A DNA stretch of 64,000 bases from Candidatus Nitrosocosmicus oleophilus (lineage in GTDB: Archaea; Thermoproteota; Nitrososphaeria; Nitrososphaerales; Nitrososphaeraceae): assembly GCF_000802205.1 (NCBI RefSeq), contig NZ_CP012850.1, positions 1,798,001-1,862,000 of the forward strand, read 5' to 3'. How positions within the stretch are numbered: the stretch's first letter is position 1; every line of letters starts with the position of its first letter. The position numbers and the translations under genes are program-made. Below, piece after piece: positions 1 to 64,000 of this stretch. The notes beneath the pieces are model-generated. The model saw only the letters and a program-made list of their open reading frames with translations. It searched no databases and was not told where the DNA came from.

Positions 1-91
1 TGTATTATAAAAGTATATTGAAGGTTAATATCATATTTCAAACTGGCCTTATCACTAAATGAATACGGAAGTAACTGGATTGATTCTTGTA

Positions 92-1078
92 TTATTTTGT
101 AAGGTTGTTAAGCCATCCTAATTTCCTGAAATAGTAAAGCATTATGATTACCGATCCAACTGAAAAACACACGGTAACGATTAAGGGCATAAAATCTATT
201 AGGCTGTAGCTATAATTCGTACTTCCTGGGATATTAATATTCATTCCATAAAATGTTCCGACTACTGTTACTGGAATTGATAACGTAAATAAGATTGTCA
301 AGAAACTCAATATCTTGTTAGTTTTCTCACTGCTTAACATATGATCTGTATCTTTGTAAATCTCGATGGTTTCCTTTGACTCGTCTAACGCTTCGAGTAC
401 CTTGGAAACATGATCATTTATATCATTAAAATACGAAATAAGGTCTTCTTCTTCTACGTCGGTAGAGAATTTTCTTACGTCCCTTGAAATAACTTCAAGC
501 ATAATTCTCTTTAGAGGCAGTACTATTCGCCGAAGAGTGGTTATTTCTCGCCTCAGCATGGAAATTTCTTTTGCGACAGCCACCTTGTCATCAAAAACTG
601 CATCCTCAATATCATCCAAGTTGCCGATCACCTTCATCAATATGTGAAGCAAATCATCCACCAGAGCGTCCAATATAGAATGTAAGAGATATCCTGGGGA
701 ATTTCCCATTATGTTTTGTTTGTTCTTTCCATTATCCATTTTGCAAGCCTGAAATAGTTCAGAAAGTGGCCTCAAGTCACCGTGCTGAATGGATATTAGA
801 AAGTCTTTTCCAATGAATAACGAGAGTTGACTAAATCCGGGTGAAGTCTTTTGCTTCTGGGTCGTCGGGAATTGTAAGATAATAAAAACATGATCCTCGT
901 ACCTATCTATTTTAGGTAATTGATTTTTGGACAAACAATCTTCTATGTTTAACTCATGGAGAGAATACTCCTTGGAAACCAAATCCATTTTTTCCCTTGT
1001 AGGCTGTTCGATATACACCCATTCCAATCCTCTACTACCCAGTGAATCCAACCCTTGAAATCGATTAGATAACTTCAT
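92..1078 (-). CDS. corA: CorA-type Mg2+/Co2+ transporter
   Basis: This is a divalent metal ion channel of the CorA (2-TM-GxN) family, expected to work as a pentamer taking up Mg2+ across the cytoplasmic membrane. The 328-residue length is normal. A long acidic, helical cytoplasmic domain (about residues 1-255) is followed by two membrane helices near the C-terminus. The signature YGMN sits at the end of the first helix (G278-M279-N280), and a short basic tail (YYFRKLGW) closes the protein. It is the first gene in the window and stands alone on the minus strand. The family call is firm; the metal preferred (Mg2+, Co2+ or Ni2+) cannot be read from sequence. Confidence 0.95.
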   Translation of the reverse strand: MKLSNRFQGLDSLGSRGLEWVYIEQPTREKMDLVSKEYSLHELNIEDCLSKNQLPKIDRYEDHVFIILQFPTTQKQKTSPGFSQLSLFIGKDFLISIQHGDLRPLSELFQACKMDNGKNKQNIMGNSPGYLLHSILDALVDDLLHILMKVIGNLDDIEDAVFDDKVAVAKEISMLRREITTLRRIVLPLKRIMLEVISRDVRKFSTDVEEEDLISYFNDINDHVSKVLEALDESKETIEIYKDTDHMLSSEKTNKILSFLTILFTLSIPVTVVGTFYGMNINIPGSTNYSYSLIDFMPLIVTVCFSVGSVIIMLYYFRKLGWLNNLTK

Positions 1079-1169
1079 CCTACATAACCTTTGTTAGTCT
1101 CAATTAACTTCAATAACTCCCTACTAATTAATCTACTACGGACCAAATCTCTACTTCTTAAATATATAA

Positions 1170-1550
1170 CTACTTTCTAGGTGGAAAGTCCTTCAAATTA
1201 TCTGACTTACACCTGTGGCAATTCATTGACTCCGATGAGGAGAGGTAATTAATATAATAACAGTTTGAACATTGTTTTCGTACAAACCTGGATTTTAAGA
1301 TGATTTTACCAGTATCTTTTTTGACGATCAAAACATTCCTATCATGGAGATCATATATAACAGTATTAAATAATTTGGTTATTTCTTCCACTTTCCAATC
1401 CCTATATTTGAGGTAGTTTTCTTTCATATAACTGCAGATTTCGTTATTATCAAATATGCTCTCAAAATCCTCACCATTTCTATTGTTTACCCGAAAGAAA
1501 TAATCTCGCAAATACCATTCAAATTCAAATGACAGAATTTCAGTATTCAA
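1170..1550 (-). CDS. Small zinc-ribbon protein of unknown function
   Basis: A 126-residue protein that I do not recognise by name. The N-terminal 90 residues are mixed helix and strand, rich in aromatic and acidic residues. The C-terminal 35 residues form a treble-clef or zinc-ribbon-like knuckle pair, CSNC then CHRC separated by about 15 residues, followed by a basic end (DFPPRK). Thaumarchaeota carry many such small zinc-ribbon proteins, usually assumed to bind nucleic acid or protein. It lies 91 bp upstream of corA on the same strand, so co-transcription is possible but not shown. Confidence 0.7.
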   Translation of the reverse strand: MNTEILSFEFEWYLRDYFFRVNNRNGEDFESIFDNNEICSYMKENYLKYRDWKVEEITKLFNTVIYDLHDRNVLIVKKDTGKIILKSRFVRKQCSNCYYINYLSSSESMNCHRCKSDNLKDFPPRK

Positions 1551-1652
1551 GTTCTTTTTTAATAAATACCATTATTTTTTAATTCTTTCGGTTTGAATGT
1601 TCAAAGTAATAATGACTTTTTATTTGATCAACCGGTTGATGGATTATAGAGT

Positions 1653-2744
1653 TCATGAAGTTGAAGGCAAATCTGCAACTTGCATGGAAATTAGCTTCTT
1701 TAATCTCGGCAGATTGTAACCCAAATGAGCAGAAATAGGTATAATATGATCTATGTTTTCAGTTACATTCAACTCGTTCATCTTGTTCATTATTTCATTA
1801 TTTTTTACCATGTCTATCTTGTTTAAGACTAGTATGCATTTTTGAAATGGAATTTGCAATTTTGATAAGATTTCTAGTGAACTCATCAATTTTTTCTTTA
1901 TAATTGGAACATCGTCGGTAAAATCAATTATCAATAAGATCACGTTAGCATAATTCAGTTCAGATAGCGTAGACTTGAATGCTTCGATCATGTATGGTGG
2001 TAGCTTACTAATGAACCCAATTGTATCTGATACAAGAACTTTCCTTCCTTCAATCTGCGAAGAACGAGTAAATGTTGTCAATGTTGTAAACAGCTTCGTA
2101 CTGGTCTCCTTATTCTCGTTGGTAAGGATGTTAAACAATGATGTTTTACCAGCAGAAGTATAGCCAGTTAACGATATCAATGGAATGCTGCTTGAGAGTC
2201 TTTGGATCCTGTGGAGGGCCCTTTTTCTCTCCTCAGCTTGTAGTTTTTTCTTTAACAACGTGGTTCTCCTTTTAATATCTAAAATGTGCACGTCTGCATC
2301 GTATTTTCCTAAGCCATAAAATCCGGGCTGCTCACCTAGCTTTGCCAGCCTTGCCTTCTCTTTTACTCTGACAATATCATATTTTAGCTGCGCTAACTTT
2401 ACTTGAATCTTTGATTCATTTGTTACTGCTCTATTTAGGAAAATTTCTAGAATCAGTTTTTCCCTATCCACAATTTCTATCTTGCACAATCTTGCAAGAT
2501 TGTATTGTTGACTTGGTTTTAGAATTTCATCATATATGATTACGTCAGGTTTCAATGCCGCAACTCTCTCCTTGATCTCTTCTGCCTTGCCCTTTCCGAC
2601 ACCGAATCTAGAACGGGTAATGTTTTTCTGGCTAATCACTTCTAGGATAGAATATCCAACTGATTCAGCAAGGCCTCTCGCCTCGGATAGGGCAAATTGG
2701 TTTGGATATGTGATTAATATCGCTTTCCTACCCTCTGAATACAT
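1653..2744 (-). CDS. hflX: Ribosome-associated GTPase HflX
   Basis: HflX is a translational GTPase that binds the large ribosomal subunit and splits stalled or hibernating ribosomes under stress. The N-terminal glycine-rich HflX domain (RFGVGKGKAEEI, then DEILKPSQQYNLA) leads into a coiled-coil linker. The G domain carries P-loop GYTSAGKTS, switch II DTIGF and G4 NKID. The 363 residues match archaeal HflX, which is shorter than many bacterial forms. The ATG at 2744 is favoured because the N-terminal sequence (KAILITYPNQ) is typical for the family. It is divergent from the acetyltransferase at 2872. Confidence 0.93.
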   Translation of the reverse strand: MYSEGRKAILITYPNQFALSEARGLAESVGYSILEVISQKNITRSRFGVGKGKAEEIKERVAALKPDVIIYDEILKPSQQYNLARLCKIEIVDREKLILEIFLNRAVTNESKIQVKLAQLKYDIVRVKEKARLAKLGEQPGFYGLGKYDADVHILDIKRRTTLLKKKLQAEERKRALHRIQRLSSSIPLISLTGYTSAGKTSLFNILTNENKETSTKLFTTLTTFTRSSQIEGRKVLVSDTIGFISKLPPYMIEAFKSTLSELNYANVILLIIDFTDDVPIIKKKLMSSLEILSKLQIPFQKCILVLNKIDMVKNNEIMNKMNELNVTENIDHIIPISAHLGYNLPRLKKLISMQVADLPSTS

Positions 2745-2871
2745 TAATTTTAAATTTTCTATTCAAAGTATCCAATTTAAACCATCGACTCATTTGACCA
2801 CCATCACTCTGGGGTTTTGATAATAAATATTTGGTAAAGTTAAATAATTTGTCTTAAATATTATATATTGT

Positions 2872-3369
2872 TTGCAACTAGCATTAAGGAGAGTTAACGG
2901 CTATATAATCCGAAGATGTGCTTATGAAGATTTAAATTCGGTAATCAGCATTAATTTAAAGACTCTTCCGGAACACTATACCGAGTATTTTTTCGAGTCT
3001 CTTTTACGCGAAATTCCAGAAGCATTTATCATTGCTGAAATTAATAATGTGGTGGTAGGCTATATAATGTGCAAATTAGAATTTGGTTTCTCGAATTTTA
3101 GGAAACTCGGGTTCGTGAAAAAGGGCCATGTCGTATCAATAGCATTGTTGCAAGAGCACAGAGGAAAAAGTATAGGTGAGGCATTGATGATGGAAGGAAT
3201 TAACGGGGTATCAACAAGAAAGGGTGACGAAATATATCTAGAAGTTCGTACTAGTAACGGTCCTGCAATCTCATTATACCAAAAACTTGGATTTCAAATC
3301 AAATCCGTATTGAAATCTTATTATAGAGATGGGGAAGATGCCAACTTGATGGCTTTGGAAATAGCGTAA
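2872..3369 (+). CDS. GNAT N-acetyltransferase, RimI/Ard1-like
   Basis: A GNAT-fold acetyltransferase of 165 residues that uses acetyl-CoA. The acetyl-CoA pyrophosphate loop is visible as QEHRGKSIGEALM (motif A), preceded by the VVSIALL strand and followed by YLEVRTSNGPAISLYQKLGF (motif B), which is characteristic of RimI and NatA-type protein N-terminal acetyltransferases. The substrate is therefore probably a protein alpha-amino group, though this is inferred. The start is a TTG shortly after an AT-rich TATA-like stretch (around 2850-2865), consistent with a leaderless transcript. No close operon partner is seen. Confidence 0.85.
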   Translation: MQLALRRVNGYIIRRCAYEDLNSVISINLKTLPEHYTEYFFESLLREIPEAFIIAEINNVVVGYIMCKLEFGFSNFRKLGFVKKGHVVSIALLQEHRGKSIGEALMMEGINGVSTRKGDEIYLEVRTSNGPAISLYQKLGFQIKSVLKSYYRDGEDANLMALEIA

Positions 3370-3439
3370 AACAAACAAATTCAAAGATTATCTTTGTGCC
3401 AAAATATGAATTAAATATCTGATATTTTGCTATATCAGT

Positions 3440-3574
3440 ATGAATATCTTTGAGCCCTCCACCTTATTGGCTATTTTCCCATATGTTTTCATCTCTGCTT
3501 TTCCAATATTTGGGATAATATTGGTTACATATTGGTTGGTAAAGGACTGGAGATTAAAAATCAAAAAAAATTGA
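3440..3574 (+). CDS. Putative 44-residue single-span membrane protein
   Basis: A short ATG-started frame encoding 44 residues. The N-terminus is short and polar (MNIFEPSTL), the middle of about 26 residues is strongly hydrophobic (LLAIFPYVFISAF, then GIILVTYWLV), and the tail is basic (KDWRLKIKKN). This is the pattern of a single membrane helix with its C-terminus inside the cell. It lies 70 bp downstream of the acetyltransferase on the same strand. Nothing identifies a family. The regular hydrophobic/positive layout supports a real gene, but the short length leaves doubt. Confidence 0.45.
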   Translation: MNIFEPSTLLAIFPYVFISAFPIFGIILVTYWLVKDWRLKIKKN

Positions 3575-4010
3575 TTTAAAAGTAGTTTTTGGTTTCAACT
3601 TCCTTTATCATCATAATACCGTTAATTGGTATAGGGATTGAATTTCTTGTCATTTTATGCACTGCCTATGATCGATGGATTTTTTATCTTACCACGTAAA
3701 ATGGAAGTCTCAACATCATATTTGTACCACGCCCTTTAGAACCATTACTATGGTTCATCTTAGAAAAACCACGTGCAGATCAGAGTCAAAATCTTGTGTT
3801 AAAGGATGTCAGGATAAACGCGCAATGAAAAAACTACTTGTCTATACTTTTAATTTCAAATTTTGTTCTTTGGAGAAAAAAAATTCTATCAAAACCAACT
3901 GATAAGATTCTTCTATTGTAGACAATAAACGATTATTATTTAACCAATGAGTACATTTTTTTTTATCCTGTATTTAATCTAACTAGACTATTAGGGTCAT
4001 TGAAATCAGT
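3575..4010 (+). other. Intergenic, no supported gene
   Basis: AT-rich stretch. A 75-codon frame at 3675-3902 has no domain, a Cys/Lys/Ser-biased composition and no promoter spacing, so I do not call it. I see no RNA gene or repeat here. Confidence 0.5.
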
Positions 4011-4304
4011 TTGCTGATAAAGGGGAGAGAAAGGGGTAAAACAAAGTATCGGGACAAGTGTCAAATCTTTTACTTAATTGTAAAGAGTTGTATAGGCAAG
4101 TATCAAACCAAAAATAAGCTTAGTTACTACAGTTCATATAAAAGATTGAATGAATATTTGGCAGACTTGATACGTTTGAATATGCTACTCTTTGACGAAA
4201 AAAAGCAAAGATTCATAGCGACTCCCAAGGGAAATGATTTTGTACGAAAATATGATAATATTATAGAGTACATCCCATCTTTCAAAACAGATTATGAGAT
4301 CTAG
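4011..4304 (+). CDS. Small winged-helix DNA-binding protein
   Basis: A 97-residue protein matching the short winged helix-turn-helix proteins common in Thaumarchaeota (HTH_45-like). A basic start (KGRERGKTKYRDK) is followed by helices (IFYLIVKSCIGK), a recognition region (SYYSSYKRLNEYLADLIRLNML), and a two-stranded wing ending in the typical ATPKGNDFVRKYDNII. It probably acts as a local transcription regulator. The target is unknown; the membrane protein and TetR gene just downstream are candidates. The TTG start is the most upstream possible, and a slightly later start is also plausible. Confidence 0.75.
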   Translation: MLIKGRERGKTKYRDKCQIFYLIVKSCIGKYQTKNKLSYYSSYKRLNEYLADLIRLNMLLFDEKKQRFIATPKGNDFVRKYDNIIEYIPSFKTDYEI

Positions 4305-4483
4305 TTACAACCATTAGTGAAGGTGGACATCCTCTTTATTTAATACCAAACCTGTTCAAATATTCTATTTATAAAGGTCAATCTGAAGGCCACTATCATT
4401 CATTCACGTAATTAAAGCTCATAGCCCCATCCTTCATATTCTATAAGGTTATTGTATTTCTCTATAACGATTCTATTAGTTTT

Positions 4484-4513
4484 ATTGACTGACTGGTCAG
4501 TAATACTTATATG
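4484..4513 (+). promoter_or_regulatory. TetR-type operator next to TATA box
   Basis: An inverted repeat ACTGAC-TG-GTCAGT (4488-4501) lies directly upstream of a TATA-like box (ACTTATATGA, about 4505-4513). The TATA centre is about 27 bp before the ATG at 4536, which fixes that ATG as a leaderless start. The half-sites resemble operators bound by TetR/AcrR family dimers. A TetR gene is encoded at the end of the transcript, so autoregulation is the simplest reading. Confidence 0.6.
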
Positions 4514-4535
4514 ATCATGTTTGCTAGATAGATAT

Positions 4536-5678
4536 ATGGAACCAATCCTTTCTGCTTCTACCAATGCTTTTAAGTTTTCCATGATTGTGCTGATATTTGC
4601 ATCCATTGGTTCCATAATGCAAATAAGTGGAGGCAATTGGGATGTAACCTCACATTTATTGCTAACCCCGGAATCGTTTTTTACACCTTCTCATGCCCTA
4701 CTTTACACCGGGATAGGTATTTTGTCACTTTCTTCTATCATTGGTGGGATCCTTATGCTAAAATATAGAGAATTAAAGAAGAGCGGTTTAGCACTATCAT
4801 TCAAATTACTTATTATCGGATCAATAATATCAATAATATCTGGCCCAAGCGATTTTATTTGGCACCAAACTTTCGGAGTAGATGGATTTTTGAGTCCGAC
4901 GCATCTGATGCTAATTACAGGAATGCTGATTAATACTTTAGCTGTAGCAATCGGACTGGTTCGATTAAATACATTTGTCAAGAGCGGTATCTTTTCTCAA
5001 CTTGGGAGGATTTTTGCCGTTATATCCTTAATCGCATTATGGCTAATTTTGATATCCTATGTTTACATGTTTGCTCTGCCAATTTCTGATGGTGAATTAT
5101 TTAACTTTAATCTGAACCCAATAGCAGAATCGTTAATAGCATTGGTATTCTTACCCTTGATTAATTCAGGAATGTTCCTGTTTGTGTTAAAGAAAACTCG
5201 CACTTTCGGATTCGCTAGCGCTGTAGCTACAGGTGTTATCTTATTAACAGCATTTACTAGTATACTTCCGTCTCAAGCGCTTTCGAATTTTCTCCCTTTT
5301 TACCTTTTAGCGATTATTCCATTTGTATTAGTTGACATGCTAATTTATGGCAAATTACCAATAGGCAATAATAGAAAAATCAGCAATAAACAAAAATTCG
5401 CAATAGCTGGTGCTATTTCTGGTTCGCTTTTTTATGTAATAGGGTATCCTCTTCTTCCTCTGGCCCTTTCAAGTTACTTGATGCCTGTGAATTTGGAAGA
5501 GACAGGATTTGTAACAATTGTTGACATAATTCCAAGCTTTGTTAATTCTTTACACTTGGTATTGCCAATAACCATTATTATTGGTGCTATCATAGGAGTT
5601 TTGTCTGCCAGGATTTACGAAAGAATCGATGGTTTTAAGGAAAAAAATTCAAAATCTGATAAAGTGATTTATGAATAA
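4536..5678 (+). CDS. Polytopic membrane protein with duplicated His motif
   Basis: An integral membrane protein of 380 residues with about ten hydrophobic helices; I do not recognise its function. Two related segments recur: NWDVTSHLL then FFTPSHALLYTG, and DFIWHQTF then FLSPTHLMLITG. Each pairs an acidic/aromatic-His motif with a P-x-H motif at the start of a helix, so the N-terminal half looks like an internal duplication carrying four conserved histidines. Metal or haem ligation is possible but unproven. I take ATG 4536 rather than an in-frame TTG at 4521, because of TATA spacing. The stop codon overlaps the TetR start by one base (TAATG). Confidence 0.8.
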   Translation: MEPILSASTNAFKFSMIVLIFASIGSIMQISGGNWDVTSHLLLTPESFFTPSHALLYTGIGILSLSSIIGGILMLKYRELKKSGLALSFKLLIIGSIISIISGPSDFIWHQTFGVDGFLSPTHLMLITGMLINTLAVAIGLVRLNTFVKSGIFSQLGRIFAVISLIALWLILISYVYMFALPISDGELFNFNLNPIAESLIALVFLPLINSGMFLFVLKKTRTFGFASAVATGVILLTAFTSILPSQALSNFLPFYLLAIIPFVLVDMLIYGKLPIGNNRKISNKQKFAIAGAISGSLFYVIGYPLLPLALSSYLMPVNLEETGFVTIVDIIPSFVNSLHLVLPITIIIGAIIGVLSARIYERIDGFKEKNSKSDKVIYE

Positions 5679-6337
5679 TGTGTGCAAAGGTTACTTTACA
5701 ACACAAGGTAGAAATTCAAGATCGTATAATCGCTGCTGCACTAGTATCTTTTTCTAAAAAAGGATACGATAAAACAAGAATGGATGATATAGCGCTAGAG
5801 TCTAAGGTGGGCAAGGGTACAATCTACATCTATTTTAAAAGCAAAGAGGATCTTTTCTATGCATTATGTGAAAAGAACTTGATTGAACTAAGAAAACAGC
5901 TATTTTCATTATTTGTTACCAGCAATAAAAACGATGAATTAAATAATCAAAAACTGATTTCCGATACGAAGGGATACTACAATAACTTTAGTCATTTCGA
6001 AAATAGTTACATAATTTTTCTAGAAATTCTGTCAAAATCGACCCGAGATGAAAAATTAAAATCAGCAATGTATTCTCAACACAAGAAGGTGACCGAGATT
6101 ATGAAAGGATATATCCTAAGTTACCTCAAAGGTGACGAGAAAGCAATTATTCCGGATGATCGTGACATTGATTGCATTGTTATGAGTTTAATTGCAGTTT
6201 ACAACGGACTAATGATAAACAGACTACTTGGAGTAGAAGAGGAAGCAAACAAAAAGACATGGGTTGACATCGTTAGCAGAATTCTTGGGACCACCATGAC
6301 TACCATGACTACCATGACTACCCCGAAGGTAGAATAG
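5678..6337 (+). CDS. TetR/AcrR family transcriptional regulator
   Basis: A 219-residue repressor with a classical N-terminal TetR helix-turn-helix: IIAAALVSFSKKGYDKTRM, then DDIALESKVGKGTIYIYFKSKEDLF. The C-terminal helical domain should bind a ligand and dimerise. It overlaps the upstream membrane gene by one base, so the two are translationally coupled and very probably in one operon, controlled by the inverted repeat at 4488-4501. The extreme C-terminus is encoded by three 9-bp units (6296-6322) giving repeated MTT, probably a recent slippage product outside the fold. Confidence 0.92.
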   Translation: MCAKVTLQHKVEIQDRIIAAALVSFSKKGYDKTRMDDIALESKVGKGTIYIYFKSKEDLFYALCEKNLIELRKQLFSLFVTSNKNDELNNQKLISDTKGYYNNFSHFENSYIIFLEILSKSTRDEKLKSAMYSQHKKVTEIMKGYILSYLKGDEKAIIPDDRDIDCIVMSLIAVYNGLMINRLLGVEEEANKKTWVDIVSRILGTTMTTMTTMTTPKVE

Positions 6338-7328
6338 CATATCTGTGGTAAGTCTTTTGTTTGTACTTTGTTCCCTATACTAATTTCTCTTCACTACTCT
6401 AAAAATAATGCTTTTAGGTATTTGTTCGGCATCTTAATCATGTATGGCTTGTGATAATAACACTAAATGGGATATCATTAAAATAAAAAACTTGTTCAAG
6501 TGATGGGTTGTTGGAAATCTAAATTCATATTGCTTACAATTATTCTATCGGAATAAACATCTCTTCTTGAATTAATTGGGAATATTGTTAATTGTTTGAG
6601 ATAAGATCATGAAGTGTTCCATCTATATCTTTTTAACGAAGAATGTATATTACTGCGAACAAGGTTCTTATAAAAGCATATTTGCTGACAAGCCAAGATA
6701 GGTGTCTACTTATTACTTTCTATATTGACATTGATTCTATGATACCTGTAAGGATCCTTCCACTCAGTCATTGATATTTCGATCGTCATAATTAACTTCA
6801 GATTTAGGTTCTAGTGCGGGTTAGCATAAAAGAAAAGTAAAATAAAGGCTGTTAAGTAAAAAATGTCCTTTGGACATTATGGCTTTATTTCTCGCAAGCC
6901 ATCAGGATAAATGATATTGAGAAAGAATCATAACAAAAACAATCGCCTATTTCGCCTTTTTATTCCCTATAGGGTTTATAGTATGAATGAAAGATCGTGT
7001 TCTCAGAGATTGACGAGGTTCGTTAAACATAAAATTGTAAATTTAGATATTTTTTGTTTTTTCTAGTAGACACTAAATGGTAGTTTGAGGCTTAACATTT
7101 AGCTAATTAGTATTAGTTCCTTCTAGTGGGAATTTAAGTAAGTTCAATATCGTACCAATTAGACAATTTGAAATAAATTTTGACCATGGTGACAAATACA
7201 GTCGGTAAAGATTTGACAAGAAGGTTTCCTAAAAGGACCAAAAATCTTTCAATTCATATTTCAACAGAAAAATCTCTACGCGAGCCTATTTTATTAATCC
7301 TATCTTTTTATAAAAAAATGGTTTAAAG
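6338..7328. other. Gene-free 1 kb, one nested hairpin
   Basis: No coding frame with support on either strand. The only structure I see is a nested inverted repeat at 6841-6889. The inner arms AATGTCC and GGACATT are separated by TTT; the outer arms AATAAAG and CTTTATT flank them. It could fold as a two-part stem in RNA, but it has no T-tract or promoter spacing that would prove it. Confidence 0.4.
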
Positions 7329-7565
7329 TTAATTGTTTACATATTCAATTGCAATTGATTCATCACAGTTTGATAAATTCAATCTCTTTATCAATATTTC
7401 AAGGTTGCAATCATTATCTATTTGGTTTTTATCTTTAACTGCAACATACTGATTGCCATAGTCTCTCCTCAATCCATCATAATTTGAATAAAACCATTCA
7501 AAATTGTCTCTTAATTTTTCAAACTTTCTGAATGCCTCATCATTTAAAGAAGATTCAAGACTCAT
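7329..7565 (-). CDS. DUF5678 small protein
   Basis: A 78-residue protein matching the DUF5678 pattern: FEKLRDNFEWFYSNYDGLRR, then YGNQYVAVKDKNQI and a second half LEILIKRL that ends IAIEYV. The family is widespread in archaea with unknown function, and members are usually small stand-alone cytosolic proteins. The match rests on the order of the aromatic/acidic helix, the VAVKD strand and the terminal strand. No operon partner is visible; it has long gene-free flanks on both sides. Confidence 0.7.
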   Translation of the reverse strand: MSLESSLNDEAFRKFEKLRDNFEWFYSNYDGLRRDYGNQYVAVKDKNQIDNDCNLEILIKRLNLSNCDESIAIEYVNN

Positions 7566-8019
7566 CTTTCATGACTAACAATTAAATAGTAAATTCTTTC
7601 ATAAAAATGTTATGATATTTTTTATTGGTAACCTTGTAGCTTCCCAAGTAAACAATTATTGCGGCAAAAATCAGCTAGCTAGTTTGAAAATTACAGCTTT
7701 AATACCATTGAAACGCGGTCTAAGGATGGGAATTCAGGTTACGATTACCTGTGCATTTTGACTACGATAACTTGGATTATCCTAAACAATATTTGATGGT
7801 CGCAAAAAAGACTTTTATAAATATGTTAAACAATAAATCCTCTTGAATATCCTTTTGAGAACCTTTTGATGCCTATCACTTAATTAGAAAAACATTTTTG
7901 CCGATTTCCACATAGATTTGCGATTATTTGATGTACCCCAGATAGTTATGTTCTGATGACAGGAAAATTAGTAATTTCAGATGTAATGTTATTATTAGAA
8001 TGGAGATTATCTTGATTCA
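7566..8019. other. Intergenic, nothing recognised
   Basis: AT-rich spacer between two divergent genes. I see no open frame of interest, RNA gene or strong inverted repeat. Confidence 0.5.
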
Positions 8020-8625
8020 TTGAAGGGATTCCTATCTGTAGAAAGATTAGAAGGCCTGAGTGATTCTGTTCTTTTGGTCGCTTTAACGATACTAGCGTAT
8101 AATCTTATCCCTCCTACCTTAATAAATGGTCAGGCCGATCCAACGGAAGTTGACAGTTTCTTTGATAATCTTTTTGGTATGGTGTCAAGTTTTTTTGTAA
8201 TTTTTGTATTCTGGATACTATATATGAAGATACTTGATCATCTCACTGTACCAGATGACGTTGTAATACTTACATCCTTATTATTCTTTATACTTATACT
8301 AGTAACACCCGTATTTACACTGGCACAGGTACAGTATGAAAGTACTTCATCAGTAATTTTTCTTTCTATACTAATGATTATTACTGACTTTATCTTAGTT
8401 TTCATATGGAAATATATACACAAGAAACCATTGAGCGTTGACCGTGGACAAAGAGAAGTAAAAAGCATTCATAATATATTTCTTGTAATACCCACTCTAT
8501 ACACTCTTTCCATCCTATTGGCATTTTATAATATCAAACTTTCGATAATATTTCCTGTTGTGATGATTCCAGCCTTATTATTAATGAACATTCTCTTTCG
8601 GAAGAATGATAGCGGATATGGTTAA
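8020..8625 (+). CDS. TMEM175-like (DUF1211) ion channel
   Basis: A 201-residue membrane protein with six predicted helices, the size and layout of prokaryotic TMEM175 K+ channels, which assemble as tetramers. The first helix carries the family signature in the variant form RLEGLSDSVLLVALTILAY, where the usual R-x3-F-S-D has Leu in place of Phe. The hydrophobic residues lining the family pore (the I/L pattern in helix 1) are kept. Lysine-rich loops suggest a cytoplasmic N-terminus. It starts at TTG 8020 with no clear alternative ATG. The family assignment is good; selectivity is not testable here. Confidence 0.75.
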   Translation: MKGFLSVERLEGLSDSVLLVALTILAYNLIPPTLINGQADPTEVDSFFDNLFGMVSSFFVIFVFWILYMKILDHLTVPDDVVILTSLLFFILILVTPVFTLAQVQYESTSSVIFLSILMIITDFILVFIWKYIHKKPLSVDRGQREVKSIHNIFLVIPTLYTLSILLAFYNIKLSIIFPVVMIPALLLMNILFRKNDSGYG

Positions 8626-9103
8626 GACCGTTTTCAGGGTATGAATTTACAATTCCGATATTATCATATTATGTTCGATAAATTGGGCCGATAAGTCCAT
8701 AACATGTTTTAAAGATCTTTGTAAAGAATTGCAAATAGGAGAATAATGGACAATTAGGCGCAGCATCATAAACGGGGATTGATGTACTCCTATATTAGAA
8801 ATAACCAATTCAGTCCAAATAACAAAGTGCAAGTACTTTAGAAAATTATCCTGATGTTTTGTTTTTTAATGAAATCATAAGGGGAAAGGGTAGTCACGAA
8901 ATAAATGAAAAATATTATGAATATGACAGTGATTTATTCGAGAAGTTGATATCCTCTTTATGTGTTTTAAGAATATTACTCCCTTTTGATTCAACCTTTT
9001 AGTCACCATGTTAATTGTCAACACTGCTACCATTCATTTAAGAACACATCAAAAAGGGGATTGATACTTTGATTTATAGTAATTTAATACCCGATCTATT
9101 TAA
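8626..9103. other. Intergenic, nothing recognised
   Basis: A 61-codon frame on the minus strand has no family features. No RNA, repeat or terminator stands out. Confidence 0.5.
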
Positions 9104-9940
9104 TTATCTACGCCCTCCAAAGCCACCGTGTTCACCCCCACCGAATTGAGGTGAAAAGCCTCCGCCATTCTGTGGTGAAAAGCCTCCGCCATTCTGTGGT
9201 GAAAAGCCTCCGCCATGATGTTCATGTGTAACTCCAGCATGATGAACATACGTACCACTGCCACTTGGTTGAACATGGTTACCATTACTGTATATAGTAT
9301 AGTGAGCATGAGTACCGCTAGAGTGATTATCATAAGCGGCCCTGCTATCTCCCCTGTCATCATGAATCACCTTGTTACCATTATCATCATAATGGAATTT
9401 CTGGTTATGATTGTTATTTACATAATAGTACTTGTGACCATCATTGTCGTACCAGTAGTGGTGACCTTGAGCATTGGTATAATAATTATTACCATTTTCA
9501 TCCTTGTAATAATTATTACCATTTTCATCCTTGTAATAATTATTACCATTTTCATCCTTGTAGTAGGAATTCCCACTTTCATCAGTGTAATAATAGTTGT
9601 CACCTCCATCGGAGTTGTCATTATCTTCATCGTAGTAAATTGGTTGACCATAATAATCATAATCATCCACAATGGTCTCATTGACAACGTTTGGCACTGT
9701 AGCATTTTGTCCCAAAACACTTGTTTCTGTAGCATTTTGTCCCAAAACACTTGTTTCTGTAGCATTTTGTCCCAAAACACTTGTTTCTGTAGCATTTTGT
9801 CCCAAAACACTTGTTTCTGTAGCATTTTGTCCCAAAACACTTGTTTCTAATCCCAACATAGGTACTGTTACAAGAAAAATTGCAACAATGCATGAAACTC
9901 CAAACCGGTTACCCAAAATAGATCTTTTATCACTCATCAC
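9104..9940 (-). CDS. Secreted low-complexity repeat protein
   Basis: An exported 278-residue protein of unknown function. A signal peptide (VSCIVAIFLVTVPMLGL) is followed by three repeat blocks. The first is five copies of TETSVLGQNA, each with an N-glycosylation sequon. The second is a Tyr/Asp/Asn/Gly-rich region with near-identical YKDENGNNY units. The third is a His-rich stretch ending in GGGFSPQN units and a GGFGGRR tail. The composition suggests a hydrated, possibly metal-binding or cell-wall-attached surface protein. Start at 9940 or the next ATG (9937), preceded by a GGTGATG Shine-Dalgarno-like sequence. The repeats should be length-polymorphic between strains. Confidence 0.8.
   Translation of the reverse strand: MMSDKRSILGNRFGVSCIVAIFLVTVPMLGLETSVLGQNATETSVLGQNATETSVLGQNATETSVLGQNATETSVLGQNATVPNVVNETIVDDYDYYGQPIYYDEDNDNSDGGDNYYYTDESGNSYYKDENGNNYYKDENGNNYYKDENGNNYYTNAQGHHYWYDNDGHKYYYVNNNHNQKFHYDDNGNKVIHDDRGDSRAAYDNHSSGTHAHYTIYSNGNHVQPSGSGTYVHHAGVTHEHHGGGFSPQNGGGFSPQNGGGFSPQFGGGEHGGFGGRR
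9698..9847 (-). repeat. Five perfect 30-bp tandem repeats inside secreted-protein gene
   Basis: Five identical 30-bp units in direct head-to-tail order encode the TETSVLGQNA decapeptides. There are no spacers, so this is not a CRISPR array. Identity at the DNA level, including third positions, points to recent slippage or recombination. Confidence 0.95.
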
Positions 9941-10690
9941 CGTCTTATGCTACAAATTATATATAAAGATATTGAGACGCAATTCACAGAGAACAGAAAC
10001 GGTTTTTAACCTCAAAAAATCATCTTATTCCACTAAATTCTATTGATACACCTGATCCCCGATGGTGGAGTTATATGTTAGAAATCTTCATTTGATATTA
10101 TTGAAACAAATTATATGAAGAGAATCAACACTATCATCTCTAGTAGAAGAATAAGGAGAGGACAAGAAGAATTAAACCATAATATTATTAAATGGTAACA
10201 TTGAATTTATTTATATATCTCATGGTCGAACGCTTTCTGCTATCATAAACTAATAACAGGTAATTGACAAGCAGTTTGTTGATACCCATCATAGTTAAAA
10301 TATAGAACAATTTTGCTAAACAGGCTATTTAAGTTGATTTAGAATAGATGTTTACTAGAGGAACATTATATATTCGTTCCTTTGTTGGATATACTCAATG
10401 ATTCGATACAACCACAGAAGGGTGCTTGTATACTTGTTATTTTTAGTTTATTGAAAAAGCTTCAAATGAATCTTAAGATTGAACATGTTCTTCCGTGTGT
10501 ACTGGGCTCTATGACGCACCTCAACGTCACTTCTGCCAAATTCAACACTTTACTGAATATATTAGCAGTTCAAAAACAAAAACCATCATCCTGATGATTT
10601 CCGTATCACTATGGGTTTCTGCTGTACATTTCTCAACCCAAATAAAAGTAGGTAAAGTAATTCTGCACAATAGCGGGATTTACCATCGGT
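9941..10690. other. Intergenic, nothing recognised
   Basis: Two overlapping frames of about 70 codons on the plus strand (10382-10713) have no recognisable features and conflict with each other. I do not support them as genes. Confidence 0.5.
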
Positions 10691-12124
10691 TTAACCAAAG
10701 TCAACATCACTAAGATCCATGGTATTTTTATATCCACTTTCCTTCAAGTGCGTAATCGTCCTGAGTGAAAAATCATATATCTTATTTGATATCGTATTCT
10801 CATCATTTTTGCGGTTTATTCGAACAACTTTATCTATTTCAAATTGTCCTACTAACATGTCCGAATATTTTCTAGGTTTGATTGTCATACCGTGGTTCAT
10901 TGAATTTTTGTTTAACAAATTATTTATGACATCATCTTTTGCACCAGCGTCTTTTGCGATCTTGATCAATTCCCTTGCAAGATCCACATAGTCTGATACT
11001 AGTAACAAAGCTTGTTGCTCTCGGCTTGTTCTGTCCGAATAAGTTATATCATTGCTTCTGTTTATTACACCATCATGATCCCAAGGAATTGTCTCTTGTT
11101 CAACTGGGTGAACATTCACGATTCCTATGCCTAGCTTTGGAACTGTGTCCCTTAACCCCTTTACTTTTAGCCAATAAAGCCGGTGCAGTATAACAAGCTG
11201 CGTTAATGGAGTGTTACTCATTATTCCTCCATCCCAAAAGTAGCGCAAATTCTTCTCATATTTAGCGGTATGGCCATCATAACTTTCTACTTCTAAGCGA
11301 GTGTAACTATAATTGATAGGCACCGAAGCGCTTGCAATAACATGATCTGACGTAATCCCGTCGTTATACCTTATAACATGTTCATGTCCAACTTCTTTTC
11401 CATTGTGGGTAATATATTTTCCATACTCGGATTTCCTTGAACCATCTTCCGTTTCGTAACTATCAAATGTTACAGCAGCTCCTTCTGCCACGTCAACACT
11501 CACAAGGATGAGTCTTGGTTGGGGCAATGATGATTTCTCATCGTAACTTGTTGCGATAGGAAATTTTGCAAATCTCTCTAAACTTCTCTTTAATGGCTCA
11601 CTGTCAAAGCGATACCATATATTTTGAGGATCAAAATATTTAGTATCAAGTAGTGGGAATAAAGGTGAGAAGACTGTGGGTACACCTGTAATCGCGAATT
11701 GTTTTGATGAATAATATCTTCTTGCGGCTTCACCGGAGGCAAAACCCGGGTGAATGTGGTCATGCAAGTAATCCCACCAAGCCGTAAAACCCGGAATGTG
11801 GTCTAATGGAGATTCCTTTGACAAATACTCCCAGAACTCATTTAGTCTTTCTGAAGATCCCTCCCATGTCTTATTCTCTGTTACATAACTTACAATTATT
11901 GCAGCATTAATCGCACCTATCGAGGTTCCAGCGACAATATCTAAAAATGGTCTACCTTTTTCTCCTTTTTCTATATCTGTTTTGGTAACCTTTTCATATA
12001 GTGCTTGGTAGGCACCTGCTTCATAGGCGCCAAGAGAGCCTCCACCCTGTAAGACCAATGCTCTTTGGTTATTCTGAAATTTTCCCATATAATCTGAATT
12101 TGGGAAGGACATTATTATGTTCAA
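10691..12124 (-). CDS. Patatin-like phospholipase
   Basis: A 477-residue patatin-family acyl hydrolase with a Ser-Asp dyad. The oxyanion loop is LQGGGSLGAYEAGAYQAL near residue 27, the nucleophile elbow is GTSIGAINA (G-x-S-x-G) near residue 67, and the catalytic Asp sits in DGGIMSNTPL around residue 295. An added C-terminal region of about 150 residues (KMSDMLVGQFEIDKVVRI-like, with conserved hydrophobic strands) is typical of the long archaeal and bacterial patatins. No signal peptide is visible, so it probably acts on membrane lipids from the cytoplasm. It faces the phosphatase gene divergently. Confidence 0.9.
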   Translation of the reverse strand: MNIIMSFPNSDYMGKFQNNQRALVLQGGGSLGAYEAGAYQALYEKVTKTDIEKGEKGRPFLDIVAGTSIGAINAAIIVSYVTENKTWEGSSERLNEFWEYLSKESPLDHIPGFTAWWDYLHDHIHPGFASGEAARRYYSSKQFAITGVPTVFSPLFPLLDTKYFDPQNIWYRFDSEPLKRSLERFAKFPIATSYDEKSSLPQPRLILVSVDVAEGAAVTFDSYETEDGSRKSEYGKYITHNGKEVGHEHVIRYNDGITSDHVIASASVPINYSYTRLEVESYDGHTAKYEKNLRYFWDGGIMSNTPLTQLVILHRLYWLKVKGLRDTVPKLGIGIVNVHPVEQETIPWDHDGVINRSNDITYSDRTSREQQALLLVSDYVDLARELIKIAKDAGAKDDVINNLLNKNSMNHGMTIKPRKYSDMLVGQFEIDKVVRINRKNDENTISNKIYDFSLRTITHLKESGYKNTMDLSDVDFG

Positions 12125-12397
12125 CTATTTTTGATCGATTTTGAGATAGTCTGTGGAAATATCATGTCTTTTAGCATCGAGGATTATGGAAAGTTTCATG
12201 TATCATGGGGTAATTGTTAGGGCATTCTAGTCTACAGGTGAAATTTCTCTATATCTATAACCAAGAAAATTGTCGATGAAATAATTTATTCAGGTATACT
12301 AAAGGAAAAAATAGGTGTAATTCAATGGTTGTAACATCTCGTTATTTTACACGTGAGAATAAGATGGATATAAGTTATAATCGATAAGGTACTTTTA

Positions 12398-12943
12398 ATG
12401 ACCATAATTGGAGATGTTTACAGATGGATATATGGTAGACTATTACTAAAGCCATCAAATTTTTCATGGATTATACCTGGTCGACTGGCCTGTTCTGGCC
12501 TAATCAAGACTCACAAGGAATTTGAATGGGTTGCAAAACAGGGAGTTAGAAGCATTATAACTATCAGAGAAATTCCTTTACCACGAAAATATTTCAAAAC
12601 TTCAAAAAAGGAAAAAAACGAGAAGGGTAACATAGTCATGGACTATCTGCACATAAAAGTTGATGACCATGATGCTCCTGATCTTGATGTTCTAATCAAA
12701 ACAATTGATTATTTGGATGAGCATATTGAACAAGGCAAACCAGTTCTAATTCATTGTAATGGGGGCCACGGAAGGACAGGAGTTCTAGTAACTGGATACT
12801 TAATGAAAAAGGAAAAAATCCCCATGGAGACAGCTTTGAAAAAAGTCAAACAGTTACGTAAAAGGATCCCTCATAAATATAGACAACAAGAAGTCTTGAA
12901 ACAATATGGGGCTTATCTTAAAGATAAAAACTATCTCGTGTAA
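12398..12943 (+). CDS. Dual-specificity/tyrosine protein phosphatase
   Basis: A cysteine-dependent phosphatase of 181 residues. The P-loop HCNGGHGRTG (H-C-x5-R-T-G) lies in the C-terminal half, and the general-acid loop with Asp residues precedes it (KVDDHDAPDL). The N-terminus WIIPGRLACSG is characteristic of archaeal DSP-like enzymes. It should dephosphorylate protein Tyr/Ser or phospho-sugar/lipid substrates. A TATA-like element near 12367-12380 is about 25 bp before the ATG, so this is probably a leaderless transcript. The phospholipase opposite may share the intergenic region, but no functional link is shown. Confidence 0.9.
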   Translation: MTIIGDVYRWIYGRLLLKPSNFSWIIPGRLACSGLIKTHKEFEWVAKQGVRSIITIREIPLPRKYFKTSKKEKNEKGNIVMDYLHIKVDDHDAPDLDVLIKTIDYLDEHIEQGKPVLIHCNGGHGRTGVLVTGYLMKKEKIPMETALKKVKQLRKRIPHKYRQQEVLKQYGAYLKDKNYLV

Positions 12944-13150
12944 ACGTAGTAGCGTATCATGTGATTGTTCTTTTAGATGCTACAAATATGATGAGAACTT
13001 TGCCATCATTTTTTGTCCATATCATTAGAAAAGTAGGGGAGGCAACGAAATAAGACTAAAATCAATCTCAAGAATTGGGCACTGCCATCTCGATAATCAA
13101 TAATCTTCATACACTTTTTGAGATTGTTTGAACCAAGACTTACCGTTTGG

Positions 13151-13513
13151 TTATCCAGTCATCTCAACAACATCCAATTTAATTCCGCAAAAAGGGCAAA
13201 ACCTTATCTGTTCAACAATTGGTTTTGGACTATCTTCAAAATAGTAGAAAAGTTTTCCCATAACCTCAATCACTCTTGGATTTTCATCAATTTGTAATTC
13301 TTGTTCCAAAAACCCTTTAAAACCTTCACAACAAAACATCTGTTTGTTCTCTGCAACCGGCGTGACCCCTACCGTCTTTCTCTCATTTACACCGCAATTT
13401 TCACAACTAATCAAATATACTTGCTCTTTTTTATCAAGCCATAAATAGGCCTTGTCATAACCACACTTGTCACATGTGACAAGCCTGTCTGAATAAAACT
13501 CATAATCATCCAT
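13151..13513 (-). CDS. Multi-zinc-ribbon small protein
   Basis: A 120-residue cytosolic protein with at least three Cys pairs: CDKCGYDKAYLW near the N-terminus, CENCGVNERK in the middle, and CPFCGIKLD at the C-terminus. The first two knuckles probably form one zinc ribbon; the last may pair with the Cys-Cys at MFCCEGF. There is no catalytic signature. Acidic N-terminus (MDDYEFY). Function unknown; nucleic acid or protein binding is the usual guess for such proteins and remains inference here. Confidence 0.7.
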   Translation of the reverse strand: MDDYEFYSDRLVTCDKCGYDKAYLWLDKKEQVYLISCENCGVNERKTVGVTPVAENKQMFCCEGFKGFLEQELQIDENPRVIEVMGKLFYYFEDSPKPIVEQIRFCPFCGIKLDVVEMTG

Positions 13514-13723
13514 GACTTCCCAATTATTGTAATGACTTCATGGTTAATAGCCTTGACCAATACTCTAGCAAATTGTCTTCGTCAACAATCTTGAATCTGG
13601 ATATCTGGATCATTCGTTATTAAATTATGTAAATTTTAGAAGATTGGAAATAATTGGCAATATTTTGATATTTATCCAGCCTCCAATGAAATATGAGTTA
13701 CAGGTCAGTTTGTCAACAATACA

Positions 13724-14224
13724 TTGGTGCTCATCGTAATCTGTACTGTTGCATTAATATCGGGGCCTGCTAGGACTTTCGTGTTTGCAGCACCACCAAG
13801 TAATGGTTTTTAAAATGCCAGTGATTGTAGTGATAAGCTAGTAGGAAGCAAACTGCAGACCACCTGTTGTTGGAGACACGCTACTGAGATTTTTTCACCA
13901 AATACCGGTAGATGTCAAACATGTGAGAATCGCGATGGCACATACTCAAATTGCACTGAAGTATTTGTTCCTCGCAATTCTGATTCAACAATTCCAGGAA
14001 ATACTGGTAGTGGAGTAGTATTGAGTAACGATGAGGGATCAAGTGAATCAGAAAACACTAACACCAAGAATATTGGAGATAATGTTCTTAATGATGGTAT
14101 CTCTAACGGTTCAAATGAATCATTGGGTATTGATCCAGATAAGGTTGTTGGAAGGTGCTTTAATCAATATGATAGCAAGCAAATATGTTTCTATGAAAAA
14201 GTTCTCCACAATTTTACAACTTAG
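13724..14224 (+). pseudogene. Cys-rich secreted protein, broken by in-frame TAA
   Basis: A single reading frame runs from a signal-peptide-like segment (VLIVICTVALIS, then FVFAAPPSNGF) through an in-frame TAA at 13811-13813 into a Cys-rich domain (TTCCWR, GRCQTCEN, SNCTEVF). It continues into a Ser/Asn-rich linker and a final RCFNQYD/QICFYEK pair, ending at 14224. Reading continues without frame change after the TAA, which argues for a recent nonsense change. The N-terminus also looks damaged: an ATG at 13693 is in another frame. A paralogue at 36492-36882 shares the TCCW...CQTC...CTE pattern and is broken too. No enzymatic role is evident. Confidence 0.6.
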
Positions 14225-14405
14225 GTGCCTTTTGACTAAAGAAGGAAGTCGCATACTTTCGAAATTATTTCAAATGTTTTAATGACGGAGATGAAATATT
14301 TAGTTGTCCATAGTCAATGATCTGTATGGGCACAGGAAAGAATTGACTGTTTGAAAAGTGGCCCAATCCATAACATATGAAAATACCAGACTCCTTTAGC
14401 TAGAG

Positions 14406-15005
14406 TTAATGGATAAAGTCTAACAGATTAACATCATCTTTGATTTTTTTATCTGAAGACTCTTTAATCCTGTTTATCAGTTTTTGATTCTGCAAGACAA
14501 GACTAAAAAGGAAAAGAACAGAAATAGAGTTTTCTGAAACTTTGTCTATTAGCATTTTAGCCACCCCTTCATCCAAACTATGGCAGCAATCTGTTAACAT
14601 TCTTAGTAAATGTTCTCTATCGTCTCTATGAACAGAATATAGTAGGCCGCTCCACCTTTCGCAAGTTTTATCAAACAACATTTTCGCTAGGGGTTTCTCT
14701 CTTTCCAACTCTGCTATTTTCCGCTCTATTGAATCTTCGCTTAACTTGTTCTCACTGTTCAAATTCAATAGTGTTTTAAAATTATGGAACAAAGCACCCA
14801 TCATAATAGGCTCTATTGGCAGTGGTCTGTTGGCATTAGATAGATATTGTGTATATAACTTTGCATTTTCAAATATGGTGTTAAATGCTTCTTTATCATT
14901 CTTAGTTAATAGTTCTATCTTAAATTCAGACCAGTTCAACTTCTCAATCTCAATTAAGTGTCTAAACGAAGGAATACTTCGACCCATTTGATTTGCATAT
15001 GTCAT
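14406..15005 (-). CDS. Conserved archaeal protein with GRSIPSFR N-terminus
   Basis: A 199-residue, mostly helical soluble protein. The MGRSIPSFR start region (after a short MTYANQ extension) resembles a family of archaeal proteins of unknown function that begin MGRxxPSFR and then show an acidic/aromatic helix (EKLNWSEFKIEL) and RPLPIEPIMMGALFH. No catalytic motif or zinc site is present. The Met at residue 7 (MGRS) is the more likely start (14987). It is isolated on the minus strand between a broken gene and a remnant. Confidence 0.65.
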   Translation of the reverse strand: MTYANQMGRSIPSFRHLIEIEKLNWSEFKIELLTKNDKEAFNTIFENAKLYTQYLSNANRPLPIEPIMMGALFHNFKTLLNLNSENKLSEDSIERKIAELEREKPLAKMLFDKTCERWSGLLYSVHRDDREHLLRMLTDCCHSLDEGVAKMLIDKVSENSISVLFLFSLVLQNQKLINRIKESSDKKIKDDVNLLDFIH

Positions 15006-15371
15006 ACTATGATTTATCTATTACGCAGTGTAAATATGCGTATATGATAATTGTTTAACTTTCCAATCAACCGAGCCACCTCTAAACCCTTCTTGTATCA
15101 CCATTTAGATTAGCAAGATTTGTCAAATAAGCCTCTACATACGAAAAAGCCTGATTCTCGATCTCCCATGAACTGGGAATACCATGATATCAAATTATGA
15201 TTTCAAAAGCAAAGATTCTATATCTTCGAGGTCTAAAATAGGCTTCAAATTCAAATGAAAGAAAGTCAAAATGCTTAATCATATAGAGAAATTGGAATAT
15301 TTATATTCAATACTTTGTGACATCAAATGCAAATAAAATAGATCTGATCTTGTATTATTCCAATATATTCG
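15006..15371. other. Intergenic, nothing recognised
   Basis: AT-rich spacer. No supported frame, RNA gene or repeat. Confidence 0.4.
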
Positions 15372-15664
15372 TGGCATTCGCAGAATCTAATCAAATTGGC
15401 AGGAAAAAAATGGGGTGAACGAGGAGTGATTGCAGAAACTATTTGTAGAGAAAACTAGGAGCGTTTATCTTGCCACTGGGAAAAACCAAGATATGATGAT
15501 CAATTAAAAGGTAGGTTAGATGTTAATATCGTGGATCGTTTAGAGAGAAAAACACCAGTCATGCTGTTTCAAACAAAACATTTGATTTTTCAGAAACTAC
15601 AATTAGACAGCTAATACAAGATGGATACAAAGAGGCTAAGGAACAGATGTATGGGGTTTTATAA
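15372..15664 (+). pseudogene. C-terminal gene remnant with stop and frameshift
   Basis: A decayed coding segment. One frame reads WHSQNLIKLAGKKWGERG, meets TAG at 15456-15458 (a TGG-to-TAG change would fit), and continues with RYDDQLKGRLDVNIVDRL to about 15575. A one-base loss near 15571-15585 then moves it to the frame reading FDFSETTIRQLIQDGYKEA and a TAA at 15662. The joined product has a natural amphipathic C-terminal helix. It might derive from the C-terminal end of a patatin-like or other hydrolase, but I cannot name it with confidence. No start or promoter remains. Confidence 0.45.
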
Positions 15665-16058
15665 AGGGTCAATACAGAACTCCGGTAAGATATTTTGTAC
15701 TTTAAGGATATCGATCACTAGGATAGAATAGAATTCAACTTGTCTAAAATTGTTTGAGCTTTTAACCCTTTTCACTCTCTTTTGCGGTCGATTTTACTCG
15801 TCCATATGCTTTTGCAAAATCTGTGTCCTGGCTACTTTTACAAGAGGGTAGAGCTGTACTTTCATAAAGATCGATATGGACGGAGTGGGATATGCGCCAA
15901 GAATGACTTGGAATTATCATAACTTACTGATGGTTCGGGATTGATCTCTAGTTGCCAGTCTGTTTAATTATCAAGAGGTCAGCTAAATAAGAAAGAAAGA
16001 AAAGGAAAAATTTGTGACTTTTGTTTAGCCTGATTAAAAAAAGAGAGGATGTATAGAT
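15665..16058. other. Intergenic, nothing recognised
   Basis: Spacer downstream of the 16059 gene; I see no frame, RNA or repeat with support. Confidence 0.4.
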
Positions 16059-16649
16059 CTAATAGTTAAGTGTGGGGCCCAAAGAATTGAGCTCTGTAGT
16101 AATACATAAACTCAGTTGGTCATTCTGCAATATGGTAAAGCCCGGTTTGGCTTCTGTCAATAGAATATTAACTTGGTCCAAAACCAACTGTCTGTCATAT
16201 CGAGTCATATTTTGATTCATCAATAGATCCCAAACCCCATCCATGTCTTTTACTGGTTGGCTACTTTCTGCTGCTGCTGTGTTTATTAATGCTATATCAT
16301 TGTTAGTTGGTATTAGGGAGTTAAAGTTTTGCACACTTTTTGTATAGTTTTCAGTCTGGGCAGTTCCTGAGACAGTTTCTTCAATCTTTTTAAAGCAGTC
16401 TACTATGTCAGTTTGATTTTGGCTATTTGAGTGTGAGTGTGTGGGACAAGTAGCTTGTGTTACATTTGAACCAAAGCAGATATTTGGGTCATATGGGTTA
16501 GACTGTGGGCTTTGAGCAGTAACATATTGCTCCAAATGAAGTGTTACTGCTGCCGCTAGTCCGGCTATGGCAAAGGAAAGTACAGCAAACAATGCCAGCA
16601 CTTTTCCTTTTTGGGACATTTTTGTATTAAACATTTTCCTATTTTCCAA
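16059..16649 (-). CDS. Membrane-anchored extracellular protein in MCO operon
   Basis: A 196-residue exported protein. A basic start (MSQKGKV) and one hydrophobic helix (LALFAVLSFAIAGLAAAVTL) act as signal or anchor. The mature part is Asn/Gln/Thr-rich with several sequons and four Cys (CFGS, ATCPTH, DCFKK, LCITT) that could form two disulfides, plus a small His cluster (CPTHSHSNS). It starts 13 bp after the multicopper oxidase stop on the same strand, so the two are almost certainly co-transcribed and may work together at the cell surface. No family recognised. Confidence 0.7.
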   Translation of the reverse strand: MENRKMFNTKMSQKGKVLALFAVLSFAIAGLAAAVTLHLEQYVTAQSPQSNPYDPNICFGSNVTQATCPTHSHSNSQNQTDIVDCFKKIEETVSGTAQTENYTKSVQNFNSLIPTNNDIALINTAAAESSQPVKDMDGVWDLLMNQNMTRYDRQLVLDQVNILLTEAKPGFTILQNDQLSLCITTELNSLGPTLNY

Positions 16650-16662
16650 ATCACATCTTCAC

Positions 16663-18123
16663 CTATTTAACGATATTAAGCAATCCCATCATGCCAAAGT
16701 CTCCATGGAACATCAGGTGGCAGTGATAGACAGTTTTTCCTACGAAATCATCAAATGGGATTCTAATTACTACTTCTGATTCTATTGGAAGATCAACAGT
16801 GTCTTGGCGTCCGTGAGCGTCATATGGTTTTCCGTTAATAGACATTACCTGAAAATCATTTACATGAATATGGAATGGATGAAGATACATCGTTGAGTTG
16901 TTATCCAGGTTAACTAACTTCCACTCCTCTACAGTTCCAAGTTTTGCTGTAATGTCGACTCTATTTGGATCAAATGTCTTATTATTAATATAGTACTTCC
17001 AATCTCGGTCGTTTGATGAGAAGTTAAGGACCCTATGTTCAGCGACGGTAGCATTACTGAGGTCTCGGTTTGGAATCAAGGCTGTTCCTAATATATCTGA
17101 AGCAGATGTTCCATTTGTTTGATTACCTTGTTGTATATTTATGGTTGCGATGTGTCTATCATATGGCGCAGTAAACATGTTATTAGCTGAAACTAATTCA
17201 ACTGGTCCGCTACCATTGGCAGTTACCAATACGTCATATCTCTTTCCTGAAGACATGAAAAGAGTATCATTTTTCCACACACTCCAAACTGGACTTCCAT
17301 CTTCTGCTATAATGTAGAACATGTTGCCAGGCAGTTGTACTGTGAGTTCGTTTTCAGGACCAATATTTGCAAGACGCCAAAGCTGGGTTTCACCTGGTTT
17401 AATGTTGATAGTAGGATTAACATCCCCATTAACAGTTAGGCGTTCATGCATTGTCATTGTATTACTCAATTTATAGGTCTTAGCAAAAAGTTGGTCAAAT
17501 GGAAAATCTTTCATGGCAAAGGTATGTTGTGTTACATTTTGCAAGGACTCTGGCAGTAGCTTTTCTAACCCTTCAACAATAAACATCCCAGATAGGCCGG
17601 ATGCAACTTGTGCATAAGAGAGTTTATGCAAATGTGAATGATACCATAAAGTTCCTGGGTCATGATCTTTAGGAATATCGAGAACATAATGCTGTGTCGC
17701 ACCTGGAGGAACATCAAGAAGTACGTTGTCTGATACATTTGCAGGAGATACATGAAGTCCATGATAATGAAGATTAGTAGACTCATTGAGATTATTTACC
17801 AGATCAATTTCAACCCTATCTCCTGGATAGACGTGGAATGTGGGTCCTAGAAGCGAACCATTATAGACCATTGCAGTGGTTGTCTGGTTATCAACTTTAC
17901 CTATCTTGTATTCTGCAACAATTGTAGTGTTTAAGACTCCATCTTTACTCCATACATCTACAGGCTTTGAAAAGTTCATCCCAGCCAGAGGCGAAGTTTT
18001 ATTTTGGGCAAAAGCCGTTTGACTTGATTGATCAAACGCAAACATTGCCAATGCAAACATCGAGATTGTAAGGGTACAAAGTAAGGTACAGGCCTTGATT
18101 TGTGGTCTAATGTGTAGGATCAA
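16663..18123 (-). CDS. Secreted laccase-like multicopper oxidase
   Basis: A copper oxidase that couples one-electron oxidation of a substrate (metal ion, phenol or nitrogen oxide) to O2 reduction outside the membrane. All four copper motifs are present: HYHGLHVS, WYHSHLHK, HPFHIHVN and YHCHLMFHGDFGMMG. These supply type 1, 2 and 3 ligands, with a Met after the last motif. Three cupredoxin domains fit the length. A TAT-independent signal peptide (CTLLCTLTISMFALAMFAF, cut after AFA) is encoded within a duplicated 310-bp cassette. I choose TTG 18123: it overlaps the leader-ORF stop (TTGA) and follows a GGAGGAGAT Shine-Dalgarno; an in-frame TTG at 18159 is the alternative. Confidence 0.9.
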   Translation of the reverse strand: MILHIRPQIKACTLLCTLTISMFALAMFAFDQSSQTAFAQNKTSPLAGMNFSKPVDVWSKDGVLNTTIVAEYKIGKVDNQTTTAMVYNGSLLGPTFHVYPGDRVEIDLVNNLNESTNLHYHGLHVSPANVSDNVLLDVPPGATQHYVLDIPKDHDPGTLWYHSHLHKLSYAQVASGLSGMFIVEGLEKLLPESLQNVTQHTFAMKDFPFDQLFAKTYKLSNTMTMHERLTVNGDVNPTINIKPGETQLWRLANIGPENELTVQLPGNMFYIIAEDGSPVWSVWKNDTLFMSSGKRYDVLVTANGSGPVELVSANNMFTAPYDRHIATINIQQGNQTNGTSASDILGTALIPNRDLSNATVAEHRVLNFSSNDRDWKYYINNKTFDPNRVDITAKLGTVEEWKLVNLDNNSTMYLHPFHIHVNDFQVMSINGKPYDAHGRQDTVDLPIESEVVIRIPFDDFVGKTVYHCHLMFHGDFGMMGLLNIVK

Positions 18124-18230
18124 TGGATTGATATCTCCTCCATCAATTGACCATTCCAAACAATTCCTGGTAGGTTAAAAAACACCTTAAATTTATTATT
18201 AATATTATATTTTAGAGTGCTCATAGTCAT
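18120..18230 (-). CDS. 36-residue leader ORF upstream of MCO
   Basis: An ATG-started small frame (MTMSTLKYNINNKF..., ending EEISIH) lies between the promoter and the oxidase. Its ATG is about 28 bp downstream of the TATA centre, so transcription would begin at or just before the AUG. Its stop TGA overlaps the oxidase TTG start (TTGA), and a GGAGGAGAT ribosome-binding sequence lies inside its end. This is the arrangement of a translationally coupled leader peptide. The same ORF exists in the second cassette with only codons 6-7 changed. Whether the peptide itself matters is unknown. Confidence 0.5.
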   Translation of the reverse strand: MTMSTLKYNINNKFKVFFNLPGIVWNGQLMEEISIH

Positions 18231-18253
18231 GAGTAACGCAATCTTGTAGCAAT

Positions 18254-18264
18254 CGCTATATAAG
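18254..18264 (-). promoter_or_regulatory. TATA box of MCO promoter
   Basis: Minus-strand CTTATATAGCG, preceded by an A/C-rich BRE-like ACACAAAC, is a strong archaeal core promoter. The expected start site is about 18233, next to the leader ATG at 18230. It lies within the duplicated cassette. Confidence 0.65.
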
Positions 18265-18463
18265 GTTTGTGTTATTTTGCAAATATTTGACGATAGATAC
18301 AAAATGCCCGAGTATATTCTAATTATATATATTATTTGAAAAGTCTATCATTATGACGTTATTGTTACAACTATCAAACAAAATATTTTCACTGTGAAGA
18401 ACCAGCTAGCGGCCAGTAGACTGGTTTTCACAATCCTATATGAGAGTGTTGGCTGCTAATATT

Positions 18464-19045
18464 CTATTTCAAAAGCCACATATAGAAATCCCCGCCCCCG
18501 TCGGCATCAATCTTGACCTTATAAAGTGCAACTGAATTCTCTAAGAATGCTAGTTTTCCAGTAGCATTTTCATCAAAAACTGCCACACCATTACTTTCGT
18601 AAGATTTATCTGGACCATATTGGCCTATTGCTTGGAAGTTATAACTTGCATCATCCATATTGTGAGTCGTTATGGTGTAGTTACCTTGGAGATAAACTGT
18701 GTTGTTATTTCTCAAAGTTTCGGTGTTGTTTCCTATCGAATCAACTTTTAAAGTTCCATTGATAAGTCCATCGTTTGTATGATTCACGTAAAGATTTGGT
18801 TCCGATTCGGATTTTGGTGAGCTAACATTATGCTGATAGTGCTGCATATAAAAGGGAGTACCTAAATCAAGAGTTTCTGACAGGTCACTTAATGATCCAG
18901 TATCATTGACAGCAAATGCATTTGGAACAAAAAATCCTGTTTGACTTGATTGATCAAACGCAAACATTGCCAATGCAAACATCGAGATTGTAAGGGTACA
19001 AAGTAAGGTACAGGCCTTGATTTGTGGTCTAATGTGTAGGATCAA
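18464..19045 (-). CDS. Secreted protein sharing the MCO signal peptide
   Basis: An exported protein of 193 residues from the TTG at 19045 (an in-frame TTG at 19081 is the alternative). Residues 1 to about 37 are identical to the multicopper oxidase N-terminus, including the signal peptide. After DQSSQT the sequence diverges completely (GFFVPNAFAV). The mature part is Asn/Thr/Ser-rich with many sequons, looks all-beta (VYLQGNYTITTHNMDDASYN) and ends in GGGDFYMWLLK. No family is recognised and there are no Cu-binding motifs. It probably shares regulation with the oxidase through the duplicated promoter. Confidence 0.75.
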   Translation of the reverse strand: MILHIRPQIKACTLLCTLTISMFALAMFAFDQSSQTGFFVPNAFAVNDTGSLSDLSETLDLGTPFYMQHYQHNVSSPKSESEPNLYVNHTNDGLINGTLKVDSIGNNTETLRNNNTVYLQGNYTITTHNMDDASYNFQAIGQYGPDKSYESNGVAVFDENATGKLAFLENSVALYKVKIDADGGGDFYMWLLK

Positions 19046-19152
19046 TGGATTGATATCTCCTCCATCAATTGACCATTCCAAACAATTCCTGGTAGGTTAA
19101 AAAACACCTTAAATTTATTATTAATATTATATTCTTTAGTGCTCATAGTCAT
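19042..19152 (-). CDS. 36-residue leader ORF, second copy
   Basis: Same leader frame as at 18120-18230, differing only in residues 6-7 (KE instead of LK). Stop/start overlap TTGA with the downstream secreted gene and the GGAGGAGAT site are preserved. Confidence 0.45.
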   Translation of the reverse strand: MTMSTKEYNINNKFKVFFNLPGIVWNGQLMEEISIH

Positions 19153-19175
19153 GAGTAACGCAATCTTGTAGCAAT

Positions 19176-19186
19176 CGCTATATAAG
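19176..19186 (-). promoter_or_regulatory. TATA box of secreted-gene promoter (second cassette)
   Basis: CTTATATAGCG identical to the oxidase promoter, in the same position relative to leader ATG 19152. The flanking BRE-like sequence is also unchanged. Confidence 0.65.
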
Positions 19187-19248
19187 GTTTGTGTTATTTT
19201 GCAAATATTTGACGATAGATACAAAATGCCCGAGTATATTCTAATTAT

Positions 19249-19816
19249 GAACAGAATAATCGGAAAATTCCTGAACTATGAGGAGTTACTCTCAGGACAT
19301 TAAGATAAGAAATGTTTCACAGTGAAGTGCACGACAGTGGTATGCAGGAAATTCGATATATATGATAATACTTTCATCTGAGGTGGATTCAAGTAATTTG
19401 AGTAGAGCATAATGGGATATGGCACAAAAATGGCATCGAACTTTGTAATATGAATGATCTAACCTGCTTATCCACATCAAAGGAATGTATTATGCCTAGG
19501 AGAGTCCGGAGGATTGTGATTCAAAAAATGAATAAAATCCTTCATGCTTCGAGAATGTTCATTTGTAAATTTATTATCAAATTCTCTGTGTGAAATGATT
19601 CGGTGAGAAAGTCCCATAATGTAAAGTATTTGATTCATTCGCAATCTCTGAATGTATATGAGAGTACTACAATATCGCCAGCTATGTGACACCCAACGTA
19701 TTCGTTGTACCTACGATACTAAAAGTATAGAATAAACATGCTTTTCAATATTGCAAGACACTTACCACATATTTAGTAATTGGGCGTAACGTAATAATCT
19801 GTTTTAAGAGAGGTTC
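19249..19816. other. Intergenic, one short palindrome
   Basis: Two minus-strand frames of 62 and 71 codons lack any feature and are not called. A TTCAC-A-GTGAA palindrome at 19316-19326 matches TTCAC-T-GTGAA at 18388-18398; both lie just upstream of the two cassettes. Confidence 0.4.
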
Positions 19817-21022
19817 TTATTTTTGTTCTCTTTTGCTTTTCAAATGATCCACAAGAAATGTTGCAAAGGCACCTACTGCCCCAGCGACTATTAGCGCAAT
19901 TGCGTCACCCCATATATCCCAAAAGCCGATAAATGTTTCACTTACAGTTAGGGGTGGGAGTACAGTAATGGTCAAGTTAGCTTTACTAGTTATGTATCCA
20001 GTTGTAGGATATTCCTTAGATATTTGAAACTCGGGATCTGAACCTCCGGTTACTGTATCATTAAACATAGGCAATTTTGATGATGTGGTTTGTATCGACA
20101 TTGAAGCTAAAATTGGTATATCATAAACGCCTACTGGTGTTTGTGGAGATGCTTGTACCCTAAATAATGGGGGATGAACTCTTTCGGCAGATACATTTAA
20201 GCCATCAAAACTGTAAGATGGGTCGTTATCAAATGTTATACTAGTAACATTATCAGAGAGGGGTGTTTCAAATTCAGCAGGAACCAACTCCTCCTCTCCC
20301 TGTCTGATAACTGAATCCTTTGGATCTGTCATGATGTTTATAATACCAGGCGGTACAGCGATCCAATTTGTAAAATCCCTAACTTCATTTGATTTGAAGG
20401 ATTCTGCCGTATAAAAAGACAAACCATAATTGCTTGGAGAATGTATGGCATCTAGATCCAGTCGAAGGTTCACGTGTCCCGGACCTATAGTAGAACCACC
20501 AAAGGGTAAAGTGTAATTTTCCTTAGAGTAAACTAGCGCACGGGAACCTGTGGAAGACAATTGGTAAAGATATTCGCTCCATTTTCATTCCTTTGCTTCG
20601 ACAAAAAAATCGTAGTTCGCTCCATTATAGCCTGAATTCTCAGGCAGTGCAACAATAGCAATAAGCATACCATACCTCATACTTTTATCAGGCTGACTAA
20701 ATACCGACCCATTTTCGGAATTTGATGCTAACCAAAAGGTAGTATTCAAATTCTTTCCATCACTAACGTAATTTACTGCCAGTATGTTTGCATAATCAGA
20801 CCCTAATTGAGTACTGGCATTACCATACGTTTGAATAAAATCATTCTTCTGATAAATAATTTCCTTGTCAGAGATTAAAGATTTATCAAAAGAAGGTGAT
20901 ACAGCAAAAGCCTGGGAACATAAAGTGAAGAGAATAATGAATGTCATAAAAAATACTGATGATAACAATACATCTTTAAATACAGTAACCGAGGAAATCA
21001 AAATCAGAAAACGTTTTTTCAT
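19817..21022 (-). pseudogene. Membrane-anchored surface protein split by in-frame TGA
   Basis: A signal peptide (MKKRFLILIS, then VFFMTFIILFTLCSQAFA) begins one continuous frame of about 400 codons interrupted once, by TGA at 20585-20587 (context EAKE-stop-KWSEYLYQL). The part after the stop is all-beta, ends in one membrane helix (IWGDAIALIVAGAVGAFATF) and a basic cytoplasmic tail (KSKREQK). Together this is a normal type I surface protein with an immunoglobulin-like ectodomain (NLTITVLPPLTVSETF). The absence of a frame change and of other lesions points to a very recent nonsense mutation, a base error or readthrough. Function unknown. Start taken at the MKKRF Met. Confidence 0.7.
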
Positions 21023-21885
21023 AGTTTGGAAAACCTGCAAGTATATTCCTATGTTTTAAAATTTGAACACATGTAATTAAGCCTTTACTACGCTGTAAAT
21101 TAACTAAATAAAGACAGAGTTATTTCTGTCAGATAAGTTAGAAACGATCTCAGGAAGACTTTTATTTTTTTGCCTTTTCTTTGATACACACAAGGCTCAA
21201 GGTTTGTAATATTCTGTTAGTTTATCTTAGTGCCCTGTGAATGCTTAACTCGCCAACAAACTATTGTCGAGCACGCGGTATCTAAACTTCAGAAAGTAAA
21301 TGAGATATCCAAGTACCAACTAAGAAATTGGAAAAGATTTAAGCTTTGAACCAACAAAATCCATATCTTGTTGCAAGTTAGAATTGGTGAGTAATTGTGA
21401 TTGTGATTTAATAATCGATATCGCTGTCATGATTTAAATCAAATATTAGATCCTAGATACAATGTCATTACTGTGAAAAAAGATCTTAATATTACTATTT
21501 AATCTCTTTTGGGAATAGTAATCACATTAATCTCAAGGTAATTTTCACACATATATTCTATATTTGCTCAATCCGGTAATACTTTTGGTCGAGGTGGAGG
21601 AGGAGACATTGGAGCTCAGGGTTCACAAGGTGAAAGACGTCTCTTGGAAGGGGTTGTCCTAGAATGAGCAAATTACGCACTGCACCTTTTTTGGCAGGAA
21701 TTTTACCAGTTAATCCAACCAGCGATGCACATGGAGTCTGTACACCAAAATTTAGCACACCAAAATCATTTTTTTAAAATCTATTAGTTTGGTTATCAGA
21801 CGCTATGAACGCAATTAGCAACCTTGGCAAGTTAATACAGGAAGTGATTTGGTTTGAACATAGCTTCAAGGATCACCTTATTGCA
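21023..21885. other. Gene-free 0.86 kb with a possible secreted-gene scrap
   Basis: No intact gene. Plus-strand codons around 21550-21667 read IFAQSGNTFGRGGGGDIG and then QGSQGER, which resembles the mature start of small thaumarchaeal secreted Gly-rich proteins, but no start or signal peptide is in frame. A 66-codon minus-strand frame over the same bases is not supported. Confidence 0.35.
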
Positions 21886-22299
21886 TCAACTGGTCGACCA
21901 TTTTCTCATCCATTGTAGCAAGTTGATAATTGATTCAACAAGATCTTGACCTTTAGGAGTTAGCCGATATTCTACTCTGGGAGGGATCTCATTAAAAGAT
22001 TGCCTGTTTAAGATACCGCTTTTTTCTAATTCCTTTAATCGAATAGTGAGAGTTTTACTGCTGAAACCCTTCATTGACTTTCTAAATGTTAAGTATCTGA
22101 CTGGGTCATTTGAACAGCAAAGGGGAATCAATATTTCTAGCGTCCCCCTTTTAGTGATTATCTTTCTTAATTCAGATGTTTCTTTCATTAGATTTTCCAC
22201 ATCATAACCATAGAAATTACAAGAATTATTTTCCTTGAGTATTGGTAATTTACCTGATTCTAATGCAGTTTTATTCTGTCTTATTCCTTTAGTTTCCAT
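21886..22299 (-). CDS. HxlR-type winged-helix regulator of the arsenic cluster
   Basis: A 137-residue DNA-binding protein. The middle matches HxlR-family winged helices: GTLEILIPLCCSND, FRKSMKGFSSKTLTIRLKE, LEKSGILNRQ, and the wing VEYRLTPKGQDLVESI. HxlR proteins normally have an N-terminal Cys; here a Cys pair (LCCSND) and CNFYGYD could sense thiol-reactive arsenite, which is inference. It is transcribed away from arsM from a shared TATA region (22334-22342), the classic geometry for a regulator of the divergent operon. The ATG start leaves a leader of about 13 nt. Confidence 0.85.
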   Translation of the reverse strand: METKGIRQNKTALESGKLPILKENNSCNFYGYDVENLMKETSELRKIITKRGTLEILIPLCCSNDPVRYLTFRKSMKGFSSKTLTIRLKELEKSGILNRQSFNEIPPRVEYRLTPKGQDLVESIINLLQWMRKWSTS

Positions 22300-22333
22300 G
22301 ACTTCACTTACTTTACCATTTTACTCTTGCCAA

Positions 22334-22342
22334 TTTAAATAG
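22334..22342. promoter_or_regulatory. Shared TATA region of divergent ars promoters
   Basis: TTTAAATAG lies 25 bp before arsM ATG 22365, giving a leaderless transcript. Because TTTAAA is self-complementary, the same element is about 25 bp upstream of a plausible start for the HxlR gene. One bound regulator could control both. Confidence 0.55.
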
Positions 22343-22364
22343 TTTCTTTAGTAAACCTATATCT

Positions 22365-23171
22365 ATGGATAAACAATTACAGTTAAAGGAAAAGATTAAA
22401 GAACAATATGGAAATATTGCACTAGACGGAAATTCTAATTCTTGTTGTATGCCCTCTAGCGACTGCTGCGGTACATCAGGAATTATCTTTTCTCCTTTTA
22501 CTTCATCAAAAGAAGTTGGGTATGAGTCTGACAAGTTAAACTCTATACCGGAATCATCAGTATTGGGAGTAGGATGTGGAAATCCCACAAGATTTGCTGA
22601 TTTAAAAGAAGGTAATATCGTTGTTGATTTAGGCTCAGGGGCAGGTATTGATGTTTTTCTGGCTGCTAATATTGTAAAAGAAAGTGGGAGGGTCATTGGA
22701 ATAGACATGACTGAAAACATGCTTTACAAGGCTAGAGAAAATGCAGAAAAACATGGCTACAAAAATGTTGAATTTAGACAAGGAGATATTGAACAAAGAA
22801 TACCAGTTGAGGATAATTCTGTTGATGTGGTTATTAGCAACTGTGTTATTAATCTGACAACCAACAAGGAAAATACATTCAAAGAAATTCACAGAATTCT
22901 TAAATCAGAAGGAAAAGGAAGAATGATTATATCAGATCTGGTTACATCTAGGGAAATGGATCTCGATTCTATTAATACTGATAATTGGTGCAGTTGTATT
23001 GATGGTGCATTAACCAAAAAAAACTACATTGATAGTATTGCAAAAGCTGGATTTACCCGCATTGAGATACTAGATGAGAAATTATACATGGAGTTGGATG
23101 AAGATAAAGACAAAGTAAATCAACAAAAGAGACAAATTACTAGTATTTCCGTCAAGGCCGTTAAAGTATAA
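22365..23171 (+). CDS. arsM: Arsenite S-adenosylmethionine methyltransferase
   Basis: ArsM methylates As(III) to mono-, di- and trimethyl arsenicals using SAM. The SAM-binding motif is VVDLGSGAGIDVFLAA. The Cys residues that coordinate arsenic in ArsM are all present: GVGCGNP, ISNCVINL and CSCIDGAL, and a further Cys-rich N-terminus (SCCMPSSDCC) is added. Length (268) is normal. It heads a plus-strand operon with arsC six bases downstream and an aquaporin. Expression is probably arsenite-controlled by the divergent HxlR protein. Confidence 0.93.
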   Translation: MDKQLQLKEKIKEQYGNIALDGNSNSCCMPSSDCCGTSGIIFSPFTSSKEVGYESDKLNSIPESSVLGVGCGNPTRFADLKEGNIVVDLGSGAGIDVFLAANIVKESGRVIGIDMTENMLYKARENAEKHGYKNVEFRQGDIEQRIPVEDNSVDVVISNCVINLTTNKENTFKEIHRILKSEGKGRMIISDLVTSREMDLDSINTDNWCSCIDGALTKKNYIDSIAKAGFTRIEILDEKLYMELDEDKDKVNQQKRQITSISVKAVKV

Positions 23172-23177
23172 GATTAG

Positions 23178-23651
23178 ATGGGGAGAAAAGTGATTTGGAT
23201 GAAATTTTCATTTGGCAAAAAAGATCATAATGATGCAAAAAAAACCGTCCTGTTTGTATGTGTTCAAAACGCTGGAAGAAGTCAGATGGCAGAAGGTTTC
23301 TTCAGAAAATATGCTCAAAAAGACTACGCACCGGTTAGTGCAGGTACAGTTCCTACTTCTCAAATTAATCCGATTGCAGTTGAGGTTATGAAAGAAGTTG
23401 GAATAGACATCAGAAGTCAAAAGCCTAAAGATTTAACTGAAGATATGATGCGAAATTCAACAATCATAGTCAATATGGGGTGTATGGACGATAAGTACTG
23501 TCCTGCATTATTTTTGCCAAAAGTTATAGACTGGGGTATTGAAGATCCTAAAGACAAACCAATAGAGAAAGTGAGAGAAATAAGAGATGAAATTGAAAAA
23601 AGGGTTTCAGAAATAATTGAGTCTACCAAAGACAATAAAATTCCAATTTAA
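23178..23651 (+). CDS. arsC: Arsenate reductase, LMW-phosphatase type
   Basis: A 157-residue thioredoxin-linked-type arsenate reductase or low-molecular-weight phosphatase. The catalytic loop is FVCVQNAGRSQMAEGFF (C-x5-R), and the downstream acidic loop is DWGIEDPKDKP. It should reduce As(V) to As(III), feeding ArsM and the channel encoded next. It follows arsM by 6 bp. The first ATG gives a short extra N-terminus (MGRKVIW); the Met at 23199 is an alternative. Confidence 0.9.
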   Translation: MGRKVIWMKFSFGKKDHNDAKKTVLFVCVQNAGRSQMAEGFFRKYAQKDYAPVSAGTVPTSQINPIAVEVMKEVGIDIRSQKPKDLTEDMMRNSTIIVNMGCMDDKYCPALFLPKVIDWGIEDPKDKPIEKVREIRDEIEKRVSEIIESTKDNKIPI

Positions 23652-23704
23652 GGGAACTCTATTTAGTTCAGTTAATTAGACATCCAAGTAACTATTGAAA
23701 AATC

Positions 23705-24397
23705 ATGTCAAAGGAATCGACTTTTGAGTCTGCAGTTGGCAAACTTTCCACCAATCAAAAGAGGTTTATCGCTGAAGTCATAGGTACGTTTATTGCTGTT
23801 GTTTTAGCTACGGGTTCAGTAGTTATTGATGCAAAGTTAAATGGCATTCTTGGCTTACCATTTATCGCATTTGCTCCTGTTGTAGGTGTTGCAATAGCTG
23901 TATACCTTTTTGGAAAAATCTCGATGGCTCATTTTAATCCTGCTGTATCTGTTGGATTTTTGATTACAAAGCATATTACAGGAAAGCTATTCGCTTTGTA
24001 CTTGTTAGCAGAAATTGTAGGTGCTTTTTTAGCAAGTCTTTTTGTAAGTATTGTAGTAGGTAGGGAAGCAAACCTAGGAGCTAATGCACCTAATTATTCA
24101 TATCCTTTACCTTTGATATTTGGAATTGAAGTTTTAGCATCAGCTCTTTTGATGGCGGTGATATTGACAGTAGTTTATACAAAAGGCCTGAAAGGATTTG
24201 GAGGTATAGTCATCGGAGGTATCGTTGGATTGGATATCTTATTCTTGGCTGTCATATCTGGGGCATCAATGAATCCTGCCCGTTCATTAGCTCCAGCAGT
24301 GTTATCGGGAGTATGGACAAATCTATGGTTGTACTGGACAGCAACGTTTGTTGGTACCTCATTGATCGCTTTGATATATAAAAAGAAGTTTGAATGA
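23705..24397 (+). CDS. MIP/aquaporin channel, probable arsenite or glycerol facilitator
   Basis: A six-helix major intrinsic protein of 230 residues. Both half-helix motifs are present: HFNPAVSVGF and SMNPARSLAPA. It is the third gene of the arsenic operon, 53 bp after arsC. Channels in this position (AqpS in rhizobial ars operons) export As(III) down its gradient after arsenate reduction, so arsenite exit is the best inference here. It replaces the ArsB/Acr3 pump, which is absent from the cluster. Water or glycerol transport alone cannot be excluded. Confidence 0.88.
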   Translation: MSKESTFESAVGKLSTNQKRFIAEVIGTFIAVVLATGSVVIDAKLNGILGLPFIAFAPVVGVAIAVYLFGKISMAHFNPAVSVGFLITKHITGKLFALYLLAEIVGAFLASLFVSIVVGREANLGANAPNYSYPLPLIFGIEVLASALLMAVILTVVYTKGLKGFGGIVIGGIVGLDILFLAVISGASMNPARSLAPAVLSGVWTNLWLYWTATFVGTSLIALIYKKKFE

Positions 24398-24459
24398 ATG
24401 ACAAATATTGATCTGTTGGTTACGTCCTGATTCTTGTACAAATTGAATTGAGGCTCTAT

Positions 24460-24603
24460 CTAGGAATTTTATCATCATGAATTAACATGGCATCAATTTT
24501 GACTCTTAATACTTGCAAAGCTACTTTTTCCAGAGAAATCCTCTCATTGGTAAACTCACCACTATCTTGATAGATTTACCCCCTGTAGGAAATCCCTTAT
24601 ACG
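24460..24603 (-). pseudogene. Degenerate copy of the 25539-25772 gene
   Basis: Minus-strand codons read YKGFPTGGK, then after a small indel IYQDSGEFTNERISLEKVAL and a continuation ending in TAG at 24460. They align with the second half of the 77-residue protein encoded at 25539-25772 (YKGLFSIGKEIYQDNGE...). The N-terminal part has stops in all frames. This is a decayed duplicate about 1 kb from its functional relative. Confidence 0.6.
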
Positions 24604-25010
24604 CTTTTTACCATTATGCTTCTTGGAGAAATCTCTATTATTACAGAATTTTTTATTTCATTTACGATTCGGTGTTAGGAAAAGAGGGAGGGAATCGTGG
24701 AACCCGGGTATGACTAGAATCCTTATATTTATTAATTACATAAATGATTAAATGAATTTTTTGCAAAAATTCAGATTCACTATCATATTTAAAATCGCCT
24801 CCTAGTTCAATTAAATCATTTATAGGATTGGTAAAGGATTTTAATTGTACAAGAAAAATTAAAAAACCCTAGAGGAGAAAATGTCATCGTTAAACCATAC
24901 AACAATTCAATTGTTAAATAGCAAAAGAAGAATGAATCCGTTTAGTTACTAAATACATATCAGACGTTGAAATATCTATCGTATCAAATCGTCAAAATTA
25001 GAAATAATTC
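24604..25010. other. Intergenic, nothing recognised
   Basis: A 66-codon plus-strand frame (24513-24713) is the antisense shadow of the degenerate copy. No other feature. Confidence 0.45.
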
Positions 25011-25388
25011 CTATTTTTTAATTCCCCAAGGGCTATCTATAACACGGAGCCAGGTGTTATCAGTTTGTTTTCGAAGTACGTCTATTGCTGTTCCACCTAG
25101 GTTGATTGGAGTTCCATCAGGACCTGAAGCTTTGTAATTCCAATCCCTAAAAGCAAGTACTATGTCACCTGCATGGATAACTTTTATTATAAAACTTTCC
25201 GATTTTCCATCCATATCCATATAACCTTTTATTTTTTCTCCAATTTTCTCCCTTCCATTGATACTTTCTCCTGATTCATCAATAAAACTAGCTTCTGGTT
25301 CATATAGGGAAATAAAAGAGTCCACGTCCTTACTGTTAATGCATTCCGTAACACGGTTTAGTAATTCCTCTGGTGTATTATTAGCCAT
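25011..25388 (-). CDS. SnoaL/NTF2-like domain protein
   Basis: A 125-residue cone-shaped alpha+beta barrel protein of the SnoaL-like group. The order of elements is typical: helical N-terminus TPEELLNRVTECINSKDVDS, FISLYEPEASFIDESG, the middle helix GREKIGEKIKGYM, and strands ending WLRVIDSPWG. Such proteins are small-molecule isomerases or ligand binders. No catalytic residues can be assigned, so the substrate is unknown. It stands alone on the minus strand. Confidence 0.8.
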   Translation of the reverse strand: MANNTPEELLNRVTECINSKDVDSFISLYEPEASFIDESGESINGREKIGEKIKGYMDMDGKSESFIIKVIHAGDIVLAFRDWNYKASGPDGTPINLGGTAIDVLRKQTDNTWLRVIDSPWGIKK

Positions 25389-25538
25389 TTAAATAGTCAT
25401 TCACCTACCTCCATTAATCCTTTAAGTATTTAGTTTTGCCAGAATTGAATTCTAAATATAATAGCTATTGTTAATTATGACTTTTAGATTTAATAGTATT
25501 TAATTAAAGTAGTTTTGACTGTCTGGATTTGTTTGGTT

Positions 25539-25772
25539 CTAAACCCTTCCTGGTTTTGACTTCGTATCATCAATAAATATGGCCTCTATTCTAGCCTTTA
25601 GTATTCTGAGGTTTTCTTCATCTATAGCAAATCCTTCGTTGTATATCTCTCCATTATCTTGGTATATCTCTTTACCAATAGAAAATAGCCCTTTGTATTC
25701 TGGCAGTCCTTTATACTTGAATAAATTTCGGACGTAAAGTGATAATGCTTTAGACTGTAGTCTTGGTTGCAT
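25539..25772 (-). CDS. Small conserved protein of unknown function
   Basis: A 77-residue soluble protein. It has a basic N-terminus (MQPRLQSKALSLYVRNLFKY), a central EIYQDNGEIYNEGFAIDEEN segment, and a C-terminal amphipathic helix (LRILKARIEAIFIDD). I recognise no family. Its reality is supported by the decayed copy at 24460-24603, which preserves the same residues. Confidence 0.6.
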   Translation of the reverse strand: MQPRLQSKALSLYVRNLFKYKGLPEYKGLFSIGKEIYQDNGEIYNEGFAIDEENLRILKARIEAIFIDDTKSKPGRV

Positions 25773-25898
25773 GTTTATATTTTGATTCGGCCGCTACATA
25801 GAAAAAAAATAATTAACTCTAGCAAGAACCCTACCTGGATTGACGCAATCATTCGATGTGTCATATGAGGGCCTATATGTCCTCTAATCCGAAGCCGG

Positions 25899-25916
25899 TT
25901 TTCACAATTGTGAAAA
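25899..25916. promoter_or_regulatory. 18-bp perfect palindrome
   Basis: TTTTCACAATTGTGAAAA is a perfect inverted repeat in the spacer between two divergent genes (25773-26111). It contains the TTCAC/GTGAA half-sites also seen at 18388 and 19316. It could be an operator; there is no direct evidence of the binding protein. The rest of this spacer shows nothing else. Confidence 0.45.
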
Positions 25917-26111
25917 TGAATTTATCATTTGTTCATAGACTCTATGTTTTAGATTATATAGAAGTTAAGAGTAACATATTCTTTTGAATATCGTCTTAAA
26001 GGACTAATTAATCTTATAAACACGATTAGGTTGATTATGGATCCATAACAACGATTAGTTGCTGGGGATTATGGGTCATTGTTAATTACATTGACCTATT
26101 ATTGTTTAAAA

Positions 26112-26855
26112 ATGGGCAATAAGATTTTTGATTTACATACGCTAGAGGTTAAGCTATTTAATAAAGCCGCTGAAACGGCAATGAATATTTCGAATAATAA
26201 TTTTGATTGGAAAAGAGATATCCGATATACTACATACAATAGGCTTTCTTCTGTTATTCGTTTTGCAAAGCTATCCGTGATATTCAGAGATCAATGTTTA
26301 GAGAAAGACGATTGGTGGAATCCTAACTACGACATTTATTTTTCATATCTGGATCCATATGATGACAGCAACGTTTACGATAAAGCAACAATGAGATTTT
26401 TACGCCGTCAAACAATATCCAATGATTTTATCAAGACTATGATCGTAGGATTATATGCATCATCCTTCTCAATTTTGGATAGTCGGGTCAGGGTATTTTA
26501 TAACTATTTACTAAATCCCTCTGAAAAGGGAGAATTAATAGAGGGTAACATTAGTAAACTTATTGAAAAAATATTAGATTTCTTGAATTTAAACTCCAAG
26601 AGTGGGTGTATCGAATTGTTTCGTAATGTCAGAAATACTATACACAATAATGGAGTATATACTCAAGATGATGATACTGTCGATTGCGGTGGAATATCAT
26701 ACAAATTTGAGAAAGGAAATCCACCAAATTATGGTGATTCTTTAGACCTATTGATACTTACAATATTGCCTGAAGTTGTAGAAATATTGGATAAGATAAT
26801 CTCTCGGTTGTTGGTTGAAAGGATCATTGTAGACCCCTTCGCGACAGAAAATTAG
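26112..26855 (+). CDS. Helical protein with HEPN-like motif
   Basis: A 247-residue, mainly helical soluble protein that I cannot assign to a named family. Near residue 175 it has LFRNVRNTIHNNGVY, which resembles the R-N-x(3-6)-H signature of HEPN nucleases or HEPN-like ligand-binding domains. The preceding helices (LYASSFSILDSRVRVFYNYLL) fit a four-helix bundle. Start at ATG 26112 (MGNKIFDLH) is preferred over upstream TTG frames. It sits next to an integrase fragment, in accessory DNA, so a defence or toxin role is possible but unproven. Confidence 0.65.
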   Translation: MGNKIFDLHTLEVKLFNKAAETAMNISNNNFDWKRDIRYTTYNRLSSVIRFAKLSVIFRDQCLEKDDWWNPNYDIYFSYLDPYDDSNVYDKATMRFLRRQTISNDFIKTMIVGLYASSFSILDSRVRVFYNYLLNPSEKGELIEGNISKLIEKILDFLNLNSKSGCIELFRNVRNTIHNNGVYTQDDDTVDCGGISYKFEKGNPPNYGDSLDLLILTILPEVVEILDKIISRLLVERIIVDPFATEN

Positions 26856-27048
26856 TAAATAGGATAGCTACATAGAATAGCTTTACTATTATATGATAAC
26901 TATAATAATATGTTAAGGGGATTCTCAAATTTCTTCATCCAGATCGAATCCATAATAGTAAATTTCCGGTCATCTAGGTAGATATTTTTATCTATGGCAT
27001 GGCGAAATAGCCTTTGTATGCTCCTAGACCATTATGCTTACTGTATAA

Positions 27049-27393
27049 ATCAACAAGTATCCGAAACTCTTTCTTCGGGTGTCCAAGAACGCGTATGTTA
27101 GTGTCATAAACAATGATATATTACAAATTGCTAGTGGATCTGAACCAATTACTTCATATAATCAAATTAGAAAAAGATTCGGAGACTATTTTGTATCGAT
27201 GAATATGTACTATTGTCGCAAAGTCTTTGCTACCTTCCTAAGGAACGAAGGGATTGAACCAGAGATAATTGATCTGCTTCAAGGGCGTATTCCTAACTCC
27301 GTATTTGTCAGACACTATTACCGACCAGATCCCTCAAATTTTGATATGATTAGAGAGAAGTTAAGGAAATTGCATAATTTGATTGATGCATAG
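27049..27393 (+). pseudogene. C-terminal fragment of an archaeal tyrosine integrase
   Basis: The sequence NMYYCRKVFATFLRNEGIE, then IDLLQGRIPNSVFVRHYYRPD, matches the C-terminal catalytic part of archaeal tyrosine recombinases: the Arg of the second box and the nucleophile Tyr near the end. The N-terminal two thirds are absent, and a stop occurs in frame just upstream (27046-27048), so this is a truncated gene. It marks an old integrated element in this region. An integrase N-terminal piece lies at 43472-43693, but the two do not clearly come from one gene. Confidence 0.8.
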
Positions 27394-27545
27394 TATGACA
27401 ATGATGATATTGGTCAGATATCAGACCTTTTTCGAGTGCAGTTAAAGAAGTATTTAGATATCATTTGTCAATGTGTATCTATAAAAATCACTTTGTTTAT
27501 GTAACAATGACAATTCTTTAATATCAAATTACAAAACTTCATTTC

Positions 27546-28631
27546 ATGGAACAGAAATCTGTATTTGATAATGCCAAAGCTGAAGCATTTGCTGGAAAGT
27601 TGTTGGAGATCCTAAATGGTGGCTGTCTCTCACTTTTGATAAGTATTGGCCATAAAACAGGACTATTTGATACATTATCCGGATTACAGAATCCGAGTAC
27701 ATCAGAGGAAATAGCAAAAAAAGCAAATCTCAATGAAAGATATGTTCGAGAATGGTTAGGTGGGATGGTAGTAGGCGGCATTGTTGAATATTTTCCTAAC
27801 GAAAAAACATACCAATTACCTCAAGAACATTCGGCGTTTACTACAAGAGCTGCGGGAATTGATAACTTGGCTCTTTTTTCTCAGTATGTTTCTTTAATGG
27901 GCTTGGTGGAAGACAAGATTGTAAATTGCTTTAGAAATGGGGGAGGAGTTCCTTATTCAGAGTATCCAGATTTTCAATCTCTCCAAGCGGAAGAAACTTC
28001 TAGAGTATTTGATTTCAGATTGATAGATCAAATATTACCTTTGGCAGGTAAAGATATGATTGACAAGCTTCGCAGTGGTGCATTTGTACTGGAAGTAGGT
28101 TGTGGGCGCGGCCATGCGTTAAACCTTATGGCAAAAGCATACCCTAATAGCAAGTTCTTCGGATATGACTTTTCAGAGGAAGGAGTGGAAGCTGGAATAA
28201 AAGAGTCTAAAGAAATGAATCTCACAAATGTTGAATTTGAAGTTAAAGATGTCAACACTCTAACTGATACTAACAAATATGACCTAGCCATGGCCTTTGA
28301 TACTATTCACGATCAAGCTCATCCTACAACAGTATTATCAAAAATTTATGAAGCCTTAAAACTTGATGGAACCTTTCTAATGCAAGATATTGCTGCTTCC
28401 AGTAATATTGAAGAAAACATTCAAAATCCATTGGCCCCCACCCTTTACACGTTCTCAACAATGCACTGTATGACTGTATCGTTGGCTCAAGACGGAGATG
28501 GCTTGGGTACAGTTTGGGGGCGACAAATGGCAGAACAAAAGTTAAGAGAGGTCGGCTTTTCAGGACCAATTGATGTAAAACAGATTGAAGGAGATATTTT
28601 GAATTACTACTATGTGGTCAAAAAGACCTGA
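27546..28631 (+). CDS. SAM-dependent methyltransferase with N-terminal winged helix
   Basis: A 361-residue two-domain enzyme. The N-terminal helix-turn-helix-like dimerisation domain (TSEEIAKKANLNERYVREWL, then GGIVEYF) is followed by a class I methyltransferase Rossmann fold with VLEVGCGRGHALNLMAKAYP, motif II FGYDFS and LAMAFDTIHD. This arrangement resembles plant-type O-methyltransferases and the mycobacterial Rv2258c group. The acceptor is unknown. No operon partner; the carboxymuconolactone decarboxylase-like gene follows after about 180 bp on the same strand. Confidence 0.88.
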   Translation: MEQKSVFDNAKAEAFAGKLLEILNGGCLSLLISIGHKTGLFDTLSGLQNPSTSEEIAKKANLNERYVREWLGGMVVGGIVEYFPNEKTYQLPQEHSAFTTRAAGIDNLALFSQYVSLMGLVEDKIVNCFRNGGGVPYSEYPDFQSLQAEETSRVFDFRLIDQILPLAGKDMIDKLRSGAFVLEVGCGRGHALNLMAKAYPNSKFFGYDFSEEGVEAGIKESKEMNLTNVEFEVKDVNTLTDTNKYDLAMAFDTIHDQAHPTTVLSKIYEALKLDGTFLMQDIAASSNIEENIQNPLAPTLYTFSTMHCMTVSLAQDGDGLGTVWGRQMAEQKLREVGFSGPIDVKQIEGDILNYYYVVKKT

Positions 28632-28814
28632 GGACACAAGACTTTAATCGATTAGCGAGAATGTAGTACGATTACGGGATTTAATTCATAAGGCCTTATG
28701 ACTCCAGCGACGCTATTTTTTAATCGCTAGATCAATATATTGTCAGGTTCGATGCTAAAATAATTTGAACAAAAGAACGAAAATCCTTTTCTATTACCTT
28801 GGCGAAAGATTTGC

Positions 28815-29204
28815 ATGAATTATGAAGAAACTGTAAAGGAGATTGAGGATACATTTGGAATAATACCTGGGTTCATGAAGGATGCTCCACAAGATATTCT
28901 TATCCAAATGTGGCCATTGTTTAAGAAATACCAGATGGGAGAATCTATAATTCCTCAAAAGTACAGGGAAATGATGATGTTGGCAGCCGCAGCGGCAACT
29001 AAATGTCCGTATTGTCAAACATATCATAAGGAAGTCTGCAAGATGCTGGGCGCCACTGACGAGGAATTAAATGAGCTAGCTGCAATTATCGGAATGACAT
29101 CATTTTGGAGTAACGTATTACATGTCCAAAACTATGACTATAACAAATTTGTGCAGGAGCTAAAGCAAATGGGAGAACACGTTTCGAAAAAAGGTAATCC
29201 TTGA
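28815..29204 (+). CDS. Carboxymuconolactone decarboxylase/AhpD-family protein
   Basis: A 129-residue helical protein of the CMD superfamily. The redox motif CPYCQTYHKEVCKMLGA carries C-x2-C-x3-H, as in AhpD-like peroxidase and thiol-disulfide reductase proteins. Residues around it (AAAAATK) match the family. It could reduce peroxides or act with a thiol partner. No lipoyl-dependent partner gene is nearby, so the substrate stays open. It follows the methyltransferase on the same strand. Confidence 0.88.
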   Translation: MNYEETVKEIEDTFGIIPGFMKDAPQDILIQMWPLFKKYQMGESIIPQKYREMMMLAAAAATKCPYCQTYHKEVCKMLGATDEELNELAAIIGMTSFWSNVLHVQNYDYNKFVQELKQMGEHVSKKGNP

Positions 29205-29456
29205 CATCTATTGAAATAGTGACTATTAATATATGGCGCTAGTGACAGGAATGACAGTAATCTCGAGCCCCTTCCCATTCATTTACCATTCATAGTTCGA
29301 AGGGAGGAAGGGAGTGTTCTTCCATTAAATGCTAAAGTTATTCATGAAATGGAAGGTTTGTTTTTCTATATAAGTTAGGTTGTTCTAACAGAGGAGATAA
29401 TACTATCAATGGACACAAAATACCGTAAAAGAGGAAGTATTACCCTAACATTCATT

Positions 29457-30299
29457 TCAAAAAAATTGCTTCATCATACTGATAAACTCGTCATCTGACA
29501 TTTTTCTTTTGGCTTCCATCCATTGTTCAACGTCTTTACCTGCAACATATCGTAATTTGTGGTCTGGACTAGTAATTGCCTCAAGTATAACTTCAGCCAC
29601 ATATTGTGGTGTTGAACCGTTGGCAATCATCTTCTTTACGTTAGATTCCATTGCTTTCATTAATGGAGCGTAAGGAGAATTAGGATCCTGAGATTTCTTT
29701 GCAATTTTAGAAGCATGATGAAAGTCAGTATCAATCACACCTGGTTCTATTATCACTGTTCTTATACCAAATTGTTCTAACTCATATGACATTGATTCAC
29801 TTAAACCCTCGACTGCAAATTTTGTACTCACATAAGCAGAGCCGGTAGGGTAACCAAACCTTCCTACACCAGAGCTTATGTTAACAACCACACCTGATCT
29901 TTGTCTTCTCATAATTGGCAAAACAGCCTGAGTCGTTATTATAAGTCCGTACACATTCGTTTCATACTGTTCCTTTATTTCATCAATAGTAAGGTCTTCA
30001 AAGGCACCAGATAACGCATAACCAGCGTTGTTAACCAATATATCTATTCGGCCAGCTTCGTCATAGACATTTTGAACTGCATTTTTTATCGAATAATCAT
30101 CGGTAACATCAAGTTGAACAAAGTGCATGTCAAGTTTTTCTTTCTCTGCAATGGATTTTATTTCTGAACTTTTTTGCAAGTCCCTCATCGATGCATAGGT
30201 TTTAAAGTTATTTCTTGCAAGTAAAAGTGCAGTTTCACGGCCTATTCCAGCTGAGCCTCCAGTGATAATTACTACCTTTGAATCTGATGATGATGACAT
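29457..30299 (-). CDS. Short-chain dehydrogenase/reductase (paralogue A)
   Basis: A classical SDR of 280 residues. The cofactor loop is TGGSAGIGRE, followed by NNAGYA, the catalytic Ser (NISSGVG) and Y-x3-K (YVSTKFAVEGL). The R in ASMRDL after the second strand favours NADP(H). The substrate is unknown. A close paralogue is encoded at 35100-36032 in the same orientation, and the two share long runs such as KFAVxGxSExxSYELExFGI. The C-terminus (DDEFISMMKQFF) is also conserved between them. Confidence 0.93.
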   Translation of the reverse strand: MSSSSDSKVVIITGGSAGIGRETALLLARNNFKTYASMRDLQKSSEIKSIAEKEKLDMHFVQLDVTDDYSIKNAVQNVYDEAGRIDILVNNAGYALSGAFEDLTIDEIKEQYETNVYGLIITTQAVLPIMRRQRSGVVVNISSGVGRFGYPTGSAYVSTKFAVEGLSESMSYELEQFGIRTVIIEPGVIDTDFHHASKIAKKSQDPNSPYAPLMKAMESNVKKMIANGSTPQYVAEVILEAITSPDHKLRYVAGKDVEQWMEAKRKMSDDEFISMMKQFF

Positions 30300-31094
30300 G
30301 CTAATATGTAATTAAAAGATTTGATGTTTTATTTCTTTACCTGCCTGTAGAGTAAAATAAGTCTAAATCAAAATATAATATGCTTTATAGACAATTCCAA
30401 TTTTAATATAGATCTGTAAAACAGATTTAAAAATACATACAAATTAAAAAAGTATTCATATAATTGAAAATGGGAACTGTCGTGTTTCCTGCCGTATTTA
30501 AAATGACGTTGGCTATAATAATGACTATTTTATCAGTTGTTGATTTAGACCTATCTTTTATTTAATTTTTATATAAATCATCTTGCCCTGTTAAAATAAA
30601 TTAATTCAAATAGCCTAAATAATTCACCTCTTGACAAATAGAGTGGACCATCTTTGACTATGAATCAGATATTTGCAACAAGAGGAATTCGCGGCAAAAA
30701 AAACATGGAACTAAGAGAATAGAGTGATCATCATTCATCATTCATCATAACTTCCTCGGTCGGGGTTTTAATAGATGAAGTATTTTCATACGTAAACCCA
30801 ACCTGATGGCAGATTTAATTTCTCATCGTAAGTAGGGTATTTCGGATTCTTTGGATCATAATTCGGCTTAAATATTAAAATATTTAGTATTCCTAAGAAT
30901 TGTTTAAGTATAATAATTACTCTCGGTATTTTGGCTACAATTGACTAGATATTGATACGCAAAGATTATTTGACTCATACCTCGTCGCATGGTATTGCAT
31001 TTGCTTGTTAATTTCTTATAATGCTTATAATTTATTTAGGGCTATTATTGAACCAAAATTTTTTTAAATATTAATCGTACTTTATTCAAAGCTA
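30300..31094. other. Gene-free 0.8 kb with repeated intergenic motif
   Basis: No supported gene; a 31-codon hydrophobic frame near 30471 is too short to call. Bases 30751-30773 (CCTCGGT-CGGGGTTTTAATA) resemble the motif present at 33001, 34095 and 36407. Confidence 0.4.
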
Positions 31095-31526
31095 ATGCCC
31101 AGTGAATATACAAGGCGACAGTTTACTAGTTGGTTTAAGGAAACTTACCCTCAAGAATATTATTTTTTTAATAAAATTGAATCTAATCTTGGCAAATTAT
31201 ATTCCAATGATTATCTGGTTCTTAATGACGGTGAATTCGCAGAGATCTCAATACAAATTCGAAAACTTGAAGGCGACAAATACCACTTAGCCACTAATCA
31301 ATATGGAGCGATTTTCCTTGGTTCATTATTCAAAACGATTTTGGAAGAATTCAATAGCAACATGGAGTCTATAGTCTCAAAGAAGATAAAAGATGAATTT
31401 GAAAGTAAACTCGCCATCAAGTGTTCAAATTGCGAAAACTTGAATTTATCGGGATCAAGGTATTGCAATAATTGCGGAACAGGTTTGGATGATGTCAGCA
31501 CTAACCACAGAAAATCAGAACGCTAA
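31095..31526 (+). CDS. Protein with C-terminal zinc ribbon
   Basis: A 143-residue soluble protein. The N-terminal 100 residues are mixed helix and strand with aromatic clusters (RRQFTSWFKETYPQEYYFF). The C-terminus is a single zinc ribbon CSNCENLNLSGSRYCNNCG of the type found on many archaeal regulators. Function unknown. A TATA-like element at about 31068-31075 precedes the ATG, so a leaderless transcript is likely. Confidence 0.7.
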   Translation: MPSEYTRRQFTSWFKETYPQEYYFFNKIESNLGKLYSNDYLVLNDGEFAEISIQIRKLEGDKYHLATNQYGAIFLGSLFKTILEEFNSNMESIVSKKIKDEFESKLAIKCSNCENLNLSGSRYCNNCGTGLDDVSTNHRKSER

Positions 31527-31919
31527 TAATATCGACCTAATTTTTCAATATCTCGTTAAGAGAATTCATCTTGCGGCTCTGATAGATATAATACGAATAT
31601 CTGTTCAAGTAACGTATCTGAATAGAGGTAAAGGAGACTAACACAAATATCAAATTCTATCAGAAGATGCTTTTTAATTCAAGGTATATGACCACAATAG
31701 AAAAGCAGCCTGAATAGACTGAGATTTTTGATTGCGCCTATTATTCAAAGATCCAGTGCAATCTCGCTCACTATTTTACTCGCTCCTTTCCTAACAACCA
31801 CGTCATATACAAAACACTTATTTCCGATCCCTGTGAATAATCAAGTACTTTTTATCAAATAGAAAAGATTAACTTCGAATTCTATAAAATTTATAAGCAC
31901 ATATACTAATGAACAATTA
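31527..31919. other. Intergenic; promoter of the cupredoxin gene
   Basis: The only feature is an AATTTATAAGC TATA element near 31886-31896, about 27 bp before ATG 31920. Otherwise nothing is recognised. Confidence 0.5.
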
Positions 31920-32789
31920 ATGAATAACAAGATTTTCAAGAACACCTCTTTTTGCATCCTTTTGAGTGCATTCGCGATGTTAATTTTTACTTCCATTATA
32001 TCTGGTTCGCATATGATGGTATTCCACAGTTCGTATGCACAAGTAGGGAGTATGTCTACTCTTCAGAATACTCCTGCAACTTTTGCTGTAAGCATAATCC
32101 CAGGCGCAGCTCAGAAAGACAGTGCATATCACTATTTCCCGCCTGCGATTAATGTACCTATTGGAACTACTGTCGCCTGGTTTAACAATGATTTTGGTCA
32201 GCCTCACACAGTTACAAGCGGGGAACCAGACTCATCTCATACTGGATCCGTCTTTAACTCGGGAATAATGCCAGCCACAGCCAATTCATTCTTTCAATAT
32301 ACTTTTGACAAGCCTGGAAATTATGTCTATCATTGTATAATTCATCCTTGGAGGACCGCAATAGTAACTGCTAATGATGCTTATGAGAAAGGTCATTATT
32401 TACAAATGTCCTCGGGAGTTGGATCGGTGCTTAACCTTACGAAGGACTTTAGAACATTGCTTAATTTTGAACCTTTAACCGTTGCGCTTGACAAGACTAC
32501 CCCATTAACATATAACATCACGATACAAAATAAAGATCAAAATAGCACCGAATTCACAGAAACATTTGTTACTTCTGGGGAATCTCTACCTCTTGAATTA
32601 ATACAGAGCAATGAAAACCAAACTAGCGTTTATGGTCCTGACTTTAGCAGTACTGGAGCTTACCATGTCAACGCACCTTTTCTTAAAGGTGAGCAAAACT
32701 ACATCATAAGAGCAGAATTGACCGCAATAGATTCGCAAACTCCTGAAACTCCTTTAGTCGATGAGTTTACCTTCCGAACAGTTGAGTAA
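31920..32789 (+). CDS. Secreted cupredoxin-domain protein lacking the axial Met
   Basis: An exported protein of 289 residues with a plastocyanin-like domain (about residues 50-155) and a C-terminal beta domain. A signal peptide covers the N-terminus (FCILLSAFAMLIFTSIISG). The copper site is QPHTV then YHCIIHPWRTA, giving His-Cys-His ligands. The Met usually found after the second His in plastocyanin-type sites is absent; Arg occupies the place. Related proteins in Thaumarchaeota serve as extracellular electron carriers. Copper binding with an altered redox potential, or loss of the site, are both possible. Confidence 0.85.
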   Translation: MNNKIFKNTSFCILLSAFAMLIFTSIISGSHMMVFHSSYAQVGSMSTLQNTPATFAVSIIPGAAQKDSAYHYFPPAINVPIGTTVAWFNNDFGQPHTVTSGEPDSSHTGSVFNSGIMPATANSFFQYTFDKPGNYVYHCIIHPWRTAIVTANDAYEKGHYLQMSSGVGSVLNLTKDFRTLLNFEPLTVALDKTTPLTYNITIQNKDQNSTEFTETFVTSGESLPLELIQSNENQTSVYGPDFSSTGAYHVNAPFLKGEQNYIIRAELTAIDSQTPETPLVDEFTFRTVE

Positions 32790-33222
32790 TAAACCCACGA
32801 ATAGCCCATTTTATTTTTTTGTGCTGGTAAATTGATTGATTAGTCTTTATGGATCTTTGTTTGACCAAGCCAGGTAGTTTGTGCTAGACTTATAATGTAT
32901 TCAAGGCGAACTAAATTAACTAGAGTGTTTGGCTACGGTTTTAATCCCAGTTAATCGTAATTTCATTACCACACATAGTATCATTTAGTCTGGGCGCGTG
33001 GGGGATTGTCCCCTATGGTGGTGGGGTTCTAATACATTGCTGTTGTTTCACTAGACATCAGAAAGCGGTGACCCAGTTGACATCAATTCGATATCGTATC
33101 TTTATATGCATTGGCTCAAATAACAGAACGATAATGGTGCAAAAGCAGCGAAATGAAACTGAGGATATAATCAGACTCAAGCATTATGAAAAGTTAAATA
33201 ATGATTTAGAATTGGAAACATC
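32790..33222. other. Intergenic with hairpin-switch-like motif (copy A)
   Basis: At 33001-33035 the arms GGGGA/TCCCC flank TTG, and the same C-run can also pair with the following GGGG (33023-33026), giving mutually exclusive stems before GTTCTAATAC. A TATA-like GTTAAATAATG at about 33192-33202 serves the next gene. Confidence 0.5.
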
Positions 33223-33987
33223 ATGGAAAAATCGGTAATAATTGTATTGTTTATTGTACTTTTGATTGCAGTATTACCCACTAACGCCTTGTTTGCATCT
33301 AAAGGAAATAAGAGTCTTGTAAATCAAGATATGGTTAGTGCGGATTCTAATAATTCTAGTATAGTTTACGATTCGAATTCAAGCCCATTTAATATTTCCT
33401 ATGCTGACTGGACTGAAAAGTGGTGGCAATGGACGTATTCCATACCTTGGAACAAGAATCCATCATATGATGATACTGGAGAGCACTGCGATGAAAATCA
33501 AAATGGTCCAGTATGGTTTTTGACTCAAGCATTTGAACATCCAGTTGAACGTACTTGTAACATACCTCAAAATACTGCGTTGCTAATTACAATATTAAAT
33601 TCTGAATGTTCTTATGCGGAGTTTAAAGAACTGAAAACTGAAGAAGAACTAAGAGAATGTGCCAAAAATATACAGGATTTTGTTACTGGAGCAAAAGCTT
33701 CCCTAAATAATATCACTATACCTAATATAGATGAGTATCGTATTCAAACAGATTTGTTTAACTTTACATTGCCTCAAGATAACATATTGAATTTAACTGC
33801 TCAGACAACACAAGCCGTAGCGGATGGAAATTGGCTTTTTCTAAAGCCACTGCCTCCAGGTAACTACGAGTTGAAGGTAAAAGGAGAAATAGATTCTAAA
33901 GCATCTGCAAATGAAACAGGTGGTAATGAATACAATGGACCAATTGGTTGGAATCAAACTACTATATATAATTTATTGGTAAATTAA
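33223..33987 (+). CDS. Secreted protein with WWQW motif
   Basis: An exported 254-residue protein of a family found in bacteria and archaea with unknown role. A signal peptide (IIVLFIVLLIAVLPTNALFA) is followed by the typical WTEKWWQWTYSIPWNKNP, DDTGEHC, NGPVWFLTQAF and IPQNTALLITILNSECSYAE. Four or more Cys residues suggest disulfides. The length is normal and no membrane helix follows the signal. It appears leaderless from the TATA at about 33192-33202. It is flanked on both sides by copies A and B of an intergenic hairpin motif. Confidence 0.8.
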   Translation: MEKSVIIVLFIVLLIAVLPTNALFASKGNKSLVNQDMVSADSNNSSIVYDSNSSPFNISYADWTEKWWQWTYSIPWNKNPSYDDTGEHCDENQNGPVWFLTQAFEHPVERTCNIPQNTALLITILNSECSYAEFKELKTEEELRECAKNIQDFVTGAKASLNNITIPNIDEYRIQTDLFNFTLPQDNILNLTAQTTQAVADGNWLFLKPLPPGNYELKVKGEIDSKASANETGGNEYNGPIGWNQTTIYNLLVN

Positions 33988-34364
33988 CAGATTTCTACTT
34001 TAATTTAACCCTGCTTCTACATCTTATATGTTCTTTTAACATCGATGCAATGGTAAATTTAAATATCCTTTAATGGTAATAGTCCTACTCCGATGGGATT
34101 AAGTTCCCTGTGGTAATAGGGTTCTAATGCAAATACAGATTTTCCTAAGACAAGAGGATTGTAAAGGATTTGAGGGTATTGAAATTAAGTCAAGTTCACA
34201 GCGTTCTTAGAGCATATTTCATCCCCATCAATAATCACATTGATATTAATTAACGATAAGATTTATTGAAATCAAATATAACCAATAATATCAAAGATCT
34301 GCACGTCACTGGTATGAGAAAGAAAAATATCTGACACTAAAAGTATTAGCTTTGTGGGAAAAAC
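33988..34364. other. Intergenic with hairpin-switch-like motif (copy B)
   Basis: 34095-34130 holds GGGA/TCCC arms with a following AGGG alternative partner and GTTCTAATGC, matching copy A in layout. No gene. Confidence 0.5.
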
Positions 34365-34934
34365 TTGGCTAGATATGCAATTTTAGTATTGAATATGTTA
34401 AATGACTTTATTGAAGGTAGTTTAAAATATGAAAGGGCATTAGAGATTATTCCAAATATTCGCACTTTGTTAGATATAGCCAGGAATAATCAAATTCCTA
34501 TTTTTTATTGTGTAGATGAACACCTTCCGACTGACAGTTATGAATTAGAGCTATAGGCACCACATGCAATGAAAGGTACAATTGGACAACAAATTAATGA
34601 TGAATTGAAACCACAAAAAAATGACACAGTTATTACAAAAAGAACGTATAGTGCATTTGATCGAACTAACTTGGATAGATATTTAGCCAGAGTATATGAT
34701 GGAAAAGGTGCAGACTCAATAATAATTACAGGAGTACACACAGACATTTGCGGAAAACATACATCATACGACGCTTTTACAAGAGGTTTGAAAATCATAA
34801 TAGCAGAGGATGGAGTACAAGCCTTTTCAGAAGCAGATCATATATCCGGTCTTGAATATATTAAAAAAATTTATGGCGCTGATATAAAAAAAATAGACAA
34901 GATTATCGAACTTCTCGTTGCCAATAAACTATAA
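34365..34934 (+). pseudogene. Isochorismatase/nicotinamidase-family hydrolase, amber-interrupted
   Basis: A cysteine hydrolase of the isochorismatase superfamily broken by TAG at 34554-34556. The frame is continuous on both sides. Relatives have LWGPHAMKGT at this place, so TGG to TAG fits. The triad is also damaged: the catalytic Asp at residue 10 (VxDMxNDF in relatives) is Asn here (VLNMLNDF), while the Lys (MKGT) and Cys (TDICGKHT) remain. Two G-to-A type lesions make loss of function very likely. Normal substrates would be nicotinamide or related amides. TTG start at 34365. Confidence 0.8.
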
Positions 34935-35099
34935 CTAAATCAGTATAACAAAAGAAGACGTGTAAAGTCATTATATGGATCAGAACTATAAATTATTCGA
35001 ATTTCAGTTAACTACATTAAGTGCCAATTTAAAAGATGTTTCAATATTTGAAGTTATAAAAAGTATTTAATTTATTACTCTAACTAATACAGTTCTCAT

Positions 35100-36032
35100 C
35101 TATTTTAACAGATCACCTTTTAACAATGTATGAAATTCATTATCAGTTAGTTCTTTTTTAAGCCTCGAGTATTTTTTTGAATCGTTTCCAACTGTCATTC
35201 TTAAGATAGGGCTAGAAGTATTCGATTCATCAGAGACTATTCCAATACTAGTGATTATTTCGTCCGCAACAACCCTCGGATGAGGAGCTTTACTCATGGC
35301 ATTGAAGTAAAATGTCAAGAATCTTTGCATGGTGTCATTGTAGAAGGATAATGAAGTACCCTTCTTATCATCGCCAAACTGGTTAATCTGAATCCCTTTT
35401 TTATCTACGCCATATTTATTTGACGGCAAAACTAAATCTTGTGCAAATTCGGTATTTATTACTCCAGGTTCAATTAATACCATTTTGATTCCAAATGGTT
35501 CTAATTCGTAAGATAAAGCTTCACTCATTCCATCTACTGCAAACTTTGTAGCAGAATAAACAGATTGAGAAGGTATTCCAGCCAATCCCGACATAGAACT
35601 AACATTAATTATTATACCACTTTTTTGTTGCCTCATGGTTGGAAGAACATTTTGAATTACTCTCATGATACCAAAAACATTCGTCTCAAATTGCTTTCTA
35701 ATTTCATCCATTGTAAAGTCCTCCATTGCTCCAAACAAACCATAGCCAGCGTTATTAACTAGGATGTCAAGTCGACCATATTCATTTACTATTTTTGTTA
35801 TTGCTTTATCTACCGAATCATTATCATCAACATTCATTTCGAATAAATTTATTGGGATATTTTCTTTCCGTGCTATACTTTCTATTTCAACCGACTTTTT
35901 TAAATCTCTTATGGTTGCACAAGTTAGGAAACCATTTCGAGCAAGTGCTAAAGATGTCTCAAGGCCTATGCCTGTTGAGCTTCCGGTCACTACTGCTACT
36001 TTTTTGTATTCGCCAGACATAACATAAAACAT
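35100..36032 (-). CDS. Short-chain dehydrogenase/reductase (paralogue B)
   Basis: An SDR of 310 residues. It has TGSSTGIGLE, NNAGYG, catalytic Ser (NVSSMSG) and Y-x3-K (YSATKFAVDGM). It is clearly homologous to the enzyme at 29457-30299 but carries an insertion (NKYGVDKKG...) and a longer C-terminus before the substrate lid. The first ATG is kept because a TATA-like ATATAATAAAAC lies about 30 bp upstream; the Met at 36020 (MSGEYKK) is the alternative. Substrate unknown. Confidence 0.9.
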   Translation of the reverse strand: MFYVMSGEYKKVAVVTGSSTGIGLETSLALARNGFLTCATIRDLKKSVEIESIARKENIPINLFEMNVDDNDSVDKAITKIVNEYGRLDILVNNAGYGLFGAMEDFTMDEIRKQFETNVFGIMRVIQNVLPTMRQQKSGIIINVSSMSGLAGIPSQSVYSATKFAVDGMSEALSYELEPFGIKMVLIEPGVINTEFAQDLVLPSNKYGVDKKGIQINQFGDDKKGTSLSFYNDTMQRFLTFYFNAMSKAPHPRVVADEIITSIGIVSDESNTSSPILRMTVGNDSKKYSRLKKELTDNEFHTLLKGDLLK

Positions 36033-36104
36033 GAGATGGAACAGGACTAAAATGTTTTATTATATGTGTAGTCGCTGTTAACTTAGGCGTTTATCATCTC
36101 CTTG

Positions 36105-36317
36105 TTATGATAATCTGCAAATAAGATTTAACCAATTCCGTACGTGTTTTAGTTTACAATTTTTTACATTACAAGGAAAGTAGTCATCAAAGCTTTCAGT
36201 CCTGTCTTTGATATACTGTATAGTTCTTTCGATAAGGCTTTTCTCTAGAGGAGAATGAATATGATACCTATATCGGTATTTTAAATAGGATTCTAGTATG
36301 AAATTAGAGAATAGCAT
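36105..36317 (-). pseudogene. Transposase C-terminal remnant
   Basis: The 70 residues include HIHSPLEKSLIERTIQYIKD, RTESFDDYFPC and LKHVRNWLNLI. This is the C-terminus of a DDE transposase family frequent in Thaumarchaeota, containing the final Glu region and KDRTE-x-FDDYFPC tail. The N-terminal DDE core is missing and no clear inverted repeats bound it, so it is a relic, not an active IS. Confidence 0.75.
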
Positions 36318-36406
36318 TTCTTAAAAACTTTGTTAAGTTCCTATTCATCAAGATTTAGATCACTTTTCTTCGGAAGCATATTAATGGATCGGGCCCGGTG
36401 GGCTTC

Positions 36407-36440
36407 AGGACGAATTCGGTCCTATAGTGTGGGTTCTGCA
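36407..36440 (+). repeat. Intergenic hairpin motif (copy C, diverged)
   Basis: AGGAC/GTCCT arms flank GAATTCG, followed by CCTATAGTGTGGGTTCT, which resembles copies A (33001) and B (34095). It lies between a decayed secreted gene and the transposase relic. Confidence 0.4.
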
Positions 36441-36491
36441 GATAAATGACTCACCGAGAATACTATTCATTTAAGTTAATTTAAGATAGTA

Positions 36492-36882
36492 TTATTCTAC
36501 GCTCCTCTCATTGCTATTTGGCAGGTCCATTACACTACCTTTATTTGGCTTGTCTGGCTGTTCTAGAACTCTATCATCTTGTATAGGTGCCGAAGGACCT
36601 CTTGGTGAAGGTGTATCAATATAGGCTTCAGTGCAACTGCTTGGTGGAACTGTGTTTAAGCACGTTTGACACCAATTGATGGTTTTTCCAGGATTCAGTA
36701 TATCGGGCTCATCCCAGCAACACGTAATATATACATCTTCCTTACCATCAGGGGGCATCATTAATAGAGCATTCATTTTTGCTACCAAAATTTGGATCTG
36801 GTGGTAGAGCAAATACCACAGGCGCGCTAAAAGCCAAACATATCAAAACAGATGCTAAAGCAATATCGCTTTTGGCTTTCAT
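36492..36882 (-). pseudogene. Cys-rich secreted protein, frameshifted at a C5 run
   Basis: The signal peptide frame (MKAKSDIALASVLICLAF, cut near VVFA) runs to LPPDPNFGSKNECSINDAP and a stop. One fewer C in the homopolymer at 36751-36755 would join it to PDGKEDVYITCCWDEPD, NWCQTCLN and SSCTEAY and a Pro/Asn-rich tail ending at 36492. The Cys pattern matches the broken gene at 13724-14224. The sequence may be a real frameshift or a homopolymer error. No catalytic motif. Confidence 0.65.
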
Positions 36883-37270
36883 TAGGATAAAAACTCTCTT
36901 TTAATCCTAATTTCTAGACTATAATTATGATGAATAAGTTTTTCACGTACTTGGCTATAATTGATTGTATACATAAATCTCGATAAATGTCAGAAATATT
37001 TGAGAATGTCTAACTAATTCTAAGAATTTTAGACTAACTACAACATCTAACTAATTCTAAAATTTTTTAACTAACAAAACAATAACCTAACTTGAAATCA
37101 TTAGACTAGTTAAAGACAACTGGCCCGGTGGTATGTGAAACAAATTTGACTCGATTTTATCACTATTTTATAATAAATAACATGACAATTCGTGAGTATT
37201 GCTTTAAGTAGACCTATTGATCATCAAAAAAACAAAAAAGAGATTTAGTAAAACAGTAGTTTGATTGCTA
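36883..37270. other. Intergenic, nothing recognised
   Basis: AT-rich, with a short GGCCCGGTGG stretch at about 37119-37128 that echoes bases upstream of copy C. No gene. Confidence 0.4.
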
Positions 37271-37777
37271 CTACTTAGTTAGACTATTACCACTTCCTAT
37301 AGGTTGGTTAGCATTTGGGTTAGGTGGATTATAAGGACAACCTAAAGCTGAACAGGTGATAACTCCTTCTGGTTTTTCGCTTCCATCAAGTGGTACACAA
37401 ATAGGGTTAGGGCTATTGGGGTCGTATCCATACCCAGGCGTACAACCTATGGTTATTAATGTCGAATTGCTGTTGACTACAGGTAACTTATTTCCTATAA
37501 TTGAATTGTCTGAGATACTCGAATTGTTTTGTACTTCACCTGTGGATTCTTCACCTGTGGATTCTTCACCTGTGGATTCTTCACCTGTGGATTCTTCACC
37601 TGTGGATTCTTCACCTGTGGATTCTTCACCTGTGGATTCTTCACCTTGTTGAGGAATAGCAGAACCATAAACTGTATTTTCAATATCCATCGAATAAGAA
37701 GATAATAACGCGACAGTGACCATGGAAGTTATTAATGCAAATAGCATGGCGATTAGGAAAATGGGTTTATTAGCCAA
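37271..37777 (-). CDS. Exported protein with TGEES repeats
   Basis: A 168-residue membrane-anchored or secreted protein. The N-terminal helix (IFLIAMLFALITSMVTVALL) is a signal or anchor. Seven copies of the acidic pentapeptide GEEST form a spacer. The C-terminal domain has four Cys (IGCTPG, ICVPLD, ITCSALGC) and Pro/Asn repeats (YNPPNPNANQP). Related Cys motifs (GCTPGYGYDPNSPNP) suggest a small disulfide-bonded module. Function unknown. Confidence 0.75.
   Translation of the reverse strand: MANKPIFLIAMLFALITSMVTVALLSSYSMDIENTVYGSAIPQQGEESTGEESTGEESTGEESTGEESTGEESTGEESTGEVQNNSSISDNSIIGNKLPVVNSNSTLITIGCTPGYGYDPNSPNPICVPLDGSEKPEGVITCSALGCPYNPPNPNANQPIGSGNSLTK
37534..37645 (-). repeat. 15-bp tandem repeats encoding GEEST
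   Basis: About seven and a half perfect 15-bp units in the gene above. Simple coding minisatellite, expected to vary in number. Confidence 0.9.
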
Positions 37778-38038
37778 TTTTATTCAGATATTGATTCTCA
37801 GAGTATTATAAATACGTTTAAGCGTAAATAATGATAAGGTTTTCTTTGTTATCAACTGAATTTTTTTATAATCTTTTTTAATAATATCGACAGTTTAGAA
37901 TTACTATATCTCTAATTTTAAAATTAAGTTGTTACTAAATTAAATCGGCAGCGCAGTCGGATTATGTGACCTAGGATATAAGGGATCGATAAATGTCATG
38001 AGACCATCGTCAACTACCGATTAGAACTTTGGAATTAT

Positions 38039-38296
38039 CTAAATTTGAAGGGGAGACTTGCTATCTAATGCATTGTTAGACTTGTCCATTGACCAGGTAC
38101 CGGATTCGTCGTCATTATTGTCCATGGAGCCACCATCATCTGAATCGTCGTTGTTACCTGATGATGATGATGATGAGGAGGGGCCACCATCATCGCCATC
38201 CTGTGGTGACCCGCTAGCATACATGATGGCTGAAGTAGGTAACACAAACAATAAAGTTACTATCAAAACTAATAGCAAATTAGTTATTCTATACAT
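38039..38296 (-). CDS. Small acidic secreted protein
   Basis: An 85-residue exported protein. Signal peptide NLLLVLIVTLLFVLPTSAI, then an Asp/Gly/Ser-rich low-complexity stretch (DGDDGGPSSSSSSS, then DDSDDGGSMDNNDDESG). I take ATG 38296 (MYRITN) as the start, because the upstream Met would extend the signal peptide unnaturally. It may bind Ca2+ or be a surface coat component; this is inference. No family recognised. Confidence 0.55.
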   Translation of the reverse strand: MYRITNLLLVLIVTLLFVLPTSAIMYASGSPQDGDDGGPSSSSSSSGNNDDSDDGGSMDNNDDESGTWSMDKSNNALDSKSPLQI

Positions 38297-38554
38297 GTTT
38301 CTCTTATAGGGCACATACATAAAAAGACATTGCCATGTGTGATTAGTCAAAGTGAATGATTGTGAACGAGAAAAAGTCTATTCTCATTAACACATCATAT
38401 GCTGACACTTTTTATTTTTGCTTTCTGAATATTGATATCTTCATATTTCTGATTTATTCAAAGTATTTGCAGATGATGACTTTATAGTGATTATAATGAT
38501 TGGGAGTCTTCTAGTTTGTTTGTCATATGATCCATGAAATGGGGTGTGTATATG

Positions 38555-38718
38555 ACAAACTGAAGTTAATGCACTGTCTCAATTACTTGGTCAATACTAC
38601 CACCATCAGAAGATGCCATAGGTTTTAGTAACAATATTAACATCCAGGTTCAAGGAAACTCGGGTAATAACGTAGGTGGCCTATCAGGCGGTAATAATGT
38701 ATTGTATTCGGCTTGACC
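38555..38718 (+). pseudogene. Scrap of a secreted Asn/Gly-rich protein
   Basis: Codons read ITWSILPPSEDAIGFSNNIN, then IQVQGNSGNNVGGLSGGNNV and a TGA. The sequence looks like the C-terminal end of a secreted repetitive protein, but no start or signal peptide is in frame upstream. Support is compositional only. Confidence 0.35.
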
Positions 38719-38999
38719 CATATTCCAAGAACAGTCAATTATACAGAATAGTACTTTTGAATCCTAAAGATAGCGATCGCAAATTATACAAGATAAGTGG
38801 ATTATCCATATCAATGAAAAAAACCGACTCTTTTCTTTTCTAAAGTGAATAGTTACGAGACAGGCTGACTTGATTATATCAGATAGTTACTATAAATAGG
38901 TAGCTGGTTCGGTGGAAATCATGATGATATCCACATGAGTTGAATGTATCACAAAATTAAATTATCCCACATGGAAATACGGATACCAAATTTGGAATG

Positions 39000-40904
39000 T
39001 TAATGTTTTCTCTTTGATATCTCGAGGAAAAAATATACTATTGCAATGATTTCAAATCTACCCGCAATCATATTAAAAATAAGAGATATTTGAGAAATAT
39101 TACTCATAGTTGGAGAGGTTATCCCTGTGGTAATCCCAGTTGTTGTCAATGCAGAAACCGATTCAAAAAGCGAATTCAAAAAGCCCTTTTGCTCAACAAC
39201 CCATAATATAATCGCGGTGGCAAAAGATACAACAATAAATAAAGCTATAATTAGTAGGGCCTCTCTAAATGTTTTTTCTTCCTTTATCTTTTCAGATTTT
39301 GACTCATACTTGTTATGGGCTTGATTATTATACCGCGATGAAACTCCAGAGATGGACTTTGTCGAATCATCTGCGATAAATCTTTTTTTTGTTATTTTCT
39401 GCACAATTTGGAGAATTCTTCCTACCTTAATACCGCCAGCCATCGAAAAAGCCGTACCACCAATTAACATTATTATTATCAATAAAATCTTGCCTTCATC
39501 TGATAACACAGACATTTCAATAAACTGAAAGCCAGTGTTAGTAGAGGCGCTTATGACCTGAAACATGGCAAACATCGGCTTCGATGAAAAGTCTGTAGAT
39601 GCAATCAAAAAGTAAAAAACAACAATTGAAATGGCGGTGATGGCCAAAAATGTGTAAATTTCAGGTCGCATCTTTGTTGTGTGCATTTCTTTACTAAAAA
39701 TAGCGTAGTGAAATGCGAATGGAAGAGCAGAGATAATCATTGCGGACATGAGAATAAACATCTGGGCAGTGTCCTGAATGTTGAGCGCGGTGGAACTTGG
39801 AACGAAACCTCCTCCAGTGATGGCACTAAATATTAGCGAAAGGTTGTAGATAGTGCTCTCATACCCAAATAAATAGAGCAGAGTGGTCAACAATACCGTA
39901 TATATCGTGAATATGACGGCTATTGTCAAAAGCAACTGCTTTAGTCTTAGGGCCACTCCACCAATCATACTCTTCATGTGGGCAAGTTTTTTCTCAGGGT
40001 AAAAGAAGGCCATAATTAGGTAAACGAAACTTAAGCCCCCAATCCACTGGGTAAAAGAGCGATAAAAGTCAAAGCTTTTTGGCAAGTCTTCAGGATGCAT
40101 AATCTCACTAAGGCCCGTTGTGGTAAACCCCGATGCACTTTCAAAGAAGCTCTTAACAACTAGAGAAAAAGGATCAAGGTTCTTGTAAAATGGGTTGACA
40201 TACATATATGGTATACTTCCAAAAAAACTCAAAAGGATAAAACTTGAAACCATTAGAACTGATGCCTGCCGCAGATTCATTGGTGTTTTTTCACCATACG
40301 CGTTTAATACAAAACCCGTTACAAACATGAATGTGATGCACAAAAATATACCAGCCGCGGATTCTAGCTCTCCCATCGCGATTGCGAGCATGGCCGGGCC
40401 AATAAACAAAAGACCCGCAAACTGCAGTATAAAACCAAGGTTGCCCCATATCGGTTTATAATGTTCCCTAATTACTACTCTATATGGTCTAAATGTTTTC
40501 TCCAATACAGAAGTCCTAATAGCGTGAGCAAGGCCTTCCTGGGTCACAATACCCAAGATATGTATGTTATCAGTGACTGGGATTCTTTTTATTACATTTA
40601 ACCTCATAAGCTCAAGGGCTTGTCTTGCATTAGCCCTTGCAGATATTGTTATGATGGGTGAAGACATAATACTCTTTAAAGAAACCTGGTCTGAATCTTC
40701 GCCTTTCATAACAATTTTGTCTAAAATATCGCTGTCGGTAATAATACCGACATATTCATCTTTTTTATTCTTGACAATGATTGTTTCAGCTTTTTTATCA
40801 TGCATCAGTTTGACAGCGGAAGCTGCGTCTGTTTCTTCATCCAATATAACAAGCTGATGATGCATGTATGAGATGACGGAGCGATCGAGGGGTTCTGTGA
40901 CCAT
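39000..40904 (-). CDS. trkH: TrkH-type K+ transporter with N-terminal CBS pair
   Basis: A 634-residue potassium-uptake protein. The N-terminal 135 residues hold two CBS motifs (MHDKKAETIIVKNKKDEYVG, MRLNVIKRIPVTDNIHILGI) that normally sense adenine nucleotides. The membrane part is a four-repeat TrkH/KtrB pore with filter segments SGFTTTGLSE, TGGGFVPSS, STNTGFQ and LTTTGITTG. A basic cytoplasmic loop (SKSEKIKEEK) precedes the last helices. Bacterial systems use a separate TrkA/KtrA gating protein, and here the CBS fusion may replace it. It diverges from a Na+/H+ antiporter gene, forming a monovalent cation unit. Confidence 0.9.
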   Translation of the reverse strand: MVTEPLDRSVISYMHHQLVILDEETDAASAVKLMHDKKAETIIVKNKKDEYVGIITDSDILDKIVMKGEDSDQVSLKSIMSSPIITISARANARQALELMRLNVIKRIPVTDNIHILGIVTQEGLAHAIRTSVLEKTFRPYRVVIREHYKPIWGNLGFILQFAGLLFIGPAMLAIAMGELESAAGIFLCITFMFVTGFVLNAYGEKTPMNLRQASVLMVSSFILLSFFGSIPYMYVNPFYKNLDPFSLVVKSFFESASGFTTTGLSEIMHPEDLPKSFDFYRSFTQWIGGLSFVYLIMAFFYPEKKLAHMKSMIGGVALRLKQLLLTIAVIFTIYTVLLTTLLYLFGYESTIYNLSLIFSAITGGGFVPSSTALNIQDTAQMFILMSAMIISALPFAFHYAIFSKEMHTTKMRPEIYTFLAITAISIVVFYFLIASTDFSSKPMFAMFQVISASTNTGFQFIEMSVLSDEGKILLIIIMLIGGTAFSMAGGIKVGRILQIVQKITKKRFIADDSTKSISGVSSRYNNQAHNKYESKSEKIKEEKTFREALLIIALFIVVSFATAIILWVVEQKGFLNSLFESVSALTTTGITTGITSPTMSNISQISLIFNMIAGRFEIIAIVYFFLEISKRKH

Positions 40905-41060
40905 TATTGTTTCAGATTAAAGATCGACTTTATTCAGCGATGTTTAAACTTTACTTGTTGTATGGTGATAATGATGCAGGCAAGCAATGACAAACTCACG
41001 TTTATTTACTAGATGTAAATGATTTATTTTGGGCTGTGACTGAATATCACTAATGACTAT

Positions 41061-42326
41061 TTGATTCTTGTTTTCTTAGGTACAATATTTGTTGCCTCTT
41101 TTTTGGAATCAAGGACCAGAATTCCATATACTATGATGTTGGTGGGATTGGGAATTATAATCAGCCTTGCAACTTTGCTCGTTAATGGATTTGACCAAAT
41201 AAAAATTGACTCTAACTTAATAATAAATTTTGTAATTCCTCCACTCATTTTTGAAGCAATGATGAGAATCGACTACAAAGACTTTACGAGGGTAAAGATT
41301 TCTGTTCTCTTGCTATCTACCATAGGAGTGGCCATCACAACTATTGTTGTGGGATTATTATTAATGTACTTTCTACATCTACCGTTCCAATTGGCATTCT
41401 TATTTGCAGCATTAATTTCGCCTACAGATGCTGCCATAGTCATCAAGACTTTTAAAATGATAAAGGTACCTCGATTGCTTTCAACAATTGTTGAAATGGA
41501 GTCTTCTTTTAATGATGCGACAGGTATAATTATTTTTACAGCAGTTGCTGGAATAGTGTTTGGTGCAGTGCCGACATTTACCAATGACGCCATTGGAGAT
41601 TTTTTTGCAACGGGTATCAATGAAAAAACACAAATGAACTTGGATATATTGCGTGAAATTGGCCTATTTCTTCTAGTGTCCCTTGGGGGAGTAGCAGTTG
41701 GTTTGGCAATCGCAATAATAACTAACAGGCTTCACAGTCTGATGAATAATCCTTTTTCAGAGATATCATTAACTATAACTACAGTATTCGGTTCAGCAAT
41801 GGTTGCAAATGCTTTTGGACTTTCGGGTTTAATTGCTGTTGCAACGGCTGGGCTTTATTTCGGTAATGTAACTATGAGAAAGGAATCCTCGATGAGCAAA
41901 GAAGTAAGAGACACGGTATCTAACTTTTGGGATATTGCAGCTTTTTTTGCCAACTCTTTGGCTTTTCTTTACCTTGGAGTAACCATGAACATAGTAAGCA
42001 TTGGCCAGGAAATGCCCCTTATAATCCTGGTTTTTGTGGTGGTGTTAATAGGTAGGGCATTGTTTACATATCCCATTCTTGCATTGGTAAACAAATTTAC
42101 TACGGAAAGTGTTCCTTTGTTTTGGCAAAACATTATAATGATTGGAGGGATGAGGGGAGCGATATCTGTAGCCTTAGTAACGTCTCTTCCACAAAGTGAA
42201 ATGAAAACCAGTCTTGAAACAATAACTTTTGGAGTTGTATTACTATCCTTGGTTATACAGTATATCGTCTTGTCAAAATACATTAAGCGAGTAAATGCAA
42301 AGTTTGACGATAGTATCAAAGTATAA
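41061..42326 (+). CDS. CPA1/NhaP-type Na+/H+ antiporter
   Basis: A 12-13-helix cation/proton antiporter of 421 residues. Hallmarks are the PTDAAIVIKTF segment in the fifth helix region, the Asn-Asp pair FNDATGIIIF, and SALITGGMRG-like RGAISVALVTSLP late in the sequence. It exports Na+ (or K+) in exchange for H+. The TTG at 41061 is the only sensible start; the earlier ATG is out of frame. It is divergent from trkH across 156 bp, suggesting joint regulation of Na+/K+ balance. Confidence 0.92.
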   Translation: MILVFLGTIFVASFLESRTRIPYTMMLVGLGIIISLATLLVNGFDQIKIDSNLIINFVIPPLIFEAMMRIDYKDFTRVKISVLLLSTIGVAITTIVVGLLLMYFLHLPFQLAFLFAALISPTDAAIVIKTFKMIKVPRLLSTIVEMESSFNDATGIIIFTAVAGIVFGAVPTFTNDAIGDFFATGINEKTQMNLDILREIGLFLLVSLGGVAVGLAIAIITNRLHSLMNNPFSEISLTITTVFGSAMVANAFGLSGLIAVATAGLYFGNVTMRKESSMSKEVRDTVSNFWDIAAFFANSLAFLYLGVTMNIVSIGQEMPLIILVFVVVLIGRALFTYPILALVNKFTTESVPLFWQNIIMIGGMRGAISVALVTSLPQSEMKTSLETITFGVVLLSLVIQYIVLSKYIKRVNAKFDDSIKV

Positions 42327-42693
42327 AGTAACAAAAAAGTATAGAACCAATAGAAAAGGTCTAAAATAAATCATTTCCTTTAATCTAAATGAAATATTAT
42401 TTCTCAGAATACAGCGATATTCTCTTTTTTTTTAGAACTAAAACAATTATACGTAATTCATTGTAATTCGGATACTTTATTCCTAAAGTAGTAAAATGTA
42501 ATATTAGATAAATGTAATTTTAATGGCTTTCATATAAGACAGTAGTCATCCATTATTAAGTTGTAAAACATATTTTTGGAAACAAGATTATCACATATCG
42601 AGAGAATTTCGAATCAAACTATATCATTATTAAACTATTATATACAAAAAAACGAGGTGGGGTGTTGGTTTTATCACAACTCAAAATGCTATA
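42327..42693. other. Intergenic, nothing recognised
   Basis: Very AT-rich spacer without a supported frame or RNA. Confidence 0.45.
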
Positions 42694-43273
42694 ATGCCCA
42701 TGCATCCAGAAGATGAAGCAAAGACCATATCAGAATATGATTATGGTTTACATTGTTTGGTTATCTACTCTGATTTATCTATGTTAAGGCAATTTTACTC
42801 ACATTATATACCTAAACAAATCAAGCACAAAAAAAAATTTATTCAAATCATGCCTTTCTATGAAACAGAAGAATCTGTTAGACAAGTTCTCTATGAAGGA
42901 TACAAAAGATTTAACACTGATAAAATTAGAGAAGGAGAGGTAGAAGAGAAAAAATATTGTAAATTTAACAAGAAGAGAAAATTTATCTAACCCAGAGATA
43001 ATCAAGGAAATACATCAGGAAATAGTATTAACTTTTCAAATAAAATCTAAGTGGGAAATTCAGAGAAACGCTAATCTGTCTAAATATGATGTAATCACTG
43101 TTTGGGTAAAATGCAAGAATTGTTCTCAAATTTATCCAATTCCGATAGAAATCGAGAAAGAAAAATTAGATCAGATGGAATGTTACCATTGTAAAAATAA
43201 TACTATGGAGTTTTATAATTTTGAACAAGAAATGAACAAATTGTTTCGAAATAGATATCTAGATAGGTATTAA
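42694..43273 (+). pseudogene. Sensor-like/zinc-ribbon gene with A6 frameshift
   Basis: The first frame (LHCLVIYSDLSMLRQFYSHY, KKKFIQIMPFYETEESVRQV) resembles the start of the thaumarchaeal MEDS/DcmR-type sensory domain. At the A6 run 42949-42954, dropping one A joins it to a second coherent frame: EEKNIVNLTRRENLSNPEII, then KCKNCSQIYPIPIEIEKEK and CYHCKNNTMEFYNF, ending 43273. The second frame has no start of its own. The zinc ribbon C-x2-C...C-x2-C is complete. One gene with a one-base insertion is the simplest reading. Confidence 0.6.
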
Positions 43274-43471
43274 TTACGAACTTTATCTGATGGAAATGCA
43301 CACTCCTTCCACCGGTGCTCTAGATATATTTATTTCATGTAGATATCTATCTAACTTGAGGATACTTGTTCAATGAAATTCATATTGCACGTAGAAAAAT
43401 TGCTTGCCTTCCATTGTAAGAGCCTACCCATCTATGAGATGGATCTTCATCTGATGGTTTACGTGGGGAAT

Positions 43472-43693
43472 TTAGATACCTTTAATGTTGAATTCCGTCT
43501 GTTCTACTAAAATATAATCACAAACTAACTTTGTATTGATCGGATTGATTTTTGCTAACCTCTTTAATGCAGTATTGAAATAAGGTCGTGACAAAGATTT
43601 AGTTATTAGTTTAATATTTCTATCGAGATCTAAATCACTATAAAAATCAGGGGTGTTATTCCCTATCAAATTACTATCCCCCAGATTAGCCAA
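43472..43693 (-). pseudogene. N-terminal fragment of an archaeal integrase
   Basis: The 73 residues read MANLGDSNLIGNNTPDFYSD, then LIKSL-like RPYFNTALKRLAKINPINTK and VCDYILVEQTEFNIKG. This resembles the start of the SAM-like N-terminal DNA-binding domain of archaeal tyrosine recombinases. The rest of the gene is missing. It begins 60 bp downstream of the tRNA-Ser 3' end on the same strand, the place expected of an integrase after insertion into a tRNA gene. Confidence 0.55.
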
Positions 43694-43752
43694 GAATAAT
43701 TAAAATTTTCAAACTTGGTATATAACATTTGATGAAGAACCCACATTTAAGG

Positions 43753-43853
43753 CGCCGGGAGAGGGATTTGAACCCTCGAGGCCCTCACGGGCCACAAGCT
43801 ATATAGTTTCCTAATTTCCAGGCTTGCGCCCTTCCAGGCTAGGCGACCCCGGC
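43753..43853 (-). tRNA. tRNA-Ser(GGA) with intron
   Basis: Acceptor stem GCCGGGG pairs with TCCCGGC, discriminator G. A long variable arm marks class II. The anticodon stem CAAGC/GCTTG encloses a 22-nt loop: CTGGAA, a 15-nt intron ATTAGGAAACTATAT, then A. Removing the intron leaves a 7-nt loop with GGA. T-arm GAGGG-TTCAAAT-CCCTC. Spliced length about 86 nt, normal for Ser. CCA is not encoded. Confidence 0.95.
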
Positions 43854-43915
43854 TTTTGATTAGATGATAATTGTCCTCTTTTTATGTATATCTAATATTA
43901 ATTTATTTTTTAAAA

Positions 43916-44080
43916 CTAGCTCATTTCTATCCTGTCGATCATACGGCCGGACAGCAAATCAAATTTATATATCTTTGAATGGCCCGTGCTAGCTTTATGA
44001 TCTTGAACATCGGAATAAAATAGAAAATTTTGATTACATTGAGTACATACCCAAACAATATTTAGATCTTTGTCATTCAT
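43916..44080 (-). CDS. 54-residue C2H2 zinc-finger protein
   Basis: A short ATG-started gene. It reads VWVCTQCNQNFLFYSDVQDH, then KASTGHSKIYKFDLLSG. This gives C-x2-C-x12-H-x5-H, a complete classical C2H2 finger, preceded by an acidic start (MNDKDLN) and followed by a basic beta segment. Archaea, in particular Thaumarchaeota, have few but real single-finger proteins of this size. It is expected to bind nucleic acid or a protein partner. It lies 63 bp upstream of tRNA-Ser on the same strand. Confidence 0.7.
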   Translation of the reverse strand: MNDKDLNIVWVCTQCNQNFLFYSDVQDHKASTGHSKIYKFDLLSGRMIDRIEMS

Positions 44081-45170
44081 CTCTTTGTCTAAGCATACGA
44101 TTCAAACATACGATATAAGCAGTTTGAAAACAAATAATGTTAATTTATTTTGATTATTCTTTAGTAAAAATAACTCCAATTATTATAACGAGAAAGTGTA
44201 AATAACTATTTTAATACAGCGCTGTTTAGATTGTTTATTACATGATATTTCTATGTATTAATCAAACTCTCTTGACATCGTTAATAAACGGTTGCCATAA
44301 TTCATAAAGTACTTTTTTTGGATAAGTTTATAGTTGGTTAATTTCCCAGGATTGTTCTTTTTCAAACCGTGAAAAACACAGAAAATGTCCGTCCTGAATT
44401 AGTAATTGATCAACTTTTATACTCTGTGATACAAAAACAAATCCAATCATTACTAAACGATATAATCATTCCTTCATTAAAACATGTGTTAAGAATAATT
44501 TATTGCAAATCTATTTTATTCAATTATTCATGATCTTGTAAAAGTCACTAGGGATACATGTGTAGAGGATTTAAGGAACATGTATTTGAATTCTCCTGAA
44601 CTTTCCAACACCAAAAAAAGTAGAAGCCAAATACGTCATAAAGGACTAGAACCCTAAAATCGACTTTGGTATTCTGTCTTTCAAACAAAAGGATTTCCCC
44701 GAATCTAGATAGATAACTTCAAAGGATTTATTCTATATTCTTTTAGCAGAAAAAATAACAATACGTCATAAATATCAAATAAATTAATTTAGTACGCTAG
44801 AAATAGCATACTTTTAGATGAACGTATTTCATCGGACATTATAAGAGTATGAATAGGGTTAACGAACCAATTGTGGCGTTGCTTCCTCATGTGTTCTTAC
44901 CCCTAGGATTATGTCCGCAATTAGGTTATAGCGAGTATAGCTGCGTTAGAAGTTATTCTTGATTTAGACTTGTCATAATTATAAATTTATCCTTCACGAT
45001 AATCGTATCATCAGTCTAGTACAACTTAGAATGTGGTTTTTTTAATTTCCAATATGTGATAATTCTGAATCGACTCTCACTTTATAGTTTATTTGTCCAC
45101 TAATCATGAAGTTTAACGTGGGGCTGTAAATGATCAACTTATAAATTTAATACTTACAAGATTATCCACA
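44081..45170. other. Gene-free 1.1 kb
   Basis: No frame, RNA or repeat that I can support. A TATA-like ACTTATAAATTTAA at about 45138-45151 precedes the nfo start. Confidence 0.5.
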
Positions 45171-46040
45171 TTGGTCTTAAAATTAGGAGTACATGTGTCT
45201 ATTAGTGGCGGTATTTCAAATTCAGTTGATAACGCTATGAAAATTGGCTGTACCGCATTTCAGGTATTTACCAGAAGTCCAAGACAATGGAAGACTAAAG
45301 AATTGACTTCACATGAAACCGAGATCTTTAAAGAAAAATTAGGCAACAGCCCCATTGATCCTGAATCCGTTGTTGTACATATGCCATACTTGCCTAATCT
45401 TTCGGCACCTACAAGTGAAATGTATGAAAAATCAATATCAGTATTGACAGATGAAATAACAAGGTGTAATTTGTTGGGTATTCCTCACTTAGTTATACAT
45501 CTGGGGAGTCATCTAGGTCATGGACCAAAAAATGGGATAAACCAACTTGTAAAAGCTTGTACTAAATCATTATATGCTTACAACGATCTAGGTCAATCAA
45601 GGAACAAAGTTAAAATCTTATTGGAAAATAGTGCAGGGCAAAAAAATAGTATTGGAAGTCAGATCGGTGAAATGCAAAGCATATTCGATATCCTTGGGAA
45701 AAAAGATTATGGTTTGTGTATAGACACATGTCATTTATTTGCCGCGGGGTATGATTTATCTACTGAAAGTGGTGTATCAGCCCTTGTTGACAATATAGAT
45801 AGTCATCTTGGCTTGGCAAACATAAAAATAATTCATTTAAACGACTCAAAAGGAGAATTAGGATCGAACCTTGATAGGCACTATCACATTGGTTTAGGAA
45901 AAATTGGAGAAAACGGTATTAGATGTTTGGTAAATTACAAGAAACTAAGCCACGTTCCAATTATTATGGAAACTCCTATTGACTCTGTTAGAAATGATAT
46001 TGATAACATCGAATTCGTAAGAAATGTTCTATGCAAGTGA
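45171..46040 (+). CDS. nfo: Endonuclease IV (AP endonuclease)
   Basis: A 289-residue zinc enzyme that cleaves DNA 5' to abasic sites. All metal and catalytic segments are present: LGVHVSISGG, VIHLGSHLGHG, LLENSAGQK, LCIDTCHLFAAGYD, IIHLNDSKGELGSNLDRH and the final IIMETP Glu. The length is that of the standard TIM-barrel family. TTG start at 45171 is preferred, about 25 bp after a TATA-like element. It stands alone. Confidence 0.95.
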   Translation: MVLKLGVHVSISGGISNSVDNAMKIGCTAFQVFTRSPRQWKTKELTSHETEIFKEKLGNSPIDPESVVVHMPYLPNLSAPTSEMYEKSISVLTDEITRCNLLGIPHLVIHLGSHLGHGPKNGINQLVKACTKSLYAYNDLGQSRNKVKILLENSAGQKNSIGSQIGEMQSIFDILGKKDYGLCIDTCHLFAAGYDLSTESGVSALVDNIDSHLGLANIKIIHLNDSKGELGSNLDRHYHIGLGKIGENGIRCLVNYKKLSHVPIIMETPIDSVRNDIDNIEFVRNVLCK

Positions 46041-46859
46041 TCACCATTGACAATCATGATTGCCTTACTTTTGTTCTTACACTATTAAGAAAAAGTAGGC
46101 AATAAATGATGACTCTACTTTGTTAAATATGATATCAAATTATCACTTTGTTTGATTAAATTAAATAGTTCGAGGTAATTCAAAGATGACAAACGATCAA
46201 TAGGTTGTGAATTTTTGGATTATTTATCAGCTAAATCTCATTCTTATTCGATTCGGAGTTGCAATCGATCTCTAGATTTCTAATAAAGCTTTATTTTTGG
46301 AATAGATCCTATGTTGTTTAATATTGTAATTATCGATACAATTTTGGATTGCAATATAAAAATATTACATAATTGGTGCGAAGAAAACATAGTTTAAATA
46401 CTATGATACCGCTACTATTTATACCAGACCCATTAACAAGCTCCACTGAAAAAGGTAGTAAAGGCAAAGTGTATTGGTATGCATACTAGGTAAATCCAGT
46501 TGTGCTAATGTTCATGCCTTGTAAGAAATGATCAACCATTTAAGGAACTGTTACCCTTTGAAAGGCCTTTATTACCTTTCCTAAATAATATTGGGTGAAT
46601 GCCCCATTACAAAATTAGCTAGAAAATTTCCAAATAATTTTTCCCTACCCAATCTCAAGCTATTTCTTTATTGTGATTTTACTGGTTCTATTCTCAACTC
46701 AGTTGATGGGGATTTTCACATTTCTTAATCAAAAATTACTCCTAGAGTAGAAGAAAGATGTCCAGCTTCGCCTATCCTGTATTAATATGGGGTTTAGGTA
46801 TTAAGGCAGTTTATGCTCTTTATTATTAAACTTATTAATCAAGATGGTTTACCATATTT
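46041..46859. other. Gene-free 0.8 kb
   Basis: No supported gene. A CATAGT-TTAAAT-ACTATG inverted repeat around 46388-46405 spans a TATA-like core but precedes no frame. Confidence 0.4.
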
Positions 46860-47036
46860 GTGATTCGAATAAGGGAGGGAAAACCTGACACGGACCAATC
46901 TGAGAAAGTTTTTCTTACACTTGACAATCAGAAAGAAATAGCTTACGATTCTTATCCTGTTGTTATTAGACCACCTGATATGGACCATATAATTTACAAG
47001 GCATCTGTTCTGGAAAAACAAATGAGGCACCGGTAG
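46860..47036 (+). CDS. Possible 58-residue soluble protein
   Basis: A GTG-started frame reading MIRIREGKPDTDQSEKVFLT, then AYDSYPVVIRPPDMDHIIYK and ending EKQMRHR. Composition is that of a folded cytosolic domain. The opposite-strand frame over the same bases is basic and aromatic and looks like its shadow. It is 67 bp upstream of the repeat-protein gene on the same strand. I recognise no family; the size makes the call uncertain. Confidence 0.45.
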   Translation: MIRIREGKPDTDQSEKVFLTLDNQKEIAYDSYPVVIRPPDMDHIIYKASVLEKQMRHR

Positions 47037-47103
47037 TGATTTCACTTGGTGGTTTCTAAAAGATGTATATACCATTTATGTCATCATAGGATAGGGTAGA
47101 TGC

Positions 47104-48129
47104 ATGGTCTCTCAATCTTATGAGAATAAATTCGGAATAAAATTATCGGATGATCAACGAATCAGCAATCTTGATAGCAATGGGTTGATCAAAACTGAAG
47201 AGTTGGTTCAAAAAATTCCATTATACAACGAAAAGCTTGACGTTACCAAAAGAAGTGAGAATGGGAATTTGAAAATTGAAAAGAAGTGGATTACGGTTAA
47301 GAAGGAAATTGAGATTCCTCTAAAATATGAGGAGATTTTCATTAACGACAAAGTTTTCGATTCTTATAGCGATAAGGAGAAAGGTGAAATCTTCTTTCAT
47401 ATAAAAAGCAAGATATCTGACGCATTTTTACGAGAAAAGACCGATGAGAAGGACATCAAACAACCTGAACCAACTGGTAGCGAGGTAGAGATTGTTTGTT
47501 GGGATCCAGAAGGATTTGAATCGAATAAGAATGTGGTAAGTGAGATACCGATTTCACTTTCATATGTTACAATAGCCGACCAAACCGGTATCCAACAGGC
47601 CGACCAAACCGGTATCCAACAGGCCGACCAAACCGGTATCCAACAGGCCGACCAAACCGGTATCCAACAGGCCGACCAAACCGGTATCCAACAGGCCGAC
47701 CAAACCGGTATCCAACAGGCCGACCAAACCGGTATCCAACAGGCCGACCAAACCGGTATCCAACAGGCCGACCAAACCGGTATCCAACAGGCCGACCAAA
47801 CCGGTATCCAACAGGCCGACCAAACCGGTATCCAACAGGCCGACCAAACCGGTATCCAACAGGCCGACCAAACCGGTATCCAACAGGCCGACCAAACCGG
47901 TATCCAACAGGCCGACCAAACCGGTATCCAACAGGCCGACCAAACCGATACTCAAGAAACCTTCGAACTCTGGGGTGAAGAAATTATTATCGACAAGAAA
48001 ATGGTTAAGCTAGCCGAGATTGTTATCAAGAAATATCAAGTCAATGAAAAACGAAAAATCGATGTTGAGGTTAATCGAGAAAAACTTACTTTAAAATTTC
48101 CTGGTAATTTCAAGGAAGAAATTTCTTGA
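47104..48129 (+). CDS. DUF2382 (YsnF-like) protein with 15 octapeptide repeats
   Basis: A 341-residue stress-type protein. DUF2382 motifs occupy both ends: KIEKKWITVKKEIEIPLKYE near residues 55-80 and EIIIDKKMVKLAEIVIKKYQ near the C-terminus. They are separated by 15 perfect ADQTGIQQ units and one degenerate unit. DUF2382/YsnF domains occur in stress-induced proteins of unclear mechanism, often next to PRC-barrel domains. A second protein with this domain follows 74 bp downstream, so the two probably act together. The Gln/Asp-rich repeat is likely unstructured or fibrous. Confidence 0.8.
   Translation: MVSQSYENKFGIKLSDDQRISNLDSNGLIKTEELVQKIPLYNEKLDVTKRSENGNLKIEKKWITVKKEIEIPLKYEEIFINDKVFDSYSDKEKGEIFFHIKSKISDAFLREKTDEKDIKQPEPTGSEVEIVCWDPEGFESNKNVVSEIPISLSYVTIADQTGIQQADQTGIQQADQTGIQQADQTGIQQADQTGIQQADQTGIQQADQTGIQQADQTGIQQADQTGIQQADQTGIQQADQTGIQQADQTGIQQADQTGIQQADQTGIQQADQTGIQQADQTDTQETFELWGEEIIIDKKMVKLAEIVIKKYQVNEKRKIDVEVNREKLTLKFPGNFKEEIS
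47575..47958 (+). repeat. 24-bp tandem repeat (15 perfect copies plus one decayed)
   Basis: Fifteen identical 24-bp units from 47575 to 47934, then one divergent unit to 47958. Every unit is identical at the DNA level, so the array is very young or continually homogenised. There are no spacers, so it is not a CRISPR array. Confidence 0.97.
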
Positions 48130-48203
48130 TTCAGAAGTATTGTATTGGTAATGGATAAATCTTAATCCATATTATTTTATATATCTTGTTATCAATATAA
48201 TTT

Positions 48204-49199
48204 GTGCGTGTTAGTAACAATAAGGATAATATAGATTGGAAAAATGTTATTAAAAAAGAAGTAATTGGCACCGACGGTTTAGATTTGGGAGAAGTGGTAG
48301 AAATTGGCGATAATTTCATTGTCATACAGAAGGGGCTATTTAACAAGAAAAGGTACGTAATACCAAATTCAACCGCTGAAAGTTTTGATGGGGATATACT
48401 CCGCGTTAAAGTAAACGAAAAAGAGTTATTGGGATACGAGGAAACTAACGACCCTGCCTTCAAGGATTATTCTAAATTTAAATCATCAGATATGTCTAAA
48501 GAAATGGAAACCAGAATTCCAGTTATAGGCGAAAATCTACAGGTTTCAAAAAAAGTTGTCGAGGATAAGGTTGATATCATAAAAGAACCTGTTAAAGAAA
48601 CAAAAACCGTTGAGATAGATTTGACTTATGAAAAAGTTACCATTGAACGTATACCCATTAACAATGAAGAAACAGGAATAGAAAAATCTTCTGACCAAAC
48701 CCAAGGGTTAGGAGGATCAGATGTTGAAAAGCCAGTATCTTCTCAAACCCCTCCTAGTCAAACCCTTGCTGACCAAACCCAAGGGTTAGGAGGTTCAGAT
48801 GTTGAAAAGCCAGTATCTTCTCAAACCCCTCCTAGTCAAACCCTTGCTGACCAAACCCAAGGGTTAGGAGGTTCAGATGTTGAAAAGCCAGTATCTTCTC
48901 AAACCCCTCCAAGTCAAACCCCTCCAAGTCAAACCCCTCCTGGTCAAACCCCTCCTGGTCAAACCCTTACCTACCAAACCCAAGGGTTAGGAGGTTCAGA
49001 TATTGAAAGGCCAGTATCTTCGAGAACTCAAATTTCAATTCCGCTGAAAAGAGAGGTCCCGGTAATAATCAAGAATCCATATGTTCGCGAAGAGGTAGTT
49101 ATAAGAAAAAAACCAGTGAAGGAAACCAAAATAATTACTTCAGACGTGACTAACGAAGAAGTTACGTTTGAGGACAAATCAAAATACGATGAGACGTGA
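48204..49199 (+). CDS. PRC-barrel/DUF2382 protein with Gln/Pro repeats
   Basis: A 331-residue companion of the preceding protein. The N-terminal PRC-barrel-like region (VIGTDGLDLGEVVEIGDNFI) is followed by a DUF2382 unit (DIIKEPVKETKTVEIDLTYE). Then come three 78-bp-encoded repeats (DQTQGLGGSDVEKPVSSQTP) and short SQTPPGQTPP repeats, with a second DUF2382-like unit at the end (PVIIKNPYVREEVVIRKKPV). The reciprocal arrangement with the upstream gene suggests a shared role, probably stress response or surface/polymer association. Start is GTG 48204. Confidence 0.75.
   Translation: MRVSNNKDNIDWKNVIKKEVIGTDGLDLGEVVEIGDNFIVIQKGLFNKKRYVIPNSTAESFDGDILRVKVNEKELLGYEETNDPAFKDYSKFKSSDMSKEMETRIPVIGENLQVSKKVVEDKVDIIKEPVKETKTVEIDLTYEKVTIERIPINNEETGIEKSSDQTQGLGGSDVEKPVSSQTPPSQTLADQTQGLGGSDVEKPVSSQTPPSQTLADQTQGLGGSDVEKPVSSQTPPSQTPPSQTPPGQTPPGQTLTYQTQGLGGSDIERPVSSRTQISIPLKREVPVIIKNPYVREEVVIRKKPVKETKIITSDVTNEEVTFEDKSKYDET
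48693..48998 (+). repeat. 78-bp and 15-bp tandem repeats in DUF2382 gene
   Basis: Two full 78-bp units (48693-48848), a third that breaks into 15-bp SQTPP/GQTPP units, and a last partial unit. Identity between units is high but lower than in the 24-bp array. Confidence 0.9.
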
Positions 49200-49559
49200 A
49201 AATTAGATAAAACATTTTTATTGAGATAAGGCGTCCGAGTTTTTCAAGATTTGATCTTGATTAAAACTGTGTTAATTAGAACCTGTGGGAGCCAACGTGT
49301 CAGACACTCCTAGGACTGAAAAGTAATCATACCTTCCGCTGATTAAGAGTATTATCCGCTTTTATTGTTAACTTTCGTTTTGATATGATTTCATACCGTG
49401 TCTTAATTACTCAATATCATTAAAATCTCATTATTGAATAATTTTTAGTGTAATATGCCTTATTTTGTATTACTTTTTTCATGAAAAAATTGCTAATAAA
49501 ACATTTTTTTCCCACAAATAGATTTAAGGATCTGAATTTTCATATATGATTAATTATCG
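49200..49559. other. Intergenic; GlyRS promoter region
   Basis: A GATTTAAGG TATA-like element near 49522-49530 lies 30 bp before ATG 49560. Nothing else is supported. Confidence 0.5.
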
Positions 49560-51017
49560 ATGAATACATATGATGAAATAATACAGCTAGCGCTAGAACG
49601 AGGATTTTATTTTCCAAGTAGTGAATTATATTCTGATGCAAATGCTGGATTTTGGGAGTACGGACCCAATGGCGTAAGAATGAAAAATAAATTCTTAGAC
49701 TTATGGAGAAGAGAATTGGTTAGGAGAGACAACATGCTTGAGATAGATGGATCACAAATAATGAGCAAAAATGTATTCATGGCTTCAGGGCACTTGACCA
49801 ATTTTACCGACCCAATAGTCAAATGTAAAAAATGTTCTAGCTCCTTTAGGGCAGACAAACTAATACAAGAAGTGGCAAAAATAGATGTGCCTGAAAGGAT
49901 GGAAAATGAAGGCGTTGACGATTTAATTCTACAAAACAATATTAAATGTCCACTTTGTAAAGGAGAAATTTCTAAATCTGAAAGATTCAATATGATGTTT
50001 AAGATAGAGATTGGACCAAATCGAGATGAGGCATACCTTAGACCCGAGACATGTCAATCCATTTTTGTCGATTTCTCTAGATTATTTAAAGTTAGCAGAG
50101 GAAAGTTACCTTTAGGTATAGCACAAGTAGGCAAGAGTTTTAGGAATGAAATATCACCAAGACAGGGACTTCTGCGTCTAAGAGAATTTTATCAGGCTGA
50201 GATTGAGATATTTTGCAATCCAGCTAAACTAAATGACTTGAATAAGTATGATGAAATAAAGAACACTCTTTTGAGGTTTTATGATACTCGTATAGTAGAA
50301 CTGTCCGTAGAAGAAGCACTGGAGCAAGAGATCCTGCCAAATAAGTTAGTTGGGTATTATTTAGCATTGCTTGTTGAATTCTTTGATAAGACTGGAATAG
50401 ACAAGAAGAGGACTCGACTCAGACGTTTGTCAGATCAAGAGAAGGCGTTCTACTCTACTGTTGCGTTTGATTTCGAAGTGGATACATCGATCGGATGGTT
50501 AGAACTAGTTGCCTGCAACTATCGCTCCGATTATGACCTAAAGTCACATTCGGCTACGAGCAAAACTAATCTTGAAGTAATGGATGAGGATACTAAAGTA
50601 TTACCGCATGTATTTGAACTCTCATTGGGAGTGGATCGGTGTATTTACTCCATACTAGAGCATTCGTACTTCATAGATAGGCAAAATGACGACCGAGTTG
50701 TCTTGAAACTAAAACCATATCTTTCCCCCATTCACGCAGGTATACTTCCATTAATAAAAAAACAAGAGTTTAAGGATAAGGCTTCTAAACTCTTATCCAA
50801 TATTAGGCGGGATTTTGATGTTTTCTACGATGAATCTGGCTCAATCGGGCGTCGTTATCGTCGTCTTGAAGAAATCGGAACCCCTTTCGCCTTTACGATC
50901 GATCATCAAACCCTCGCAGATGACACCATTACCGTTAGATTCCGTGATTCTATGAATCAGGAGCGAATCAAAATAGATGAGGTACACTCGTTTCTGTCCA
51001 AACAAATATTATTTTAA
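49560..51017 (+). CDS. glyS: Glycyl-tRNA synthetase
   Basis: A class II, alpha2-type GlyRS of 485 residues that charges tRNA-Gly. Recognisable segments are the N-terminal GFYFPSSELYSDANAGFWEY, the Cys cluster CKKCSSSFRA with CPLCKGE, motif-2 region GKSFRNEISPRQGLLRLREF, RPETCQSIFVDF, motif 3 ELSLGVDRCIYSILE and the C-terminal anticodon-binding domain (IHAGILPLIKK...GSIGRRYRRLEEIGTPF). It is shorter than euryarchaeal GlyRS (about 570 residues), mainly by missing an insertion. It is the only clear informational enzyme in the window. Confidence 0.95.
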   Translation: MNTYDEIIQLALERGFYFPSSELYSDANAGFWEYGPNGVRMKNKFLDLWRRELVRRDNMLEIDGSQIMSKNVFMASGHLTNFTDPIVKCKKCSSSFRADKLIQEVAKIDVPERMENEGVDDLILQNNIKCPLCKGEISKSERFNMMFKIEIGPNRDEAYLRPETCQSIFVDFSRLFKVSRGKLPLGIAQVGKSFRNEISPRQGLLRLREFYQAEIEIFCNPAKLNDLNKYDEIKNTLLRFYDTRIVELSVEEALEQEILPNKLVGYYLALLVEFFDKTGIDKKRTRLRRLSDQEKAFYSTVAFDFEVDTSIGWLELVACNYRSDYDLKSHSATSKTNLEVMDEDTKVLPHVFELSLGVDRCIYSILEHSYFIDRQNDDRVVLKLKPYLSPIHAGILPLIKKQEFKDKASKLLSNIRRDFDVFYDESGSIGRRYRRLEEIGTPFAFTIDHQTLADDTITVRFRDSMNQERIKIDEVHSFLSKQILF

Positions 51018-51043
51018 CCTGGTTTGAAATGATTGCGCATCGC

Positions 51044-51358
51044 TTACCAGTATGCGCTGTCTGTTTCATCTATGTGATTTTTCTGTAAGCTTTTATCTTT
51101 CCCGACTTCCAAATCTTCTTTAACTTTTTTTTCCTTCATGTATTCTATATAGTACAAGATCAGTGACTCTTCCTTAAAGATCCCTTCGGCTGCTATAACT
51201 GAGGGGGTCTTTGTAGTTGGTAACTCTCCACAGCAACTATCCTCAAATTTCTTAATATGATATTTTACAAAATCTATTTCATTATCCTCGAATAGTTCTA
51301 CAATCTTTTGTGATTGGGGTGAATCATCAATTAGTATGATAGGCTTTCTGGCTCTCAT
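51044..51358 (-). CDS. Small thioredoxin-fold-like protein
   Basis: A 104-residue protein. The order beta (KPIILIDDSP), helix (QSQKIVELFEDNE), beta (IDFVKYHIKKF), then a Cys-Cys and a cis-Pro-like TTKTPSVIAAEGIFK resembles a glutaredoxin-like half-fold. The usual C-x2-C motif at the first helix is absent; SCCGELP is present instead. The C-terminus is highly charged. Convergent with GlyRS across 26 bp. The fold call is inference. Confidence 0.55.
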   Translation of the reverse strand: MRARKPIILIDDSPQSQKIVELFEDNEIDFVKYHIKKFEDSCCGELPTTKTPSVIAAEGIFKEESLILYYIEYMKEKKVKEDLEVGKDKSLQKNHIDETDSAYW

Positions 51359-51510
51359 TTAAATCCCTTGTATTATCATCATAAGAGAACAATCAAATTA
51401 ATATTTTATTGATTACGTTTTAGCAAATATTTATCTCTACTTTGGACCTTTTCAAAACGGTAATAGTAAACTAAAAATAATTTCAATACATATAATAAAT
51501 TAAAACACTC

Positions 51511-52080
51511 TTGAAAACGCTTTTAATAAACAATTTTTCACCTTTCATAGGAAACATTGTAGAACTATTGAATGAGCTTGAGAATAGTTTTGAATGTTAC
51601 GATTGTAATCAAATTCACGCTCTTGATACACATTTAGATCTGCTACAGAGATTTGATAACGTCATCTTGTCAGGCCGTCAACAAAATTCCTCACTTATTA
51701 ATAAGATTAATTCTCGTATTGTAAAAGGGTGTTTAGTATTGGATAAACCATTGTTGGGAATTTGTTATGGGGGGCAGATTCTAGGCCTGACTCTGGGGTG
51801 CACATTAAGAAAGATTCAAAAAATTAAGGATACAATCGATATTGATCTAATAGAACCTACACCTATACTTGACGGTTATAAATCGGTTAAGATGTATGAG
51901 AGCCACAATTTCTGTATTTCAACCTTGTCAGATGATTTTAGGCTGTTAGGAACTTCTTCTCATTGCGATAATGAATTATTCTGCCTCAACAAGAAACCAT
52001 TATTTGGAACACAATTTCATCCCGAAAAGAGTGGCAAACCCGGAAGAGACCTTATGGAGAACTTTCTTAATATACATTAG
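51511..52080 (+). CDS. Class I glutamine amidotransferase, GuaA-subunit-like
   Basis: A stand-alone GATase of 189 residues. The nucleophile elbow is LGICYGGQILG and the His-Glu dyad lies in FGTQFHPEKS. YESHNFCISTLSDDF and HCDNELFC are like archaeal GMP synthase subunit A. It should release ammonia from glutamine for a partner synthetase, but no PP-loop synthetase follows; the next two genes are a C39-like/TPR protein and a degenerate ThiI-like protein. It may therefore be a paralogue with its own partner. TTG start. Confidence 0.8.
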   Translation: MKTLLINNFSPFIGNIVELLNELENSFECYDCNQIHALDTHLDLLQRFDNVILSGRQQNSSLINKINSRIVKGCLVLDKPLLGICYGGQILGLTLGCTLRKIQKIKDTIDIDLIEPTPILDGYKSVKMYESHNFCISTLSDDFRLLGTSSHCDNELFCLNKKPLFGTQFHPEKSGKPGRDLMENFLNIH

Positions 52081-52157
52081 AACTACCAAATGAAATTTCT
52101 CAATAAAGATACTTGTTAGCATTATGATTTTTATTTACTATCTAGTATACTTACGCT

Positions 52158-53132
52158 GTGTATAAGAATGAAAAAGACAATAATATAGAGATAACACTTC
52201 CCCTTGTTAATAAAAATGAAGATAACGTTGTCTTTCCGCTCGTAATAAATGTTTTAACAAAATTCTGGGGTGAAATAACGCCAGATGAAGAAATATCTCA
52301 GAGAACTACACTTTACCCTAATCATAAAGGTACAATTTTTATAGAGGGCTTAGAAATTATTGAGAAGAAATTCAATTTATTATCCAAAGTATATCGTGGC
52401 TCTTTAGATGATTTGAAGAAACGACTTGGTCAAGGAATCCCTCTAATCGTTATCCTACCTGGGATAAATGAGACTATTCAATTTGCTACTATTGTGACTG
52501 GCTATGATCCTGAGGAAAAACGATTAATAACTTATGTTCCTGAACCAGATTCTTTTGGAGCAATTCCAGAAGAAAGATTTCTTAGCGAATGGGCTCAGGA
52601 GGATTTTTTGACCTTGATGATATACCCAGAAGATGCCAAAGATATATTAAAAAACAGTTTATTTATGTTTGATAAAACTAATCGAATTTCTCTAGAAGCC
52701 GAAAGACTAAAAATCCAAGGTAAAGCCAAAGATGCCTTAGAGTTGCTTACAAAGACACTTGCCAGTAACGAGGAAGAGAAAGACAATCCACAATTGCTGC
52801 TGATGATTGCAGGAATTCTTAACGAGCAAGATGATGAAAAATGCGTAGAACTTTATGAAAAGATTATAGAATTAAATCCAAAATTTTACCTGGCACATAG
52901 AGGATTAGGTAATTATTACCTTAAGAAGAAGAATTATTCAAAATCTAAACAGTATTATCTAAATGCGATAGATATCAGTCCATCAAGATACGGACCAATT
53001 TACAAGAATCTGGGTATTACATACTTAAATCTTGGTAATGATGTCTCTGCAAAAGAATCGTTTAAGGAATATCTTCAACGTGTCCCCAATGCTTCTGATG
53101 AAAAAAATATTCTCGAGTTCATAAATTCATAA
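52158..53132 (+). CDS. Inactive C39-peptidase-like domain fused to TPR repeats
   Basis: A 324-residue protein. Residues 1-160 follow the C39 peptidase layout (VLTKFWGEITPDEEISQRTT, KKRLGQGIPLIVILPG, ATIVTGYDPEEKRLITYVPE). The Cys of the usual C-G-x-A box is replaced (VVFPLVINVL), and the His before VVxGYD is absent. It therefore looks like a pseudo-peptidase. Residues 185-320 form about three TPR hairpins (LAHRGLGNYYLKKKNYSKSK, PIYKNLGITYLNLGND). It probably acts as a scaffold. 77 bp follow the GATase gene on the same strand; GTG start. Confidence 0.65.
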   Translation: MYKNEKDNNIEITLPLVNKNEDNVVFPLVINVLTKFWGEITPDEEISQRTTLYPNHKGTIFIEGLEIIEKKFNLLSKVYRGSLDDLKKRLGQGIPLIVILPGINETIQFATIVTGYDPEEKRLITYVPEPDSFGAIPEERFLSEWAQEDFLTLMIYPEDAKDILKNSLFMFDKTNRISLEAERLKIQGKAKDALELLTKTLASNEEEKDNPQLLLMIAGILNEQDDEKCVELYEKIIELNPKFYLAHRGLGNYYLKKKNYSKSKQYYLNAIDISPSRYGPIYKNLGITYLNLGNDVSAKESFKEYLQRVPNASDEKNILEFINS

Positions 53133-53173
53133 ATGTTACTCTAAAAAATGAACGTTATTGTGATCAGCCTACG

Positions 53174-54439
53174 TTGCATGACTTTGAAATGAGTAACATG
53201 AATTCTCCATTGTCTACAGAGAATAGTCGTGCTATTGTGATGGAACCTACGATAAAGTCTATTTCATTCTTGAAATTCTTAAAAAAATCAGCCAACGATT
53301 TGCTAAAATCAAATGAATATAAACCAAAGTCTATCAAAACGGAAGGATTCTACGTGATAATATTCTTACGTGATGATTCACAACTAGTTCAAGCTACCGA
53401 GTTATTGCGAAAGATTTCTGGTGTATCTTATGTTTTCATAGCAGCCGTTTTAAAGCTTGAATACGATACTTTATCTAGGAGCATTTTATCAATCGCAACC
53501 AAGTTAGTTATGAATGGTGAAAAATACTTGATCAAGATAGAAACTTCAAAACTGACCAAGTCCAAAGATGACGAATTTACATATTTTAAACATGATCTAG
53601 AGTTTTTTATTCAAACTGAATTATCTAGCCAGGTAAAAGGTCTTATTCCGGTACAAGATGAATCTCATGCCGATAAAATTTTGTATATACTCATCGGTAA
53701 CGATATTGCGTTAATAAGCTTATTGGTGCTTAAAGGTTCTGATTGCATCCCGTTTAATTTCTTACAAACTGATGTTGCATGCCCAATTTATGATGATTGT
53801 TCTCTGCTGTCGCTAGTACAGGTTTTAGATTCAGGATATATGCCCATGCCAGTTCTTTTCTTTGACAATCAACTTGACTTGATACAAAAAATAAGAAAAT
53901 TTGATGAAATAATTAGAAATTATCCAATTGAGTTTGTAACATTTTATTTGATCTCTATGCAAGATACACAGCAGTCGTCGGTCCGACCTACAAATAGGGC
54001 GTCTAGGGGGCATCATATCTCAAAGGAAAAAGGTAACCCGATTCAAAGCTTGATTTATGAGCAAGTTATTATCCAGATCTTACTCCGTAATGATTTTGAT
54101 TCCTTTTTTGTAAGCTTTCCATTTGTTCCTTTTATTCATCCTAACTGGTTTATTCAAAAAAACATTAAACTGTTCAATCAATCAAAAAAAATACTTCTCA
54201 CGCCTCTTCTTTTTGGTTGTCCTCCACAAGCATTTGAGAAGAACCTGACAAAATTAGTTGGCTTAAACTCTACTATCAATCAAGGCATTCTTATCCGAAA
54301 TTATCTAGATGACAGTGAACCAAAGGATTTTGCAGAGGCTACAGATAGGTATACAAAATCAATTAACACCGGTGACTTTGAGAAATTTTCATTAAACGTA
54401 CGAAAGAACGATATCTTTGACATTTTGGATTCCGTCTAG
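53174..54439 (+). CDS. ThiI-like THUMP protein with degenerate PP-loop
   Basis: A 421-residue protein aligned in order with ThiI: N-terminal ferredoxin-like and THUMP regions (LLRKISGVSYVFIAAVLKLE, KYLIKIETSKL), then DKILYILIGNDIALISLLVL where ThiI has a SGGxDS PP-loop. The loop residues are lost (IGNDIA), so adenylation of tRNA U8 or sulfur transfer by that site is unlikely. It may still bind tRNA through THUMP. It is 41 bp downstream of the TPR protein on the same strand and overlaps the convergent glycosyltransferase by 48 bp. TTG start at 53174; an internal Met (residue 6) is possible. Confidence 0.55.
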   Translation: MHDFEMSNMNSPLSTENSRAIVMEPTIKSISFLKFLKKSANDLLKSNEYKPKSIKTEGFYVIIFLRDDSQLVQATELLRKISGVSYVFIAAVLKLEYDTLSRSILSIATKLVMNGEKYLIKIETSKLTKSKDDEFTYFKHDLEFFIQTELSSQVKGLIPVQDESHADKILYILIGNDIALISLLVLKGSDCIPFNFLQTDVACPIYDDCSLLSLVQVLDSGYMPMPVLFFDNQLDLIQKIRKFDEIIRNYPIEFVTFYLISMQDTQQSSVRPTNRASRGHHISKEKGNPIQSLIYEQVIIQILLRNDFDSFFVSFPFVPFIHPNWFIQKNIKLFNQSKKILLTPLLFGCPPQAFEKNLTKLVGLNSTINQGILIRNYLDDSEPKDFAEATDRYTKSINTGDFEKFSLNVRKNDIFDILDSV

Positions 54440-55561
54440 TTTGTTACTTAATTTCATCAGATCTGACATTTTATCTCTATAAGAATTATCATAAATCAAA
54501 TCGTTTACCGCATCGATAAGCATGGTCTGATTCATTTTTTTAGAATCAATTGCCTTGCCTATACCAAGTCTCTCAATCTTGGAAGAATTTGACATTTGTT
54601 CTCCGTGGCTTTGAATAGGAATGGAGATAATCGGTTTTCCGTATTGAATGGCTTGTGATATAGCTGTGTGTCCTCCACGCATAATTATGACATCCGATAG
54701 AAAATAAATTTCGTCTTTGTACGGGCACCACTCAAAATACCACATATTACTAGATATTTTTGTGGGGATCGTATTGCCGTTTGACTTTCCTTCGGAGAAT
54801 ACAAATTGAACAGATGGTAGATTCTTAAAAACATCTATGAGCTTCTTTATTATAGGTATCCTGGTGCCTGTAGGACCACTTATGTGGACAAAAATGAGTG
54901 GTTTTGTACTGTCAATTTGTAGGACCTCTTTTGCCTTTGAAAGACTAATTTCAGTAATTTTAGCCCTTGGGGTTATGAACCCAACATAGTCTAATTTAGA
55001 CTTGATTGATTTTACGGAATTTATTGTACTCTCTGAAATGGTGTATGGTGGAGGTAAGTCTGGTATTAGAATTCTGTCTGACATGTTCCACATGCCTCCC
55101 ATAAGCTCACCATTGCAAGTTTCAAAAAATCTAACGGCTTTGAACTCTTGTAGTCTGGGAGTTAGTAGAAGCTTAACTTGATTGATTACCAAGATATTTG
55201 GTAGATTCAATATTCTCGCGGCTATGAGGGGAGATAACCGGGAATCAGATATTATGATCTGGGGTTTGAAATTCTTCAAGTATTTTATTTCTTTGTTTAT
55301 TTGAACAGGTAAATTGACTAGCCATTGAGGTATCTTATTTATATTACTCATAACTGAAAATTCGCCATCTTTTCCCCACATAAATTCCACTGGAGGAACT
55401 TTTTCACACTCATATCCTTGGCTTTCAACGTAATTGCGGGCTTCTCCAAATGAAGAAAATCGCATTTCAATGCCGGGCCTTTTTATATTTTCGGCTAAGA
55501 TTAATAGTCTGCTGGCGTGACCCAAACCCACGCCATATGGTGCCAAATAAACCCTTTGCAT
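54392..55561 (-). CDS. GT28/MurG-like glycosyltransferase
   Basis: A two-domain GT-B glycosyltransferase of about 389 residues. It begins QRVYLAPYGVGLGHASRLLI, the glycine-rich acceptor-side loop, and has the donor-nucleotide motif IMRGGHTAISQAIQYGKP plus SHGEQMSNSSKIERLG. This resembles MurG and UDP-GlcNAc or sugar-lipid transferases. In an archaeon without murein it probably builds a surface glycolipid or N-glycan intermediate. The ATG at 55561 (M-Q-R-V-Y) is more natural than upstream starts. The last 48 bp overlap the ThiI-like gene on the other strand. Confidence 0.85.
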   Translation of the reverse strand: MQRVYLAPYGVGLGHASRLLILAENIKRPGIEMRFSSFGEARNYVESQGYECEKVPPVEFMWGKDGEFSVMSNINKIPQWLVNLPVQINKEIKYLKNFKPQIIISDSRLSPLIAARILNLPNILVINQVKLLLTPRLQEFKAVRFFETCNGELMGGMWNMSDRILIPDLPPPYTISESTINSVKSIKSKLDYVGFITPRAKITEISLSKAKEVLQIDSTKPLIFVHISGPTGTRIPIIKKLIDVFKNLPSVQFVFSEGKSNGNTIPTKISSNMWYFEWCPYKDEIYFLSDVIIMRGGHTAISQAIQYGKPIISIPIQSHGEQMSNSSKIERLGIGKAIDSKKMNQTMLIDAVNDLIYDNSYRDKMSDLMKLSNKLDGIQNVKDIVLSYV

Positions 55562-55736
55562 CATAAACACGATTTTTGAAGGGACTAAAAAGTGTTCAGT
55601 TAGACCATCCAGCCCGCGAGCCAAATGCTTCCATGACCGTGAATAAGATTTCTAAAATTGATCTTGGATGTACAATTATTGCTTTCTAAACTAGAGCAAC
55701 GTAATTTTACTGATGATCCAGTAAAATTATGGGGGA

Positions 55737-56153
55737 TCATTCGTTAATTTTTTGACCGTTTGTTTTGATTTTAGAGATTTCAGGAATCATCCAGATAAAT
55801 TTTGTATGAATGCAGTTATTCGATTGATCTGTCTCACATTGCAACTCTCCATTTACATAAAACACATCAACTAGTATTTTTTTCTTGACGTCTTTTAGAG
55901 TTATTCTGTTTCCTTGATAGGAATCTACCGATAAAGAAGGAGCAACCCTTGCCAGGAACTCCTCTTTCTCCAAATATCCTTGTAAAAATTCATTTACATA
56001 TTCCTTAATATTTAGGCGTTTTTGAATTGCTCTCTGTTTCATCTTCTCATAATTCTCTACAAAGATCTCCACCGTGACCACGCTTCTTCCTCCTCTCTTA
56101 ACGGGCATCAATAACAATAGCATGTGCTCCCGTTTAATAATTTCTATTAACAT
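55737..56153 (-). CDS. Ribbon-helix-helix-like protein
   Basis: A 138-residue protein. RSVVTVEIFVENYEKMKQRA, then LNIKEYVNEFLQGYLE reads as a beta strand plus two helices of the RHH class, preceded by a basic start (MPVKRGG). The C-terminal half is unlike known regulators (DVKKKILVDVFYVNGELQCE, TKFIWMIPEI). ATG 56153 is about 27 bp after a minus-strand TATATAAAC element (56176-56184), supporting it as the start. A 30-bp perfect palindrome lies just upstream, a likely binding site for the dimer. Confidence 0.6.
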   Translation of the reverse strand: MLIEIIKREHMLLLLMPVKRGGRSVVTVEIFVENYEKMKQRAIQKRLNIKEYVNEFLQGYLEKEEFLARVAPSLSVDSYQGNRITLKDVKKKILVDVFYVNGELQCETDQSNNCIHTKFIWMIPEISKIKTNGQKINE

Positions 56154-56187
56154 GTAAAAGCATAATAGAAGATATGTTTATATATTA

Positions 56188-56217
56188 TAACATATTATAA
56201 CATGTTATAATATGTTA
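56188..56217. promoter_or_regulatory. 30-bp perfect palindrome, probable operator
   Basis: A perfect inverted repeat built from TAACAT/ATGTTA and TATAA/TTATA elements (half-site TAACATATTATAACA) lies upstream of the RHH-like gene, overlapping or adjacent to its TATA region. It partly covers the start of the divergent 56212 frame. RHH dimers typically bind such sites. Confidence 0.6.
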
Positions 56218-56559
56218 ATGAAATTGATATTTTTGGTGCATCTGACATTTTCTCTGCAAGGAGATAAAACAAGGAAAACAAAGCTCATTAGGGATTCTGC
56301 CGGTCATACTAAAAGGAAGAAAAAACTACATAGGCTCAAGAATGATGGATTAAACAAATTATCTAGAAACCTATCATGGAGGTTAAGATTATTAGGATTC
56401 TTACCACAGGTCATAACCTTCTACGGACTCACAAAATTTGATACATTGGTTCTGTTTAAAGCTCTTCTGTTTGTACTGAAAAAGTTACTCCTATTATCAA
56501 AGCTAGTTATTTGTAGAATGTTAGATAGGCTTTTGAGTGATGATATTAATGGAGATTGA
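56212..56559 (+). CDS. Doubtful 115-residue basic/hydrophobic protein
   Basis: A Lys/Arg/Leu-rich frame (KTRKTKLIRDSAGHTKRKKK, then VLFKALLFVLKKLLLLSKL) starting inside the palindrome. It could encode a small membrane protein, but the composition also fits a chance frame. No family, ribosome site or promoter of its own is clear. Kept only because it is the longest plus-strand frame opposite the regulator. Confidence 0.3.
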   Translation: MLMKLIFLVHLTFSLQGDKTRKTKLIRDSAGHTKRKKKLHRLKNDGLNKLSRNLSWRLRLLGFLPQVITFYGLTKFDTLVLFKALLFVLKKLLLLSKLVICRMLDRLLSDDINGD

Positions 56560-57698
56560 TATCAAACCTTTCTTGAGTAGACCACGTTGACAATTTTCTG
56601 GACATCTCACGACTTGTGCCTATTTCACTAATAAGCCACTTCGATTTCTATTGCCAAATGCCTGAGTTAACAATCTTGAGAGATATATAGATATAATCAA
56701 TAGGAATAGGTCATGGCTTGTTGCACTGCTGTTAACTAAATTTATCATGGGCTAATTGAATAGCATTCAAAATTACGTAATCCTTTAAGCAATTGTTTAA
56801 AATATTAACAGGATTTGTACCTTTGTATTAAATTATTATCAACAATCTTGAATTATTTAGGATTCATACAAGTGGATAACCCCATTTTACTACAATCTAA
56901 TTGTAGGTGCCCGATCTTATTTGTTTGACGAATTTGACTATGCTTTATAAAGAGAATTGGTTATATGTCAGATATATATTGGAAAATTATGACAGTGTGT
57001 GTATACCTGTGTATATTTTTTTGTATACATGGTGTCGCTTTTTTGTATCCAATTTAAATAGTCGAGTCTAAGGTAGATACAACCCTTCCTCTATACCATA
57101 TAGATTGTCAAAAACCTTTAAAAGGATCTTTGAAACTGCACAATTCATCATTCTTCGTCTGCGAGCATAGTTTCACAATACTCACTCTATGAGGGAGTAG
57201 TGCCAACAAGGCCTTGACCAGGTGATTGAGGTCCAGACCCTGATAGCCAGAATCATTAGCAGGCGCTTAATTTTGTTTTTCTGGTCCTACCTTTCTATTT
57301 AGATCAGCTTTTTATCTTCCGCAATGAAAAACCATTGTATCGATTTTCCTCACGACAACATTATGGTTGCTGATCCTCTACTTATTTGACAGATTAATAG
57401 GTTGATTAAAAATCAGGACTATTTGCTTTTTGATAATGATGATTTATGTAAACACACCATAAATTATCTTCTTATCTATCTACTAGATTGAGTAGAGGGT
57501 AATTTGAGGTACGGACTGAAGAGGCTAATAGTGAATCATTGAATCTACTAATGTGATGAAAATTTGGAATTACTCATTAGTCTAAAAAATAGATAAGATC
57601 TAAAAGAATAGATGCCTAAAATAGCACTGGCTGTCTTCCAAACATTTAATTGGTATGAGCGTAAAAAATTAAAAGTGATTTACCTTGACTAATCACTA
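56560..57698. other. Gene-free 1.1 kb with a GC-richer island
   Basis: No protein gene. Bases about 57147-57275 are markedly richer in G+C than the surroundings and follow a CCTTTAAAAGGATC TATA-like element near 57112-57125. They end before a T-rich run (57272-57282). This pattern fits a small RNA, but I cannot assign a family. Confidence 0.4.
57147..57275 (+). ncRNA. Possible unclassified small RNA
   Basis: GC-rich segment with weak C/D-box-like blocks (GGTGATTG then CCCTGAT). Promoter spacing is right, but no SRP, RNase P or tRNA core is present. Low confidence; the opposite strand is not excluded. Confidence 0.25.
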
Positions 57699-58709
57699 TT
57701 AGTCAGATTCTTCAGCATAAATCAATTTCATTTCATCGAAAGTGAGTTTTTCTCCGCTGGACATTTTCTTCATAGCGACCTCCTTTAACGAATTCCATAA
57801 TTCTTGATTTTCTCTGTTCTTGCGCATCTTGTCTTGAGGTATTTCGTGCCTGATCTTTCTTTCTGGACTATAACGTCTTTGTCTCTCCGAAGAATGCTGT
57901 AACCTATTTCTCTTAAACTCTATAGCATTAAGTTGGGTATCTACCATTTCTATCTTAGCCCCGGCTTCTCTTACTCTGTGAATCACACCCCGTCTTTCCT
58001 CATAAAGTTCTTCTCTTCTGTTCAACAACTCATCCAAACTTGCCTTTATTTTACCAATTCCCTTTCCTACATCTGCTTTTTGGTCAAATATTTCATTCAT
58101 TTTTCCTTTAATATCGTCAAACTTTGTTGCCAGTGATTTGTAAGTGTCTTCTTTCTTATGAATAACTTTTAGTGCATGTAACCTAGTAGCTATCTCTTTT
58201 GATTTTAAGACCAGACGCCTTTCTTCATCCTTTGATAATTTCTTTGTTTGAATATCTCTCTCTATTTGTTCTAGTGCTTTTGTCAAATTTGATAGATTAT
58301 ACCTGTCTCTTCTTGACCTTGGACCTCCGCCGCCGCCGCCGCTAGATGCTTTGGTATCCAGAGTTCTCATCCTTTTTCTTTCTTCAATCAAGTTGCTCTT
58401 TAACTCTGTAAATTTTGCATAATCTGCATCCTTTACTTCATTAATTTGTTTTAGTTTTAGTCTCTCAGCTTCTAACTTTACTCTTTCTTCGTCAATAATC
58501 TTCTTTGTCTCTTCAATACTTTCGTTAATTTTCTCTATCTGGGTTTCCCCTAGTTTTTGCTCTTCTATTAATGATTTTTTGAAATCTAACAGAGTTTTTT
58601 GATTTGAATCTATTGAATTTTCCGATCTATTGTCTTTTTTTGTCGTAGATCCTGATGCTGCAGCAGAAGGAGCTGTAGCTGGATTTCCACTGTTCTGTTC
58701 TTGAACCAC
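57699..58709 (-). CDS. Archaeal coiled-coil protein
   Basis: A 336-residue, highly charged, largely helical protein. Long coiled-coil segments (KKIIDEERVKLEAERLKLKQ, ELKSNLIEERKRMR and later LNRREELYEERRG) flank a flexible Gly run (GGGGGG-PRSRRDR, about residue 122). The end has a conserved-looking ELWNSLKEVAMKKMSSGEKL, FDEMKLIYAEESD. This matches a widely conserved archaeal coiled-coil family often mis-labelled as phosphoserine phosphatase. It may be structural or nucleic-acid associated; function is unknown. Confidence 0.75.
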   Translation of the reverse strand: MVQEQNSGNPATAPSAAASGSTTKKDNRSENSIDSNQKTLLDFKKSLIEEQKLGETQIEKINESIEETKKIIDEERVKLEAERLKLKQINEVKDADYAKFTELKSNLIEERKRMRTLDTKASSGGGGGGPRSRRDRYNLSNLTKALEQIERDIQTKKLSKDEERRLVLKSKEIATRLHALKVIHKKEDTYKSLATKFDDIKGKMNEIFDQKADVGKGIGKIKASLDELLNRREELYEERRGVIHRVREAGAKIEMVDTQLNAIEFKRNRLQHSSERQRRYSPERKIRHEIPQDKMRKNRENQELWNSLKEVAMKKMSSGEKLTFDEMKLIYAEESD

Positions 58710-59031
58710 GCCGCTTACAACCTGTTAATATATGGAAAGATATATTTTTTCTGATTTCGTTTCGGTTAACTGATTTTCAATTGAACGAAGGGATATGATT
58801 TCAAAGTCCAAATTCGAGATTATTTACTAATAAATCAGTTCTAAAGGCAATGGTACCTCAAATGTCCTGGTGACAATTGATCCTTATGATTATTGAGACA
58901 CTAGAAATCATATCAACTTGATCTCAATATTATCCTGATTTACTAATGATGATAAACAAATTTCAGGTGATTGTGAATTTCTTGCAAACATATATTTATA
59001 TTCTATCTTGTGGATTAATAGGTGAGTAATA
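58710..59031. other. Intergenic, nothing recognised
   Basis: Holds the promoter of the 59032 gene: a CATATATTTATATTC TATA-like block near 58988-59002 and a GGTGAG ribosome site just before ATG. Confidence 0.5.
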
Positions 59032-59427
59032 ATGGATGATTTTGATAAAGATTTTCCAGGATTTGATTGGAAAAATACTCCCGCTTATAAACATCCAGGA
59101 GGAAAAGACTGTCCTTGTCCAAAGCATGAGTATATTCGAGAGCAAATTAATGTTGCCAAGACTTTAAATACAAATAGCAAAAATGTAGATACTGATAAAA
59201 AACCTACTTCAAATGTTACCCTTAAATTTTGCCCTGATCATTATAATGTTTATTTCAAGGAGGTAATTCCCGCTATGCCTTTAAAATACAGAATAATTAC
59301 CAAGATTGCACTAAAATTGGGAGCTGTTGTGATCCAACAAATTCCATATATGATGTCGGATAAGTGCTTTTACTGCAAATTTGGTTCAGGCGGATTTGAT
59401 AAAAAGGTGGAATTACCACCAATTTAG
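59032..59427 (+). CDS. Cys/His-rich putative zinc protein
   Basis: A 131-residue acidic-N-terminus soluble protein (MDDFDKDFPGFDW). It has CPCPKHEYIRE, LKFCPDHYNVYF and MSDKCFYCKFGSGG, giving six Cys and three His likely to form one or two zinc sites. No family recognised. A GGTGAGTA ribosome site 6-8 bp upstream of ATG supports the start. It is convergent with the kinase-like gene. Confidence 0.65.
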   Translation: MDDFDKDFPGFDWKNTPAYKHPGGKDCPCPKHEYIREQINVAKTLNTNSKNVDTDKKPTSNVTLKFCPDHYNVYFKEVIPAMPLKYRIITKIALKLGAVVIQQIPYMMSDKCFYCKFGSGGFDKKVELPPI

Positions 59428-59429
59428 CC

Positions 59430-60131
59430 TTATTTGATGTCTGATTTTTTTAATAGATTTTTTGCTAGGTTATAATAATTAGATACTAACACGAGAGCAG
59501 CAATATTTCTTACTATCACCGATAGATAAGGCAGTTTATCAGTTGAATCGTTTTTATATCCATCCAAAAAGGATTTTTCTATAATTTTATATTTTTCGTT
59601 ATCTAAGTCCAATAGACTAGCCAAGAAAATACCAATGTCGACGCTTTTCGTATATTCTGTAGCGTGGTTTTGTATCAAACCCAAGTCGGTTCGTATTATT
59701 TCTAAATCCTTGACTAAATAGTTCTGAGCCTTATTATCAATAAAGCATGATCCACTATTATGCAGATTTCTGGTTATTGTGCCAACTTTGTAAACAATTT
59801 CCAAGTTATTGCTCTTTTGCAAAAATCTATAAAGATTGCCCCCATCGATATATTCTTCGATGATGACGTCCTTGTTGATTTCTATTAACCTAGGTGTTTG
59901 AATTCCCAGATCCTTTAATTTCTGTCTACTAAATGAACCTTCATTTTCTAGAATTGATTTTCCAGTCTTCAAAGGAGCTGTAGGATGCAATAGCACAATT
60001 GAAATAAATGTAAAGACGAAAACTAAGAGATATTCGTTAATAGTCTTGACCGTTTTATTTCTTTTGATTACAACCATTTTACCATCAATTTTTGAAAGTG
60101 CAATATCTCTCTGCCAATTCACAAAATGCAA
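59430..60131 (-). CDS. Atypical protein-kinase-fold (Bud32/LPS kinase-like) protein
   Basis: A 233-residue kinase-like protein. Visible elements are a VVIKRNK Lys in the N-lobe, EEYIDGGNLYRFL hinge, catalytic-loop-like CFIDNKAQNYLV and RTDLGLIQ in place of DFG. A hydrophobic segment (YLLVFVFTFISIVLL) between the Lys and the helix is unusual and may anchor it to the membrane. The layout fits the ABC1/lipopolysaccharide-kinase/Bud32 group. Activity and target are unknown. The gene ends 3 bp from the convergent 59032 gene. Confidence 0.65.
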   Translation of the reverse strand: MHFVNWQRDIALSKIDGKMVVIKRNKTVKTINEYLLVFVFTFISIVLLHPTAPLKTGKSILENEGSFSRQKLKDLGIQTPRLIEINKDVIIEEYIDGGNLYRFLQKSNNLEIVYKVGTITRNLHNSGSCFIDNKAQNYLVKDLEIIRTDLGLIQNHATEYTKSVDIGIFLASLLDLDNEKYKIIEKSFLDGYKNDSTDKLPYLSVIVRNIAALVLVSNYYNLAKNLLKKSDIK

Positions 60132-60321
60132 AATAATTAGTTCTCTATACTAAAGGTAGTCTATTTTAAATACTTTTAAGCATCAGCATGAAAGTAGGAC
60201 AGTTAGTATTAAAAAACCTGATTCCCATTAGTCAAACCGTAGATTTCATCCGACAATGATTTGGACATTTACAAATGTTATTATACAAAACTTAATAGAC
60301 GGTGTACTATAAAATATTCCT

Positions 60322-61005
60322 GTGTTTACGTACACTAACTTTTTTAGAATTTTAAGCATTTTTGTAATTGCTGGAGCATTACTATCTCTAACAGGCACAA
60401 ATGCACAGGCACTATCGGGATCTATTACTGATTATAAATTTGGTTATGGTCCTATTGCAAGCATAAATAATGACTGGATCTTGGCAGGTCATTGGATGGG
60501 TTATCATAATCCATCAAACCTTACTGACTCAGGTTTTCATTCAACATTTGATATGGTAATGAAAAATGGATCAGCTCCTCATATGCATCAGATATCTAAT
60601 GCAACCATTAGCGATGTGAAAATGGATGGAAATAATACAGTCATTCAAGGCCTTGTAACAATAACAATGAAAGATGGACCTGTGGTAGATGTACCAACTA
60701 CTTGGACAATTTCTAATAATAATACACTTGCCATCAAATTGGACCCTTCAATGATTAACAATCACTTTGGTGAATCCCCAATTTATGGACTCGTACTAAC
60801 ACCTGAGAAGGAGATGAACATAATGAATAAAATGATGGAGGATTCAAAATTCATGGATCAATGGATTCCATTGATGATGCAAAATATGATGAGTACACTG
60901 AATATGAATGGCGAAAATATGTCTGCAATGCCTCAAATAATGGACCCCTCAGCTTCAAATAGTTCTATGGGAATGAACATGAGTAATAACATGGTGATTC
61001 AATAG
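60322..61005 (+). CDS. Secreted Met/His-rich protein
   Basis: An exported 227-residue protein. Signal peptide ILSIFVIAGALLSLTGTNAQ, then a beta-rich domain with His/Met clusters (WILAGHWMGYHNP, GSAPHMHQISN) and a strongly Met-rich C-terminal third (NIMNKMMEDSKFMDQWIPLM, MSAMPQIM, SSMGMNMSNNM). His and Met clusters suggest Cu(I)/Cu(II) handling outside the cell. This fits the copper-heavy physiology of ammonia oxidisers but is inference. Leaderless GTG start is supported by ACTTAATAG about 25 bp upstream. Confidence 0.75.
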   Translation: MFTYTNFFRILSIFVIAGALLSLTGTNAQALSGSITDYKFGYGPIASINNDWILAGHWMGYHNPSNLTDSGFHSTFDMVMKNGSAPHMHQISNATISDVKMDGNNTVIQGLVTITMKDGPVVDVPTTWTISNNNTLAIKLDPSMINNHFGESPIYGLVLTPEKEMNIMNKMMEDSKFMDQWIPLMMQNMMSTLNMNGENMSAMPQIMDPSASNSSMGMNMSNNMVIQ

Positions 61006-61137
61006 ACTGAATTTGTTGGCTAGAAGACTAACTAATTCTCTTATTTTTATCTAAATTACATTTTTCAATTTCAAAAGATTTTATGTTAATCAGAGTGTAC
61101 AAAGATGTTGATATGTTAATCGCTACCCTTGTATTTG

Positions 61138-62172
61138 TTACCTGCCTATGCATAAGCCTGAGGGGAGACTAGTCAGACAATTGTTGTTAGTATAATGATT
61201 ATTGTTAATATTTATCGGGAGATTATTTGCGTTGTTAATATCCAGTACGTTATTAAATACATTGTTAAAGTCCACATAATTTAGGGAACTTTGTGTATCA
61301 AGGAAAATTCCATTCGTTGTGTTCAATATGTTATTCCCATTTATCAAATTGTTTGCAGAATTGATTAAGGTGACTCCTGACAGCTTATTTTGGCTTAGTT
61401 GATTGAATTTAATATCTGCACCTTCTGAAGAATGCAGGGCTACTCCAATGGTGTTTTTATTTATCATGTTATTGGTTATTTCGGAGTTTTGAGACCCAGT
61501 TACATAAAATGCAACCTTGTTGTTGTTTGTATTTATATCGTGTACGAACACATCATTACTTCCAGAAAGGTAAATACCCGATTGGAAACCTGTGACTATA
61601 CCATTTCCTGAAATTGTTACATTATGCTGTCCAGCGATCATTATTCCGACCTTGTTGCTGTCAAGTCCTGGACCTTTTAATGAGAATCCATTCATATCTA
61701 TGTTGGTATTATTTGCCCCAACTATCAGTCCATCGCCTTTACAAATCAAATTTGAAATTAATTTCACGTTACCCTGTACATTTTGACCACAAGCAGGATG
61801 TATTTCCACGATAGATTGTTGCTGACCTCCGGACGATTGACTAGCTCCTTCTTGATTTGCTTGGGGAATTTCAGATGTTTCTTCATTGGTTTGTTCATCT
61901 TTTAGCGATACATTGCTTGCTTGTTCTTGTTCTATCTGATTTTGACTCTCATCGTTAGTATTGCTTTTAGAATTTCCCGTGTTTTGACTTGTAATAATAT
62001 TTCTGTCAGGGTCAAGTTGTGGCAGCTTGACATCGGCAGAATCATTAACCGTAGAACTAAATACCATATTATTTGTTGACAAGGGGGATTGAAACAGGAT
62101 AGAGAAGAAAAGAATTGTCAATGACGAATTTAATAATAAATTCTTACAGCTTGGCATAACTACTTTCATCAC
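61138..62172 (-). CDS. Secreted right-handed beta-helix (NosD-like) protein
   Basis: A 344-residue exported protein. A signal peptide (LLLNSSLTILFFSILF) is followed by a Ser/Gln/Asn-rich linker (residues 45-115) and then about ten parallel beta-helix coils (HNVTISGNGIVTGFQSGIYL, SQNSEITNNMINKNTIGVAL). The pattern matches PbH1/NosD-type domains, which bind copper or polysaccharide. Four Cys (HPACGQ, LICKGDG, NNCLTS, LCIGR) probably form disulfides at helix ends. It converges with the Met-rich gene. Role at the surface is inferred. Confidence 0.85.
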   Translation of the reverse strand: MMKVVMPSCKNLLLNSSLTILFFSILFQSPLSTNNMVFSSTVNDSADVKLPQLDPDRNIITSQNTGNSKSNTNDESQNQIEQEQASNVSLKDEQTNEETSEIPQANQEGASQSSGGQQQSIVEIHPACGQNVQGNVKLISNLICKGDGLIVGANNTNIDMNGFSLKGPGLDSNKVGIMIAGQHNVTISGNGIVTGFQSGIYLSGSNDVFVHDINTNNNKVAFYVTGSQNSEITNNMINKNTIGVALHSSEGADIKFNQLSQNKLSGVTLINSANNLINGNNILNTTNGIFLDTQSSLNYVDFNNVFNNVLDINNANNLPININNNHYTNNNCLTSLPSGLCIGR

Positions 62173-62497
62173 AGATAAAATTCTACACGGTGTATATTAT
62201 ATCAATTTTACCTTTATCCTATTTTAATAATGCTCTATTCAAAGCGTGAACTGAAGAACGATAAACCCTAGCGACGACGGGTGAAAGTTTACTTGATAGT
62301 TCTATCCTTCATGCCAGGCGCCATTTTTACGTAATGTCTCTTGGGGTTGACCTCATAGCAAATCTAACAAACCAAATAATTTTTCAGATTAGATATTGTA
62401 TAACGGTAACAAAGGCAGAAAAACGACAGACTCCTATCTTGGTTTATTATCAATTTTTTCTAGGTTAAGTTTACGTCATCATTTTTTCAAAAACCGA
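62173..62497. other. Intergenic, nothing recognised
   Basis: No supported frame or RNA. Confidence 0.45.
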
Positions 62498-62851
62498 TTA
62501 TCTATTCTGATAATTCTCTTCTAGCTCAAAATACTTTTTTTTCAAACTCTCATATTCAGTGGGTTGTATGTCTGGAGCATTCATATACAAGTAATTTTTC
62601 ACAGATTGATTGTTCCTAAGATTTTTCCAGTTTGAAAGGAATTTCTTTATAAAATCATCAATAACCTCCTTGTTGGTTAATCCAGTTGAATCAATTTTAA
62701 GACTCTCATTGATAAAACATATCTCTTCTTTATTGTCGCCGCTTATGTATTCGATAGGGATAGGTTTAAATTTTTTTCCTTCGACCTTATTTGGAATTAT
62801 TACTGCGATGTAAGGTTTTTTTTCAAATTCTAATCTCTTTTTTTCACCCAT
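62498..62851 (-). CDS. Small soluble protein of unknown function
   Basis: A 117-residue protein from ATG 62851 (MGEKKRLEFEKKPYIAVIIP). A beta-rich N-terminal half is followed by LTNKEVIDDFIKKFLSNW and a helical Tyr/Glu-rich C-terminus (EYESLKKKYFELEENYQNR). The 14-residue upstream extension from 62893 is hydrophobic and unlikely. No family recognised. Confidence 0.55.
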   Translation of the reverse strand: MGEKKRLEFEKKPYIAVIIPNKVEGKKFKPIPIEYISGDNKEEICFINESLKIDSTGLTNKEVIDDFIKKFLSNWKNLRNNQSVKNYLYMNAPDIQPTEYESLKKKYFELEENYQNR

Positions 62852-63041
62852 TATGCATATTAGTGCATAAAAATTAAAAATTAATTGGAACAAAAAAAAT
62901 AATAGACAATTTATGCAAGTTTTGCCGTTTGATTCATACCGTTTTCCGATATTAGTGAAAACTATTTCAGAAATTCATCAACGGAAATGACTCTCATCTC
63001 AACAAATATTAATGCGTCACAAAAATTAATGTAAATAGTAG

Positions 63042-63115
63042 GGGCCGATCGTCTAGCCTGGTAGGATACGGCATTGGCATTGCCGAGGTCGTGGGTTCGA
63101 ATCCCACTCGGTCCA
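63042..63115 (+). tRNA. tRNA-Ala(GGC)
   Basis: Acceptor GGGCCGA pairs with TCGGTCC, with the G3:U70 wobble identity of tRNA-Ala. Anticodon stem CGGCA/TGCCG holds loop TTGGCAT, anticodon GGC. T-arm GTGGG-TTCGAAT-CCCAC, discriminator A. No intron; CCA not encoded. Closely followed by a TATCATTT tail. Confidence 0.96.
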
Positions 63116-63271
63116 TATCATTTCTGTATGGATTTATGGTTCCTTCTCCATTACAATGGTATCCTCAATGCAGATATCACCAATTGAAAATCAGCAAAAT
63201 TTTCACGTACATATAGATCCATATTCAAAGTTTATGTAGTCTTAAATACTTGCACGTGATGATAATGCCAA

Positions 63272-64000
63272 TTGTCTGCAACTGCTGATCCCGGATCTCC
63301 TCCTACAGAACAAATATCATTTAATGCGTGGAAAACGCTTTTATTATTGGCCAGTACTATTGTGATGTTTCTCTTTCTCAATACTGCCATGGCACCGGCT
63401 ATTCCGGTTATAGCTGAGGATTTTCAAATTTCCGAAGCTCTTTCATCCTGGGTGATGACAGCATACATGGTGTCAGGAGCTGTTATGACAGTGGTAATGG
63501 GAAGGTTGTCAGACCTTGTTGGAGCCAAGAAAATGCTAATGATTATGATGACATGTTTTACTGTAGGAACTATCTTGGCACCATTTGCTAATGACATATC
63601 AACCCTCATTGCCATTAGAGCACTTCAGGGAATAGCAATAGCTAGTACTCCGATTTCAACTAAATTAATAAGAGACCAGTTCCCTAAGAGCAAATTTCCA
63701 ATCGGCATGAGTATATATCTTGCCGCCTATTCTGGTGGCATGGCGCTAGGGGCCGTGTTAGGACCCGTAGTAGCTGCAAACGCAGGTTGGCAGGCTAATT
63801 TCTACTTCTGCGCTCCTATTGCAGTAGTTTTGTTACTTGCATGCTGGAAGTTCATTCACGTCGATGAAAGTAAGAAGATACACGAGCATGATCATGTTGA
63901 CACAGCTTCAAATGATATTCCTACTAAGGCTCAGAAGCAGACTGGAAAACAACGTATAGACTTTATAGGTATTATAACTATGGCTGTGACACTCGTCAGT
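63272..64000 (+). CDS. MFS exporter, N-terminal part (continues past window)
   Basis: The first 243 residues of a 14-helix DHA2-type drug/H+ antiporter or related MFS permease. Six helices are visible. Motif A is GRLSDLVGAKK between helices 2 and 3, and the helix-5 motif C-like GGMALGAVLGPVV is present. A charged cytoplasmic loop (DESKKIHEHDHVDT) precedes the break at the window end. TTG 63272 is the only in-frame start after a stop at 63263; the product begins with SATADPGSPPTEQ. Substrate unknown. Confidence 0.88.
   Translation, partial: MSATADPGSPPTEQISFNAWKTLLLLASTIVMFLFLNTAMAPAIPVIAEDFQISEALSSWVMTAYMVSGAVMTVVMGRLSDLVGAKKMLMIMMTCFTVGTILAPFANDISTLIAIRALQGIAIASTPISTKLIRDQFPKSKFPIGMSIYLAAYSGGMALGAVLGPVVAANAGWQANFYFCAPIAVVLLLACWKFIHVDESKKIHEHDHVDTASNDIPTKAQKQTGKQRIDFIGIITMAVTLVS

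Follow-up and report, generated by a model that had tools for sequence, protein, structure and literature searches.

Duplicated 5' module in front of two secreted protein genes

How did two secreted proteins unrelated in sequence come to be preceded by practically the same promoter, leader and signal peptide? The locus that raises this question lies in a 64,000-bp stretch (hereafter the window; C1:1798001-1862000) of a complete, single-contig 3.43-Mb Ca. Nitrosocosmicus genome (G000), that of an archaeal ammonia oxidiser from soil. An earlier note on this DNA had described twin 310-bp blocks at a 922-bp offset with a clustered three-base difference, and alignment bore this out. Copies A (18017-18326) and B (18939-19248) are direct repeats on the minus strand, offset by 922 bp and identical at 307 of 310 positions without gaps. 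The three mismatches to B are clustered in four bases (18212, 18214 and 18215 in copy A), and identity breaks off sharply at both the 5' and the 3' edge. Copy A supplies the promoter, an upstream ORF (uORF) and the signal-peptide codons of a multicopper oxidase (MCO) gene, while copy B precedes the gene of a small secreted protein.

Genome-wide figures given here rest on searches. When the module was searched against its own genome, A and B were returned at 99-100% together with a single 74-bp match of 78% that covers promoter sequence of an MCO paralogue some 50 kb distant (C1:1866480); no third full copy was found. The check proposed in the earlier note, i.e. a search for more copies before other secreted genes, gave two full copies in the genome, and all copies were located at MCO or MCO-neighbour loci. 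Among 70 family genomes, module-like DNA was present in four relatives, all of the same genus (G013, G002, G010 and, weakly, G003), and one further genome contained two matches of approximately 25 bp. None of these relatives possessed the two-copy arrangement. In the 15-25 kb part of the window, no inverted repeats of at least 20 nt were detected, only direct ones. A Pfam scan of the 10 proteins encoded between 14.4 and 24.4 kb revealed no recombinase, and no RNA element was matched in Rfam.

Promoter, upstream ORF and start codon

The TATA box, 36-codon leader ORF, ribosome site and signal-peptide codons listed in the earlier note are indeed present in both copies. In the 5' to 3' direction of the minus strand, each of the copies contains a TTATATA box (18257-18263 in A, 19179-19185 in B), 33 nt, the ATG of the 36-codon uORF (18120-18230 and 19042-19152), a ribosome-binding-like GGAGGAG (18135-18141, 11-13 nt before the TTG, and 19057-19063) and a TTG start codon. 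The uORF stop codon TGA is formed by the last two bases of this TTG and the following A (TTGA). The main start is likely to be the internal TTG (18123 and 19045) rather than the TTG that opens the longest ORF, as relatives carry an ATG or GTG in this position.

The same plan of TATA box, uORF and start recurred in all 11 loci compared, which comprised nine MCO genes of the clade and the two module-bearing small genes, from three genera. The spacing between TATA box and uORF ATG was 30-33 nt in 10 loci and 39 nt in one. In every locus, counted from the main start, the uORF stop was located at -3, -2 or +1, and a G-rich Shine-Dalgarno (SD)-like stretch (GGAGG, GGTGG or similar) lay before the start inside the uORF, at a long spacing of about 9-13 nt. 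With shuffled leaders, a uORF of this kind arose about 0.6% of the time per locus; as the 11 loci are related, the joint probability is not a simple product, and several of them are only 50-60% alike. In the window, the feature was found in two of 40 long ORFs, both being the genes in question. A selected uORF peptide was rejected: substitutions were spread evenly over codon positions with no synonymous bias, and the closest uORF pair differed by two synonymous and nine non-synonymous codons. It therefore looks as if only the position and frame of the uORF were conserved.

Palindromes beyond the identical block

The 3.43-Mb genome has just two TTCACWGTGAA palindromes, one upstream of each copy and both outside the identical block, at 18388-18398 (61 bp beyond the 5' edge of copy A) and at 19316-19326 (67 bp beyond that of copy B). 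A one-mismatch form is situated at a matching distance before the MCO paralogue. The palindrome is a possible candidate operator. The flanks between palindrome and module are alignable yet diverged, and their homology is modest, the shuffle p being 0.009 under one scoring scheme and 0.07 under another. Because the palindrome is shared upstream of both copies, beyond the identical block and with diverged DNA in between, the simplest reading would be that the duplicated segment once extended past the palindrome, with only the 310-bp block having been homogenised later by conversion. The 3' edge of the block would simply be the point where homology ends.

The two proteins and their neighbour

The MCO (16663-18123, minus strand; 486 aa from the internal TTG, with the longest ORF starting at 18159) is a three-domain protein with PF07732 (Cu-oxidase_3), PF00394 (Cu-oxidase) and PF07731 (Cu-oxidase_2), all above the curated Pfam cut-offs. 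Its translation contains the four copper-ligand histidine motifs HYHGLH, HSH, HPFHIH and HCHLMFH. At this level, i.e. as a three-domain secreted MCO in Nitrosocosmicus and not as one of the named types MCO1-4, it is comparable to the MCOs of ammonia-oxidising archaea, several of which respond to biofilm growth according to the part of PMC12448741 considered here. That part makes no mention of the 5' unit or the partner gene of this MCO.

The small secreted protein (18464-19045, minus strand; 193 aa) consists of the module signal peptide and a domain confidently predicted to be an eight-strand beta-barrel, with a mean pLDDT of 87 over the mature part. Secreted proteins of about 170-220 aa from across Nitrososphaeraceae form its family, of which 14 members were aligned. 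No known family could be fitted to it: there was no match in Pfam or NCBIfam, none of the 14 members matched the Pfam barrel families, and PF03018 gave no match in 41 genomes, in a search whose control was likewise silent. The predicted barrel resembles uncharacterised bacterial barrels (4pux, 3g7g and 3c5o) at TM of about 0.6-0.7 and allene oxide cyclase 4h6a at about 0.5, the best Foldseek E value being 2.9e-3. The predicted fold thus shows some resemblance to allene oxide cyclase/dirigent-like barrels, and its gene adjoins that of a laccase-like oxidase; dirigent proteins work with separate oxidases (PMC9344732). Unlike dirigent proteins, it gave no Pfam match; the genus likewise yielded no PF03018 in the search above, and the fold match has an E no better than 3e-3. 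We can only speculate about a joint function of the barrel protein and the MCO.

Between the two transcription units lies the 3' flank of the small gene (18370-18463, minus strand), of which no other copy was found in the genome. It contains a hairpin (-23.3 kcal/mol, z -1.8) that is only weakly better than shuffled sequences, for which reason its reading as an intrinsic terminator of the small gene was rejected. On the other side of the locus, a third secreted protein is encoded (16059-16649, minus strand), with no match in Pfam or NCBIfam. Wherever the downstream region of a relative was available, an alignable homologue came immediately after the MCO. The protein ends in a conserved LGPxxNY-like tail.

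The locus in related genomes

The earlier note had called the second protein unrelated to the MCO. This is true of its sequence, but not of its location, as the gene is a conserved MCO neighbour in other genomes. An orthologue was present directly upstream of the MCO in G002, G005 and G035, that is, in three genomes of two genera, and a decayed pair was observed in G001, where the small gene is a pseudogene before an MCO remnant (L066, ~5940-6700). In G035, the small gene begins with a native signal peptide that is clearly unlike that of the module. The same native type was found in G001, and in G005 a native signal peptide is separated from the mature part by a frameshift (L047, ~4550-4700). 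In G002, the signal peptide is of the module type. Of the 14 small-protein relatives in the alignment, just two carry the module, too few to demonstrate the possible route to surface protein families suggested in the earlier note. As a separate observation, the small gene was repeatedly lost where its own 5' end had been kept, as seen from the frameshift in G005 and the decay in G001.

G013 and G010 lack the small gene, and their module runs straight into the MCO. The sister genome G013 offers an 'empty site': 1275 bp match end to end, at 85%, the flank of copy B joined to module A and the MCO, while the context of copy A matches only from the module onward. The flank of G013's single module-MCO and the upstream flank of copy B are thus orthologues. 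In G003, a leader of module type stands before the signal peptide of another MCO type, although this assignment is weakly supported. The same genus also includes a relative with rpoB 96.8% identical to that of the window's genome. These arrangements mark the 310-bp module, copy A included, as the MCO clade's own native 5' region.

Recombination history

The conflicts between trees point to three or more recombination events close to the signal-peptide junction, and the module was apparently put onto the small gene twice. In the small-gene tree, the window's genome and G002 both carry the module without being sisters, so that two changes of the 5' type are needed. A clade of G000 and G002 was rejected (AU p=0.009), which disfavours a single origin of the module-small gene fusion. 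As for G010, its mature MCO groups with a second MCO type (p=0.009 against the alternative) while its 5' unit groups with the window's module (p=3.5e-7 against the alternative), and the switch point is the end of the signal peptide. The tree also allows the split that unites the G010 module with all b-type modules (p=0.26), so that this comparison did not discriminate. All these p-values are optimistic, since the AU groups were named after the trees had been seen; the alignments are short with few taxa.

Similarity of the module to that of the window is higher in G002 (79%) than in G010 (75%), whereas rpoB shows the opposite order (79.7% in G002 and 90.3% in G010). The closeness of the G002 module, when set against rpoB, suggests transfer between lineages.

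Origin of the two copies

We consider it probable that the native 5' unit of the MCO recombined onto the small gene, its conserved neighbour, and that the copies were then kept or made alike by gene conversion. In this process, recombination would have replaced the 5' end of the secreted beta-barrel gene with the MCO unit, and conversion would have kept or made the two copies nearly identical; both the direction of transfer and the gene conversion are what we infer. Possible, but less likely, is a very recent insertion, in which the MCO gene already in place received, by recombination within its module, DNA comprising the module and the small gene (e.g. as a circle or from another strain's template), so that the 922-bp tandem arose and the likeness of the copies stems from their youth. 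Such an event would fit the exact 922-bp unit and the empty site in G013, as well as the mature part of the small gene, the DNA of which is nearer to that of G035 from another genus (77.8%) than to that of G002 (73.5%). On the other hand, the palindrome found upstream of both copies in an otherwise diverged flank suggests a duplication longer and older than the 99% identical block. Gene conversion and recent insertion are here judged from one genome, which does not separate them cleanly. An ancestral tandem pair, with later deletion of the small gene from G013 and G010 through recombination of the direct repeats, appears improbable. A 310-bp direct repeat predicts exactly such a deletion and its product would resemble G013, yet no two-copy relative is found outside the window's genome, and two independent losses would be needed together with conversion in G000 to hold 99% identity.

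The earlier note had spoken of a 'mobile or recombined' 5' module. The recombined part holds, since the module was put onto a protein natively equipped with another signal peptide and further combinations were observed in other species. Mobility, in the sense of an element spreading 5' ends to many secreted genes, is very hard to credit: although four genomes show the 5' unit joined to differing mature proteins, there are at most two full copies per genome, all at the loci mentioned above, with neither inverted repeats nor a recombinase among the 10 neighbouring proteins. A transposable element was rejected for want of extra copies, terminal repeats and a recombinase of its own. Hardly more believable is an artefact of assembly or scaffolding, against which stand the single-contig genome, the three mismatches between A and B, the unique gene between the copies and the separate fusion of module and small gene in G002.

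Proposed expression model

An archaeal transcript begins about 25 nt after the TATA box; therefore, the transcripts at this locus would open a few bases before the uORF ATG, making the uORF a nearly leaderless cistron. According to the model, RNA polymerase would initiate just upstream of the uORF ATG, and ribosomes would translate the 36 codons in a leaderless-type manner before terminating, and then re-initiating, at the start codon of the main gene. The signal peptide of the module would export either protein, and the MCO and the small protein would each be made from its own, equivalent promoter. The coupling of uORF and main gene, the co-expression of the two proteins and their joint function are inferred.

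Termination-reinitiation is a mechanism demonstrated in Haloferax (PMC6728339). The modules are similar to the archaeal overlapping genes described there in that the stop of the upstream ORF overlaps the next start (ATGA in relatives, TTGA here) and an SD-like site lies within the upstream ORF. In contrast to those genes, the upstream ORF is here a uORF of 30-38 codons with a fixed TATA spacing and a peptide without visible selection; the coupling is putative.

Relation to known systems

As for promoter-signal-peptide shuffling in archaea, nothing closer than the systems of mycoplasmas was found in the literature. In the phase-variable Vpma/Vsp lipoproteins of Mycoplasma, a dedicated recombinase (Xer1) switches one promoter among a gene family (PMC2268961). 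Both systems have a conserved 5' untranslated region and conserved signal-peptide codons followed by differing mature parts. They differ in that neither a recombinase (10 proteins, Pfam) nor inverted sites (15-25 kb) were found here and the proteins are unrelated. Furthermore, instead of one active promoter with silent partners as in Vpma, the full promoter sequence is present at both genes.

What makes the locus interesting is the conserved geometry of the uORF together with the recurrent swapping between the oxidase and its partner: a whole expression-and-export unit has been swapped recurrently in ammonia-oxidising archaea, in which genetics is hard and promoter evolution has been little studied, the breakpoints falling at the signal peptide or inside it. 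As a tentative and rather doubtful proposal, a conserved archaeal cassette of palindromic operator, TATA box, leaderless uORF of 30-38 codons that stops on the start codon of the main gene, and signal peptide might govern the secreted copper oxidase clade and be swapped as a unit with the barrel partner, keeping the pair co-expressed outside one operon; the barrel might bind the oxidase's products or steer them. If the uORF and the palindrome are functional, they would constitute a simple, testable switch for a clade of secreted oxidases in Nitrosocosmicus, and the conserved partner protein would become a candidate accessory factor for the MCO.

Further observations in the neighbourhood

Sister genome L049 contains tandem truncated copies of the MCO and the third gene around a single N (2761-6515), representing either a real duplication or a scaffold artefact. 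The adjacent ORFs at 19817-20560 and 20585-21040 of the window correspond to one 405-aa protein in L049 and are split here by an in-frame stop. The MCO locus is also adjoined by genes for an HxlR regulator, an ArsM-like methyltransferase, a low-molecular-weight phosphatase/ArsC-like protein and an aquaporin-type channel (21886-24397), which probably form an arsenic cluster and are conserved in G010 (L048).
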